DNA of 41,952 nt, taken from positions 1 to 41,952 of the IMG/VR virus record IMGVR_UViG_3300033388_003334, one strand, 5' to 3'. The notes under the pieces were generated by a model. It did not search any database. It saw only the letters and a program-made list of their open reading frames with translations, and was not told where the DNA came from. The position numbers and the translations under genes are program-made. Below are positions 1 to 41,952 of this stretch, one piece after another (position 1 is the first letter of the stretch; each line of letters opens with the position of its first letter). The stretch is from a virus.

Positions 1-779
1 TACCCTAACACCCCATGCCTGATGGACTCCGGTTCGTCCTTAATGCCCTTTAAGATACCTGCAACCACTTTCCACTTTTTACCCTCCAGTAGGGCACGGC
101 AAAGATCTATTAATTGATTCTCACGTTCTTTAGTGGTCTCTATGGCCCTTAATCTGTCTTCGGGCTTGAGGTCTATTACCTGATCAAGGATAATAAGTGC
201 TTCACGTGGTATTCCCTCACACACTTCACTAATCTTTTTTAGCTCAGCCCGATCAAATTCCACATCCTCTTCGGTCACTACCCACTCTAGAAGTTTAACT
301 ATTTCCTTTTGTGTGAGTGGCTCCACCGCGTACTGAGAGCACCGGCTTTTTACCGTGGTCAGCACCTTTTGTGGATCGGTAGTGCAAAGAAAGAAATAAA
401 CATGGCCCGGCGTATCTTCTAGAGTTTTTAGCAGTGCATTAAAGTAGGCGGGCGTTCCCTGATGTACCTCATCCAGAATATACGCTTTAGCCTTACCAAA
501 CATGGGTAAGAATCGAATACCAGATATTAATTTCGTAGCATCGTCTTTACCGCGATTATTAGCAACATCGATTTCCATAATATCACGCTGATCACAACCA
601 ACCAGCTCAGCAGAGATCCTAGCCAGGGTAGTTTTACCACAACCCCGGTTTCCGTGAAATAGATAGACATGGGGGCCATCCTCCTTTGTTAATTGTGTTT
701 CTAGCTTTAGCAACGTACTTTCATTTCCGATTATTTCCTTAAAATTATTAGGTCTAAAATCAATATGTAATCCGCTCAT
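1..779 (-). CDS. DNA polymerase clamp loader ATPase (partial, C-terminus beyond window edge)
   Basis: AAA+ ATPase of the DnaX/RfcS clamp loader family, which opens the sliding clamp and places it on primed DNA. The reading frame starts at the ATG at 777-779 and stays open to the window edge, about 259 residues. Seen: a Walker A motif GNRGCGKTT near residues 43-51, a Walker B/DEVH box (ILDEVH) near residues 100-105, and an SRC motif near residue 145, where this family carries its arginine finger. The gene follows the nuclease gene after 3 bases, and the polymerase and sliding clamp genes lie just upstream, so a complete polymerase holoenzyme set is grouped here. A second (small) clamp loader subunit is not visible in the window. 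Confidence 0.9.
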   Translation of the reverse strand, partial: MSGLHIDFRPNNFKEIIGNESTLLKLETQLTKEDGPHVYLFHGNRGCGKTTLARISAELVGCDQRDIMEIDVANNRGKDDATKLISGIRFLPMFGKAKAYILDEVHQGTPAYFNALLKTLEDTPGHVYFFLCTTDPQKVLTTVKSRCSQYAVEPLTQKEIVKLLEWVVTEEDVEFDRAELKKISEVCEGIPREALIILDQVIDLKPEDRLRAIETTKERENQLIDLCRALLEGKKWKVVAGILKGIKDEPESIRHGVLG

Positions 780-782
780 AGT

Positions 783-1298
783 TTATTTTCCATTAGCAAG
801 TTTAAGTTTTAGTCTCCAAATACGCATAGCCATTAGTTCTAAGCATTTATTCATCTCTTTTTTAGTAAACTGGTAATCCCCATTTTTTACGGGATTTCTT
901 TTTATCTTACATCGATAGGTTTTCATTCGGCGTAACATTACTTTTTTAGTTGAGCTGACAATAATTATACCTGCCCTTTCGGGGACATGTTCAATACAAT
1001 TTTCTAAATAATCAGGAATAGCGAAATATAGGTATTTTATTTTTTTATGGAAATGACCTTGTTTTTTTTCTTTGTCCTTAATTAAATCTGGCTTTGTTAC
1101 TTTGATCTCTATTTCCGTGCAATATCCTAATCTTGATAAACGTATTAAATCGCATTCATGCTTAAAAAAAGACCATGATATATTCGGAATAATTAAATTA
1201 GTGCACCAATTCAAATAATTACCTACAGCAACTTCGACATCTAGAGCAGTTAATTTGACAGATGTTTGTCCTTTTTTATTTATATGTAAAACCGCCAT
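783..1298 (-). CDS. PD-(D/E)XK-fold nuclease-like protein (MmcB/VRR-NUC type)
   Basis: A 171-residue protein with a plausible PD-(D/E)XK nuclease core: Asp50 in HECDLIRLSR, then Glu64-Ile-Lys66 in EIEIKV, giving the D-x13-ExK pattern. The C-terminal half is rich in Lys and Arg, consistent with DNA binding. Family members act in DNA repair or recombination; a role in replication or processing of host DNA is inferred. The start ATG overlaps the polymerase stop codon by one base (TAATG) and has a GGAGG ribosome binding site about 9 bases upstream. It sits between polymerase and clamp loader genes. It is AT-rich compared with the polymerase gene. The fold assignment rests on motif reading only. 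Confidence 0.6.
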   Translation of the reverse strand: MAVLHINKKGQTSVKLTALDVEVAVGNYLNWCTNLIIPNISWSFFKHECDLIRLSRLGYCTEIEIKVTKPDLIKDKEKKQGHFHKKIKYLYFAIPDYLENCIEHVPERAGIIIVSSTKKVMLRRMKTYRCKIKRNPVKNGDYQFTKKEMNKCLELMAMRIWRLKLKLANGK

Positions 1299-3829
1299 TA
1301 TTTCAATTCCTCCATTTCAAACCAGTTTCCATCAACTGCACTCACTTTAATTTCAACAGACAGGGGTACATTTATCCACGGGAACTGCTTTCTGATCTTA
1401 ACCGTCATAGTATCTCTGATTAACGGCACCAGCTCTTCCAGCTCAGATGGATGCACATCAAACATAATCTCATCATATACCTGTAAACATACTTGCGACC
1501 ACCAACCCTGGGCGTGTGTTTCCTTTTCCAGCCCTATTAGCGACCATAAAAGCAGGTGGAATGCAGTGCCTTGAAACGGATAGTTCACAACGTTTTTCTT
1601 ATCTAGCACCCCACCACACCTAAACCCGGTTAGATACTCTACATACCCCTTATCCAGATACTCTTCCCACGCTTGCGCTTTCCACTTATCGAATACTTTA
1701 AACTTCTCCTTCCAAAATATTCGTTCTTCCTCTTTTACATGAGATTCAAAGGCTTTATAGTTTTTAATCCCCTGATCCTCTAGCCAGTAACGAAGGAGTA
1801 GACCACCGTTAGTATCTAGCCTCCCTGCCGCGTCCCATAATAAACGGGCGCATGATCGGTAATAATCCCCGTAGAACTCAGGAAATACAAACCCGGACTT
1901 CGCTTCATACCGGATTTCCTTTGTGATCTGTTCCGGGTCCAGCTTAAACAAACGCAGTGCCATATCCCGATGCATATCATTTGCCGGATTAGTCACATAG
2001 TCGATCATTACCGGGTCTTTGTGGTAAAAACAACCGGACATGACTTCTATTCCATCAAAATCTACAGTTAGTAGTTGGTGCCCTTTGCGGGGGATAACCC
2101 CAGTCCTCACAAGTTTTTGCATCTGCTTATCCCGTTTCGGAATATTCGCAAAGTTCGGGCTGGTGGTACTTGGCCTGTACGTTTTAGTCGTGTGTAGGTT
2201 TTGATTCGGATGAATTACACCACCGATAGATTCACGGAGAAACCCACCTACATACGTACTTTTTAATTTATCAGCTTCACGCCAAAAAATGATATCAGCA
2301 AATATTTGATGTTTTCCGCTAAGTTCTTTTAAAACTTCTTTATCAACACTGTATTTTGGTTTTTCTTTTGTACTCCCTTTTGTTTCCTTGCTTATTTTAA
2401 GCTTTAGCACGTCTAAAACGAGGCTTTTAGTTTGGGCATCCTTGGATATCTCCAGGTTCCTGTCTTTGAGTTCAAACCACTTTAAACCTTCAGGAGAGGT
2501 ATAAATACTATTTTCTAATTCCTCTAGCTTATCCCCCAGCTCAATATTCTTTTGCTTAAAATAATCTTCATCAATATGCATCCCGTTTTCCGTAATATTT
2601 CCCAGGGCCAGAACGCCAGCAAGGAAAAAATCATATTGCTCCGTTAAGCGCCTATCCTTAAGCCATCCTATTTGATCCATAGTCAGCCGGTAGCCGAACA
2701 TAGAATCCAGAGCGTTGTAATGCAGTAGCCGTTTAAGTGGTGCCAGATGTATATTATTCAGTCGATTATCTGATTTTGGGTCTTCGCCATCTTTGGTTTT
2801 AGTTAAATATGGTTCCATTTCGGCATCATACCCGGCAACGCCATAATTGATATACGTTTGAAACTTTAACCCGGCAATATGCGTCCGGTTATCAAGTACA
2901 TGGACCGCTAACATAGAATCAAAAGCATTGTTTTCCTGTTCGTACCCTAGTACGTGCCGGGTCCATTTCTGTTCAAACCCAATATTGTGTGCTGTTTTCT
3001 TTATGCTGGGATTAGCTAGAACCTGCTGTAGTAGCTTATGAAAGCTATCATTATCAAATAATGGAAAAGATGTTGCTTCATATGCGCTAGTAGCGAACGA
3101 TACGGAATAAAGCTCTTGCTCTTCCCGGTATGGTTTTAGCCCGGTTCCTTCGTAGTCAAAGGACATCCAACCCGAAATAAAAAATTCAATGTGCCATTTC
3201 AAAAAATCAATAGCCTCTTTAACGTCCGTGATAACGTTAATAGTCTCATAGTGGGTTACAAATTCCTTATTATGTTCTAGAGCGTGCAGCAGAGCATCAC
3301 TAAAAGCGTATTCTACCGCCTCGTTTTTATGCGTCCGTACAAACTCAATATCAAACAAAGGAAACACCCACGCTTTATAATCCTGATCGGGTATAGCGTG
3401 CCCAACCCACCGCGCCATCTCTCCTACATCGGACATCCGGTCGCCAACAAAGGATTTTAAAGCCGTGTGTCCGAAGATCAATATCTTTTCGGGCTTAAGC
3501 TCCTGGACTTGCTTTTGCCACTGCTGACGGCAGCAATTGATTACTTTGTTTGACGGCTCTATTTCTTTGCCTTTTTTATCTAACGGCAATTTGCATTGTA
3601 CTACAGAAATACACCAACAATCAGTTTCGTAAATATCATTATACTCTAATTGCGTGAATAACCAATTGCTATCAGTATTAGATAATACTTTATCTGTTAA
3701 TATTATTATTTTTTTTAATCCCGGACCTGTAGATATTATCTGCGTGGACTTATCCAGCGGGCAGGTACGGCAGTTCTGTACGGCTTTAGGCTTTATGACC
3801 TCAACTTTTTCGATCTCAAAGAATGGCAT
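1298..3829 (-). CDS. DNA polymerase family A with N-terminal UDG-like domain
   Basis: An 843-residue replicative polymerase. Residues about 15-165 resemble a family 4 uracil-DNA glycosylase: Cys20, Cys23, Cys79 and Cys99/100 match the Fe-S ligand spacing, and ILIFGHTALKSFVG matches the end of the fold. The usual GEAPG..ED active-site motif is not recognisable (about residues 42-54), so this domain is probably structural. Residues about 200-390 form a DEDDy 3'-5' exonuclease (Asp225, Glu227, HN at 281-282, Tyr371 and Asp375). The polymerase domain follows: motif A Asp590 in VDFDGIE, motif B Arg640, Lys644, Phe649 and Tyr653-Gly654 (apparently one residue longer than in E. coli Pol I), and motif C Tyr785-Asp-Glu, where Tyr replaces the common His. 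Only two bases separate it from the clamp gene upstream. Confidence 0.93.
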   Translation of the reverse strand: MPFFEIEKVEVIKPKAVQNCRTCPLDKSTQIISTGPGLKKIIILTDKVLSNTDSNWLFTQLEYNDIYETDCWCISVVQCKLPLDKKGKEIEPSNKVINCCRQQWQKQVQELKPEKILIFGHTALKSFVGDRMSDVGEMARWVGHAIPDQDYKAWVFPLFDIEFVRTHKNEAVEYAFSDALLHALEHNKEFVTHYETINVITDVKEAIDFLKWHIEFFISGWMSFDYEGTGLKPYREEQELYSVSFATSAYEATSFPLFDNDSFHKLLQQVLANPSIKKTAHNIGFEQKWTRHVLGYEQENNAFDSMLAVHVLDNRTHIAGLKFQTYINYGVAGYDAEMEPYLTKTKDGEDPKSDNRLNNIHLAPLKRLLHYNALDSMFGYRLTMDQIGWLKDRRLTEQYDFFLAGVLALGNITENGMHIDEDYFKQKNIELGDKLEELENSIYTSPEGLKWFELKDRNLEISKDAQTKSLVLDVLKLKISKETKGSTKEKPKYSVDKEVLKELSGKHQIFADIIFWREADKLKSTYVGGFLRESIGGVIHPNQNLHTTKTYRPSTTSPNFANIPKRDKQMQKLVRTGVIPRKGHQLLTVDFDGIEVMSGCFYHKDPVMIDYVTNPANDMHRDMALRLFKLDPEQITKEIRYEAKSGFVFPEFYGDYYRSCARLLWDAAGRLDTNGGLLLRYWLEDQGIKNYKAFESHVKEEERIFWKEKFKVFDKWKAQAWEEYLDKGYVEYLTGFRCGGVLDKKNVVNYPFQGTAFHLLLWSLIGLEKETHAQGWWSQVCLQVYDEIMFDVHPSELEELVPLIRDTMTVKIRKQFPWINVPLSVEIKVSAVDGNWFEMEELK

Positions 3830-3831
3830 GG

Positions 3832-4830
3832 CTAATCCGCCATTAAGGAAATAGCATGCTTGAAATTATCTCCAGAGAATAAAAATGATTTTTCCCCGAC
3901 AATAACAGTATGCAAATGCTTTAGAATATCCATAAAATGATCCGGGTGGATTTTAAGTACTACTGGTTCCCAGTCCCATTTTATTTTTATAGATTCTTCT
4001 ACACACCCGGCGGTTCCTTTACTTTTACAAATCAGTTTATTTTTTTGGAAATCCAATTCAATAAATTTATCATGGTCGAATTCTGTAGATACAAACACAC
4101 CAGTCCTATCTATGGTGTCTATCAGGTCTTTTGGTAGTGCTACTTTTTCCCCTTCGACCGAAAATAAAGGAGAAACATCCGGGTAATCCACTTGCATGGT
4201 CCGACAACTGAAAATAGTACCGGCCTCATTAGTGAAGTGGATCCAGGATTTATCAATAGCATACTCCACAGGGTTGTACCGGATAAGTACCCGGGCAGAA
4301 CTACCGGCCAAAAAGAATTTCTTTTTAATCTTACTGTCCAGCTTGTATTCAGTTACTCTGTAATTATCACAGGATAAAACGGCATCCTTACTTATATTCA
4401 GGCAGGTAAGCGCCGGGCGTGTCATGTCATTGCTGATAGAAAATAAGCTGAATTTTATAGCCTGATTAAAATTGGAAGGCAATTCTATCCAATCCTCTGG
4501 GAGGTCGATGACCGGAATTTTTATTTCCTTTTCGATCGCAATTGATGCTTTTGTTTTGCCGGATTTAATGACCAGTTGGTTGTCTTTTATTACACAATCA
4601 AGTTCTGGTTCTTTTAACTTTTCGAGCAATCTATAAAAAGCATTTGCGGCTATGGCTATCCCGTCGAGCCCTGTTTCTAGTTGGTGGCTGATTGTGATCT
4701 GATCGTTGTAGGTATATATTTCTCCAGCTTCAAAAATAAAATGAGTGGCCTGCTCTACCATTTCGTTGTTAGCCAAGCCGGGTTTGATCAATGATAATGT
4801 ATCAAGAAGTTCTTGTCTGTTTATTTTCAT
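3832..4830 (-). CDS. DNA polymerase sliding clamp (DnaN-like)
   Basis: A 332-residue beta-clamp-like protein that would encircle DNA and tether the polymerase. Seen: length close to bacterial DnaN (about 366), an N-terminal helix plus strand layout, and the middle-domain signature TRPALTCLNIS followed by LSCDNYRVTEYKL, which corresponds to the RxxLxGv...atDg.Rla region of DnaN. The C-terminal SGDNFKHAISLMAD is like the end of domain 3. The start ATG overlaps the stop of the DpdA-like gene (ATGA), so the modification and replication genes look co-transcribed and translationally coupled. The clamp loader ATPase and polymerase lie downstream in the same run. Confidence 0.85.
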   Translation of the reverse strand: MKINRQELLDTLSLIKPGLANNEMVEQATHFIFEAGEIYTYNDQITISHQLETGLDGIAIAANAFYRLLEKLKEPELDCVIKDNQLVIKSGKTKASIAIEKEIKIPVIDLPEDWIELPSNFNQAIKFSLFSISNDMTRPALTCLNISKDAVLSCDNYRVTEYKLDSKIKKKFFLAGSSARVLIRYNPVEYAIDKSWIHFTNEAGTIFSCRTMQVDYPDVSPLFSVEGEKVALPKDLIDTIDRTGVFVSTEFDHDKFIELDFQKNKLICKSKGTAGCVEESIKIKWDWEPVVLKIHPDHFMDILKHLHTVIVGEKSFLFSGDNFKHAISLMAD

Positions 4831-5660
4831 AATCCAAATCCGTTAGACTTAGGTTTAAATACCGTTGTTTTTTTATTTTTTATAAGTTTTTCAAAGTAAA
4901 TAACGCTTGTAGCTACTCTTTTTGCGGTGCCGGTTGAAGTAGCTTCTTGGGCCTCTTCTAAGGGAAAAGGCATATTTAAAGTAGCAAACCATTCATCTAC
5001 ATTACCTGTAGCTATTGGCGTTTTCCATCTTAAATCTTTTGGATTTACATTAGGATTTATTTTTAACCACCCCCAAGGGGTTGCGATACCGCCAAATCTA
5101 GCTTGCATGTGTGCAGAAGAAGAGTCTACACTTTTCCAGGGATATCTCAAAATAATATCTATATCTTGAATGCCAAAACCGTGAAATTGCCCGTTTGGAT
5201 ACATATTAAACACTTTATCTAGCCAAATAGCTCTTTCCTGCTTGGGCCTAAAAGCAATTCCCCCCAAAGCTACATAAGGAAATTCCATGTACTCTTCGAG
5301 TAGTTCAAAAGGCTCCCCTATATGAAAACAAGGTATCGATTCAACTCCGGCTTTAACCATCTTTTGAAAATTATTTTTTGTTTTTTTAAAGGAGCCAATA
5401 TCATCCAGGGCCGCAACCACTTCAGGATAGTTTTCAAGTCCTTTTAAAAAACGAATATAATCCACAACTTGTATTGTAATGTTTTGTCGGAAAGCGGAAA
5501 AAGCCCCACTATCTAAAAAAAGAGAATCGCAATAAATAGGTTTTTTTAATTTCTTAAGTTTGTAGTACGATATTAGAACACCTATTTTTAAATTTTCTGG
5601 AAGATAGGAGGCGAATTCTTTTTCTTTAACACTAGCCAGATTTGAATAGTAAATTTTCAT
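4827..5660 (-). CDS. dpdA: DpdA-like DNA guanine transglycosylase (7-deazaguanine insertion)
   Basis: A 277-residue protein of the phage DpdA/TGT-like family, which exchanges guanine in DNA for a 7-deazaguanine base. Seen: LFLDSGAFSAF with Asp50, VVAALDDIG with Asp86-Asp87, the VALGGIA turn near 130-136, FHGFG at 159-163, and KSVDSSS with Asp179. By analogy with tRNA guanine transglycosylase, Asp50 would be the general acid/base and Asp179 the nucleophile; this is inference. It lacks the C-terminal zinc site of bacterial TGT, as expected for DpdA. Its neighbours FolE, QueC, QueE and QueD make the substrate preQ0. It overlaps folE and the clamp gene by 4 bases on each side. No clear ribosome binding site is present, so translation probably depends on folE coupling. 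It is markedly AT-rich, which may indicate separate acquisition. Confidence 0.85.
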   Translation of the reverse strand: MKIYYSNLASVKEKEFASYLPENLKIGVLISYYKLKKLKKPIYCDSLFLDSGAFSAFRQNITIQVVDYIRFLKGLENYPEVVAALDDIGSFKKTKNNFQKMVKAGVESIPCFHIGEPFELLEEYMEFPYVALGGIAFRPKQERAIWLDKVFNMYPNGQFHGFGIQDIDIILRYPWKSVDSSSAHMQARFGGIATPWGWLKINPNVNPKDLRWKTPIATGNVDEWFATLNMPFPLEEAQEATSTGTAKRVATSVIYFEKLIKNKKTTVFKPKSNGFGL

Positions 5661-6211
5661 CTGATTAACCGCATTAATTCATTTCTAACATCCAGCTTAT
5701 CAAGAAAAACACCTTTTAACGAACTCGTAACCATAGTAGAATTTTGTTTCTGAATCCCCCTGGCCATCATACATAAATGGGTTGCTTCAATAATACAGGC
5801 TGCTCCTTTTGGTTGTAAATATTCCATTAAAGCACCGGTTACTTGCTCCCCGATACGTTCCTGAATTTGCGCTCTACGGGCAAAGATTTCCAGCAGCCGT
5901 GCAAGTTTGGAAACACCAATGACTTTTCCATCTGGGATATAGGCGATATGCACTTTACCAAAAAACGGCAGCAGGTGGTGCTCGCACATGGAATACATTT
6001 CAATATCTTTCAAAACAACCATTTCATCACACGCACCATCTTTAAACGTGGTCATGATATCCTTCGGGTCTTTATCGTACCCAGCATACAATTCTTTCCA
6101 GGATTTAACGACCCGTTCCGGTGTTTTTAGTAACCCTTCCCGTTTCGGGTTTTCCCCGATGTATAGAAGTTGCTGAATAACAGCTTCTTTTGCGTGGCAT
6201 TTACTTTTCAT
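5657..6211 (-). CDS. folE: GTP cyclohydrolase I
   Basis: A 184-residue GTP cyclohydrolase I, which converts GTP to 7,8-dihydroneopterin triphosphate, the first step of both folate and 7-deazaguanine synthesis. Seen: the CEHH zinc/active-site motif at residues 76-79, HLCMMARG with His145 and Cys147 (third zinc ligand and catalytic region), and the VIGVSKLARLLEIFARR helix. Length is like other single-domain FolE enzymes. The start ATG has an AAGAGG ribosome binding site five bases upstream and overlaps the end of queC by 11 bases. It overlaps dpdA by 4 bases. The context of queC, queE, queD and dpdA says it serves preQ0 production, not folate synthesis. Confidence 0.95.
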   Translation of the reverse strand: MKSKCHAKEAVIQQLLYIGENPKREGLLKTPERVVKSWKELYAGYDKDPKDIMTTFKDGACDEMVVLKDIEMYSMCEHHLLPFFGKVHIAYIPDGKVIGVSKLARLLEIFARRAQIQERIGEQVTGALMEYLQPKGAACIIEATHLCMMARGIQKQNSTMVTSSLKGVFLDKLDVRNELMRLIR

Positions 6212-6893
6212 TTAACCTCTTAATTAAAGGATCTATTTTTCCGGCTTCTTCAAATCCTTTTTCACGTAAAACACACGCCGGACACTTTCCACAGGGAAGT
6301 TGGGTGCCTTCATAGCATGTATGGGAATATGCTAAAGCATCAAAACAGCCCGGTAATTTGTTAGCCGTCTGGATGGTTTCTGCCTTTGTTAATCGCATCA
6401 AAGGTGTGTGGATGATAAATGAATTTTCACCTTCACCATCAAACATACCTAGGTTTAACGTGGTTTGTAGGCTCTTAATCGTGTCATCCCTACAATCTGG
6501 ATAACCGGAATAGTCTGTTTGACAAACCCCGGTAACGATATGTTTTATCCCGTGCTTAAAGGCAACCATAGCCGCCACAGTAAGTAGGATAATATTTCTC
6601 CCGGGAACAAAAGATGAGGGCAGCCCCCCGGACCTATGGGGAACAGAAATATTACCGGCATGCAGCAATGCAGAATCGGCAATTGGCTGAAACAAGGATT
6701 CCAGGTTTATCACTGTCCGTTGTACACCAGCCAGACCACAAATAAATTCGGCCGCTTTTATTTCAGCGGAATGCCTTTGCCCATACTGGATAGATAAGGT
6801 ACGGACCTCCTTGAACTTTTCTTTTGCCCAATACAGACAAGTGGTGGAGTCCTGCCCCCCAGAGAACAGGACCAATGCTTTTTTGTTACTCAC
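6201..6893 (-). CDS. queC: 7-cyano-7-deazaguanine (preQ0) synthase
   Basis: A 230-residue PP-loop ATPase that turns 7-carboxy-7-deazaguanine into preQ0 using ATP and ammonia. Seen: the SGGQDS PP-loop at residues 11-16, and four C-terminal zinc cysteines (193, 201, 204, 207) in CYEGTQLPCGKCPAC. I chose the GTG at 6891-6893 because a GGGG ribosome binding site sits nine bases upstream and the length then matches E. coli QueC (231). An in-frame ATG at 6914 has no such site. With this start the gene overlaps the upstream gene by 8 bases. There is no fused amidotransferase domain, so this is QueC and not the Gat-QueC type used for archaeosine. Confidence 0.95.
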   Translation of the reverse strand: MSNKKALVLFSGGQDSTTCLYWAKEKFKEVRTLSIQYGQRHSAEIKAAEFICGLAGVQRTVINLESLFQPIADSALLHAGNISVPHRSGGLPSSFVPGRNIILLTVAAMVAFKHGIKHIVTGVCQTDYSGYPDCRDDTIKSLQTTLNLGMFDGEGENSFIIHTPLMRLTKAETIQTANKLPGCFDALAYSHTCYEGTQLPCGKCPACVLREKGFEEAGKIDPLIKRLNEK

Positions 6894-7689
6894 AGTAAAA
6901 ATCCCCTTTTTCATTTTTAACGATGGCCATTCCTTTTTCTTTTGCCATCCGTTTTGGAAGCTGGGCTTGAATTGTTTTCCCCATACTCTCAGAGGATCGG
7001 TCTGGAAAGGCTTTTTCCAATTCAACCAACAAATCCACTTTAGAAACAGGTTTCTTTTTTGTTGCCTTGGAAACCAGAGTTTGAATTGTAGCAATAACAC
7101 CAGGGCCTTTTTTCTTGACGGCTGGTTTGTCTTTATCCTTGGCTTTTGCCGGTACTTTCTTTTTCTTTGTTATCGGATCAGATCTTTCCGGCTCGTGCCA
7201 CTTTACGTTGATAGCATTAGCGGTGAAGAATACCAGCGTTTCCGGTTTAAACAACTCAGGAGTATCATCAGGCGTGATCATCTTCCCATTCTCTTCGTAC
7301 GGTGCGTTGATCTCATTTGCCATTTTTTGGATCTCAGCGACCGCTTTTTTGTCGGTCATTTTCTTAAACTTTTGGATTGCTGGTTTTTCATACCCCAGTA
7401 CATCAATCACATCCTCAGCAGCGGCCAGGATCAACGCTTTTTCATCCACTTCTTTTTCCGGTGGGGTTTCTGCCGGTGGGTCTTCGTTAACCTTACAATC
7501 CAGCTCATCTAGCGCATCCAGCGTAGCATCTTCCAGGGTAGAAAAATCGAACCCGGTTAACACTTTTACTCTGGCTTTGATTGCTTCTTTGAGGGCCTCA
7601 CCTTTAACCGCTACAACTTTGATGGGCATGCATTCTGATTTTTTAACAAGGTCTTTTGCTGCTTTGATAAAATCCTTGTGAACTAACAT
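6886..7689 (-). CDS. Lysine-rich protein of unknown function within the deazaguanine cassette
   Basis: I do not recognise a named family. The 267-residue protein has three parts: an acidic and alanine-rich N-terminal half (about residues 1-165), a strongly basic Lys/Pro/Ala linker (about 170-200, with repeated KKK and KAKDKDK stretches), and a C-terminal globular segment (about 200-267, from GVIATIQTLV to KNEKGDFYCE) that looks like a small helical DNA-binding domain. It is first of the cluster that continues with queC, and its stop overlaps the queC GTG start by 8 bases. An ACGGAG ribosome binding site lies six bases before its ATG, and a TATAAT box lies 42 bases upstream. A DNA-binding or accessory role is plausible but not shown. 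Confidence 0.75.
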   Translation of the reverse strand: MLVHKDFIKAAKDLVKKSECMPIKVVAVKGEALKEAIKARVKVLTGFDFSTLEDATLDALDELDCKVNEDPPAETPPEKEVDEKALILAAAEDVIDVLGYEKPAIQKFKKMTDKKAVAEIQKMANEINAPYEENGKMITPDDTPELFKPETLVFFTANAINVKWHEPERSDPITKKKKVPAKAKDKDKPAVKKKGPGVIATIQTLVSKATKKKPVSKVDLLVELEKAFPDRSSESMGKTIQAQLPKRMAKEKGMAIVKNEKGDFYCE

Positions 7690-7730
7690 GTTTTCTCCGT
7701 TTGGTTTTTGATTAATTATCTTACACTACT

Positions 7731-7736
7731 ATTATA
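7731..7736 (-). promoter_or_regulatory. Putative -10 box upstream of the deazaguanine/replication run
   Basis: Read on the minus strand, TATAAT lies 42 bases before the ATG of the lysine-rich protein, in the only non-coding gap (7690-7761) between queE and that gene. A good -35 box at standard spacing is not obvious; a GGTTTACT stretch lies nearby but too close. A host sigma-70 promoter for the downstream run (unknown gene, queC, folE, dpdA, clamp, polymerase) is the likely meaning. Confidence 0.4.
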
Positions 7737-7761
7737 CGCATTTTCGATAGTAAACCTGAAT

Positions 7762-8412
7762 TTATTTTAATAAATTTATGCTTTCCTTTTCCTCCTGGTA
7801 GATAACTTTATGTAATTGCAGGTTAATTCCAATATGATAAAGCCGATCTTTTTTTAAGTTCTCTATCAAATCCCTGGGATCTACTTTACCATAAATCGGC
7901 GCCAAGTAAATATTGGCATCTGTTTTATTTTCTGAAATTAACTGCTTGGCTTGAATGTAATCCTCAACACTTCCAATAACGATTTTGATATAATCATCTT
8001 TTGTCAACAGGTGCCAGGGCACAACCATTTTATCCGTACATTGTAATTTATAATCCATCACAATACTACAATTTCGGCTTGCACCACCCGGAAAATCCGG
8101 TATTATAGTCCCGTTGGTTTCTACGGATACCCTATAATATTGAGTTAATAAAGCATCTATCAACTTACCCATCCCCTTTTGCAAAAACGGTTCCCCACCT
8201 GTAATAGTTACTTTAGAAATTCCTGGTGGTATAGCTGCGATTATTTTGGTTATGGAATATTTCTTGCCGGCTTTTGTGGACTGGGCATATTCTGTATCAC
8301 AATAATCGCATTGCAGATTACAGCCGGCAGTTCTGATAAAACAAGTAAAACCACCCTGTCCCCATTTATTAACCTCCCCATCTACACTAATAAACATCTC
8401 ATTTATCATCAT
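7762..8412 (-). CDS. queE: 7-carboxy-7-deazaguanine synthase (radical SAM)
   Basis: A 216-residue radical SAM enzyme that rearranges 6-carboxytetrahydropterin to 7-carboxy-7-deazaguanine. Seen: the CxxxCxxC cluster motif in CNLQCDYC (Cys31, Cys35, Cys38), the SAM-binding TGGEP at 71-75, and the N-terminal FISVDGEVNKWGQGGFTCFIR segment typical of QueE. The ATG has a GGAG ribosome binding site seven bases upstream and overlaps the end of queD by 14 bases; a second ATG follows directly. The gene is followed by a 72-base gap before the next run. Confidence 0.95.
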   Translation of the reverse strand: MMINEMFISVDGEVNKWGQGGFTCFIRTAGCNLQCDYCDTEYAQSTKAGKKYSITKIIAAIPPGISKVTITGGEPFLQKGMGKLIDALLTQYYRVSVETNGTIIPDFPGGASRNCSIVMDYKLQCTDKMVVPWHLLTKDDYIKIVIGSVEDYIQAKQLISENKTDANIYLAPIYGKVDPRDLIENLKKDRLYHIGINLQLHKVIYQEEKESINLLK

Positions 8413-8764
8413 TGGTCCACTCCACGTAGCCGTTATCAGATTCCCATAATTTTAATTTATGAATGTTTAAAAGATGCACCAACATATCACCCATCCATTC
8501 CAACATATTTTCGCAGGTTGGATCGAAATCAAAAATATCATTAAGGTAATTGTGATCCAATTTATCAATGATGTGCTCGTTTACAGCAGTTTTCAAATCA
8601 TAAAAATCAATAACCATTCCCTTGGAGGAGCCTTCTTTTTTTAAATCCCCTTTTACAGTCACCTCCAGTTTATAATTATGTCCGTGTAGATTTTGACATT
8701 TTCCATCATGGTTTGGTAAATAATGGGCTGCCGCAAAAGTAAAAATTTTAGTGCATGTTATCAT
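8399..8764 (-). CDS. queD: 6-carboxy-5,6,7,8-tetrahydropterin synthase
   Basis: A 121-residue member of the 6-pyruvoyltetrahydropterin synthase/QueD family, converting dihydroneopterin triphosphate to 6-carboxytetrahydropterin. Seen: zinc histidines His14, His27 and His29, catalytic Cys23 in DGKCQNLHGHNY, the LDHNYLND motif carrying the Asp-His pair, and a late conserved Glu region (LWESDNGYVEW). I chose the ATG at 8762-8764: it has a strong AGGAGGTGAG ribosome binding site and starts one base after the helicase stop codon. Longer readings into the helicase gene are not needed. It overlaps queE by 14 bases. Confidence 0.95.
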   Translation of the reverse strand: MITCTKIFTFAAAHYLPNHDGKCQNLHGHNYKLEVTVKGDLKKEGSSKGMVIDFYDLKTAVNEHIIDKLDHNYLNDIFDFDPTCENMLEWMGDMLVHLLNIHKLKLWESDNGYVEWTNDDK

Positions 8765-8765
8765 C

Positions 8766-10319
8766 TCACCTCCTAGATCTATGTTTTGGCCCGGTATCTT
8801 CTTGGGTTTCCTCTGTTTTAAAATCATCAACATAGCCATCTAAAAACGCATTTCCGATAGCTAGCTGCTGTAGAACTACAATATCCCTGCCGCTGACTTT
8901 ATCATCCCGCTCAAACAGCATAGACCAACGCATTATCCCCTGTTCGTATTCCTCCTTTGTTTGATTAAGGGCAATCATTCTGTCTACGTGACTAGATTTC
9001 CGCTTGTCCTCTGACGGGCTACCCTTGTTTATTTTCTTGTCGTAGCTTTCTTTATTTGTTTGTGTGGCGCTGGCTACCCCCGCGTTAAATTCCTGGGCTA
9101 GTTTCTTATGGTTTCCCCAGATATCATCCAGCCCGTTCCGGTAATCAAGTTTTGGGTTATCCGGGATCATCAGGTCAGCATAGTCAGTAATAATTAGATC
9201 GGGAATAAAACCCTCATATTTCTGCCATAGCAATAACTGATTAGAGATATCCCGGCAGGATTTAGTTTTCTGGGGCCAGGACTGCACCTTTAAATTCCCT
9301 CTGGTGTATGTCTTGAGGGCTTTTATTTTCTTGGCAACTATCGCAGGATTCAGCACCGGTTTTTTATTTGTGCGGTGACTGATAGCCCGGACAAAACTCT
9401 TTCGGCCCTTACGTGTTGCCCCCTCGCATATCCGGCAAATACTGTAATCTTTACCAATCAGCATTTTACCATCGTTGTATATCGCTTTACCCTGGCCCGT
9501 CCGTTTATCGCAGTCCCCGCGCTGGTTATAGTGACAATCAAAATACGGGATCAGACAATCCTTATGCTTCTCCTTCGCCGGGGAACCAGTAACACACTGC
9601 ACCAGTCTAATCCACAGCTTTTTTCTCATCTCAAAACTAAAGATTGCCACGTTATACCCTCGGAAAAGAGCTTGCAACGCTATCTCAGAGAGCGCAAACG
9701 ACTTCCCCCGTTTTTCTGGTGCCGCGAAGGCCACGAAGTCCCCACGGCAAAGCGGAGGAATAACCGCACCGGCTGCCCCCTTGAACTTAAACAGTTGGTC
9801 ATTATCATCTGGGGAGAAAAACCCTGCTATTTCATCCACATCATTAAACAGATCCAGCCCGGACCCGGTGGGTGTTTCTAGCTGATTAAACCCGGCGATT
9901 AATATCTCTGCCGCTTTCGTATCGTTGTTGTTGATGCTGACCTGGAGCTGTTCCCGTAGGTCCAGCACATTTCGCTTTTGGAAATACTCCTCTGCCTGTT
10001 TAAGTATGTACCGCCAGTTAAACACCTCTGTGCGGTCGTATTCGGTCGATAACAGGGATAAAAACTTTTCAATAGCTTCGCATAGGGTATCATCTAAACG
10101 TTCACTTTTGCCCTTGTAAACGGCCTCTATCGTCTTGTTTGGTGCCTCGGTGTATGTTTCGTAGTAATCCCAGCACCAACCAGCAATTATTTTAGCGTAT
10201 GGGATCTGAAACAGATCATTCCGGTACAGGTACTCAAAGCCCTGTAGGAAATCGGTGGAAACTATCATAGCCGTGATGATAGACTTCTCCACGTATGAGT
10301 CTAACTTTTTAATTTTCAT
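8766..10319 (-). CDS. Replicative DNA helicase, DnaB-like, with Cys-rich insert
   Basis: A 517-residue RecA-fold replicative helicase. Seen: Walker A APEKRGKS (200-207) after the GDFVAFAA strand, a FSFEMRK segment like the DnaB FSLEM motif, Walker B LIITDYADLM with Asp379, SATQTNKES like the DnaB sensor strand, and a later FERDDK region. Between the first two core motifs lies an insert at about 245-315 with Cys262, Cys270, Cys295 and Cys298, probably a zinc site. The N-terminal 190 residues would be the hexamer/primase-binding domain. The gene starts directly after the stop of a 67-residue gene. The TOPRIM primase and putative initiator genes upstream complete a primosome set. Confidence 0.88.
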   Translation of the reverse strand: MKIKKLDSYVEKSIITAMIVSTDFLQGFEYLYRNDLFQIPYAKIIAGWCWDYYETYTEAPNKTIEAVYKGKSERLDDTLCEAIEKFLSLLSTEYDRTEVFNWRYILKQAEEYFQKRNVLDLREQLQVSINNNDTKAAEILIAGFNQLETPTGSGLDLFNDVDEIAGFFSPDDNDQLFKFKGAAGAVIPPLCRGDFVAFAAPEKRGKSFALSEIALQALFRGYNVAIFSFEMRKKLWIRLVQCVTGSPAKEKHKDCLIPYFDCHYNQRGDCDKRTGQGKAIYNDGKMLIGKDYSICRICEGATRKGRKSFVRAISHRTNKKPVLNPAIVAKKIKALKTYTRGNLKVQSWPQKTKSCRDISNQLLLWQKYEGFIPDLIITDYADLMIPDNPKLDYRNGLDDIWGNHKKLAQEFNAGVASATQTNKESYDKKINKGSPSEDKRKSSHVDRMIALNQTKEEYEQGIMRWSMLFERDDKVSGRDIVVLQQLAIGNAFLDGYVDDFKTEETQEDTGPKHRSRR

Positions 10320-10523
10320 TTATTTAGGTTCTGGTGGGATTATCTTAACCCATACAGGAAATATTTTCCTTTCTCCGCCGTAACCATCTTGACGTAATAA
10401 ATGCAAAACAGATTCGGCTTGTTCGTATGTATCATGATAATCTATTGATTCTGGATTGCCAAATATATCAGAAATACCAGAATGGTCGGGCCATCTAGCT
10501 TTTGACATGAATTGTTCAGACAT
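10320..10523 (-). CDS. Small hypothetical protein (67 aa)
   Basis: No recognised family. The 67-residue protein is soluble, with a Tyr/Trp-containing C-terminus (VWVKIIPPEP). A GAGG ribosome binding site precedes the ATG, and the stop codon abuts the helicase start codon, so it is translated as part of the same run. A helicase accessory role is possible only by position. Confidence 0.7.
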   Translation of the reverse strand: MSEQFMSKARWPDHSGISDIFGNPESIDYHDTYEQAESVLHLLRQDGYGGERKIFPVWVKIIPPEPK

Positions 10524-10531
10524 AATAACCT

Positions 10532-10693
10532 CTATTGATGAGCCGCGTTAACTGCTGGCCGGTAATGCACAATATTAGCACCCGGTGGTGTGGGTTCTGC
10601 CCGTAGTCGTTTGATTCTACCACCAGCGGATAAAAACGCCACAACCGCTTCCCTAACGTATTTGTGAGTGATCGCGCATGGTTTACATTTCAT
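10532..10693 (-). CDS. Small CxxC protein (53 aa)
   Basis: A 53-residue reading frame beginning MKCKPCAITHKYVREAVVAF and ending in AAHQ. It has an AGAGGA ribosome binding site six bases before the ATG, overlaps the end of the putative initiator gene by 11 bases, and ends eight bases before the next gene's start codon. This packing and the ribosome binding site support a real gene. The single CxxC pair could bind metal only as a dimer. Function unknown. Confidence 0.65.
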   Translation of the reverse strand: MKCKPCAITHKYVREAVVAFLSAGGRIKRLRAEPTPPGANIVHYRPAVNAAHQ

Positions 10694-11966
10694 AATTCCT
10701 CTTGTTTAGCGTTGGGTACTTATGAACAAAATCACCGTGAATAGCTTCTTCCAGCCATTTGATAAACTTCCACCATTGATTATTTTGAGGTCCGATATGA
10801 TAATGACTGATGCCTTGATGATAATTATCATTAAGCCATTCAACGTAGACATTAAAAAACTTATCTTCTGATTCAATTTGTCTATAAACGTTGGCAGACA
10901 CATCAGCCATAGGATTAAGATACATCCATTTAAAATATTCCTCAATTCCTAGCAATCCCTTTTTTAGTATCCCAAACGGGTGATTGTCGTTTTCAATTGA
11001 TTTATCAAATATCTTTTCCTCGTACAGTTTATCCAGCCAATGCCCGTAGACCTCTATTGTTTTGTACGCTAAAGGTTTGGTATCAGTGTACATGTATTTT
11101 AGGAGGTAGCTGATTTTAGCTATAGGATGATAGATCAGGGCATCAAAGCTCATTTTAGAAATTGAGGTCTTATCCTCCGGCAGATTATTGAGCTTGTACA
11201 TTTCGGCCATTTCATCCAGCCCGGACAACAGTTCTTCTCTGGTGAATTTACGTGAGGTTTCTTTTTTAGATATTTTGCACTGATCGAGGAATTTAGGATC
11301 TAGATCACAATGAGCACCGAACTTACCTTTTAATAGTAAGTTGGTTAACATTGCAATTTTAGAATGTATTTTAGATCCTTCTTTAGGATGGTGTTGGTTT
11401 TTAGGTATTTGTTCTTTTAGTCTCCATTCCTCTAGTAAAAAAAGCAAGTCAGGATTGATGGAGGGTGCAACCCTCTTAGTATCTTTAGATACTCTAATAC
11501 TATTAACTATACTATTAACCGATACTATAGGTTTTTTACCCCCCGATACTATAGGTTTAGGGGGGTCTATTACAGTACTGTTATCTAATACTTTTTGTTG
11601 TAATGCTCCCCGAATAGGTATTAAATTAGAGTGTTTATCTTCATAATCAGGGCAGATTCTTATCTGTCTTTTAGTTTCAAATTTAATTTTTCCATTAGAG
11701 TCTGTAATTTTTCTTTTGATATTATTACGTTCTATGTACCCCTCTGCTTCTAGTAGGCTTAAGCATTTTTGGATATAAACGTCTGAAGGATCGCCCCGCA
11801 TAAACCGTTTAAAATAAGCGTTTGGCACTTCGCACTTGCCTGTCCCTTTGGTCACGCCCTTAATAGTTGAAAATATACCTATTGCGGCGTACGGTAGGTG
11901 TTCGTTTAAAAAGACACAAGACGGGATGATGTAAAAATTCAGGTATTCTATGACGTGACCTGACAT
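10683..11966 (-). CDS. Putative replication initiator with N-terminal winged helix
   Basis: A 427-residue protein. The N-terminal about 110 residues look like a winged-helix replication protein: LPYAAIGIFSTIKGVTKGTG, then YIQKCLSLLEAEGYIERNNI (recognition helix and wing pattern, as in lambda O-type or DnaD-type proteins). Residues about 135-170 are a low-complexity linker with repeated KPIVS and NSI units; the DNA encoding it carries direct and inverted repeats (see the origin candidate). The C-terminal about 250 residues are helical with many Trp and Tyr and match no family I know. An AGGAGG ribosome binding site precedes the ATG. The position between primase and helicase supports a role in origin recognition and helicase loading, which is inference. 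Confidence 0.55.
   Translation of the reverse strand: MSGHVIEYLNFYIIPSCVFLNEHLPYAAIGIFSTIKGVTKGTGKCEVPNAYFKRFMRGDPSDVYIQKCLSLLEAEGYIERNNIKRKITDSNGKIKFETKRQIRICPDYEDKHSNLIPIRGALQQKVLDNSTVIDPPKPIVSGGKKPIVSVNSIVNSIRVSKDTKRVAPSINPDLLFLLEEWRLKEQIPKNQHHPKEGSKIHSKIAMLTNLLLKGKFGAHCDLDPKFLDQCKISKKETSRKFTREELLSGLDEMAEMYKLNNLPEDKTSISKMSFDALIYHPIAKISYLLKYMYTDTKPLAYKTIEVYGHWLDKLYEEKIFDKSIENDNHPFGILKKGLLGIEEYFKWMYLNPMADVSANVYRQIESEDKFFNVYVEWLNDNYHQGISHYHIGPQNNQWWKFIKWLEEAIHGDFVHKYPTLNKRNYEM
11478..11560. repeat. Iteron-like repeat cluster inside the initiator gene (candidate origin)
   Basis: Inverted repeat AGTATCT/AGATACT (11478-11484 and 11487-11493, 2-base gap) is followed by four ATACTAT cores at 11497, 11509, 11522 and 11546. 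The first two lie in 11-base direct repeats (ATACTATTAAC, period 12). The last two lie in identical 16-base repeats CCGATACTATAGGTTT (11519-11534 and 11543-11558, period 24). The repeats encode the flexible linker of the protein, the same layout as the lambda O gene, where the origin iterons lie inside the initiator gene. Confidence 0.5.
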
Positions 11967-12129
11967 TTTGAAGCCTCCTGTTTAGGATTATGCGGGATAA
12001 GATGTGTGGAAAGAGAAACAGGCAATTTCCAACTCAATCCGGCAGCTAACCGGCACATCTTATTTTGAGACAATTTAATACTACCTCTATTTTACCTAAA
12101 AAATAAAGTAAAAGTTTATTTACCTGTTT
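11967..12129. other. Intergenic region between primase and initiator genes
   Basis: A 163-base gap. It holds the initiator's AGGAGG ribosome binding site, and next to the primase end an AT-rich element (12102-12124, minus strand) beginning GGTAAATAAACTTTTAC that resembles elements upstream of the genes starting at 14169, 18378 and 29233. A 36-codon frame (12058-11948, minus) has no ribosome binding site and is not called. Confidence 0.45.
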
Positions 12130-13008
12130 TTATTTAACTAATTTCATAATTTTAGCTGCTTCCATATCCGAAAGCTCAGCCGGGTCATCCGCTCCGATAT
12201 CGACAATTTCTTCCACCGCAACACCTAAAGCGATAAGCCGATTCCCCAGCGAATCCGCTTTGCCCTCCGTGTCTTGATCATCAAAGGTAATATACACCCG
12301 CGCTAACCGCTCAGCTAGTAGCAAGCATTGTTCGTTAGTCACCTCAGTTCCAAACGTACTAACAGCCCCGTACCCTAACCGCCAGGCATCAAACACCCCT
12401 TCAACAATAATAGCCTTACCGTTTACCACATGATCCAGCCCGTAAATAACGTGCTTATGATGGATTACCTCTTTTTCTACCGGGCAGGCTTTGTATCTCA
12501 AAGAGGCTTTGTTCGTGATATCCCGGCCCTGATAGGAAACCAACCGCCCTTTGTGATAAATAGGAACAATAATTCTAAACTTGTATGGACCTATCGGACC
12601 GGTCCCCCGTACTCCCCAGAGTTCCACTATTTTAGCAGGATCAAAGTTACGTGACCATAGATATTTTTTATGGGCATGCGCTAGGTCGTGGCAATTAACC
12701 GGCCATATGATCTCGGAGGCCAACGCTTTTTTCTTCTCCGTTGGTTTATGGTCTGACCCTGTCCGGTATTGTGCTAGTAGGTCTTGTGCCTCATGCCAGT
12801 TAATGCCCAGCAGGCTAGCGATCACGTCACTGTTCCGGTGTCCTCCACACTTCCAGCAATTATAATACCCACCAGATATATTAAATCCCCCATGAAATTT
12901 TGGATCATCGCAAAACGGGCAATTAATATTTATCCAGCCCGGTTGCCAGTCTGCCCCGCTTGTTGAGGTCGGTATGTTGTAATCCCTCAGTAATTGTTCA
13001 ATTCCCAT
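12130..13008 (-). CDS. DNA primase (zinc finger and TOPRIM)
   Basis: A 292-residue phage primase of the DnaG/T7 gp4 type, making RNA primers for lagging-strand synthesis. Seen: an N-terminal zinc ribbon (Cys30, Cys33, Cys51, Cys54 in CPFC and CWKCGGH), a middle segment ending RLVSYQGRD, and a TOPRIM fold with Glu203 in IIVEGVFDAW and Asp243/Asp244/Asp246 in ITFDDQDTEG. It is short because no helicase is fused; the helicase is separate. A GGAG ribosome binding site lies six bases before the ATG, and the gene follows the 143-residue gene after two bases. Confidence 0.88.
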   Translation of the reverse strand: MGIEQLLRDYNIPTSTSGADWQPGWININCPFCDDPKFHGGFNISGGYYNCWKCGGHRNSDVIASLLGINWHEAQDLLAQYRTGSDHKPTEKKKALASEIIWPVNCHDLAHAHKKYLWSRNFDPAKIVELWGVRGTGPIGPYKFRIIVPIYHKGRLVSYQGRDITNKASLRYKACPVEKEVIHHKHVIYGLDHVVNGKAIIVEGVFDAWRLGYGAVSTFGTEVTNEQCLLLAERLARVYITFDDQDTEGKADSLGNRLIALGVAVEEIVDIGADDPAELSDMEAAKIMKLVK

Positions 13009-13010
13009 GG

Positions 13011-13442
13011 TTAGCTCCGTTTCATAATAAATTGCATTACTAACAATAACAGAGCAGATTTTTCTGCCGGACTCGCCCTAAAATATGCTTCTTGTAACGG
13101 TTTTAGTTGTTCTTTCCATATGTTTATTCCTGTTTCTTTTTTTATTTTATTTTTAGTTCTGATACATTCTTTAGCTGCGTCATGTTGCATTTGCCATTCC
13201 GCGACTTCTGTTTTATCTGGATGGATGCCTTTGTATTCTTGGTGTAAATTTAAAACGGCAAGTGTATTATTCTTATCGGTGTACTGCACTGAATAGATTG
13301 TGCCGGGCCTTCCTGAGAATAGTGCTTTTTTAAAATACATGGTATTACCGGAAATATCACTAATGTATTTATGGTCTCCGTGTTCGTTTTTCCCGATAAA
13401 TGTTAACAGCATTGTTTTATTTGTCACCGGTGTATCCGCCAT
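13011..13442 (-). CDS. Hypothetical protein (143 aa)
   Basis: No recognised family. The N-terminal half (about residues 10-75) looks beta-rich (MLLTFIGKNEHGDHKYISDI), as in small OB or SH3-like folds, and the C-terminal half is helical and charged. I chose the ATG at 13440-13442, with a GGGGG ribosome binding site five bases upstream; a TTG four codons earlier is less likely. It sits between the sigma-like gene and the primase gene with gaps of only two bases, so it belongs to the replication run. Confidence 0.7.
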   Translation of the reverse strand: MADTPVTNKTMLLTFIGKNEHGDHKYISDISGNTMYFKKALFSGRPGTIYSVQYTDKNNTLAVLNLHQEYKGIHPDKTEVAEWQMQHDAAKECIRTKNKIKKETGINIWKEQLKPLQEAYFRASPAEKSALLLLVMQFIMKRS

Positions 13443-13444
13443 AT

Positions 13445-13966
13445 CTACCCCCAATTAAAAGTATTTTTGATTTCCTGATAAGCCGCGTTGATCTTGTTGT
13501 AGCTCCACCCCCGCTTACGATAGAATTTAGTAACATTGCTACGATACAGATGCATTTTCCCCTGCCTGCCGCTAGTCATATCCCGTACTAGCTCAATCAT
13601 CTCACGGGGAGTATTTAGCACCACTTCCACCACTTCCCGCGCCTCCGTACTCAGATTATGCACCAGCTCTTTAAATACTAGAGCCTGTTCCGGGTTGTCC
13701 CCCTTCCCCGGCAACCACTCATCCAGTTCATCCTCTACCACTTTTTTCTTACAAACAAAATGGCTAAGCCGTCCATTGACCGTGATGTACAAATGAGTGG
13801 GAAACCCGGCTTTAGTCAGATCATAAGTCTCAACCGCGCGAAGAAAGCCCAGGTTAGCCTCAGACAATAATTCATCGAAGCTGAACGGGCTTTTCTTAAC
13901 CCAGGTATGCACTAATGAGTATATGCATTTTTTGTACTGTTCGTAGTCGTCTGCTGTTGGCTTCAT
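13445..13966 (-). CDS. Sigma-70-like RNA polymerase sigma factor
   Basis: A 173-residue protein whose residues about 28-72 (FSFDELLSEANLGFLRAVET to LSHFV) match sigma-70 region 2: the DL..e..lGl..A...yd stretch followed by the Phe/Thr/His-rich helix that in sigma factors binds the -10 element. The C-terminus (about 110-170) is helical and could serve as a region 4-like segment, ending in RKRGWSYNKINAAYQEIK, but the HTH is not clear. It would redirect host RNA polymerase to phage promoters. Its start overlaps the stop of the 68-residue gene upstream (ATGA). Function in transcription is inferred from the region 2 match. Confidence 0.6.
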   Translation of the reverse strand: MKPTADDYEQYKKCIYSLVHTWVKKSPFSFDELLSEANLGFLRAVETYDLTKAGFPTHLYITVNGRLSHFVCKKKVVEDELDEWLPGKGDNPEQALVFKELVHNLSTEAREVVEVVLNTPREMIELVRDMTSGRQGKMHLYRSNVTKFYRKRGWSYNKINAAYQEIKNTFNWG

Positions 13967-14169
13967 TTGTTAAGCTCCAGTTTTAAATATGGGTAGTTCC
14001 CGTAGTTGCTCAGATTATTATAGCAATGCGTAATACACACAATTTTTAAGCTTTTCTGTCCGCATAAAGATAAAATTCTATCGCCTTCTATTGGTCTGCA
14101 ACTAATTTCTGTGGGCCAGTGGTGCGATTTATAATTATCCAAATTAGTTCTACAAGTAACTTTAATCAT
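13963..14169 (-). CDS. Small hypothetical protein (68 aa)
   Basis: No recognised family. The protein has four Cys (6, 24, 36, 45) and several His, so metal binding is possible. Its ATG has an AAGGAT ribosome binding site. Upstream lies a dedicated 63-base leader that carries the 14-base element CTTTAAACCACTTT, shared with the gene starting at 25024. Its stop overlaps the sigma-like gene start. Confidence 0.65.
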   Translation of the reverse strand: MIKVTCRTNLDNYKSHHWPTEISCRPIEGDRILSLCGQKSLKIVCITHCYNNLSNYGNYPYLKLELNK

Positions 14170-14181
14170 CTTTATCCTTTT

Positions 14182-14229
14182 AAAGTGGTTTAAAGGGGGT
14201 TAAACGTAAAAGTAAAAGTTTTTAATACC
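14182..14229 (-). promoter_or_regulatory. Leader with shared elements upstream of the 68-residue gene
   Basis: Read on the minus strand, 14229-14205 begins GGTATTAAAAACTTTTAC and 14195-14182 is CTTTAAACCACTTT. The first resembles elements at 12102-12124, 18511-18528 and 29170-29185. The second occurs identically at 24997-25010, also about 13 bases before a start codon. A phage promoter or mRNA leader is inferred. Confidence 0.4.
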
Positions 14230-14232
14230 CTA

Positions 14233-15942
14233 CTATCTCCTAGAACGTTTTGGGCTTTTAAGGCTATTTAATAGCTCTGAGAGCATACTACTGGTTTCTG
14301 TCTCCTTTCCATCAACTACAGCGTCAAGCACTTCCCTTTTTGCGTCGATCATATCAAAAAGCTGTTCCTCAATGGTATCGGTAGCAATCAGGTAATAGGA
14401 AAAACAACGGTCTGATTCCTGACCAAACCGCAATACCCGCCCCTCTAGCTGATCGTGGATAGTGGGGTCCCAGCGAAATTCAATCGTACAAGTAGTATCC
14501 GCCGCGTACAGGTCAATCCCTTCACTAGCCGCCTCTATGTTAAGTACGGCCAAATGGATATTAGGATCATTCTGGAACTGCTGTGCTAGCACATCCTTTT
14601 TGACTGAGCCTAACCCGCCTATAATCTGGATAGCTTCGTCTTTAAAAGCGTTGTATATGATATCAGCTATTTTAGTATGGTAACAAGCAACAACCAGTTT
14701 TTTACCGGATTCTAGGTAATCATCGATCCAGTTTAAGCATTGCTCTATTTTACCATCAACAGCCAGCTGTTTAAGTTTCTCGATCATTTTAAACTGATGC
14801 CCTTTAGGGGCTTCCCCGCTGTCTATGACCTCGTTAAACTCACCCACCGCTTTCTCGTATTCCCGGCGGTTACTAAGCTCAAAGGGCACGACTATCCGTT
14901 GATTTTTCGGTAGTTCCGGCAGTACGTCTTCTTTCATTCTCCGGATCATAATCTTGGAAACTTTTTCGTGCAGTTCCTCAGTATTAGAAGATCCGTTAAA
15001 ATCCCAACCGAACCCGTTATGTTTTGCCCCACAGTATTTCTGTTGGTATTGCCATTGATTTGGAAACTGGTAAGGGGCCAGCATGTTAAGGATATTAAAA
15101 AAATCCCGTGGTCTGTTTTTAATAGGAGTACCGGATAGCCCTATTTTAGAATCTGTGTTTTTTGCCAAAGCTTTAAAAGCAACAGTCCGGCCCGCTTTGC
15201 TGTTGTTAATCTTGTGGATCTCATCACCTACAATCGCTTTAAACTTAGTACCGGCTAGGTCTTCGCGCGGGAAAAATACCTTTCTGGATTTTTTAACTTT
15301 ACCCTTACCGGTCATCTCGATCTTTTCCAGCTGCAATTTGATTTGAGCGGGCGTGTACGGGATCATTTTTGAGTAATGGATAATGTCATAATTAGCAATG
15401 ACGATAGTACCGGTAATTTTAACCGGTGTGTTCCCTTCGATTACTTGCACCTGTTCGCCGGGCATCCATTTCCGTATCTCCCTAGCCCATTTAATTTTGA
15501 CTGATGCTGGTGGGATAATTAGCACCGGTCTAAGCTCAGGATGATAAGCTAGATAACCCATAGCCTCAATAGTTTTACCGATGCCCATGTCATCACCGAT
15601 CAGGCAGCATCCGTTATTAGCCTCAGCAAATTCTACAGCTTCCAGTTGATACCGGCGGGGGATTAAATTATAATTATTACCAAACCCAGGAATACTATCA
15701 ATCACCACCTCAGCCTGTGCGCCTAGCTTATCCCATTGTGTCTGCACTTTTTTATCAAAAGTAAACCCCCAGGATTCGAGCCGCTCAAAATTCTCATGCG
15801 AAGGGGGAGCAGTCCAGTACACCATTCCCCCACCGTTAAACTTACGGCCGGACAGGGACTTAACTAGATTCAAATTCTGCTGAAAACCAGATCCGTGGAA
15901 GGTAATCTTCAGCAGGTCTTTAAGCATTTCAACTTTTTTCAT
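14233..15942 (-). CDS. SNF2-family DNA-dependent ATPase/helicase
   Basis: A 569-residue superfamily 2 ATPase. Seen: a HARP/SMARCAL1-like N-terminal segment (about residues 10-75), RRYQLEAVEFA (Q-like motif), Walker A GDDMGIGKT (116-124), DEIH box (240-243), motif III SGTP (270-273), and the helicase C domain with NIEAASEGIDL and QLEGRVLRFGQ (motifs V and VI). SMARCAL1-like proteins anneal or remodel forked DNA, and phage homologues are common beside replication genes; a fork-processing role is inferred. Its start overlaps the end of the zinc-ribbon gene (ATGA). Confidence 0.88.
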   Translation of the reverse strand: MKKVEMLKDLLKITFHGSGFQQNLNLVKSLSGRKFNGGGMVYWTAPPSHENFERLESWGFTFDKKVQTQWDKLGAQAEVVIDSIPGFGNNYNLIPRRYQLEAVEFAEANNGCCLIGDDMGIGKTIEAMGYLAYHPELRPVLIIPPASVKIKWAREIRKWMPGEQVQVIEGNTPVKITGTIVIANYDIIHYSKMIPYTPAQIKLQLEKIEMTGKGKVKKSRKVFFPREDLAGTKFKAIVGDEIHKINNSKAGRTVAFKALAKNTDSKIGLSGTPIKNRPRDFFNILNMLAPYQFPNQWQYQQKYCGAKHNGFGWDFNGSSNTEELHEKVSKIMIRRMKEDVLPELPKNQRIVVPFELSNRREYEKAVGEFNEVIDSGEAPKGHQFKMIEKLKQLAVDGKIEQCLNWIDDYLESGKKLVVACYHTKIADIIYNAFKDEAIQIIGGLGSVKKDVLAQQFQNDPNIHLAVLNIEAASEGIDLYAADTTCTIEFRWDPTIHDQLEGRVLRFGQESDRCFSYYLIATDTIEEQLFDMIDAKREVLDAVVDGKETETSSMLSELLNSLKSPKRSRR

Positions 15943-16313
15943 AGCAGCCCCTCTTCTTTCAGTGCCATAGCCTCAGCCCACTCCTGGCCACCCTCTCCCA
16001 GTCCATCCGGTTCCACCTGGTATTCCTCCCGGCAGTCATCAGATGTGCACCGGACCGTAATAGAGATATCATCAACATCAACAATTCGTACCCGGCCACC
16101 GCAAGCAGTGCAGATTCGAGACATGGAGAACTCCACTTTTGGTGTTTTGTACGCAATATTCCGCAGGCTAAGCACCTGACCGTTGTTAAGCGCCTCAGCA
16201 AAGGCATCCGGGTTATTAACTAGACATGCTAGTGTTAGCCGTGCGTCATCGTTATAGACTGTTTCCTTTGTCTGAAATTTTGTAGTTCCTTTGTCCACCC
16301 TGATCCGTTTCAT
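15939..16313 (-). CDS. Zinc-ribbon hypothetical protein (124 aa)
   Basis: A 124-residue protein with CTACGG (Cys68, Cys71) and CTSDDC (Cys88, Cys93), a four-Cys zinc ribbon in the middle. The C-terminus is acidic. It overlaps the SNF2-like ATPase gene by 4 bases, so the two are likely translated together and may work together. No specific family recognised. Confidence 0.7.
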   Translation of the reverse strand: MKRIRVDKGTTKFQTKETVYNDDARLTLACLVNNPDAFAEALNNGQVLSLRNIAYKTPKVEFSMSRICTACGGRVRIVDVDDISITVRCTSDDCREEYQVEPDGLGEGGQEWAEAMALKEEGLL

Positions 16314-16321
16314 AACATCCC

Positions 16322-16990
16322 CTATTTAGCAATTTTCAGTTTAGGAAAAGACCATGCTTTTTTAGCCAGGAACCGCCCTGTTTTCTTATCCCGTTTAGCC
16401 TGTTTCTTTTTGGACTTAAAGTTTTCCCGCCAGAGTACGCCGAGGATATGTGCCAGTACCAGGTTAGCGGATTGCACGCTGAACCGTAGGAGGGCGGTAA
16501 ACAGGATACTAACCCAAATCATCCAGCTATTCCGGTTCTCTTTCTGCATTTCGGCCGTCACCGTCTTAACTAGTTCCCGGTGATACTTTGCTTGAATAGC
16601 GGTGTTAGTTCGCTGCCCACTAAGGAGTAAGATGCTGGCCTTACTCTGCGTGTTTTCTTCCAGTAAAAACGATACTAGCCGATCACTGTTGTTGGTGGTG
16701 CTCAGCTCTGTTAGTAATGGCCCGATAATTTTGAGACTTGCCCCGGCAATCATTACGACAAATAAGCAGGCCATTAACGATTTAACGATAATGTTTAGTA
16801 CCGGACGTTTCACAAAATAAATCGTAGAGAATACCACCAAAAACATTTCCACCAGAGCGGCAGACCAGAAGCCTGTGGCCGTATCTCCAGCGTAGAAAGC
16901 AAGCGCGTAGTAATCACCGGACTCTAGGATCATAAACGCAGAGGCCAGGGCAATCATGGGGATAATAGAGATGGTTAGGACTTTTTTCAT
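16322..16990 (-). CDS. Multi-pass membrane protein of unknown function (222 aa)
   Basis: A 222-residue protein with four likely membrane segments at about residues 5-22, 40-60, 66-92 and 157-180. Between the third and fourth is a charged loop (about 93-155, SASILLLSGQRTNTAIQAKY region), and the C-terminal 35 residues are strongly basic (KSKKKQAKRDKKTGR), probably cytoplasmic. An inner-membrane role early in infection, for example superinfection exclusion or host takeover, is possible but not shown. No family recognised. Confidence 0.7.
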   Translation of the reverse strand: MKKVLTISIIPMIALASAFMILESGDYYALAFYAGDTATGFWSAALVEMFLVVFSTIYFVKRPVLNIIVKSLMACLFVVMIAGASLKIIGPLLTELSTTNNSDRLVSFLLEENTQSKASILLLSGQRTNTAIQAKYHRELVKTVTAEMQKENRNSWMIWVSILFTALLRFSVQSANLVLAHILGVLWRENFKSKKKQAKRDKKTGRFLAKKAWSFPKLKIAK

Positions 16991-17027
16991 TTTTCAGCTC
17001 CCTTTGTGGGTTTTATGAAAAGGTACG

Positions 17028-17171
17028 TTAGTAAGTAGGTTCTCTCTTAATCTTTTCCCGGATGGCTTCTTCCACCCATTCGGTGATAGATAGCTTTGGG
17101 CCAGCTCTGGTCATGACTATTTTTTTAAGTAACCGCCAGAGGATAAATTCAATACGAATATCAACTTTCAT
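17028..17171 (-). CDS. Small protein, possible ribbon-helix-helix (47 aa)
   Basis: A 47-residue frame beginning MKVDIRIEFILWRLL and ending IREKIKREPTY. The segment KLSITEWVEEAIREKIKRE resembles the second helix of ribbon-helix-helix (CopG/Arc) regulators, but the strand is atypical. A GAGG ribosome binding site lies about six bases before the ATG, and it overlaps the next small gene by 11 bases. Confidence 0.55.
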   Translation of the reverse strand: MKVDIRIEFILWRLLKKIVMTRAGPKLSITEWVEEAIREKIKREPTY

Positions 17172-17328
17172 TTTCGGCCTCGTTTAGTTGTTTTTCAACT
17201 TCTTTTTTACCCGCTTGCCGGGCTTTCTTTTTATTTTTACCGGCAGGACAGCATTCAGAGCACCCGGCGTGATTGTGTGAGGCTACTTTTCCGTTGCTCC
17301 GTGTTTTAACTTTTCCGTATGCAATCAT
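17161..17328 (-). CDS. Small basic Cys-cluster protein (55 aa)
   Basis: A 55-residue frame starting MIAYGKVKTRSNG with a GCSECC cluster followed by a Lys-rich helix. Start overlaps the preceding gene's stop (ATGA), and its end overlaps the 47-residue gene by 11 bases. Position and overlaps support a real gene; function unknown. His20 (in the HNHAG segment) and the three Cys could bind a metal. Confidence 0.55.
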   Translation of the reverse strand: MIAYGKVKTRSNGKVASHNHAGCSECCPAGKNKKKARQAGKKEVEKQLNEAENES

Positions 17329-17513
17329 TTTCTACCCATTTTAATACGGCAGTTAGCATGATATACAGCTAATGCAATAGTTTTGTTAGGCACGGTTACT
17401 GTATCCGCAAAGGGCAATGATTCGAAATCGTTTGGTTTGACCGCAGATGCTTGAGGCATATCACCCGTGTACCAGCAGTAAAATAGCATATGTTCTGTTA
17501 GGCATGTTTTCAT
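17325..17513 (-). CDS. Small hypothetical protein (62 aa)
   Basis: A 62-residue protein with no recognised domain. It is preceded by the leader GGAACAAAATG, which also precedes the gene starting at 18378, and a near copy precedes the one at 18056. Its stop overlaps the next start by four bases. Function unknown. Confidence 0.6.
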   Translation of the reverse strand: MKTCLTEHMLFYCWYTGDMPQASAVKPNDFESLPFADTVTVPNKTIALAVYHANCRIKMGRK

Positions 17514-17522
17514 TTTGTTCCT

Positions 17523-17735
17523 TTAATAAGTTCCTGGTCCAAAAAAGATAAGCATAAAAGAAGCGTAAACAAACCAAATTACTAAAGCTACCGCTGGTAT
17601 GGCTATAAAACCAAAAACAAAAGCAGCAGCGATCTCTTGCAAGTCACAGTAGCGTTTTTTGGCTATTACGGCACTGACAATTCCTACTAACCAGCAAAGC
17701 GCGATTAAAATACGTATGATAGTGAGTACTTCCAT
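17523..17735 (-). CDS. Small membrane protein (70 aa)
   Basis: A 70-residue protein with two likely membrane segments (about residues 5-23 and 36-66) separated by a short charged loop KKRYCDLQE. Unknown role; one of a run of tiny early-type genes. Confidence 0.6.
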   Translation of the reverse strand: MEVLTIIRILIALCWLVGIVSAVIAKKRYCDLQEIAAAFVFGFIAIPAVALVIWFVYASFMLIFFGPGTY

Positions 17736-17739
17736 CTGA

Positions 17740-17922
17740 TTACCTGTATTTAGACATTTTGGAACCGTTAATCTTGCGTTGGAAAACGTACATGACTGCC
17801 TGATCGCCTTTAGTATAGATCCGGGCGAAGCTAGTCATCTTACTCGGACGGGCACTAAACCCTTTGGACTTCATCCGTCTGTTTATGCACTTAGTGCTCA
17901 GGTTCGTGATTATCTGTTTCAT
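17740..17922 (-). CDS. Small basic protein (60 aa)
   Basis: A 60-residue Lys/Arg-rich protein. I chose the ATG at 17920-17922 with the AGGCAGG ribosome binding site; a TTG seven codons earlier is less likely. SARPSKMTSFARIYTKGDQ and a beta-like VMYVFQRKI segment suggest a small nucleic-acid-binding protein, which is inference. Confidence 0.55.
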   Translation of the reverse strand: MKQIITNLSTKCINRRMKSKGFSARPSKMTSFARIYTKGDQAVMYVFQRKINGSKMSKYR

Positions 17923-17936
17923 GGCCTGCCTTTTGG

Positions 17937-18056
17937 TTACCAACGGTTCAATAGATAATATTCAAAATAGGCTATACGTTTGATATTTTTTTGTTTGATT
18001 GCTTTTTTATACTGTCGTTTTGCTTTAGCAGTTCTTTTGTTTTTATTCATCATCAT
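17937..18056 (-). CDS. Very small basic protein (39 aa)
   Basis: A 39-codon frame with three ATG codons in a row at its start (18056, 18053, 18050), rich in Lys and Arg, ending YYLLNRW. A GGA ribosome binding site in AAAAAGGAAACAAA precedes the first ATG, matching the leaders of neighbouring genes. Function unknown. Confidence 0.5.
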   Translation of the reverse strand: MMMNKNKRTAKAKRQYKKAIKQKNIKRIAYFEYYLLNRW

Positions 18057-18126
18057 TTTGTTTCCTTTTTGTTAGGGTTAATTACTACCAGGAAACCCAC
18101 TCAGTAAGTGGATAACCCGCTAGAAA

Positions 18127-18378
18127 TTAAACGTGACGTAAAAGAGTTTTAACGGTTTTACAACCAAACTTTTCTGCTACAGCCGTAACATATTTCCGGC
18201 TTCGGCACGCAATCATTTCAGTGAATGGCCATGCGGCAGAGGGAGTACGTACATTAATCAAATCATCATTTTCAGCGTAGAACCTATGTTGTTTATCAAA
18301 TGTCCCGGATGGGTGGATTTTTCGATCTTGCAGCATTCTGAAAACCAATTGAATTGCGTTTTTTGTTGTTTTAGTCAT
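18127..18378 (-). CDS. Small hypothetical protein (83 aa)
   Basis: An 83-residue soluble protein with no recognised domain, containing a DKQHRFYAENDDLINVRTPS stretch. It is the first gene of the leftward run of small genes. It has the AAAAAGGAACAAAATG leader, and a CCTATAC-type element lies 36-42 bases upstream. Function unknown. Confidence 0.65.
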   Translation of the reverse strand: MTKTTKNAIQLVFRMLQDRKIHPSGTFDKQHRFYAENDDLINVRTPSAAWPFTEMIACRSRKYVTAVAEKFGCKTVKTLLRHV

Positions 18379-18702
18379 TTTGTTCCTTTTTATTAGAGTT
18401 TTAATTAGTTGCTGTATAGGGTATATACTACCAGAATCGTACCAAACTAATTAAAAGATGATAAATAATTCAAAAACGCTAGCAAACCAGGGTAAACACT
18501 AGGATAAAAATAAATAAAAGTTATTACCAACCGTAAAAGAGCAAACCAACCAAATCACTAAAACCTACGATTTCGTCGGGTGCTATTCTACTGCTAACTA
18601 ACCAAATCCGTACAAACCAGGGCAAACAAAGGGTTTAAACCCACCTACCATTTCGTCGGACCTAAAGTACTAAATCCTACGATTTGGTCGGGTTTTTCAG
18701 CA
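18379..18702. repeat. AT-rich intergenic region with short repeats
   Basis: A 324-base gap without a gene. It holds three copies of a 17-base element CCTACSATTTSGTCGGR (18564-18580, 18644-18660, 18676-18692), each an imperfect inverted repeat. It also holds two 15-base near-copies of CAAACCAGGGYAAAC (18483-18497, 18613-18627), a perfect 12-base palindrome GGGTTTAAACCC (18631-18642), a GGTAATAACTTTTA element on the minus strand (18528-18511), and the CCTATAC-type element. No clear intrinsic terminator follows the PP-loop gene. An origin or regulator-binding region is plausible. Confidence 0.7.
18399..18420 (-). promoter_or_regulatory. CCTATAC-type element upstream of the small-gene run
   Basis: Minus strand: CCTATAC (18420-18414), six bases, then TAATTAAAA. 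It resembles three exact copies of CCTATAC-N5-TATTAAA at 24953, 29160 and 34839. It lies in sense orientation 21-42 bases before the ATG at 18378. A phage-specific promoter is inferred. Confidence 0.4.
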
Positions 18703-19455
18703 TCATGGTTGTGCAACACACAGCGCACCGCATTCTATATCGGGTAACGGCACAGACCTGCCGGATGTTGGATCTAATTCATCCAAAAACACCCGCTTTC
18801 GTTTTCCGTCCCCAGCGTAGCTCTTGCAGATTGCAACGTTCATTTTTCGCTCTTGCCTTGCCATTTTTTCAAAGTACTCAGGAAAATCAATACGTATTTT
18901 ATTCCAGTACCCCTGCCCCCCCTTCACACAGCCAATACAATTATTGTTGTTGTATCCGAGTTTATACATTTTTGGGAGTTCAATATTCGCCTCTTGGAGG
19001 ATTCTGTAACAATCTTTTTTAGTGATTTCATTATAGTATAGAATCCAATCCAAATAAATAACAGGGTTTGTTTTTTCAAATGTATCGATCCGTTTTTCTT
19101 CGTCGGATGTGAGTCCAAAAATATGGATATCGCCGGGTTTTTGATAAGCCAGCCTAACGTTTTTTTTCAACTCCGTCGTGCATCTCGCACCGCCAACACC
19201 GACAAGCCATCCCGTTTTATCAAACACGTCGTAAATATCTTGGTACTTGTCCGATTTCAAGATTGTTATCTTTTTGCCTATCCATTTTTCAACATCAGAT
19301 AAAAACCTCGTATTGTCAGGATGTTCATACTTGAGAGTATCACAATATAAAACCTCGCATTCTGGGTACTCCTCGACTGCCATTTTTGCAGCCACGGCGG
19401 AAGCAGCCCCGCAAGAAAACCAAACTAGGGTTCTTTGTTTATTGCTGTCGTTCAT
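18703..19455 (-). CDS. PP-loop ATPase of the PAPS reductase-like family
   Basis: A 250-residue N-type ATP pyrophosphatase fold protein. Seen: a PP-loop variant SCGAAS (14-19) in place of SGGxDS, CDTLKYEHPDN after the second strand, a GARCTTELK segment (Cys92) like the wCT..LK of PAPS reductases, FGLTSDEEKRID, and two Cys pairs: CIGC (173, 176) and CGALC (242, 246), which could hold zinc or Fe-S. Such proteins are common in phages and mostly unassigned; relatives act in sulfate reduction, DNA phosphorothioation (DndC) and base modification. I chose the ATG at 19453-19455 with an AGGAG site ten bases upstream. It is the gene nearest the divergent centre. A link to the deazaguanine pathway is only a possibility. 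Confidence 0.75.
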   Translation of the reverse strand: MNDSNKQRTLVWFSCGAASAVAAKMAVEEYPECEVLYCDTLKYEHPDNTRFLSDVEKWIGKKITILKSDKYQDIYDVFDKTGWLVGVGGARCTTELKKNVRLAYQKPGDIHIFGLTSDEEKRIDTFEKTNPVIYLDWILYYNEITKKDCYRILQEANIELPKMYKLGYNNNNCIGCVKGGQGYWNKIRIDFPEYFEKMARQERKMNVAICKSYAGDGKRKRVFLDELDPTSGRSVPLPDIECGALCVAQP

Positions 19456-19786
19456 GATCCACAATCTCCTATAAGAGGTTAATACCTAAATCGTTACTTA
19501 AACCGTACCATAAAACTAAGTAAGTAATTTACCCTATAGTAGAACTATAAAACTAAGAAAGTAAAGAAAAAAAGGAAAACGAAGAAAAAAAGCAGGTAGT
19601 AATACAATAAATCCTTATACCTAGTGGGTTTGAGCTATATCAGTTAAAAATAGGTTATTTAGGAGTATACTTTCGTAAAAAAATTTAGGTAAACTTATAG
19701 CAAATAGACATAAACAGTTAATAACGGGGCGTATACCAGACTATCTTAATACTACAGGCCCTGATCGGCAAAAGGTAAGAGGATAG
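19456..19786. promoter_or_regulatory. Divergent intergenic region between the two genome arms
   Basis: A 331-base AT-rich gap between a leftward and a rightward gene, so it should hold promoters for at least the first genes of both arms. Seen: two 23-base direct repeats differing at three bases (19505-19527 and 19542-19564), a purine-rich stretch (19553-19592), a candidate rightward -10 TATACT at 19666-19671 with a weak TTAAAA -35, and the AGAGG ribosome binding site of the small terminase gene. No tRNA-like fold noticed. Confidence 0.5.
19505..19564. repeat. Two 23-base direct repeats
   Basis: The units at 19505-19527 and 19542-19564 share 20 of 23 bases, with the common core ATAAAACTAAG, and are 37 bases apart. 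Spacing of about 3.5 helical turns would place bound proteins on different faces. They could be regulator sites or part of a packaging or replication site. Confidence 0.6.
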
Positions 19787-20260
19787 ATGAAATACGTAAG
19801 GAATAGCGGAAGGAAGCAGGATAAGCTAACCCAGGCAGAACAGAATACAGTAACTAAACAACTAGCAGGTGATATTCGTTGGCTGGAGGATTTGGCTAGT
19901 ACAGATCAGTTTAGTTCCGAATGGGTTCACAAGGTAGCGGTAGAGTTGTTGTTCCAGTGTATGGGTAAAAAGGAAATAGTAGTAAGCAACGGGCAAGAAT
20001 CTAAACTGGTAAGGATATTTAAAGAGAAGCCAGCACTTGAAGCCCTGGGGATGATTGCTAAAATGAACGGGCACTTATTTGATACTGTTAAGGGCCAGAT
20101 ACATAAAACATCGGATGAGAAAGTAACACACACTATAGAGCTAACGCCGGATGCCAACAGAACAGCCCAGGTCTTTGACATCCTGGAAGGGTGTGGTGCT
20201 CTCAAACCCGGAATTAAACAACTTAGTGATTCCGAAGTGGAACAAATACATCCCGCATAA
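19787..20260 (+). CDS. terS: Terminase small subunit-like protein
   Basis: A 157-residue protein directly before the large terminase gene. The core EKPALEALGMIAKMNGHLFD resembles the second helical region of small terminase proteins (k..ALe.lgk..gly.), and an N-terminal helical region (about 14-60) could bind DNA. It would recognise the packaging site and load the large subunit. It has an AGAGG ribosome binding site and is the first gene of the rightward late arm. The assignment is mostly from position and this short match. Confidence 0.65.
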   Translation: MKYVRNSGRKQDKLTQAEQNTVTKQLAGDIRWLEDLASTDQFSSEWVHKVAVELLFQCMGKKEIVVSNGQESKLVRIFKEKPALEALGMIAKMNGHLFDTVKGQIHKTSDEKVTHTIELTPDANRTAQVFDILEGCGALKPGIKQLSDSEVEQIHPA

Positions 20261-21572
20261 ACCGTATCCTAAGCAGCAGGCTTTTTTATGGTTAGGTAAC
20301 CGGGATGTATTTTATGGGGGAGCTGCCGGGGGTGGTAAGAGTGATGCTTTACTGATGGCAGCTCTACAGTATGTTGATATTCCCGGTTACAATGCGGTGT
20401 TATTCCGGGATACGTACGCAAACCTATCTAAATCAGAGGGTTTACTAGATAGGGCACATGAATGGTTGCAAAATACAGATGCCGCATGGAATGCAGAAAA
20501 GAAGTTTTATCGTTTTCCATCGGGTGCTAGAGTTTGGTTTAGTTATTTAGATGGCCCTCTAGATCATTTTAATCACCAGGGTGCGGCGTATCAGTTTGTT
20601 GGTGTTGATGAAGTTGTTAACGTAAGAGAAAACCAGGCTATTTACGTGGGGTTCTCCCGGTGTAGAAAGCTAACAGCAGAGATATACCGAAAGAACCTAG
20701 CACGAACAACTGATTATAGTAAAGAGGAAATACAATACTATTACGAACAATACACACAAATACCGCTAAGGTTTAGAGCAGCAAGTAATCCACCTACAGC
20801 GGAACAGCTTGCTAAGGGTTCCTGGGTAAAAAAACGGTATGTGGATGAAGATACTAGGGGTGATCGGATATTTATACCCGCTGGAATTGATGATAACCCG
20901 GCGCTAGATAAAGATGAATATGTTAAATCACTAATGCATCTGGACCCGGTAACACGGGCGCAGCTGTTAAAAGGCGACTGGTTAATAAGGGTTAAAGGAC
21001 GAATGTTTGACCGGTCTTGGTTCCATATCATCGATCAAGCGCCGCTAGACGGTAGGAAAGTACGGTTTTGGGACCCGGCACATACAGAACCTAGCACCAA
21101 AAAAAATAAAGCAGGCACTACCGACCCTGATTGGTTTTGTGGTTGTAAACAGTCAATGAGTGAAAACGGGTTAGTATACATAGAGAATATGAGGCGATGG
21201 CGTAAGACCCCGCTATCCTCTAAACAAGCAGTACAGGCACAAGCCAAGTTAGACGGTAGACAAACAGAGATAGTCATTGAGCGGGAACCGGCGGCAGGTA
21301 CTAACCTCATAGACGACTATATCAGGCTGTTAGCAGGGTTTGTTTGTAAAGGGTATACTAGCCCTAAAGGATATAAGAATGAGCAGGCAATGGCGTTTGC
21401 TAGCTATGCCGAGGCGGGAAATGTGTATATTGTGAATGGCCCCTGGGTTGAAGAGTTTTTGGATGAATTAGAGGTGTACCCGGACGGCCTCCACGATGAT
21501 CAACTACGGTCCGCAATCGGGGCATTTCATGAGCTAACAGGGCAGGGAACAACAAACATTAGATGGTTATGA
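20151..21572 (+). CDS. terL: Terminase large subunit (packaging ATPase and nuclease)
   Basis: A 473-residue protein (from the first ATG) that translocates and cuts phage DNA at the portal. Seen: an adenine-binding PYPKQQAFL, Walker A GGAAGGGKS (56-64), Walker B FVGVDE (Asp153-Glu154), coupling-motif-like AASNPP (210-215), and an RNase H-like nuclease with Asp308 (FWDPA), Glu377/Glu379 (IEREPAAG) and Asp449-Asp450 (GLHDDQ). The ATG at 20151 overlaps the small subunit gene by 110 bases and lacks a clear ribosome binding site; a GTG at 20226 (residue 26) just before the conserved region is a realistic alternative. Confidence 0.95.
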   Translation: MPTEQPRSLTSWKGVVLSNPELNNLVIPKWNKYIPHKPYPKQQAFLWLGNRDVFYGGAAGGGKSDALLMAALQYVDIPGYNAVLFRDTYANLSKSEGLLDRAHEWLQNTDAAWNAEKKFYRFPSGARVWFSYLDGPLDHFNHQGAAYQFVGVDEVVNVRENQAIYVGFSRCRKLTAEIYRKNLARTTDYSKEEIQYYYEQYTQIPLRFRAASNPPTAEQLAKGSWVKKRYVDEDTRGDRIFIPAGIDDNPALDKDEYVKSLMHLDPVTRAQLLKGDWLIRVKGRMFDRSWFHIIDQAPLDGRKVRFWDPAHTEPSTKKNKAGTTDPDWFCGCKQSMSENGLVYIENMRRWRKTPLSSKQAVQAQAKLDGRQTEIVIEREPAAGTNLIDDYIRLLAGFVCKGYTSPKGYKNEQAMAFASYAEAGNVYIVNGPWVEEFLDELEVYPDGLHDDQLRSAIGAFHELTGQGTTNIRWL

Positions 21573-21573
21573 T

Positions 21574-21633
21574 CGGGGGCATGTTAGTTAAAATCTAATC
21601 GTAGCTGGACTTGATATCACCAGTCGGCCCCCG
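21574..21633 (+). other. Potential structured RNA after the large terminase gene
   Basis: CGGGGGC (21574-21580) can pair with GCCCCCG (21627-21633). Inside lie a TTAG/CTAA hairpin and a CTGG/CCAG hairpin enclosing the palindrome TGATATCA, so a three-way fold is possible. No U-run follows, so it is not a typical intrinsic terminator. Confidence 0.4.
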
Positions 21634-21655
21634 GGACAATAAATAAATAGAGGTT

Positions 21656-21868
21656 ATGATGAAAACATATAACAAACCGATGATCATAATCGAAGAGGAT
21701 CAGATAGACCGGCTAACAAACCTAATTAACGGCCTAGCATGGGAAATCAAAGCAAATAGGATGGGTATACCAGAAGACTGTGAGGGTTGCCCGCTAAAAG
21801 AGAATTTGAAGGGAGATAAGGCAATTGCCTGCGATTGCCTACTAACCGAACAGCTAATTTACGAGTGA
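21656..21868 (+). CDS. Small Cys-rich hypothetical protein (70 aa)
   Basis: A 70-residue protein with a CEGCPL motif and a CDC motif towards the C-terminus, which may form a small metal site. Two ATG codons in a row follow an AGAGG ribosome binding site. It lies between terminase and structural genes. Function unknown. Confidence 0.65.
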   Translation: MMKTYNKPMIIIEEDQIDRLTNLINGLAWEIKANRMGIPEDCEGCPLKENLKGDKAIACDCLLTEQLIYE

Positions 21869-21872
21869 TATT

Positions 21873-22298
21873 ATGGGATTGGAAATAAAAGTAATAGGTC
21901 GAGGAAAAAAGGCAGCACAACTCCTAGTCGAGTCAGATAATAATTGGACTAGTGCTATTACGGTACAGGCCGGACACAGAGTAAACATAGGCATCCGGGT
22001 AAGTGATGCAATTAGTGATATTCTATCAGCCGCAGCATTCTCAGCAGCAATCTCAGGCATTAATTCATTCTTTTCTGGTATAATTACACTGCAACGTAGA
22101 ATGCCGGAGGAAAACGAAGACTATCATTGGCGGGATGTAGCTGAGTGGACTATTAGTTCAGCTGCTGTAGGTGAAGGCGGGTCCGAGAATATCACAACTA
22201 GTCCAGAACCAGAGACAGCAGAGTACAGGGCTGGAACAGGAAAACACGCTGATGATTATGTGGGTGGTGTTGCTCACGTTAGAATCGGAACAACATAA
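21873..22298 (+). CDS. Hypothetical protein, possible virion component (141 aa)
   Basis: No named family recognised. It has a beta-rich N-terminus, a central Ala/Ser/Ile/Gly-rich segment (about 48-70) and a C-terminus of Gly/Ser/Thr-rich strands, including a DYHWRDVAEWTIS segment. This composition and the location before the portal suggest a minor head or fibre protein. Its stop overlaps the next start by one base (TAATG). Confidence 0.6.
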   Translation: MGLEIKVIGRGKKAAQLLVESDNNWTSAITVQAGHRVNIGIRVSDAISDILSAAAFSAAISGINSFFSGIITLQRRMPEENEDYHWRDVAEWTISSAAVGEGGSENITTSPEPETAEYRAGTGKHADDYVGGVAHVRIGTT

Positions 22299-22801
22299 TG
22301 CCCGGTAATATAATTACGGTAGACGAAGAACCGGAAGAGATCACAATATCTAAAACAATCAGGGTAACCGGCACAGGAGCCATAGTGGCTAATCTACTGC
22401 GGGTGTTCGGTAATGTTAGGATAGTGGATCAGTCAGCGGTGATATTAGCCGTAACCACACTAACTAACGCAACTAATGTTTATGCTTCACTATATGACGG
22501 CACATTGGATAAGGATTTAACGGCGGACGGTGCGGTATTATCGGGGTTACCGGTCGGTTCCATGTTTTTGAAGGATCAGGATATAACCCAAGCGTATTCT
22601 GTACTAGATGCAAGTGAGTGCCAGGTAAATGAGATTCTACAGGACAACAAAGCAGGCAAACCATTCACCGTAACCCAAAAAACCGGTGTTGATACGTTTA
22701 TGCGGTTACACCTGACTACAACCGATGCTCCCGTTGATTTTACTGTGTTCGTTAAGTTCATATTCCATAAGTTCGACGGTTCTAACTTAGTATTCGTATA
22801 A
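22298..22801 (+). CDS. Hypothetical beta-rich protein, possible virion component (167 aa)
   Basis: A 167-residue protein with alternating hydrophobic and Thr/Val-rich stretches typical of beta folds. It starts MPGNI, the same five residues that begin the downstream gene at 22812, and the two start regions are similar in DNA as well. It is coupled to the upstream gene by TAATG. A head decoration or fibre role is inferred from position and composition. Confidence 0.6.
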   Translation: MPGNIITVDEEPEEITISKTIRVTGTGAIVANLLRVFGNVRIVDQSAVILAVTTLTNATNVYASLYDGTLDKDLTADGAVLSGLPVGSMFLKDQDITQAYSVLDASECQVNEILQDNKAGKPFTVTQKTGVDTFMRLHLTTTDAPVDFTVFVKFIFHKFDGSNLVFV

Positions 22802-22811
22802 GGACAAGCTA

Positions 22812-23390
22812 ATGCCAGGTAATATAACAGGAAATCCCCCAAAATTAGATAATGCACCAGTTAACGGGCTTTTAGGTGTCCCAGAGTCGCTCGCATATTA
22901 CACAGCAGAAATAGAACGGCATCTACACCACTACAACAGGTTTTTAGTAAAAGCAGCAATTCCAAATGGTGAAATTCACGTTGCAGACAGGTGGGGTCTT
23001 GGTGGAAATATCACCCCATTTCGAATCGATGGTGGAAATGATACATGGGGTGCATGGGTCCAAATAATCGGAACCGGAGACACGCCGGTTATAACAGGCA
23101 GAAAAAAGTTTGATTTGCATGAGCTGCATATTGTAGACCATGAGAGAAACACAACTCCACATATGTTTGAAGTCGCATCAGGAGAAGGCACGCCAGCAGA
23201 GGCACTAGCAGCTGAAAACTTTACGCAATTCCCCGTTACAACAGGCGGAGGAAACGAGGAAACAGGGGCAACGGAGTTTACTAACCGCAGGCAGTCCGTG
23301 GGCTGCAAAGTTTGGGTCCGTGTTTGGAGTACTGGTCAGGCTACGGGCTGGGTTGATTTTTGGCCTGGTTTACATGAATACAAGGGATAA
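22812..23390 (+). CDS. Hypothetical protein, possible virion component (192 aa)
   Basis: A 192-residue protein with no recognised family. An N-terminal helical part (about 25-45, including the HLHHYNRFL segment) is followed by a Gly/Trp/Thr-rich beta region (about 55-190), as seen in capsid-associated or receptor-type proteins. It begins MPGNI like the preceding gene. Its stop overlaps the next small frame (TAATG). Confidence 0.6.
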   Translation: MPGNITGNPPKLDNAPVNGLLGVPESLAYYTAEIERHLHHYNRFLVKAAIPNGEIHVADRWGLGGNITPFRIDGGNDTWGAWVQIIGTGDTPVITGRKKFDLHELHIVDHERNTTPHMFEVASGEGTPAEALAAENFTQFPVTTGGGNEETGATEFTNRRQSVGCKVWVRVWSTGQATGWVDFWPGLHEYKG

Positions 23391-23500
23391 TGAAAATAAC
23401 CTGGAAAAAGTGAAGGAACTGCAAGGGCAAGCCTCAGGTGAGGACTAGGATAATTAAAGGTGCGGTTAAACTACCAAAACGACCAAAAGAAAGTAAATGA
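23390..23500 (+). pseudogene. Small CxxC-type gene interrupted by an in-frame TGA
   Basis: The frame starts at an ATG overlapping the upstream stop (TAATG) and ends in a TGA overlapping the next ATG (ATGA), exactly like its intact neighbours, but codon 8 is TGA (23411-23413). Read through, it would encode 36 residues: MKITWKK, the TGA position, then RNCKGKPQVRTRIIKG. The TGA stands where the first Cys of a CxxC zinc knuckle would be, one base from TGC or TGT. This resembles small Com-type zinc-finger proteins of phages. A recent nonsense mutation, a sequencing error, restart at the internal GTG (23438), or recoding are all possible. Confidence 0.5.
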
Positions 23501-23637
23501 ATACCATAGATAAAATAATACTATTTAGTTGTTGTATATTAATGGTATCGGGCCTGTTTTTTGATAATCCGTTTTTATTTGGGGCAGCTCCTGTTCTTTC
23601 GTTATTTGCGGCAATTATAAATCTGGCATTAGATTAA
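23497..23637 (+). CDS. Tiny membrane protein (46 aa)
   Basis: A 46-residue frame with two hydrophobic stretches (about residues 6-20 and 26-45), ending in AAIINLALD. The ATG overlaps the preceding stop (ATGA), and its TAA directly abuts the portal ATG, which supports expression by coupling. The only ribosome binding site is a weak AAAGAAAG. Function unknown. Confidence 0.5.
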   Translation: MNTIDKIILFSCCILMVSGLFFDNPFLFGAAPVLSLFAAIINLALD

Positions 23638-24924
23638 ATGAATATTTTTAGACGGGCTTACAACTTTATTACCAGGGCAACGGCTTTCGGTGGTGCGGCG
23701 TTCTCCGGGAAGGGAACCGCTAGGTGGACAAATAGGGACTACAAGAATTTTGCTACGGAAGCATATATACAGAACTTTGTGGGTTACCGCTGTATCGACC
23801 TAATCGCCCAGTCAGTCGCTAGTGTACCATGGAATGTATTTAGTAAAGACGGGGAAAGCCGGGTGGAACTACCTAATCACCCGCTAATGAGAATACTCCA
23901 CCGGGCTAACCCTCAGGAGGGGTTCTCAGCGTTTCAATTAGGTGTAGTATCGTTTCTGGGCATTGCCGGGAATAGTTACATAGAGAAATTAGCACCGGAA
24001 ACAGGCCCAAATAAGGGATTACCTTTCGAATTACATAAGCACAGGCCAGATCAGATCAAACCCGTACTAGATGACAACACAAAAGAGCTGGTAGGGTATG
24101 TGCTAGAGATAAACGGTAAAGCAATAAAGCAATGGGAAATAGACCCGTTAACCGGCCAGTCAAACCTATTACATATAAAAAAGTTTCATCCAACTAACGA
24201 TATTGAAGGGTTGTCAACAGTAGAACCGGCGTCAAAGTCCATTGATACAAGTAACGAGGCGATGACATGGAATAAAAAGTTGTTAGAGAACGAAGCCAGA
24301 CCGGGTACTATGTTCATATTCGATGGTGCGCTAGGGGATAAACAATTTGACAGATTAAAGAAGCAGCTAGCGCGTGAGCATTCAGGAGCACAGAACGCCG
24401 GTAATAACCTGATAGTAGAAGGGGCAATGAAAGACGCCCGCCCCTTTGGATTCTCCCCTAAGGACATGGATTTCCTGCAGGGTAACTGGGATCTAGTCAG
24501 ACAAATTTGTTTAACATTTGGTGTACCTCCCCAGCTGTTAGGGGTGCCGGGGGATAGCACGTTCGCCAACTTCGAGCAAGCCCGGCAGTATTTCTGGGAA
24601 AGCACCATATTTTTCTACCTGCAACTATTAAAGGATGAGTACAACAACTGGTTTTTCCCCGAAGATGACAAAGTATTTATTGATTATATCCTAGACGAGG
24701 TTCCGGCGTTAGCTCCCAGGAGAAAAGAGAAATGGGAAATGATAGAAAAGTCCACGTTCCTGACTGTAGATGAAAAGCGGGAAGCAATGGGCCTGGGAAC
24801 TGCTCCCGGTGGTAATGTCATATTAGTACCCGCTAGTATGATTCCGTTGGAGATGGCAGGGGTAACAGAGGAAGAGGTAGACGAATCAGAGTCCGAAGTA
24901 GCGGATGACGTAGAAGACGAATAA
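23638..24924 (+). CDS. Portal protein (HK97-type)
   Basis: A 428-residue HK97-family portal, the dodecameric channel at the capsid vertex through which DNA enters and to which the neck attaches. Seen: the N-terminal FVGYRCIDLIAQSVASVPWNVF pattern, LPNHPLMRIL, a GNSYIEK strand, HIKKFHPTNDIEGLS, and FGVPPQLLG followed by STFANFEQARQYFWESTI, all typical of the family. The C-terminal tail is very acidic (about 415-428), a common feature of portals. Length fits the family (about 400-450). Confidence 0.93.
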   Translation: MNIFRRAYNFITRATAFGGAAFSGKGTARWTNRDYKNFATEAYIQNFVGYRCIDLIAQSVASVPWNVFSKDGESRVELPNHPLMRILHRANPQEGFSAFQLGVVSFLGIAGNSYIEKLAPETGPNKGLPFELHKHRPDQIKPVLDDNTKELVGYVLEINGKAIKQWEIDPLTGQSNLLHIKKFHPTNDIEGLSTVEPASKSIDTSNEAMTWNKKLLENEARPGTMFIFDGALGDKQFDRLKKQLAREHSGAQNAGNNLIVEGAMKDARPFGFSPKDMDFLQGNWDLVRQICLTFGVPPQLLGVPGDSTFANFEQARQYFWESTIFFYLQLLKDEYNNWFFPEDDKVFIDYILDEVPALAPRRKEKWEMIEKSTFLTVDEKREAMGLGTAPGGNVILVPASMIPLEMAGVTEEEVDESESEVADDVEDE

Positions 24925-24952
24925 ACCGGGCTTAAACTTAAAAACAGATTGA

Positions 24953-24971
24953 CCTATACCCTACTATTAAA
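24953..24971 (+). promoter_or_regulatory. CCTATAC-N5-TATTAAA element
   Basis: Exact copy of a motif also at 29160-29178 (plus) and 34839-34857 (minus), with a variant at 18399-18420. It lies 53 bases before the ATG at 25024, in sense orientation, after a TTGAC and followed by an AT-rich hairpin. Candidate phage promoter for the small gene downstream. Confidence 0.45.
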
Positions 24972-24996
24972 ACAAATAGTTTTTAACCCTAGCACG

Positions 24997-25010
24997 CTTT
25001 AAACCACTTT
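24997..25010 (+). promoter_or_regulatory. CTTTAAACCACTTT leader element
   Basis: Identical 14-base element to the one upstream of the gene starting at 14169 (minus strand, 14195-14182). Both copies read in sense and end 12-13 bases before the start codon, so a shared 5' leader or promoter function is likely. Confidence 0.45.
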
Positions 25011-25023
25011 TAACTAGTATATT

Positions 25024-25251
25024 ATGGATGCTAAAATAGATTTTATCGAATCGTTTAAAGTTGTGGACCTAAAAGAGGATGATATTATTGTCTTAAAACC
25101 AAATACCGTTATGTCAGATAGGCAATATGAGTTATTATGTAGACGTGTTAAAGAAGTAATTCCAGAAAGACTTAAAGGAAAAGTAAAAATAATTGTAACC
25201 GAGAGTATTGATATCGGGGTCATGAGATCCAAAATAGAAGATGCCAATTGA
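25024..25251 (+). CDS. Small hypothetical protein, moron-like (75 aa)
   Basis: A 75-residue, AT-rich gene with its own upstream region (99 bases, unusual in this compact arm) carrying the CCTATAC and CTTTAAACCACTTT elements. The protein has a beta-alpha layout (DDIIVLKPNTVMSDRQYELL, then KVKIIVTESID). No family recognised. There is no SD site before the ATG. A separate transcription unit inserted between portal and gpF-like genes is the typical arrangement of a phage moron; this is inference. Confidence 0.6.
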   Translation: MDAKIDFIESFKVVDLKEDDIIVLKPNTVMSDRQYELLCRRVKEVIPERLKGKVKIIVTESIDIGVMRSKIEDAN

Positions 25252-26041
25252 TCTAAGTACGGCCAAAGCCAAACGACAATACCATAATCAAGTCCTCAAG
25301 ATCATGGCGCGATTAGAGCGTACAGTACTAAATCAGCTCAAACCGATAATCAACCGGCAGTACATGGACGCGGCATCATTACTAGCACAAGGGGTACGGG
25401 ATGTAGAGCACGCGGTTAACCTACAAACACCACGGCTTAGAAATATACTAAGAGCGCATTATCGGCGGGTAGCGTTGACAGCAGGACGACACGCAACACT
25501 AGCATTTGATCCCGCTAAGTCCATGGGAGCAGAGTTCTGGAACGAAATAAACCAGTTTATAGCGTTGAATACTGGCCGTAAGATCAAAAGTATGCAGGAC
25601 ACGACTAAAAATGTAATCAGTAAAACTATTAAGTTCGGTGTGCATCAGGGAGAGACCAACACAGAGATAGCAACCCGGCTAAGGAAAAAAGGTAAGACAC
25701 TAAGCAAGTTTCAAGCTCTTAGAATAGCCCGGACAGAGACACACGGCATGTACAACAGCGCAACCGAAGCATCTATTAACGATACAGGGCTTAAGTTTAT
25801 ACGGGTATGGTCAACCACAGTGGACGCTAGGACCAGGCGAAGAAAGAAGGGAAAAGGCTTTGATCATATCATAGTTAACGGGCAGAAACGGAAACAGAAA
25901 GAGGATTTTAATGTAAGTGGGGAGGCGTTAGCGTTTCCGGGTGATCCTAAAGGCAGTGCGGGCAACATAATTAATTGTAGATGTGTTTTACTTTATGAAC
26001 AAGTTAGATCGGAGTTTAGAAGAAATGCTAAAACTAATTAG
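25241..26041 (+). CDS. Phage head morphogenesis protein (Mu gpF-like)
   Basis: A 266-residue minor head protein of the Phage_Mu_F family, which sits by the portal and aids head assembly or DNA ejection. Seen in the C-terminal half: RIARTETHGMYNSATEASI, KFIRVWSTTVDARTRR, and the final Cys pair INCRCVLLYE, the standard signature of the domain (the His of the usual DxRxxH motif may be replaced here by RRR). The N-terminal half is helical. It overlaps the 75-residue gene by 11 bases and the next gene by 17. Confidence 0.85.
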   Translation: MPIDLSTAKAKRQYHNQVLKIMARLERTVLNQLKPIINRQYMDAASLLAQGVRDVEHAVNLQTPRLRNILRAHYRRVALTAGRHATLAFDPAKSMGAEFWNEINQFIALNTGRKIKSMQDTTKNVISKTIKFGVHQGETNTEIATRLRKKGKTLSKFQALRIARTETHGMYNSATEASINDTGLKFIRVWSTTVDARTRRRKKGKGFDHIIVNGQKRKQKEDFNVSGEALAFPGDPKGSAGNIINCRCVLLYEQVRSEFRRNAKTN

Positions 26042-26444
26042 AGCTTATTTAGACAATTGCACACTTGGTACTGTTTATTACAAAGGTGCTCAAATAGTAA
26101 AAACAGTCGAAAAACCGTGGTTAAGTAATCAACCGTTTATTAGCTGCATACCGCCAGGAATATACAACCTAGAGCCGTTTGATTCGGATAAACACCCCGA
26201 TTGTTTTATTATATGGAATCACAATTTAGGGGTTGGAAAGTACAAAGGGGATTCTGTACGTTATGGATGCCTATTTCATGTAGCTAATTTTCCTCATCAA
26301 GTAGAAGGATGCGTAGGCCCAGGGCTAGAGCTACACCCATCAACGTGGGGCGTGAAGGATAGCAGAAAAGGAATGAAGAAACTAAGGTGTTTAATAAAAC
26401 GTTTAATCAAAGATAACAACATAATCCAAATTGAGATTATATAA
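26025..26444 (+). CDS. DUF5675-family-like protein
   Basis: A 139-residue protein that matches the DUF5675 pattern as I know it: TLGTVYYKGAQIVKTVEKPW, SCIPPGIYNLEPF, FHVANFPHQVEGCVGPG. The conserved Cys, His and Glu residues look enzymatic, and some members occur near phage lysis genes, but the activity is not established. I chose the ATG at 26025 since the family domain begins there; a start at 25983 would overlap the upstream gene much more. Its place between gpF-like and protease genes is unusual. Confidence 0.65.
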   Translation: MLKLIRAYLDNCTLGTVYYKGAQIVKTVEKPWLSNQPFISCIPPGIYNLEPFDSDKHPDCFIIWNHNLGVGKYKGDSVRYGCLFHVANFPHQVEGCVGPGLELHPSTWGVKDSRKGMKKLRCLIKRLIKDNNIIQIEII

Positions 26445-26453
26445 GGATCGACC

Positions 26454-27179
26454 ATGCCATATAAGATTATACCGTTTACTAAATCAGACAGTGACGAAGA
26501 GGGGCGCATTAAAGGATACGGCTCTACATTTGGGGGTAAGCCGGATTCTTACGGTGATGTAATTGATCCCCGCGCTTTCGAGGAAACTATCGCTAAAAAT
26601 GGGCGTGGTGGAATGGGTTTTGCGATGTTATGGCAGCATGGACATAAAGATCCTGCCGGGGTGTGGGATTTTGTAGGTACTAATACAAAGGGCTTGAAAG
26701 TAGATGGTCTGATGGAAATAGGTACAGACATAGGGCGGCATCGTTATAATTTAGTAAAAATGAAAGCGGTCAAGGGCCTCTCTATCGGTTTTGATTTAAT
26801 GAGGAATTCCAAAGGTAAAGTTGTAGAAGATGCGTATGAGCGTAATGATAAAACAGGAATAACATTACTAAAAAGATTGGAACTATGGGAAGTATCCCCG
26901 GTAACGTTTGCGGCTAATACTAGAGCAACAATCACAGGCGTTAAAAGTTTAGAAGGAGCTAAAACAGTACGTGAGATAGAAAATATCTTGAGGGATTCAG
27001 GATTATCAAAATCTGATGCGTTGTATTTAGCAAGTATGTGTAAGTCTGGCTTGAGGGATTCAGGCGCAGATAGTGAGATAAGTGTGTTGCTAGAGACTGT
27101 TAAAAAGGCAAGTTATGATATTGCTTTAACCGGTCTTCTTCAATCGCTTAATACTGTTAATGAAATGATTAAAAGTTAA
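26454..27179 (+). CDS. Prohead protease (HK97 family)
   Basis: A 241-residue capsid maturation protease (HK97 gp4/U35 family) that cleaves the capsid protein's N-terminal region and itself. Seen: IKGYGSTFGG.PDSYGDVIDPRAF, the His of LWQHGH (His62 or His64), the Ser110 of KGLSIGF, and LWEVSPVTFAANTRATI. The C-terminal 75 residues are extra, helical, and may serve as a scaffold-like tail. The capsid gene follows after 21 bases. Confidence 0.93.
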   Translation: MPYKIIPFTKSDSDEEGRIKGYGSTFGGKPDSYGDVIDPRAFEETIAKNGRGGMGFAMLWQHGHKDPAGVWDFVGTNTKGLKVDGLMEIGTDIGRHRYNLVKMKAVKGLSIGFDLMRNSKGKVVEDAYERNDKTGITLLKRLELWEVSPVTFAANTRATITGVKSLEGAKTVREIENILRDSGLSKSDALYLASMCKSGLRDSGADSEISVLLETVKKASYDIALTGLLQSLNTVNEMIKS

Positions 27180-27200
27180 ATAACTATTACGGAGTTTAAG

Positions 27201-28598
27201 ATGCCTGATATTCCAGAAGTTGTAGCGGAAATCAAAAAGACGGTGGAGGCAATCGGGGCCACTAGCAAAAAGAATTACGAGGATATGAACCGGAATTTTG
27301 AGCAGTTCAAATCCACTATTAAAGCACAGGGAGAAACTGACCCTATCACACAAGACAAACTGGACAAATTAGCTTCTGACGTTAGTACGCGCCAGCAAAA
27401 AGCCGATGAAGCCTCCGCCGCATCCAAAAAGTTAGTGGATGATACCAACAAAAGGATGGATGAGCTGGAAATTATGGCACAACGCATCCCTAAGTTTGCA
27501 TCTACTGGCAGCGTTGCCGAAGATCGAAAGCTGATTGAAGCATACATGCAAATGGAAAAATCTTTTGCTGCTGCTGGTCAGAGAAAGCTTGGTTTCCGTG
27601 AAGTTATGGAAATGGAGAAGGCACCGAAGCTGGATAAGTTGCGTGAATACAACGATGCATTCCGTACGTATGTGCAAATCGATGAAAAGGCGATGTCCGC
27701 CGAAAGTTATAAATCATTACAGGTAGGTATCGATGTTGATGGTGGTTACACAGTCACACCGTTTATGTCCAGCCGTATTAGCGCAAGGCAGTTTGAAGCT
27801 GATCCTATTAGACAGTTAGCATCAGTTGAAACAATCGGAACAGATGCTTATGAAATGTTCCTGGATAATGATGAAGCCGGTGCAGACTGGGAAGGTGAGA
27901 CCGTCCAGAACGATAACGAGGATACCCCTAAGATGGAAAAAAAGAGGATTCCCGTGCATATCATGGCAACCCATCCGAAAATGACCCAGATGTTGATTGA
28001 TGATAGCAATATCAATGTCGAATCTTGGTTAGCAAATAAGGTGGGCGATAAATTTAGTCGTACATCCTCAGCCGCTTTTGTTACTGGAAACAGTATCGGA
28101 AAACCAACAGGATTCGGAACTTACCCAGCATGGGATAACGCCGGTGTTTACCAAAGCAAGGCTATTGAGCAGGTAAATATGGGTCACGCCACTGACTTTA
28201 CCACTGACGGTCTGCTTGATGTTAAATACTCTATGATCGAGCAGTATTTGACCCGTGGGACTTGGTTATGCAATCGCTTGAGCGTTCGTGATATTATGAA
28301 GTTGAAAGACGGTGACGGTCAGTATATTTGGCGTACTGGTATTACTGAGGGACAACCCTCAATTCTTTTGGGCCTGCCCTTCCGTATGGCTACATCTGTT
28401 GCTACTGCCGCTGCTGCTGCGTTAGCTATTTATTTGGCAGATTGGCGTGAGTCCTACTTGATTGTGGACCGTCAAGGGATCAATGTCCAACGTGACCCGT
28501 ACACTAAAAAACCTTTTATTGAGTTTTACACTCGTATGCGTTTGGGTGGTGATGTCATTAATTATCAGTCAATTAAAATCGGTAAAATCGCCGAATAA
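27201..28598 (+). CDS. Major capsid protein (HK97 fold)
   Basis: A 465-residue HK97-fold capsid protein. The N-terminal about 100 residues are charged and coiled-coil-like (delta/scaffold domain), probably removed by the protease encoded just upstream. The fold proper begins about residue 150: GIDVDGGYTVTPFMSSRI, IRQLASVETIGTDAYEMFLD, MATHPKMTQMLIDDSNINVESWL, FVTGNSIGKPTGF, and GLPFRMATSV, matching the family order. The C-terminal FIEFYTRMRLGGDVINYQSIKIGKI is also typical. A GGAG ribosome binding site lies before the ATG. Confidence 0.95.
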   Translation: MPDIPEVVAEIKKTVEAIGATSKKNYEDMNRNFEQFKSTIKAQGETDPITQDKLDKLASDVSTRQQKADEASAASKKLVDDTNKRMDELEIMAQRIPKFASTGSVAEDRKLIEAYMQMEKSFAAAGQRKLGFREVMEMEKAPKLDKLREYNDAFRTYVQIDEKAMSAESYKSLQVGIDVDGGYTVTPFMSSRISARQFEADPIRQLASVETIGTDAYEMFLDNDEAGADWEGETVQNDNEDTPKMEKKRIPVHIMATHPKMTQMLIDDSNINVESWLANKVGDKFSRTSSAAFVTGNSIGKPTGFGTYPAWDNAGVYQSKAIEQVNMGHATDFTTDGLLDVKYSMIEQYLTRGTWLCNRLSVRDIMKLKDGDGQYIWRTGITEGQPSILLGLPFRMATSVATAAAAALAIYLADWRESYLIVDRQGINVQRDPYTKKPFIEFYTRMRLGGDVINYQSIKIGKIAE

Positions 28599-28612
28599 TC
28601 CAGGAGAATAAA

Positions 28613-29122
28613 ATGGCAAAACGTGGAACCACCCTGAGAGACGGGTACAGTAATTTTGGTTTTTTTCAAGGGATCGCCCCTTTTATCACAACCGATCCAC
28701 CTGCACACGCAGGTATCGCTGTTGATATTAAGGGCTACGACACAGCAACATTGATAGTTAACGTGGGGGATCTGGCTAGTGCAGGCGCTATGGCTGCCGA
28801 TGATTTCCATCAATTAATGGTGCAACATTATAACTCTGATGCCGCCGCGTGGTCAGAATGTTATCCTAGTCAGATGATTCATAGTGTAGTTGGTGCTGCT
28901 GCAACAGTTGCAGGGGCTTCAGTTTTGAATAGCGGTATTTTTCAAAGTCTTGCGTCTAGTACAGACGGGTCCGCAACGTACTATGTAGGTTATAAAGGAC
29001 CACACAGAACAGTCAGATTATATATTTCTGGCGAAAACACACCTAGTACTATGCAGATCGGTGCTATCTGGAAACTGGGATTGCCTAGTGATTGGCCCGT
29101 AACTGAGCCAGTCGGGGACTAA
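28613..29122 (+). CDS. Putative head accessory protein (169 aa)
   Basis: A 169-residue beta-rich protein directly after the capsid gene with an AGGAGA ribosome binding site. It contains repeated small-residue strands (VAGASVLNSGIFQSL, GSATYYVGYKGPHRTVRLYI), as in capsid stabilising or decoration proteins. No family recognised; a decoration or head-completion role is inferred from position. Confidence 0.6.
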   Translation: MAKRGTTLRDGYSNFGFFQGIAPFITTDPPAHAGIAVDIKGYDTATLIVNVGDLASAGAMAADDFHQLMVQHYNSDAAAWSECYPSQMIHSVVGAAATVAGASVLNSGIFQSLASSTDGSATYYVGYKGPHRTVRLYISGENTPSTMQIGAIWKLGLPSDWPVTEPVGD

Positions 29123-29141
29123 ACCGTTTTAAACACGTATA

Positions 29142-29196
29142 AAGGCGATTACAGATAAACCTATACTTCGGTATTAAAACTTTTTGTAATCGCCTT
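29142..29196 (+). other. Long inverted repeat with UUCG inner hairpin
   Basis: AAGGCGATTACA (29142-29153) pairs perfectly with TGTAATCGCCTT (29185-29196). The 31-base loop holds a second hairpin ATAC-TTCG-GTAT (29163-29174), and the CCTATAC-N5-TATTAAA motif (29160-29178) spans it. The region has no U-run after the outer stem, so a factor-independent terminator is uncertain; RNA processing or a regulatory structure between head gene blocks is possible. Confidence 0.6.
29160..29178 (+). promoter_or_regulatory. CCTATAC-N5-TATTAAA element
   Basis: Second exact sense copy, 54 bases before the ATG at 29233, followed directly by AACTTTTT. It also overlaps the GGTATTAAAACTTTT-type element seen upstream of minus-strand genes. 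Candidate phage promoter. Confidence 0.45.
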
Positions 29197-29232
29197 AACG
29201 CAACGTTAAACGCATAAATACAGGGGAGATCA

Positions 29233-29742
29233 ATGGCTGTAAAAGATTTAAGTACTTACCAAGCAAAAGTGGGACGGTATCAAGGCGCTGACCGCTTTTA
29301 CATGAAAGAAGATGGTTTATTTCAATTCTATGATCAGGAAGTGACCGGTTTGCAATTGAAATATGCTCTTTATAATCGACAAACCAAACTAACAATCGGA
29401 CAGGGTGTAACGTCCACAGCTTTTTCAGTAGAAACTTATCCTGGTGATATCGGGATGGTTAATTTTTCCATGACTTCTACCTGTATCGCTGGCTCATTTA
29501 ATTTCAGCACGGTTTTTCAGGGCGAAGAAGTTTTCATGAAAGTTGTGCAGGGTTCCACTATTTCCGGGGAAGTAACCGTTTATTTTAGTGGTTGCTCTTA
29601 CGTGGGATTAATGGGATCAACTCTAGATTCTGTAACACTTCAAAATTCAGCCGGTTCTACAGCGTGGTTACATATGCGTTCTTTTGCCGATGATGAATGG
29701 ACTGTAATGGATTTCCAGGGCGAAGTGCTCTGTGAAGAATAA
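29233..29742 (+). CDS. Hypothetical structural protein (169 aa)
   Basis: A 169-residue protein, GGGGAG ribosome binding site, no recognised family. It is Phe/Tyr/Ser/Thr-rich and beta-like (FSMTSTCIAGSFNFSTVFQG, VTVYFSGCSYVGLMGSTLDS). Between head and connector genes, it may be a second decoration or neck protein. Confidence 0.6.
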   Translation: MAVKDLSTYQAKVGRYQGADRFYMKEDGLFQFYDQEVTGLQLKYALYNRQTKLTIGQGVTSTAFSVETYPGDIGMVNFSMTSTCIAGSFNFSTVFQGEEVFMKVVQGSTISGEVTVYFSGCSYVGLMGSTLDSVTLQNSAGSTAWLHMRSFADDEWTVMDFQGEVLCEE

Positions 29743-29754
29743 TAAGGATAAATT

Positions 29755-30153
29755 ATGAAAATTAAAATGCTTAAATCAACACCGGGTGCTGTTAATGCCG
29801 GGCTTGACGTGCGGTTGTTTAAAAAGGGGTTAGTGTATGATACCGCTGAGATGGAAGGGCTTGAAAAAGTGTTTCTGAAAATCAAAGCGGCAGAAGTGCA
29901 CGTAACGCCCGATGAAGTAGCGCGACATGCGAAAGGGTTGACAGGTGCTCCCAGTAATAAGCGGGCAACGCCCCCTGCCGTTAAAGTTGAACGTCCCGAA
30001 GAGGATAAATACACGTTAGAGGAGTTAGAAACGTGTAAAGCTGGTGATGTTCGTAAATTAGCACTTCAACAAAATCCGATTATTGATTTGTCAGATTTAG
30101 CGGTTAATACATCGGCTGCGAAGCTGATAGAAGCTTATCTTGAGAGACAGTAA
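29755..30153 (+). CDS. Hypothetical protein with C-terminal HeH/Rho-N-like domain (132 aa)
   Basis: The last about 48 residues (TLEELETCKAGDVRKLALQ to AAKLIEAYLERQ) form a helix-extended loop-helix domain like the small HeH/SAP or Rho N-terminal family, often found in phage head and tail operons. The same domain, clearly homologous, ends the protein encoded at 32580-32891, including the identical final AYLERQ. The N-terminal 85 residues are different in the two. The stop is followed immediately by the next ATG. Confidence 0.65.
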   Translation: MKIKMLKSTPGAVNAGLDVRLFKKGLVYDTAEMEGLEKVFLKIKAAEVHVTPDEVARHAKGLTGAPSNKRATPPAVKVERPEEDKYTLEELETCKAGDVRKLALQQNPIIDLSDLAVNTSAAKLIEAYLERQ

Positions 30154-30729
30154 ATGAAAGACCAGAATCTAACGTGGAAAGTAACCACAGAGCCAGATAC
30201 AGAGCCGATTACTGTCGCTGATGTTAAATTATATGCCCGTATTGATGGGAGTTCTGAGGATATGCTTATTGCTGGTTTTATTACCGCAGTAAGACAGGCG
30301 ACAGAACAATTCCTGGGTCGGGCGTTAATTTCGCAGACGTTAACAGCCTCGTTAGATGCCTGGGACACTGATTTGATTGAGCTAGCTAGAGCGCCGTTAC
30401 AATCTATCACGGAGGTTAGGACGGTAGATGAGGACGATAACGCTACAGTGTATGATTCATCCCAATACTACACACGAACCAACCCAGAGCCGGGTCAGCT
30501 AGTACTTAAGTTTGAGAGTACTCCACCGATTAATACAGACCGGTTTCATGGTGGTTATGAGATTGAGTTCGTGGCCGGGTACGGGGATTCAGAAGAGGAT
30601 GTGCCGGAACCAATTAAGCTGGGGATTATGATGTGGGTGGCTGACGTGTATGAAAACAGGGTGCCTATATCAGAACCTCCGGCAATTGTTAAAACATTAA
30701 TGTCCCCTTACATAGTAATTAACGTATGA
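30154..30729 (+). CDS. Head-tail connector protein (HK97 gp6-like)
   Basis: A 191-residue protein of the phage gp6-like/adaptor family that forms the ring under the portal. Seen: TVADVKLYARIDGSSEDMLIAGFITAV followed by ATEQFLGRALISQTL, the family opening; LARAPLQSITEVRTVDEDDN; and YEIEFVAGYGD.....VPEPIKLGIMMWVADVYENR, the family ending. It overlaps the next gene by four bases. Confidence 0.88.
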   Translation: MKDQNLTWKVTTEPDTEPITVADVKLYARIDGSSEDMLIAGFITAVRQATEQFLGRALISQTLTASLDAWDTDLIELARAPLQSITEVRTVDEDDNATVYDSSQYYTRTNPEPGQLVLKFESTPPINTDRFHGGYEIEFVAGYGDSEEDVPEPIKLGIMMWVADVYENRVPISEPPAIVKTLMSPYIVINV

Positions 30730-31235
30730 CCAGACTAGCTAAAAAATTAAAAAATCGTGTGTGGATTTTAAAACCAAAAAAGGGCATTACTGCTGCCGGT
30801 GGTTTTGTACGTGGGTATGATAAAATAACACAGGTGTGGTCAGCTCTAACTCCGATAGCACAAGCCTCACGGGATATTGCGCACTTTGCCGCGTCTATCA
30901 GGGGTGTTCAGGTTAATTCCGTGGCTACACACAAATGGAAAGTTCGGCGGGTAGCGGTAGAGGAAGTGGGTGCGGCGTTTGGTCCGGGGTTTAATCGTGG
31001 TTATGCCAGAGCGGGCAGTCTGCAAATATTAAGATCAGAATATTATGTGTTTGAAGAGCGGGGCGGCACTGATGGGGCTTTTAGTGCGGGTATGGGCATT
31101 GGTTTTGAGCAAACGCAAGGGCTAGTAGGCACACTGTATAGAATTCTAGGTGGTGTTGATAACAACAGTGATCGGGAATATCTAGAAGTGAGATTAATGG
31201 AAGTGGAAGAACAAGGTACAGGAGCTAGTGAATAA
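30726..31235 (+). CDS. Phage head closure (head-tail stopper) protein
   Basis: A 169-residue protein in the position of the head closure gene. Seen: an N-terminal LKNRVWILKPKKGITAAGGFVRGY followed by VWSALTPI, which resembles the RvtI.......d..G........vWA.v.p pattern of the SPP1 gp16/HK97 head closure family. A longer than usual C-terminal half (family about 110 residues) is rich in Gly and beta strands. Function rests on this pattern and on order in the operon. Confidence 0.65.
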   Translation: MTRLAKKLKNRVWILKPKKGITAAGGFVRGYDKITQVWSALTPIAQASRDIAHFAASIRGVQVNSVATHKWKVRRVAVEEVGAAFGPGFNRGYARAGSLQILRSEYYVFEERGGTDGAFSAGMGIGFEQTQGLVGTLYRILGGVDNNSDREYLEVRLMEVEEQGTGASE

Positions 31236-31708
31236 TGGCTAAAGCTAATCTGACACTTACAAAAGACAGGAACTTTGATAAAGAGATGCGGAGGCTTAAG
31301 GCTACGCCAGAGGCTATAGCTGATGCTGTTAGAAAAGAGCTGTTATCAACTGCCGTGTTTATCCGTAATCGAATTATTAAAAATATGCGGAATACACCGA
31401 AAACCGGTAGACGGTATCGAAAAACAAAAAACAAAAATATATTCCATACAGCATCAAGCCCTGGATATGCACCTGCCGTTGATACCGGTGACCTGCTAAA
31501 GTCGATTAAAATGGATGTGCGGTTAAGTGAAGTGGAAGTGGGTTCTAATCTAACCGGGAAAAAAGGAAAGTACCCAGTATTCCTAGAGTTCGGAACTAAA
31601 AATATGGACGCAAGACCATGGCTATCACCAGCGTTTGAAGATGGCAAGCGGGAATTTAGATCAACAATAAGACGGCGAGTCATTAACGCTATTAGGCGGG
31701 CTAGATGA
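31235..31708 (+). CDS. HK97 gp10-like neck/tail protein
   Basis: A 157-residue protein of the HK97 gp10 family. Seen: an N-terminal helix, the PAVDTGDLLKSIKM segment (pvdTG.Lr.si), VGSNL.....YPVFLEFGTKNMDARPWLSPAFED, which is the classic Y...vEfGT....arPfl.pa signature. The start overlaps the upstream stop by one base, and it overlaps the next gene by four. Confidence 0.9.
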   Translation: MAKANLTLTKDRNFDKEMRRLKATPEAIADAVRKELLSTAVFIRNRIIKNMRNTPKTGRRYRKTKNKNIFHTASSPGYAPAVDTGDLLKSIKMDVRLSEVEVGSNLTGKKGKYPVFLEFGTKNMDARPWLSPAFEDGKREFRSTIRRRVINAIRRAR

Positions 31709-32364
31709 AATTATCACCCATTGTACTTTTACTAAGGGCGGCAAACACGATATTCGGTGATGAGATCGCGGGTGCGGCAGAGTTTGGAAGTGTTCAGCAG
31801 GATACGTTAGAAAAGAATACCGCTTACGTGATCCAGACGCTAGAAACCGCTATACCGAATACAGTAGAAAACGATGTAAGTCAACGGCTGGTAGAGGGTT
31901 TTGGTGTAGTGGTAGCAATTAGAAATGATCTATCGCAGGCGGATAAAACCGGATTAACCGCGTATGATGGCTTGTTTGATATCAGGCGTGAACTATGGCG
32001 TGCTTTAGTGGGTTTGATATTACCTGATGATGATGACGGCCAGTATAATGTTGAGGGACCGATCTATTACAAGGGTGGCGTCCCGCTTGATATTAACGGG
32101 GCGTGGCTTTGGCATCAGTTTGAATTTGAATTCCCAGCACGATTAGTGGGGGCGGTACAGGAATATGATCTGGATGATCTGAATACGATAGCGGCTCAAT
32201 ATGTACTAACACCAGACGCACAGATACCATTGACAGGAGCTGAGCCGTTGCCGGGAGCGGTTGCTGATTCGGACCTTGACCAAATAATTGACCTAACAGA
32301 AAACCTGCTGGCCGGGGCGTTTGCATCTGGGTTTACTGCTGGATTTGACCTCTTAAAAGGATAA
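31705..32364 (+). CDS. Tail completion/terminator protein (Mu gp37-like)
   Basis: A 219-residue protein preceding the sheath operon. It carries an alternating alpha-beta layout (KNTAYVIQTLETAIPNTVEN, VSQRLVEGFGVVVAIRND, FDIRRELWRALVGLILPDDD, then WLWHQFEFEFPARL), which matches the pattern of Mu gp37/tail terminator proteins that cap the tail and join it to the head. The C-terminal about 50 residues are an extra linker. Assignment from pattern and order. Confidence 0.6.
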   Translation: MKLSPIVLLLRAANTIFGDEIAGAAEFGSVQQDTLEKNTAYVIQTLETAIPNTVENDVSQRLVEGFGVVVAIRNDLSQADKTGLTAYDGLFDIRRELWRALVGLILPDDDDGQYNVEGPIYYKGGVPLDINGAWLWHQFEFEFPARLVGAVQEYDLDDLNTIAAQYVLTPDAQIPLTGAEPLPGAVADSDLDQIIDLTENLLAGAFASGFTAGFDLLKG

Positions 32365-32374
32365 GGAGATAGGA

Positions 32375-32560
32375 ATGAAATACAGTTTTAGTTTTGATGC
32401 AAAAAGACAAAAAGAAGAACAAGAAAAGTATAAACGTTTTATGGATCAAAAAGCCGAATCTGAGGATGACTTACGTAAAATGCTAGCACCAATTAATGAT
32501 CCACATGAAATCGGTAGAGGTGAAGTTGAACCTACAGCAATGCCTAATTACGTTGTTTAA
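32375..32560 (+). CDS. Small hypothetical protein (61 aa)
   Basis: A 61-residue highly charged protein (KRQKEEQEKYKRFMDQKAES) with an AAGGAGA ribosome binding site. Likely helical. It sits just before the DUF2635 gene. Function unknown. Confidence 0.65.
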   Translation: MKYSFSFDAKRQKEEQEKYKRFMDQKAESEDDLRKMLAPINDPHEIGRGEVEPTAMPNYVV

Positions 32561-32579
32561 TTCAGTAGTAGGAGAAGAA

Positions 32580-32891
32580 ATGAAACAAAAATGGTTAGTT
32601 CCTAAAAAAGATTTACTGGTGAGAGATCCGCTTAGCTTTACACAGCTTCCAAAAGTCGGGTTGTTAGTCGCTTGGAATAGTTTCTGGCGGCGAAGAGTAA
32701 AGCAAGGTGATGTTTCTATAGGGGAGGCCCCAGAGCTAGTAGAAAAAGTAACCTACACCGCTGAAGAACTAGAGGGCACACCGGCTAAAGAACTAAGGGA
32801 ATTAGCAAAGGAAAACGATATTGATCTAAGTGATTTTGCAAACAACGCTTCGGCTGAAAAGCTGATTGATGCGTATCTTGAACGCCAATAA
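32580..32891 (+). CDS. DUF2635 (Mu gp38-like) protein fused to HeH-like domain
   Basis: A 103-residue protein. The N-terminal about 45 residues (WLVPKKDLLVRDPLSFTQLP to FWRRRVKQGDVSI) match DUF2635, the Mu gp38-type protein found right before the tail sheath gene. The C-terminal about 48 residues repeat the HeH/Rho-N-like domain of the protein at 29755-30153, both ending AYLERQ. I chose the ATG at 32580 with an AGGAGA site; an upstream in-frame start lies in the previous gene. This fusion of DUF2635 with such a domain is unusual as far as I know. Confidence 0.75.
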   Translation: MKQKWLVPKKDLLVRDPLSFTQLPKVGLLVAWNSFWRRRVKQGDVSIGEAPELVEKVTYTAEELEGTPAKELRELAKENDIDLSDFANNASAEKLIDAYLERQ

Positions 32892-32903
32892 TAGGGGAGA
32901 GCA

Positions 32904-34415
32904 ATGGCTATTAGTTTTAACAATATACCGAAGGGCATTAGAACTCCAGGCGCATACGCGGAGATAGATAACAGTCGGGCATTAACCGGTTTAGTAGCAA
33001 ACCCACATAAAGTATTGATCCTAGGGCAAAAAATAGCCGCTGGAACAGTGCCATTTGATACACTAACAGCGATCACAAAAGACGGACTGGCCGATGGGTT
33101 TTTCGGACCGGGCGCTATACTGGCCCGTATGTGTAACGTTTTTAAAGACAACAATCCGAATACTGAAGTTTTTGCGATGGCGTTGGGTTCCGGTATCGCC
33201 GGTGTTCAAGCCTCTGCTGGTCTGGACTTCTCGGCGGCTCTTGATGCCGCTATTTATTCGGGGCAAGAAACGCTTTTTATCATGCCGAATGGTGTAGGAC
33301 TAGATATTACGCTAACGTCCGGGATGAGCGGTGGGCAGATTGCGTCAATAGTTGCCTCCACAATTAACGCGCTGAGTACTTTGCCGATGACTGCCACTGT
33401 ATCAGGGATAAGTGCGGACTCAATGGGCCATCTTGTGTTTAGCGCTGTACAATCCGGGACGCTCGGAAACGCTTTGAACATCAGATTTAATTATAACACG
33501 GGGGAGAGTTTCCCGACCGGGTTTTCGACCGACCTTTCAGCGGTTGAGTTTGCTGGCGGTGCTGTAGATCCCGACCTGGGGGATGCGTGGGCGGTGATTG
33601 ATGGTGAGAAATTCCAGCACATTATCCAACCATACACGGACGCTACTAACCTGACAGAGCTTGAAGATGAGCTAGCCGCTAGGTTCTTACCGCTTGAGGA
33701 TCTGCAAGGCCACGGTTATACGGCAATCAGAGCTACCACCGCCACCGCGACTACGAAGGGCAACAGCCGGAACAGTCAATTCAACACGATCATGGCGGCT
33801 TACGATAGCCCGAACGCTCCGGAAGAGTGGGCAGCGGCTCTGGGCGCTATCGCTAGCTTTAACCTGAACCAGGACCCGGCGCGACCACTCCACACACTTA
33901 AATTGAAAGGGATTAAAGCTCCACCGATTGAAAACCGGTATATCCGGTCAGAGCGCGATATCTTGCTCTATGACGGGATTGCGACTTGGCTTACGGACGT
34001 TAGCGGCAATGTATTGATTGAGCGTTGCATCACTACTTATCAATCTAATGCTCTGGGAATTATTGATACTTCGTATCTGGATATTCAAACGCTTGCAACT
34101 TTGGGTGAGATCCGGGATCAATTCAAAATCAGGATGACTAATCGGTACATTGTTACCCGGTTTAAGCTCGCTGATGATGGTTTCCCAGTCCAACCTGGTA
34201 CTAACGTTGTGACCCCTTCTGGTGTGGCGCAAGAAATCATTGCGTTATTTACAGAGCTAAGGAACGCCGGATTGATTGAGAATCTTCCAGATTTTATTGA
34301 TAACCTGAGAGTGGAGCGGGATCCGTCAGATCCAAACCGGGTTAACGTATTGTTGCCACCGGACTTGATTAATCAGTTTAGAATTTTGGCTGGATTAATT
34401 CAATTTATTTTATAA
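32904..34415 (+). CDS. Tail sheath protein (Mu gpL-like)
   Basis: A 503-residue contractile sheath protein. Seen: the family start ISFNNIPKGIRTPGAYAEID, then KVLILGQKIAAGTVP, LADGFFGPGAILARMC, a central extra domain (about 110-220), MAAYDSPNAPEEWAAALGA, and the C-terminal EIIALFTELRNAGLIENLPDF with NRVNVLLPPDLINQFRILAG, the tube/sheath-interacting region. It shows that the phage is a myovirus. GGGGAG ribosome binding site. Confidence 0.95.
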   Translation: MAISFNNIPKGIRTPGAYAEIDNSRALTGLVANPHKVLILGQKIAAGTVPFDTLTAITKDGLADGFFGPGAILARMCNVFKDNNPNTEVFAMALGSGIAGVQASAGLDFSAALDAAIYSGQETLFIMPNGVGLDITLTSGMSGGQIASIVASTINALSTLPMTATVSGISADSMGHLVFSAVQSGTLGNALNIRFNYNTGESFPTGFSTDLSAVEFAGGAVDPDLGDAWAVIDGEKFQHIIQPYTDATNLTELEDELAARFLPLEDLQGHGYTAIRATTATATTKGNSRNSQFNTIMAAYDSPNAPEEWAAALGAIASFNLNQDPARPLHTLKLKGIKAPPIENRYIRSERDILLYDGIATWLTDVSGNVLIERCITTYQSNALGIIDTSYLDIQTLATLGEIRDQFKIRMTNRYIVTRFKLADDGFPVQPGTNVVTPSGVAQEIIALFTELRNAGLIENLPDFIDNLRVERDPSDPNRVNVLLPPDLINQFRILAGLIQFIL

Positions 34416-34424
34416 GGAGAAACA

Positions 34425-34811
34425 ATGGCTAGAATAACAGGACGTGTAGAGGTGCTGGTCAACGGCCAACTCCTTTTGAACAAAGCCGGGGCGGTTGCCT
34501 CCGGTATCGGTATCAGCGGAGAACCCGCGAGGGAAAGAAAAGAAGTGCTAGGTGATACCGGGCTTCACGGTTTTACAGAGGAACCGGTGGTTGCGGCACT
34601 TGAAGTAACTGTAACTGACAGGGATGATATCAGTCTGAGTGATATCGCGAACATCTTTGGTAACGGTACGGTTATCTTTAGATCAGCCGGGAAAGGTAAG
34701 GTTTATACTATGGCTAACGCTACTTGTACGATGAATCTGTCTGTAACTGCCGGTGAGGGGGAAACTCCTATTAAGTTTGTTGGTGAGATGTGGACTGAGG
34801 GAAAGTACTAA
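34425..34811 (+). CDS. Tail tube protein (Mu gpM-like)
   Basis: A 128-residue tail tube protein. Seen: ITGRVEVLVNGQLLLNKAGA, GHFTEEPVVA-type strand HGFTEEPVVAALEVTVTDRD, and the C-terminal GEGETPIKFVGEMWTEG, matching Mu gpM and related tubes. It forms the inner hexameric tube within the sheath. It follows the sheath gene after nine bases, with an AGGAGA ribosome binding site. Confidence 0.93.
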   Translation: MARITGRVEVLVNGQLLLNKAGAVASGIGISGEPARERKEVLGDTGLHGFTEEPVVAALEVTVTDRDDISLSDIANIFGNGTVIFRSAGKGKVYTMANATCTMNLSVTAGEGETPIKFVGEMWTEGKY

Positions 34812-34838
34812 AACGGCGTTTAAATCGATTTTAAATAA

Positions 34839-34857
34839 TTTAATAGTAGGGTATAGG
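34839..34857 (-). promoter_or_regulatory. CCTATAC-N5-TATTAAA element (opposite orientation)
   Basis: Third exact copy, in the gap between tail tube and tail chaperone genes (34812-34910), but on the minus strand, against the direction of all neighbouring genes. If it is a promoter it would make antisense RNA to the tube and sheath genes; alternatively the motif works in both orientations as a protein-binding or processing site. Confidence 0.4.
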
Positions 34858-34910
34858 GTTGAGTGCGTTTTTAATGATTTGGCCCCGTATCGTACTTATT
34901 TTTGGTATAT

Positions 34911-35210
34911 ATGATGGAAGTAAAACTACAATACCCCATAACTATCCCGGCAAGCGTTGATCGGCCAGAAGTTGTAATGGATAAATTGGTATTGGTTGAC
35001 CGGATGAAAGCGAAACACGCAAAACTAATTCCAGATGATTGTTATGCTGGTGGAAGTGTAAGCCCTACAAGATTTGTAGGTGTTATTGCTGCGATGGCTA
35101 ATATTCCAGAATCAGCAGCAGAAGATTTGGATTTTATTGATTTAGTTAAAATTGTTGGGGAGATTGTAACGCCTTTTTTAGCCGAGTTGGGGCCACCGGA
35201 AGAGAAGTAA
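34911..35210 (+). CDS. Tail assembly chaperone (Mu gp41-like, short form)
   Basis: A 99-residue tail assembly chaperone, which binds the tape measure protein and guides tube polymerisation. Seen: VKLQYPITIPASVDRPEVVMDKLVL (pL..Pi......i..l.lr), RPTARFVGVIAAMA-type helix RFVGVIAAMANIPESAAEDL, and IDLVKIVGEIVTPFLAE. I chose the ATG at 34911 (ATG at 34914 also possible); a TTG at 34902 is also in frame. No clear SD site. It contains the slippery site T TTT TTA at 35174-35180 for a longer fusion product. Confidence 0.82.
   Translation: MMEVKLQYPITIPASVDRPEVVMDKLVLVDRMKAKHAKLIPDDCYAGGSVSPTRFVGVIAAMANIPESAAEDLDFIDLVKIVGEIVTPFLAELGPPEEK
35174..35180 (+). other. -1 ribosomal frameshift slippery site
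   Basis: The heptamer T TTT TTA is placed in the zero frame as CCT TTT TTA, the X XXY YYZ arrangement. Slipping one base back enters a frame that stays open through 35341, the GpE-like frame. Programmed frameshifting in the tail chaperone gene is a widely conserved feature of long-tailed phages. Confidence 0.8.
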
Positions 35211-35341
35211 AAGAATTAATGTTAACAGTGGCTTATACTTATCACTTTCAACCTACCGAAATTGATGAGCTTTATATAGATGATTTATGGTTCTGGGCAA
35301 ATGGCACACACTGGATTAAAGAGAAATTAGATAATGGCTGA
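35180..35341 (+). CDS. Frameshift extension of the tail assembly chaperone (GpE/Mu gp41'-like)
   Basis: Frame entered by -1 slip at 35174-35180, adding 53 residues to the first 90, for a fusion of about 143. The segment after the in-frame ATG at 35219 (VAYTYHFQPTEIDELYIDDL then WFWANGTHWIKEK) matches the phage P2 GpE type, with its i..vFhw...el..m.l.eL..W pattern. It could also be made separately from the ATG at 35219, but no SD site is seen. It overlaps the tape measure start by 8 bases. Confidence 0.78.
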   Translation, partial: SRVGATGREVKELMLTVAYTYHFQPTEIDELYIDDLWFWANGTHWIKEKLDNG

Positions 35342-36872
35342 AAAATTTGATCTTAGCGTAATTCTTAGGTTTATCGATAAATCTGCTGCTGGTATGGTAG
35401 GTTTCCAGAAGCGGATGAAGAATGTCGGCACGGCAATGAAGAATGTCGGCACAGAAATGCGAAATAAAATATCCCTGCCTATTGCTTTAGCTGCAGCCAA
35501 TGCTATCAGAATGGGGGCTGATTTTCAGAAGACTATGAATATGGTTGGTGCCGTTACCGGAACAACAGGAAAAGAATTTGATAGTTTGAAACTACTTGCT
35601 AGGGATCTGGGAGCAACAACCCAATTTTCAGCCAGACAAGCAGGTGAGGCCATGAAATTTATGGGGATGGCTGGTTTTGATGCTAATAAAATTATATCCG
35701 CTTCCCCTAAAGTATTGCAATTAGCCGCAGCAGCCCAATTAGATATGGGGACCGCCGCAGATATCACAACTAATATTATGTCTGGGTTTGGTTTTCAGGC
35801 TAAAGATATGGCTAGAGTCAATGACATATTAGTAAACACGTTTACTAATTCTAATGTGAGTTTAAGCCAATTAGGTGAGGCGTTAAAAAAAGCCGGTCCA
35901 GTTGCTAAAAGTGCAGGGCTTTCATTTACAGAACTTACAGCAGCATTAGGAACATTAGGTAGTGCGGGCATACAAGGCTCAGAGGCTGGCGTTGCGTTAA
36001 GAAGGGCGTTTATTAATTTACAAGCCCCATCAAAAGCCGCACAAAAACAAATGGCGTTTTTAGAGTTGAATTTAAAAAAATCAGATGGGCGTATTAAGTC
36101 AATTACAGGCGTGTTAGAAGAGTTTGAGAATGCTTTAGCAAAAGGGGCTACGCAAGTTCAAATAGATACGGCTTTGATTGAAATATTTGGGGCACGGGCG
36201 TTAGCACCAATGCAGGTTTTACTTGCATCGGGTTCTAGTAAGTTATCGATATTCGAAGAAAAATTAAAAAAATCAGGTACAGCAGCAAAAATAGCTAAAA
36301 GACAAACTGAGGGACTACCGGGTGCCTTAAATAAATTAAAATCTGCCTGGGAGTCTGTTAATATCGCACTTACAGAAGGTGAATTTGGGAAATGGGTTGA
36401 AGATGTTGTCAGAGGATTTGCTGATATAATGAGTAGTATCAGCACTTTTATTAAAACACAGCCAGAGCTAGCAAAATGGGGTGTGGCTGTAGCTGGAATA
36501 TTTGCGGTAACAGGCCCGTTGCTTATTGGTCTAGGTCTAGCAGCGGTGGCTATCGGCGCGTTAACATTACCTATTTTATTAGTGTCCGGCGCAATAGTAG
36601 CAATAGCTGCCGCGATTGCGTTAATGTCCGCAGCTAAATCAACAATAAAAGGTCCGGTAACAAGAGAAAATGTTAGTCAATTCGGAGGACTGGGTGCTGC
36701 TGCCGGTTCGTTTATCCCAAAATCAGAAGTATTAATAAAAGTACAAGCGGAACCTGGCACATCATCAGCAATCGGCGGTATTAAAACTAAAGGCGGGGCA
36801 AAGGTCGGGGTAGAAAACAAATCAGACGTAGGCCCGACAATGCCAAATCTAACATCATTCGCATTCCCATAA
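35334..36872 (+). CDS. Tail tape measure protein
   Basis: A 512-residue tape measure of the TP901 core type. Seen: a helical N-terminus (FDLSVILRFIDKSAAGMVGF), the core domain GAVTGTTGKEFDSLKLLARD, GATTQFSARQAGEAMKFMGM, AGFDANKII, and SFTELTAALGTLGSAGIQGS, then hydrophobic membrane-like segments at about 375-430. It is short for the family, so a short tail (roughly 75 nm if the usual about 0.15 nm per residue holds). It carries an internal near-repeat MKNVGTAMKNVGTEM. The next gene starts one base after its stop. Confidence 0.93.
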   Translation: MAEKFDLSVILRFIDKSAAGMVGFQKRMKNVGTAMKNVGTEMRNKISLPIALAAANAIRMGADFQKTMNMVGAVTGTTGKEFDSLKLLARDLGATTQFSARQAGEAMKFMGMAGFDANKIISASPKVLQLAAAAQLDMGTAADITTNIMSGFGFQAKDMARVNDILVNTFTNSNVSLSQLGEALKKAGPVAKSAGLSFTELTAALGTLGSAGIQGSEAGVALRRAFINLQAPSKAAQKQMAFLELNLKKSDGRIKSITGVLEEFENALAKGATQVQIDTALIEIFGARALAPMQVLLASGSSKLSIFEEKLKKSGTAAKIAKRQTEGLPGALNKLKSAWESVNIALTEGEFGKWVEDVVRGFADIMSSISTFIKTQPELAKWGVAVAGIFAVTGPLLIGLGLAAVAIGALTLPILLVSGAIVAIAAAIALMSAAKSTIKGPVTRENVSQFGGLGAAAGSFIPKSEVLIKVQAEPGTSSAIGGIKTKGGAKVGVENKSDVGPTMPNLTSFAFP

Positions 36873-36873
36873 A

Positions 36874-38262
36874 ATGACCTGGCGATTTAGACTACATAAA
36901 GCAAGCTTTCGGGGCGTTAAGTTTTTCATCGACTCTCATGATTATGAGTTCGGGCGGCGTAATGTTGTGCATAAATACCCGTTTCAGGATGAGGCGTTTA
37001 TTGAGGATCTAGGCGCAGACGTGGATGCATTTAATATTACTGGGTACATACTACAGAAGCCACCGCTTTTTAATTACCTGAGTGATCGTGATAAACTGAT
37101 TGCAAAATTAAAAGAACCCGGTCCGGGAATGCTGGTCCATCGGTATCTAGGCAATAAAGTTGTGTCCCTGGTGGGTAAAGCCCGGATGTCTGAAACCTCT
37201 AAAGAGGGTGGGATCGCTCGGTTTACAATGCGGTTTGTGGAAGCAGGTAAAAATAGATTTCCAGATAAAGCGCCAGATCCAAAAGGGCTTATTGATGCAG
37301 AAACATTAGATATTGTAAATTCGGCGTTAGATGATTTTGCGGAGGCGTATGATAAGGCGCAGTCTGTTGTGGATGATATCAATAGTAGTATGCAGATGAT
37401 GAAATCCACGCTCAGGACACTAAAGAACATACCGGCCACGGTTATATCTCAGGCAACCGCGTTAGTAACAAACGCCACCAGCTTAGCAGCAGAGTTTGTG
37501 GATTCTCCTTGTGATCTGGCCAACTCAATACTCGGGGCTGGGGATTCGTTTTTATTCGCCGCCGGAATGCTAGATAATGTGGTAGACAGAGCGATCACAG
37601 GTAGTTGCTCAGGTCGGATACAAAACCCAGTGGATGCCGCCAGACAAAGCGATGAGCTTGCAGTGGAGGACGGGGGTTCTCTTGTTTCTGCCTCGTTGGG
37701 TATGGCTGATTTTGGTGCTGTGGTTGGTGAGGATGAAGTCAATGCAGAATTCGGTGGCGGTCTACCTAAGATTACTGTTGCCTCACCGGATACCGCACAA
37801 AAGCAAGCAAACAGACAGGTTAACACGAATATGACAAAGCTGTTCGGGTTCGTCCAGGCGTGCCGGATAGCCGTTAGAATCGTGTATAAAAGCCAGCAGG
37901 ACGCTCAGGCTATACTGCTACAGATCACTAATAAAATGGATGAGTTTACCACTTATCTAGGTAATCAGGCCGGGGATACTACGTTATCTGCCCACGGTAT
38001 AGCGTTTTCTAACGATGGGACATATCAGAGCGTAAAAAACCTACGGGCAGCGTTAAAAACATCTATGGACGCCCTAGGCGTATCTCTGGCCCAGACAGTA
38101 CATTACCCTATCGGCGTTGATGTGGTTTCCACGTTAAAAGTGGCTTATGATCAGTATCAGGATTTAGATAGAGCTAATGAGATTGTAACCAGAAATAAAA
38201 ACTTAATATTTCATCCGGGGTTTCTTCCAGGCGGTAAAACAATTGATATCCTAAGCAAATAA
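36874..38262 (+). CDS. DNA circulation protein-like baseplate protein (Mu gpN-like)
   Basis: A 462-residue protein. The N-terminal about 90 residues (ASFRGVKFFIDSHDYEFGRR, FQDEAFIEDLGADVDAFNIT) match the DNA_circ_N domain of Mu gpN, the tail protein that joins the tape measure to the baseplate hub. The middle and C-terminus are helical, as in homologues. It is directly adjacent to the gpP-like gene. Confidence 0.88.
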   Translation: MTWRFRLHKASFRGVKFFIDSHDYEFGRRNVVHKYPFQDEAFIEDLGADVDAFNITGYILQKPPLFNYLSDRDKLIAKLKEPGPGMLVHRYLGNKVVSLVGKARMSETSKEGGIARFTMRFVEAGKNRFPDKAPDPKGLIDAETLDIVNSALDDFAEAYDKAQSVVDDINSSMQMMKSTLRTLKNIPATVISQATALVTNATSLAAEFVDSPCDLANSILGAGDSFLFAAGMLDNVVDRAITGSCSGRIQNPVDAARQSDELAVEDGGSLVSASLGMADFGAVVGEDEVNAEFGGGLPKITVASPDTAQKQANRQVNTNMTKLFGFVQACRIAVRIVYKSQQDAQAILLQITNKMDEFTTYLGNQAGDTTLSAHGIAFSNDGTYQSVKNLRAALKTSMDALGVSLAQTVHYPIGVDVVSTLKVAYDQYQDLDRANEIVTRNKNLIFHPGFLPGGKTIDILSK

Positions 38263-39399
38263 ATGGCTGATCTAGCGGCAATACAGGCGAGTAAAAAAAC
38301 AAGGATATCTCTTCTGATTGACGGGTTTGACTACCAGAATTGGAAATCTATTTCTATCAGCAGATCAGTTGTGCAAATGGCTGGGGAGTTTTCTTTTACG
38401 TGTTCTAATTTACATGCTGGGGCTAATCAAAAATGGAATATCTTTGGTGGTTCTCCTTGTCAAGTAGTGCTAGAGGGAGAGCCGATCATAACCGGATATA
38501 TTGATGGTATTAACCCGTCGTATGATAGTGATAGTAATGATATCACTTTTACCGGCAGGGATAAAACAGCGGATTTAGTAGATTGTACTTTTGATCTAGA
38601 TACGTTTGGTAATGAGTATTTTAATCTGACAGTAGCGCAGGTCATGCAGCGGTTGTGCAATCCTTTTGGTATTGAAGTGGTGTTGGATACCCCGGATATT
38701 GCCTCTGATTTTGCTGAGATTATTCCAGTACATAGAATAAATCCGGGTGTATTTGTGTATGAAATGGTCGCAGAGCTTTGCCAGCAATACGGGGTTATGC
38801 CCATGACGTTAGGAGATGGTAAACTGCATATCACAAGAACGGGATTATTCCGCACTTTTGATAGTTTAGAATTCGGGGTTAATATTAAATCTGCCAGTCT
38901 AGATTTATCAGATAAGGATCGGTTTGGAACGTATTATGTGTATGGTGCTCAGGTAGAAAACGCATTTGATAAAGCAAAAGCATTACAAGGAAAGTTAGTT
39001 GATGAGTATATAAAACGACATCGAACGTTATCAGTACCGATCAGCCAGGGAGCAACGACAAAAGGTATCTGTGATGCAAGGACGGCATGGGAGCAAAGTA
39101 CCAGGGAAGGTGCGTCACGAAAAGTAACAATCGGTCTGCAAAGTTGGACGCAATCAAATGACGTTCCATGGCCGTTAAACGCAATTGTACCTATTGAGGA
39201 TGATATCATAGGTATTAAAAAGGATCAGTTAATTGCATCAATTGCTATGTCTTTAGATGATAGTGGTGGGGAGATCATAAAACTAGGGTTGGTTCACCCG
39301 GATACGTTCAAACTAAAGAAACAGGCTAAGGTTTTAGAAAAAGATAAAACAGCCTTTGATAAGTTTAGAAAAAATAAAGTAGCTAACGAGGGAACATGA
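38263..39399 (+). CDS. Baseplate hub protein (Mu gpP/gp44-like)
   Basis: A 378-residue hub protein. Seen: LIDGFDYQNWKSISISRSVVQ then FSFTCSN, a beta-barrel start shared by Mu gp44 and T4 gp27, VVLEGEPIITGYIDGINPSYDSDS, DKTADLVDCTFDLDTF, and the C-terminal ASIAMSLDDSGGEIIKLGLVHPDTFK. It forms the trimeric platform for the spike. Its stop overlaps the next start (ATGA). Confidence 0.9.
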   Translation: MADLAAIQASKKTRISLLIDGFDYQNWKSISISRSVVQMAGEFSFTCSNLHAGANQKWNIFGGSPCQVVLEGEPIITGYIDGINPSYDSDSNDITFTGRDKTADLVDCTFDLDTFGNEYFNLTVAQVMQRLCNPFGIEVVLDTPDIASDFAEIIPVHRINPGVFVYEMVAELCQQYGVMPMTLGDGKLHITRTGLFRTFDSLEFGVNIKSASLDLSDKDRFGTYYVYGAQVENAFDKAKALQGKLVDEYIKRHRTLSVPISQGATTKGICDARTAWEQSTREGASRKVTIGLQSWTQSNDVPWPLNAIVPIEDDIIGIKKDQLIASIAMSLDDSGGEIIKLGLVHPDTFKLKKQAKVLEKDKTAFDKFRKNKVANEGT

Positions 39400-39665
39400 C
39401 TGACGAAAAGGACAAGGAACGCTTTGAGCAGAATTTTCGGGACATTTTTTCTAAATTAAATAAATTCACGGATATATTGAATAAATTTGTAACTACTAAT
39501 ACAATGTTTGCGATCATAGCTGTATTAATCGGTCTATGGGCGTCTATGTTTGGTCTGTTATATGTGGATATCCAGGACCACAAAAAAGTATCAATAGAGC
39601 AGCGGATTGAAGTGATTAGAGAATTAGGGGAAGTCAAAACATTAATCGGTAAGCTCAGCAAATGA
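39396..39665 (+). CDS. Single-span membrane protein inside the baseplate module (89 aa)
   Basis: An 89-residue protein with a charged N-terminal helix (about 1-33), one membrane segment (about 36-58, MFAIIAVLIGLWASMFGLLY) and a charged, coiled-coil-like C-terminal helix (about 60-88). It overlaps the hub gene and the spike gene by four bases each. Mu has no such gene between gp44 and gp45. It could be a holin-type or lysis protein placed among tail genes, or an inner membrane adaptor for tail assembly; neither is shown. Confidence 0.65.
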   Translation: MTDEKDKERFEQNFRDIFSKLNKFTDILNKFVTTNTMFAIIAVLIGLWASMFGLLYVDIQDHKKVSIEQRIEVIRELGEVKTLIGKLSK

Positions 39666-40261
39666 TTACTATCAGGGATGTTGTTAAATTACTAAATCCC
39701 ATAAAGCGCAAGATATACTTGTTAATAGGTAGGGCTGTACTTGCGGCGGTTAACAACGAGGGGAAGGTGGGGTTTTACGATTCGGAAGATAGGCCCACTC
39801 CACAAAGAGTGCAGGTGACCGGGCTTGTTAACGAGACGCTAACAGACCTAGAGCGGTTCCAGGAATACGGGTTTGAGACATACCCTATTCCAGCCACGGC
39901 AGAGGCTATTTTAGTTTCACCGGACGGAACAAGGGCAAATTCATTTGTGATAATGATACAAGATATCACGTACCGCCCCACTGATTTACAAGAGGGCGAT
40001 AGCTGCCAATACGATTATAAAAACGCACGTATACTTTGCCGGGATGGTAAACTGGGATTAGGCAACCCGGACCAGACTTTAACTAGCACACCACCCGGCG
40101 GAAAAGTTGAATTTATAGAATTAGTAGATAGGATTTTAACCGTTTTACAGGGCATTACAAATCTTGCAGGCGCGGCTTCCACATCATCGTTTTTACCTGC
40201 CGTATTAGCGGAATTAGCGAAAATACAGGTTGATTTAAATACTATAAAAGGTACCTTGTGA
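39662..40261 (+). CDS. Baseplate spike protein (Mu gp45-like)
   Basis: A 199-residue membrane-piercing spike of the Mu gp45 family. Seen: QRVQVTGLVNETLTDLERFQ followed by EYGFETYPIPATAEAILVSP (family vQvsgL..E..d.ve.fqpyGf.s.P..gaEa), then YRPTDLQEGDSCQYDYKNARI. The final part is helical (GKVEFIELVDRILTVLQGI), unlike the beta-helical tip with iron ligands of Mu, so the tip architecture differs or a separate tip protein exists. Confidence 0.88.
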   Translation: MITIRDVVKLLNPIKRKIYLLIGRAVLAAVNNEGKVGFYDSEDRPTPQRVQVTGLVNETLTDLERFQEYGFETYPIPATAEAILVSPDGTRANSFVIMIQDITYRPTDLQEGDSCQYDYKNARILCRDGKLGLGNPDQTLTSTPPGGKVEFIELVDRILTVLQGITNLAGAASTSSFLPAVLAELAKIQVDLNTIKGTL

Positions 40262-40854
40262 GCGATATTAAAATCAGATGGGATCAGGGCTTACAGCAAG
40301 GTGATTTCCTCTTTTCAGATAATGATCTTGAGATGGATGACGGGCTGGCTACTGCGGTATTAATTAGTCTATTTACAGATCAGTTAGTTAGTGATGAGGA
40401 TGAGATCCCTAACGCTAATATTAACCAAGCTTTTATCGATAAACGTGGCTGGTGGGGTGATCTGATTAACCCGGATGAAGTGGGTGATCAAATCGGATCT
40501 AAATTGTGGTTATTAGAACGCAGTAAAACAGATGAAGATTCACTAACAAACGCCGAAGAATACGCACTAACGGCACTTAATTGGTTTATCGATGATGGGA
40601 TTGCAAAAGATATTGTAGTAACGGCAGAAAGAAATCAAATGAACGGCATTGAAGTATTATCTTTATTAGTACAGATAATAAAAGTGGACGGAAATAAAGT
40701 TAATTTTACTTTCGATGATTTGTGGGGTGCGACAATCGGATCAGAGATCCCAGACCCTGTACCAACGGTAGGTTACTTTTCGATTAAAGCTAGTGCCGGT
40801 GAATTAATAACCGGCTCTGATGGTCAAATAATTTTAGGATTTACAGGTATATAA
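40258..40854 (+). CDS. Baseplate protein (Mu gp46/GP46 family)
   Basis: A 198-residue protein with a GTG start overlapping the upstream stop (GTGA). Seen: IRWDQGLQQGDFLFSDNDLEMDDGLATAVLISLFTD (family start), GWWGDLI, GSKLWLLERSKT, and YALTALNWFIDDGIAKDIVV, standard for GP46, which is the T4 gp25-like wedge component in Mu-type baseplates. The last 35 residues (PVPTVGYFSIKASAGELITG) are an extra beta-like extension. The gp47- and gp48-type genes expected next are replaced here by a fibre-like gene. Confidence 0.88.
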   Translation: MSDIKIRWDQGLQQGDFLFSDNDLEMDDGLATAVLISLFTDQLVSDEDEIPNANINQAFIDKRGWWGDLINPDEVGDQIGSKLWLLERSKTDEDSLTNAEEYALTALNWFIDDGIAKDIVVTAERNQMNGIEVLSLLVQIIKVDGNKVNFTFDDLWGATIGSEIPDPVPTVGYFSIKASAGELITGSDGQIILGFTGI

Positions 40855-40855
40855 T

Positions 40856-41952
40856 ATGGCTACACCGGAAAAACCATTAGCGGATTATACTGTGGCTATT
40901 ACATTAGTTGATACAGATATTTTAATCGGTAATGTAGTTGGGATCACTAAAACAATACCGATATCGGTTTTACGTACTCAGTTAAATAACAGTAATCAGA
41001 ATATCATTGGGGATATTAATGCTATTAATGCTTTTTTATCTGGGAATATTAATGCTATTAATGCTTTTTTGACTAATTTGACGGCAACCGGCCATCTCAA
41101 AGCTTCTACGCTGGAGGGTAATGGGGCGCTGATAACAAATCAAGTTTTTACTGGGCAGGGCGGGACAGAATCAACCGGATCTTTGACAATTCAGTGTAAT
41201 TCTGACGAGTCAACCCCGCTCGCAAAAGTCGTATTCTATAAAGGCCCCGTTTTTTTGGGTGAAATGGATGAGAACGGGCTCAGATTAGCAACAGGTATCC
41301 CATACTCACACGCTGATGATGCAATCCCCTTTGCGAAAAATACCGATCATGGTGGTTTTGAGATGATCCAATCTAAAACGATTGCCGATCTTATAACCTC
41401 GCGGCCGTGGCTACATTATGACGGTGTTGCGGCTGAAACAAAGGTTATCAATAATGCTGAATTAGATATTGATCCCAATAGCGCAACAATACAATTGATC
41501 TGCAAAACGTCTGCTATTGGGGATGGAGTTATTAGATTTTTTGATAAATTTAGCGGAGCTGATGGATATTCTGCTAGATTAGCCGCATCGGGCAGGTTGG
41601 ATTTTACAATAACACAAGGCGCTAGTAAGGTGGTGACGTCTGACGATCCCATAAATGATGATGAAGTGCATAATTTTATTTTCAGGCTAAACGGGTCAAC
41701 TGCAGTGATGTCGGTGGACGGTGTCCCGCAAATAGACACAGCCGCGATAACGGGCGCATCAATATCAAATGGTTTAGCTTTGGTATTAGGCTCGTCAAAT
41801 GGAAGTGGATTTTTAGAGCAAGATCAGTTTTTATTTCGGATTTGGAATCGGTATTTATCCGACGAAGAAGATGTGTCTTTTGGTTTAAATTCACTAAAAG
41901 CACTTGATTTTACTGATGAGGGCGGGAGTAATGTTCCTCAGAATGTGAGTAA
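40856..41952 (+). CDS. Putative tail fibre protein with concanavalin-like domain (partial)
   Basis: Open from the ATG at 40856 to the window edge, 365 codons. Order: an N-terminal segment (about residues 1-45), two 11-residue repeats GDINAINAFLS/GNINAINAFLT, an ATGHLKASTLEGNGALI segment typical of phage fibre shafts, and from about residue 200 a LamG/concanavalin-like region (VHNFIFRLNGSTAVMSVDGV and LFRIWNRYLSDEE). This layout suggests a host receptor or carbohydrate-binding fibre. The C-terminus is missing. Confidence 0.7.
   Translation, partial: MATPEKPLADYTVAITLVDTDILIGNVVGITKTIPISVLRTQLNNSNQNIIGDINAINAFLSGNINAINAFLTNLTATGHLKASTLEGNGALITNQVFTGQGGTESTGSLTIQCNSDESTPLAKVVFYKGPVFLGEMDENGLRLATGIPYSHADDAIPFAKNTDHGGFEMIQSKTIADLITSRPWLHYDGVAAETKVINNAELDIDPNSATIQLICKTSAIGDGVIRFFDKFSGADGYSARLAASGRLDFTITQGASKVVTSDDPINDDEVHNFIFRLNGSTAVMSVDGVPQIDTAAITGASISNGLALVLGSSNGSGFLEQDQFLFRIWNRYLSDEEDVSFGLNSLKALDFTDEGGSNVPQNVS
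41009..41074 (+). repeat. 33-base tandem repeat in the fibre gene
   Basis: Two copies, 41009-41041 and 41042-41074, almost identical through AATATTAATGCTATTAATGC. They encode the 11-residue repeat G(D/N)INAINAFL(S/T). Likely a shaft or coiled-coil unit that can expand or shrink. Confidence 0.85.

Follow-up and report, generated by a model that had tools for sequence, protein, structure and literature searches.

The window analysed here, the whole 41,952-nt stretch of IMG/VR record IMGVR_UViG_3300033388_003334, carries a cassette of preQ0 genes, all on the minus strand and adjoining dnaN and polA. Gene content, protein fold, conserved catalytic residues, synteny and a family-wide enrichment of a C-terminal tail suggest that this cassette probably makes preQ0, that DpdA probably places it in DNA, and that the enzyme may be held at the replication fork by a clamp-bound tail. 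The record is an incomplete contig, with genes running through both ends. The phage it represents is uncultivated and tailed, and has a contractile-tail sheath.

In the proposed mechanism FolE, QueD, QueE and QueC would provide the phage with its own preQ0 from GTP. DpdA would then exchange guanine in the phage DNA for preQ0 by way of a covalent aspartate intermediate, and the resulting 2'-deoxy-7-cyano-7-deazaguanosine would hide restriction sites. With dpdA overlapping dnaN inside the replication operon, a flexible C-terminal peptide of DpdA would bind the phage clamp and keep the enzyme at the fork, where new DNA would be modified during synthesis. The genes and the tail are listed in Table 1.

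Table 1. Features of the preQ0 cassette and of the adjoining replication genes (window positions)
Feature	Position	Strand	Evidence
Family A DNA polymerase, UDG-like domain at its N terminus	1298..3829	-	PF00476 1e-46, PF03167 5e-6
DnaN-like sliding clamp	3832..4830	-	phrog_947 7.5e-33; beta clamp profile and fold matches
DpdA, putative DNA preQ0 transglycosylase, 277 aa, TGT fold	4827..5660	-	phrog_887 7e-41; D50, D86, H160, D179
DpdA C-terminal tail KPKSNGFGL, putative docking peptide (clamp-binding motif of non-canonical type)	4830..4856	-	AF2 flexible end; hydrophobic terminus conserved in relatives
FolE, GTP cyclohydrolase I	5657..6211	-	TIGR00063 1e-68, above cut-off; motifs
QueC, 7-cyano-7-deazaguanine synthase, without amidotransferase domain	6201..6914	-	TIGR00364 1.5e-62, above cut-off; motifs
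267-aa protein, function not assigned, within cassette	6886..7689	-	blastp to 22 related loci
QueE, 7-carboxy-7-deazaguanine synthase (radical SAM)	7762..8412	-	phrog_2076 3e-33; CxxxCxxC
QueD, 6-carboxytetrahydropterin synthase	8399..8764	-	TIGR03367 2e-31, above cut-off; residues
DnaB-like replicative helicase	8766..10319	-	phrog_19 2.9e-36

The original prediction, that all four preQ0 biosynthesis enzymes are present with intact key residues, is borne out by family matches and motifs for each of them. FolE scores 230 bits against a TIGR00063 cut-off of 181.6 and displays CEHH and HxC; QueD scores 108 bits (TIGR03367 cut-off 89) and displays CxxxHGH and DH. QueC, at 211 bits (TIGR00364 cut-off 150.3), has SGGQDS, a YxQxHxxE-like motif, VPxRN, YPDC and CxxCxxC, in agreement with the refined QueC signature given in PMC13329287. 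The top NCBIfam models for QueE are QueE models, yet the score lies below cut-off (165.8 vs 260); its CxxxCxxC motif is present. A longer, GTG-started queC reading frame, open to 7100, was rejected and the start placed at the ATG at 6914.

The cassette also holds a 267-aa open reading frame that was absent from the earlier description. Its product has no match in Pfam, PHROGs, NCBIfam or phage records; however the C-terminal ~70 residues recur next to other dpdA clusters in blastp comparisons with 22 related loci. In a profile search the sliding clamp matches bacterial beta clamps (3e-23), and its AF2 model (pLDDT 93) matches beta clamps at TM 0.88. Chains of overlapping genes reaching the clamp and helicase genes had been proposed. 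Overlap is found for dpdA/dnaN, where the start codon of dnaN and the stop codon of dpdA share a 4-nt overlap, and for dpdA/folE, folE/queC and queE/queD, but not for queD/dnaB, which lie 1 nt apart, nor at the 72-nt gap before queE.

The assignment of a DpdA-like transglycosylase stands, with a TGT/DpdA fold in the AF2 model (pLDDT 93.9) alongside the PHROGs match. Matches to the protein were found by tblastn in 218 phage records (best E 3e-28), and a search for close relatives with DpdA as sole query returned nothing. The window DpdA belongs to a clade without isolates. Searching solved structures with a profile from the DpdA alignment gave chance matches only, and a fold comparison was needed; this gives Z ~18.5 for 7ui4, a preQ0 insertase of solved structure, and Z 18.6 for tRNA TGTs. 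D50, D86, H113, H160 and D179 are invariant across 60 relatives. D50 and D179 correspond to the two predicted catalytic aspartates, with the mapping to TGT D102/D280 made by motif position and not by residue-level superposition. The conserved histidine of DpdA is at position 196 and is said to be absent in DpdA2; the invariant H160 is a candidate equivalent of H196.

The near-identical Z scores, and the PHROGs label of the family, queuine tRNA-ribosyltransferase, could be taken to mean that the enzyme acts on tRNA, as a boost to the queuosine pathway, and not on DNA. Transglycosylases of the tRNA TGT family carry a CxCxxC zinc site, however, and this site is missing from the window DpdA because the protein has only two cysteines. 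In addition, the family relatives 9g and CAjan put the base into DNA (PMC6884629). Thus a tRNA target is highly improbable, and action on DNA is the favoured reading.

The prediction also held that the window has no QueF, ArcS, Gat-QueC or QueF-L. An HMM and family scan of the window open reading frames, on an incomplete contig, likewise detected no QueF, ArcS, QueF-L, or GAT-QueC or other amidotransferase. Thus dPreQ0 is the best prediction for the base, as originally proposed. As far as the contig shows, the gene set is that of the "group 2" defined by Hutinet et al. (2019), i.e., DpdA with FolE/QueD/QueE/QueC and no amidotransferase (PMC6884629). In the "group 2" phages CAjan and Rosebush, dPreQ0 replaces ~30% of Gs by mass spectrometry, and deletion of dpdA abolishes dPreQ0 in CAjan (PMC6884629). 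For several phage enzymes, that study leaves open whether the base is converted before or after its insertion (PMC6884629).

Since the contig is incomplete, a later-acting enzyme may be missing, and the final base would then be a derivative (dPreQ1, dADG, dG+ or other) made by the host or by an enzyme encoded beyond the contig. Some relatives of this 42-kb contig exceed 60 kb, and nitrilase-like or DUF6884 proteins found in some relatives could convert the nitrile. In the relatives where they were found, however, such candidates sit upstream of dpdA at a distance of a few kb at most, and the corresponding stretch of the window is complete and has none of them. A derivative is thus unlikely, and dPreQ0 is retained as the predicted base. 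A literature search with the names DUF6884, ArcS2 and mdPreQ1 gave unrelated top-ranked matches; earlier naming of the DUF6884 and nitrilase-like proteins may exist, and work from about 2023 reportedly describes further phage 7-deazaguanine derivatives.

The proposed tie between modification and replication is supported and can be extended to relatives: dnaN is on the same strand at 115 of 132 non-redundant DpdA loci, almost always directly downstream. The gene order dpdA-dnaN-polA is common to the window, 9g, CAjan, Bhz54, RHEph04, PaMx25, 033B and R7M, with one small open reading frame intervening in CAjan and two in RHEph04.

When a phage encodes a sliding clamp of its own, its DpdA usually terminates in a short hydrophobic tail. 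The hydrophobic end pattern (apart from QxxLF, the tail patterns were drawn up once the tails had been inspected) is displayed by 73% of 132 non-redundant DpdAs, compared with 8% of 2160 other open reading frames and 1-7% of FolE/QueC/QueD/QueE. The bacterial clamp-binding consensus is QL[S/D]LF, or generally QxxLF (PMC12309361), and an exact QxxLF tail is present in 15/132 DpdAs, 0/385 FolE/QueC/QueD/QueE and 2/2160 other open reading frames. The S0112 DpdA ends in QMGLF, a peptide identical to the clamp motif of B. subtilis DnaE, the 9g DpdA in RLQDLFDE and the CAjan DpdA in RVMELF. The window tail, SNGFGL, is non-canonical, without Q1 and F5 of QxxLF, and thus the window DpdA is not filed under the bacterial clamp-binding motif.

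Tails are also found on further enzymes that probably work on DNA, i.e., nitrilase-like proteins, DUF6884 proteins and methylases. In four non-redundant loci such a tail is identical to that of the DpdA in its own genome, where 0.3 exact matches are expected and 1000 shuffles gave at most 3. A looser comparison of the last four residues, with one mismatch allowed, gave 14 matches with redundant loci, the shuffles averaging 8 and reaching 15, so it was set aside and the exact matches were taken instead. The pairing of tail and clamp has exceptions: phiSM has DnaN and a DpdA without such a tail, and AB3P2 has a canonical DpdA tail with no DnaN found, so that the host clamp would have to serve. 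Nothing convincing in the way of a clamp or PCNA peptide was seen at the ends of the nt-1 DpdA2 and the HVTV-1 candidate.

Docking of DpdA on the phage clamp through this tail is the least certain step of the mechanism, and on these sequence patterns it is only somewhat favoured. The cassette may instead work as described with DpdA untethered, the tail serving self-association, a protein turnover signal or another replisome contact. Clamp binding by the tail is indeed an inferred property, most tails are not canonical QxxLF, and the DpdA2 of phage nt-1, which has a different clamp system, is without such a tail. However the AF2 model leaves the DpdA tail flexible and not packed (last block pLDDT 65 vs >90 in the core), unrelated folds in the same genomes share it while the four free-metabolite enzymes almost lack it, and canonical QxxLF or near versions adjoin phage-encoded clamps. 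An untethered DpdA is therefore a less probable reading, though one that carries appreciable weight.

More broadly, phage 7-deazaguanine modification may be replisome-coupled in general, with DpdA and later-acting nitrilase-like proteins, DUF6884 proteins and methyltransferases docking by a C-terminal peptide tuned to the clamp of that phage, and the makers of the free base not docking; the chances of this generalization are about even. If true, the tail would tell DNA-level steps from free-base steps, and the nitrilase-like and DUF6884 proteins would be singled out as acting on preQ0 already bound in DNA.

The swap of preQ0 for guanine in phage DNA is known to protect it from the restriction enzymes of bacteria. 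The window is an uncultivated addition to this strategy and adds a DpdA clade without isolates. The wider tail pattern matters more than the cassette itself. Clamp docking offers a physical reason for the position of dpdA beside dnaN, and the tail would serve as a sequence rule that separates DNA-acting from free-base enzymes and nominates candidate new DNA-base-modifying enzymes.

Among known systems, CAjan and Rosebush (the latter known here from the paper alone) have the same five functions as the window, no amidotransferase, and dPreQ0 DNA (PMC6884629). Both are siphophages, unlike the window phage. In CAjan dpdA likewise adjoins clamp and polymerase genes; however its DpdA is of another clade, ~32% identical to that of the window, and it also encodes a putative preQ0 transporter. 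Enterobacteria phage 9g (dG+) shares the dpdA-dnaN-polA order and FolE/QueD/QueE, but its QueC is fused to an amidotransferase domain. Edwardsiella phage vB_EpM_ZHS resembles the window in its order of QueC-FolE-DpdA then DnaN-PolA-DnaX, its short DpdA (266 aa) and its related DnaB and primase. It differs in that queD and queE were not found within the 18.7-kb stretch compared, its QueC is without the zinc cysteines and its DpdA falls in another clade.

Searched as nucleotides, the initial 20 kb of the window had no match in phage records. An uncultivated sister phage (IMGVR_UViG_3300035698_009801) is 78% identical in DnaN, 76% in DnaX, 74% in DnaB and 70% in PolA. Its dpdA occupies the same position, but the DpdA is only 35% identical, and in place of FolE/QueC/QueD/QueE, none of which was found in the stretch, are a Vut_1 transporter and a Mom protein. 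A precedent for docking is the T4 alpha-glucosyltransferase, a DNA-modifying phage enzyme that binds the phage clamp gp45, as proposed for DpdA; counting against docking, the larger share of glucosylation that this enzyme accounts for does not stem mainly from clamp binding (PMC13216743). The two systems differ in enzyme, base and clamp, which are unrelated, and binding is shown in T4 and inferred for DpdA.

The window covers in full an IMG/VR record that is classed as linear, with 41,952 bases and genes cut at both ends. It represents a tailed-phage fragment. The plus strand encodes terminase, portal, major head protein, tail sheath, tape measure and Mu-like baseplate proteins, and a replication operon lies on the minus strand. 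As the window is a genome fragment, a gene absent from it may still be present in the genome.

Minus-strand modification and replication cassette, listed from high to low coordinates
Feature	Position	Strand
dnaB	8766-10319	minus
queD	8399-8764	minus
queE	7762-8412	minus
ORF without assigned function, 267 aa	6886-7689	minus
queC	6201-6914	minus
folE	5657-6211	minus
dpdA	4827-5660	minus
dnaN	3832-4830	minus
polA	1298-3829	minus
MmcB-like ORF	783-1298	minus
dnaX, cut		minus

The last ~70 residues of the 267-aa protein recur near dpdA in ~20 related loci. The original prediction of FolE, QueD, QueE and QueC with intact key residues is borne out: all pathway enzymes give significant family-search matches, and the expected active-site residues are seen when they are aligned with phage proteins that are characterised or annotated. 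QueC displays SGGQDS, VPxRN, YPDC and the zinc cysteines, matching the refined canonical signature of PMC13329287, and has no amidotransferase domain. A PAPS-reductase-like protein (phrog_424; 18703-19464) belongs to the same ATPase superfamily as QueC. The QueC of Edwardsiella phage ZHS (L002:7372-8256) is without the canonical zinc cysteines, as in Bhz54 and RHEph04, and its product is therefore uncertain.

The same gene set forms dPreQ0 in CAjan (~32% of G) and Rosebush (~28% of G), and deletion of CAjan dpdA abolishes modification and also protection against restriction enzymes (PMC6884629). By analogy with these two phages, dPreQ0 is the best prediction for the modified base here. In relatives carrying a nitrilase-like or DUF6884 candidate modifier, it is found within a few kb upstream of dpdA; the window covers the matching stretch in full, with neither gene present there. 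Reading the cassette as a preQ0-type modification system was sound, and the system is of a known kind.

The window DpdA (277 aa) is slightly shorter than those of 9g (317) and CAjan (306). Its AF2 model, built on 60 aligned sequences (59 viral-contig relatives plus the window), has a pLDDT of 93.9. Among solved structures, tRNA-guanine transglycosylases (Z 18.6) and the DNA preQ0 insertase DpdA 7ui4 (Z 18.5) are nearest in fold, in agreement with the DpdA-like transglycosylase first proposed. D50, D86, H113, H160 and D179 are invariant in the alignment; judged by motif, D50 and D179 are the probable catalytic aspartates. With only two cysteines, the protein lacks the CxCxxC zinc motif of tRNA TGT. 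A tree of 52 DpdAs places it in a fully supported nine-sequence clade, all from viral contigs, separate from the 9g/CAjan clade.

Both profile (3e-23) and fold (AF2 pLDDT 93, TM 0.88) match the window DnaN to bacterial beta clamps, and a same-strand dnaN is present at 115/132 non-redundant dpdA loci, almost always directly downstream. DpdAs of phages with their own DnaN mostly end in a short hydrophobic peptide, a proposed clamp-docking tail, for example EQMELF (Bhz54), QDQMGLF (S0112), DQPGLF (033B), RIQELF (PaMx25), RLQDLFDE (9g), RVMELF (CAjan), EQQGLFV (BcepGomr) and RQRRLF (Dp-1). The clamp-binding consensus is QL[S/D]LF, generally QxxLF, and the B. subtilis DnaE clamp motif is QMGLF (PMC12309361). 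The peptide is missing in four actinophages without detected DnaN (Bipper, PenguinLover67, Nicole72 and Sonali). Exceptions are AB3P2 (QQCLF) and RothC (PQLAFEI), without detected phage DnaN, and phiSM, which has DnaN and no DpdA tail. The window tail, KPKSNGFGL, is non-canonical and similar to GFxL variants of relatives, and is therefore not classed as QxxLF. Two DpdA-like genes, both with hydrophobic tails, occur in each of L007 (5603, 7986), L009 (5989, 6770), L015 (7084, 7980) and L038 (1935, 2867).

With related sequences thinned but counts not fully independent, as no tree correction was applied, the literature motif QxxLF lies within the last nine residues of 15/132 non-redundant DpdAs versus 2/2160 other ORFs, and in 0/385 FolE, QueC, QueD and QueE from the same loci. 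Broader patterns were defined post hoc from inspected tails, so that their p-values overstate the case: a hydrophobic pattern is found in 97/132 DpdAs versus 176/2160 other ORFs, and Qxx[LF][FLW], in an earlier set, in 19/101 versus 3/1516 (Fisher p 3e-21).

In four non-redundant loci the last four residues of DpdA are identical to those of an unrelated protein of the same genome: a nitrilase-like protein (GFDI, L050), an N6/N4 DNA methylase (GFGL, L057) and two DUF6884 proteins (GFEI, L020; GFDL, L051). When DpdA tails were shuffled among loci, exact matches averaged 0.32, with a maximum of 3 in 1000 trials. The C-termini GGFGL, GGLGL, QLDLWR and PLGF belong to other nitrilase-like proteins, and KGFDL to a further protein that its motifs suggest is methyltransferase-like; in the nitrilase pair L133/L134 the hydrophobic residues are further in from the C-terminus. 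No tail is present in the GAT-QueC of 9g, R7M or PaMx25; this would be consistent with these enzymes acting on the free base. Nitrilase-like (CN_hydrolase) proteins of dpdA phages (L050:6213-7148, L011:6383-7318, L059:6348-7406, L133-L136) keep the E, K and C residues and are candidates for conversion of the preQ0 nitrile, perhaps on DNA. DUF6884 (YaaA-like) proteins with DpdA-like tails adjoin dpdA (L020:3297-3707, L036:3920-4324, L051:5763-6389) and may act on the base at a later step, once it has been inserted.

The uncultivated sister phage L087 is 78% identical to the window in DnaN, 76% in DnaX, 74% in DnaB and 70% in PolA, whereas its DpdA is only ~35% identical. Between its dnaB and dnaN (swapped stretch L087:4262-7582) are a Mom protein (PF25680, 1e-29), presumably an adenine modifier, a relative of the unassigned window ORF, a Vut_1 transporter (PF02592, 7e-13), which we take to carry preQ0, and DpdA; preQ0 biosynthesis genes were not found in the stretch compared. 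The comparison suggests a switch from preQ0 synthesis to preQ0 import, plus adenine modification.

A link between DpdA and clamp binding was not found in the literature searched. The new content is the family-wide DpdA tail and its co-variation with the tails of other proteins, which make the proposed replication-coupled mechanism directly testable. A precedent for clamp-bound phage DNA modification is T4 alpha-glucosyltransferase, which binds the clamp gp45, although the in vivo importance of that binding seems limited (PMC13216743).
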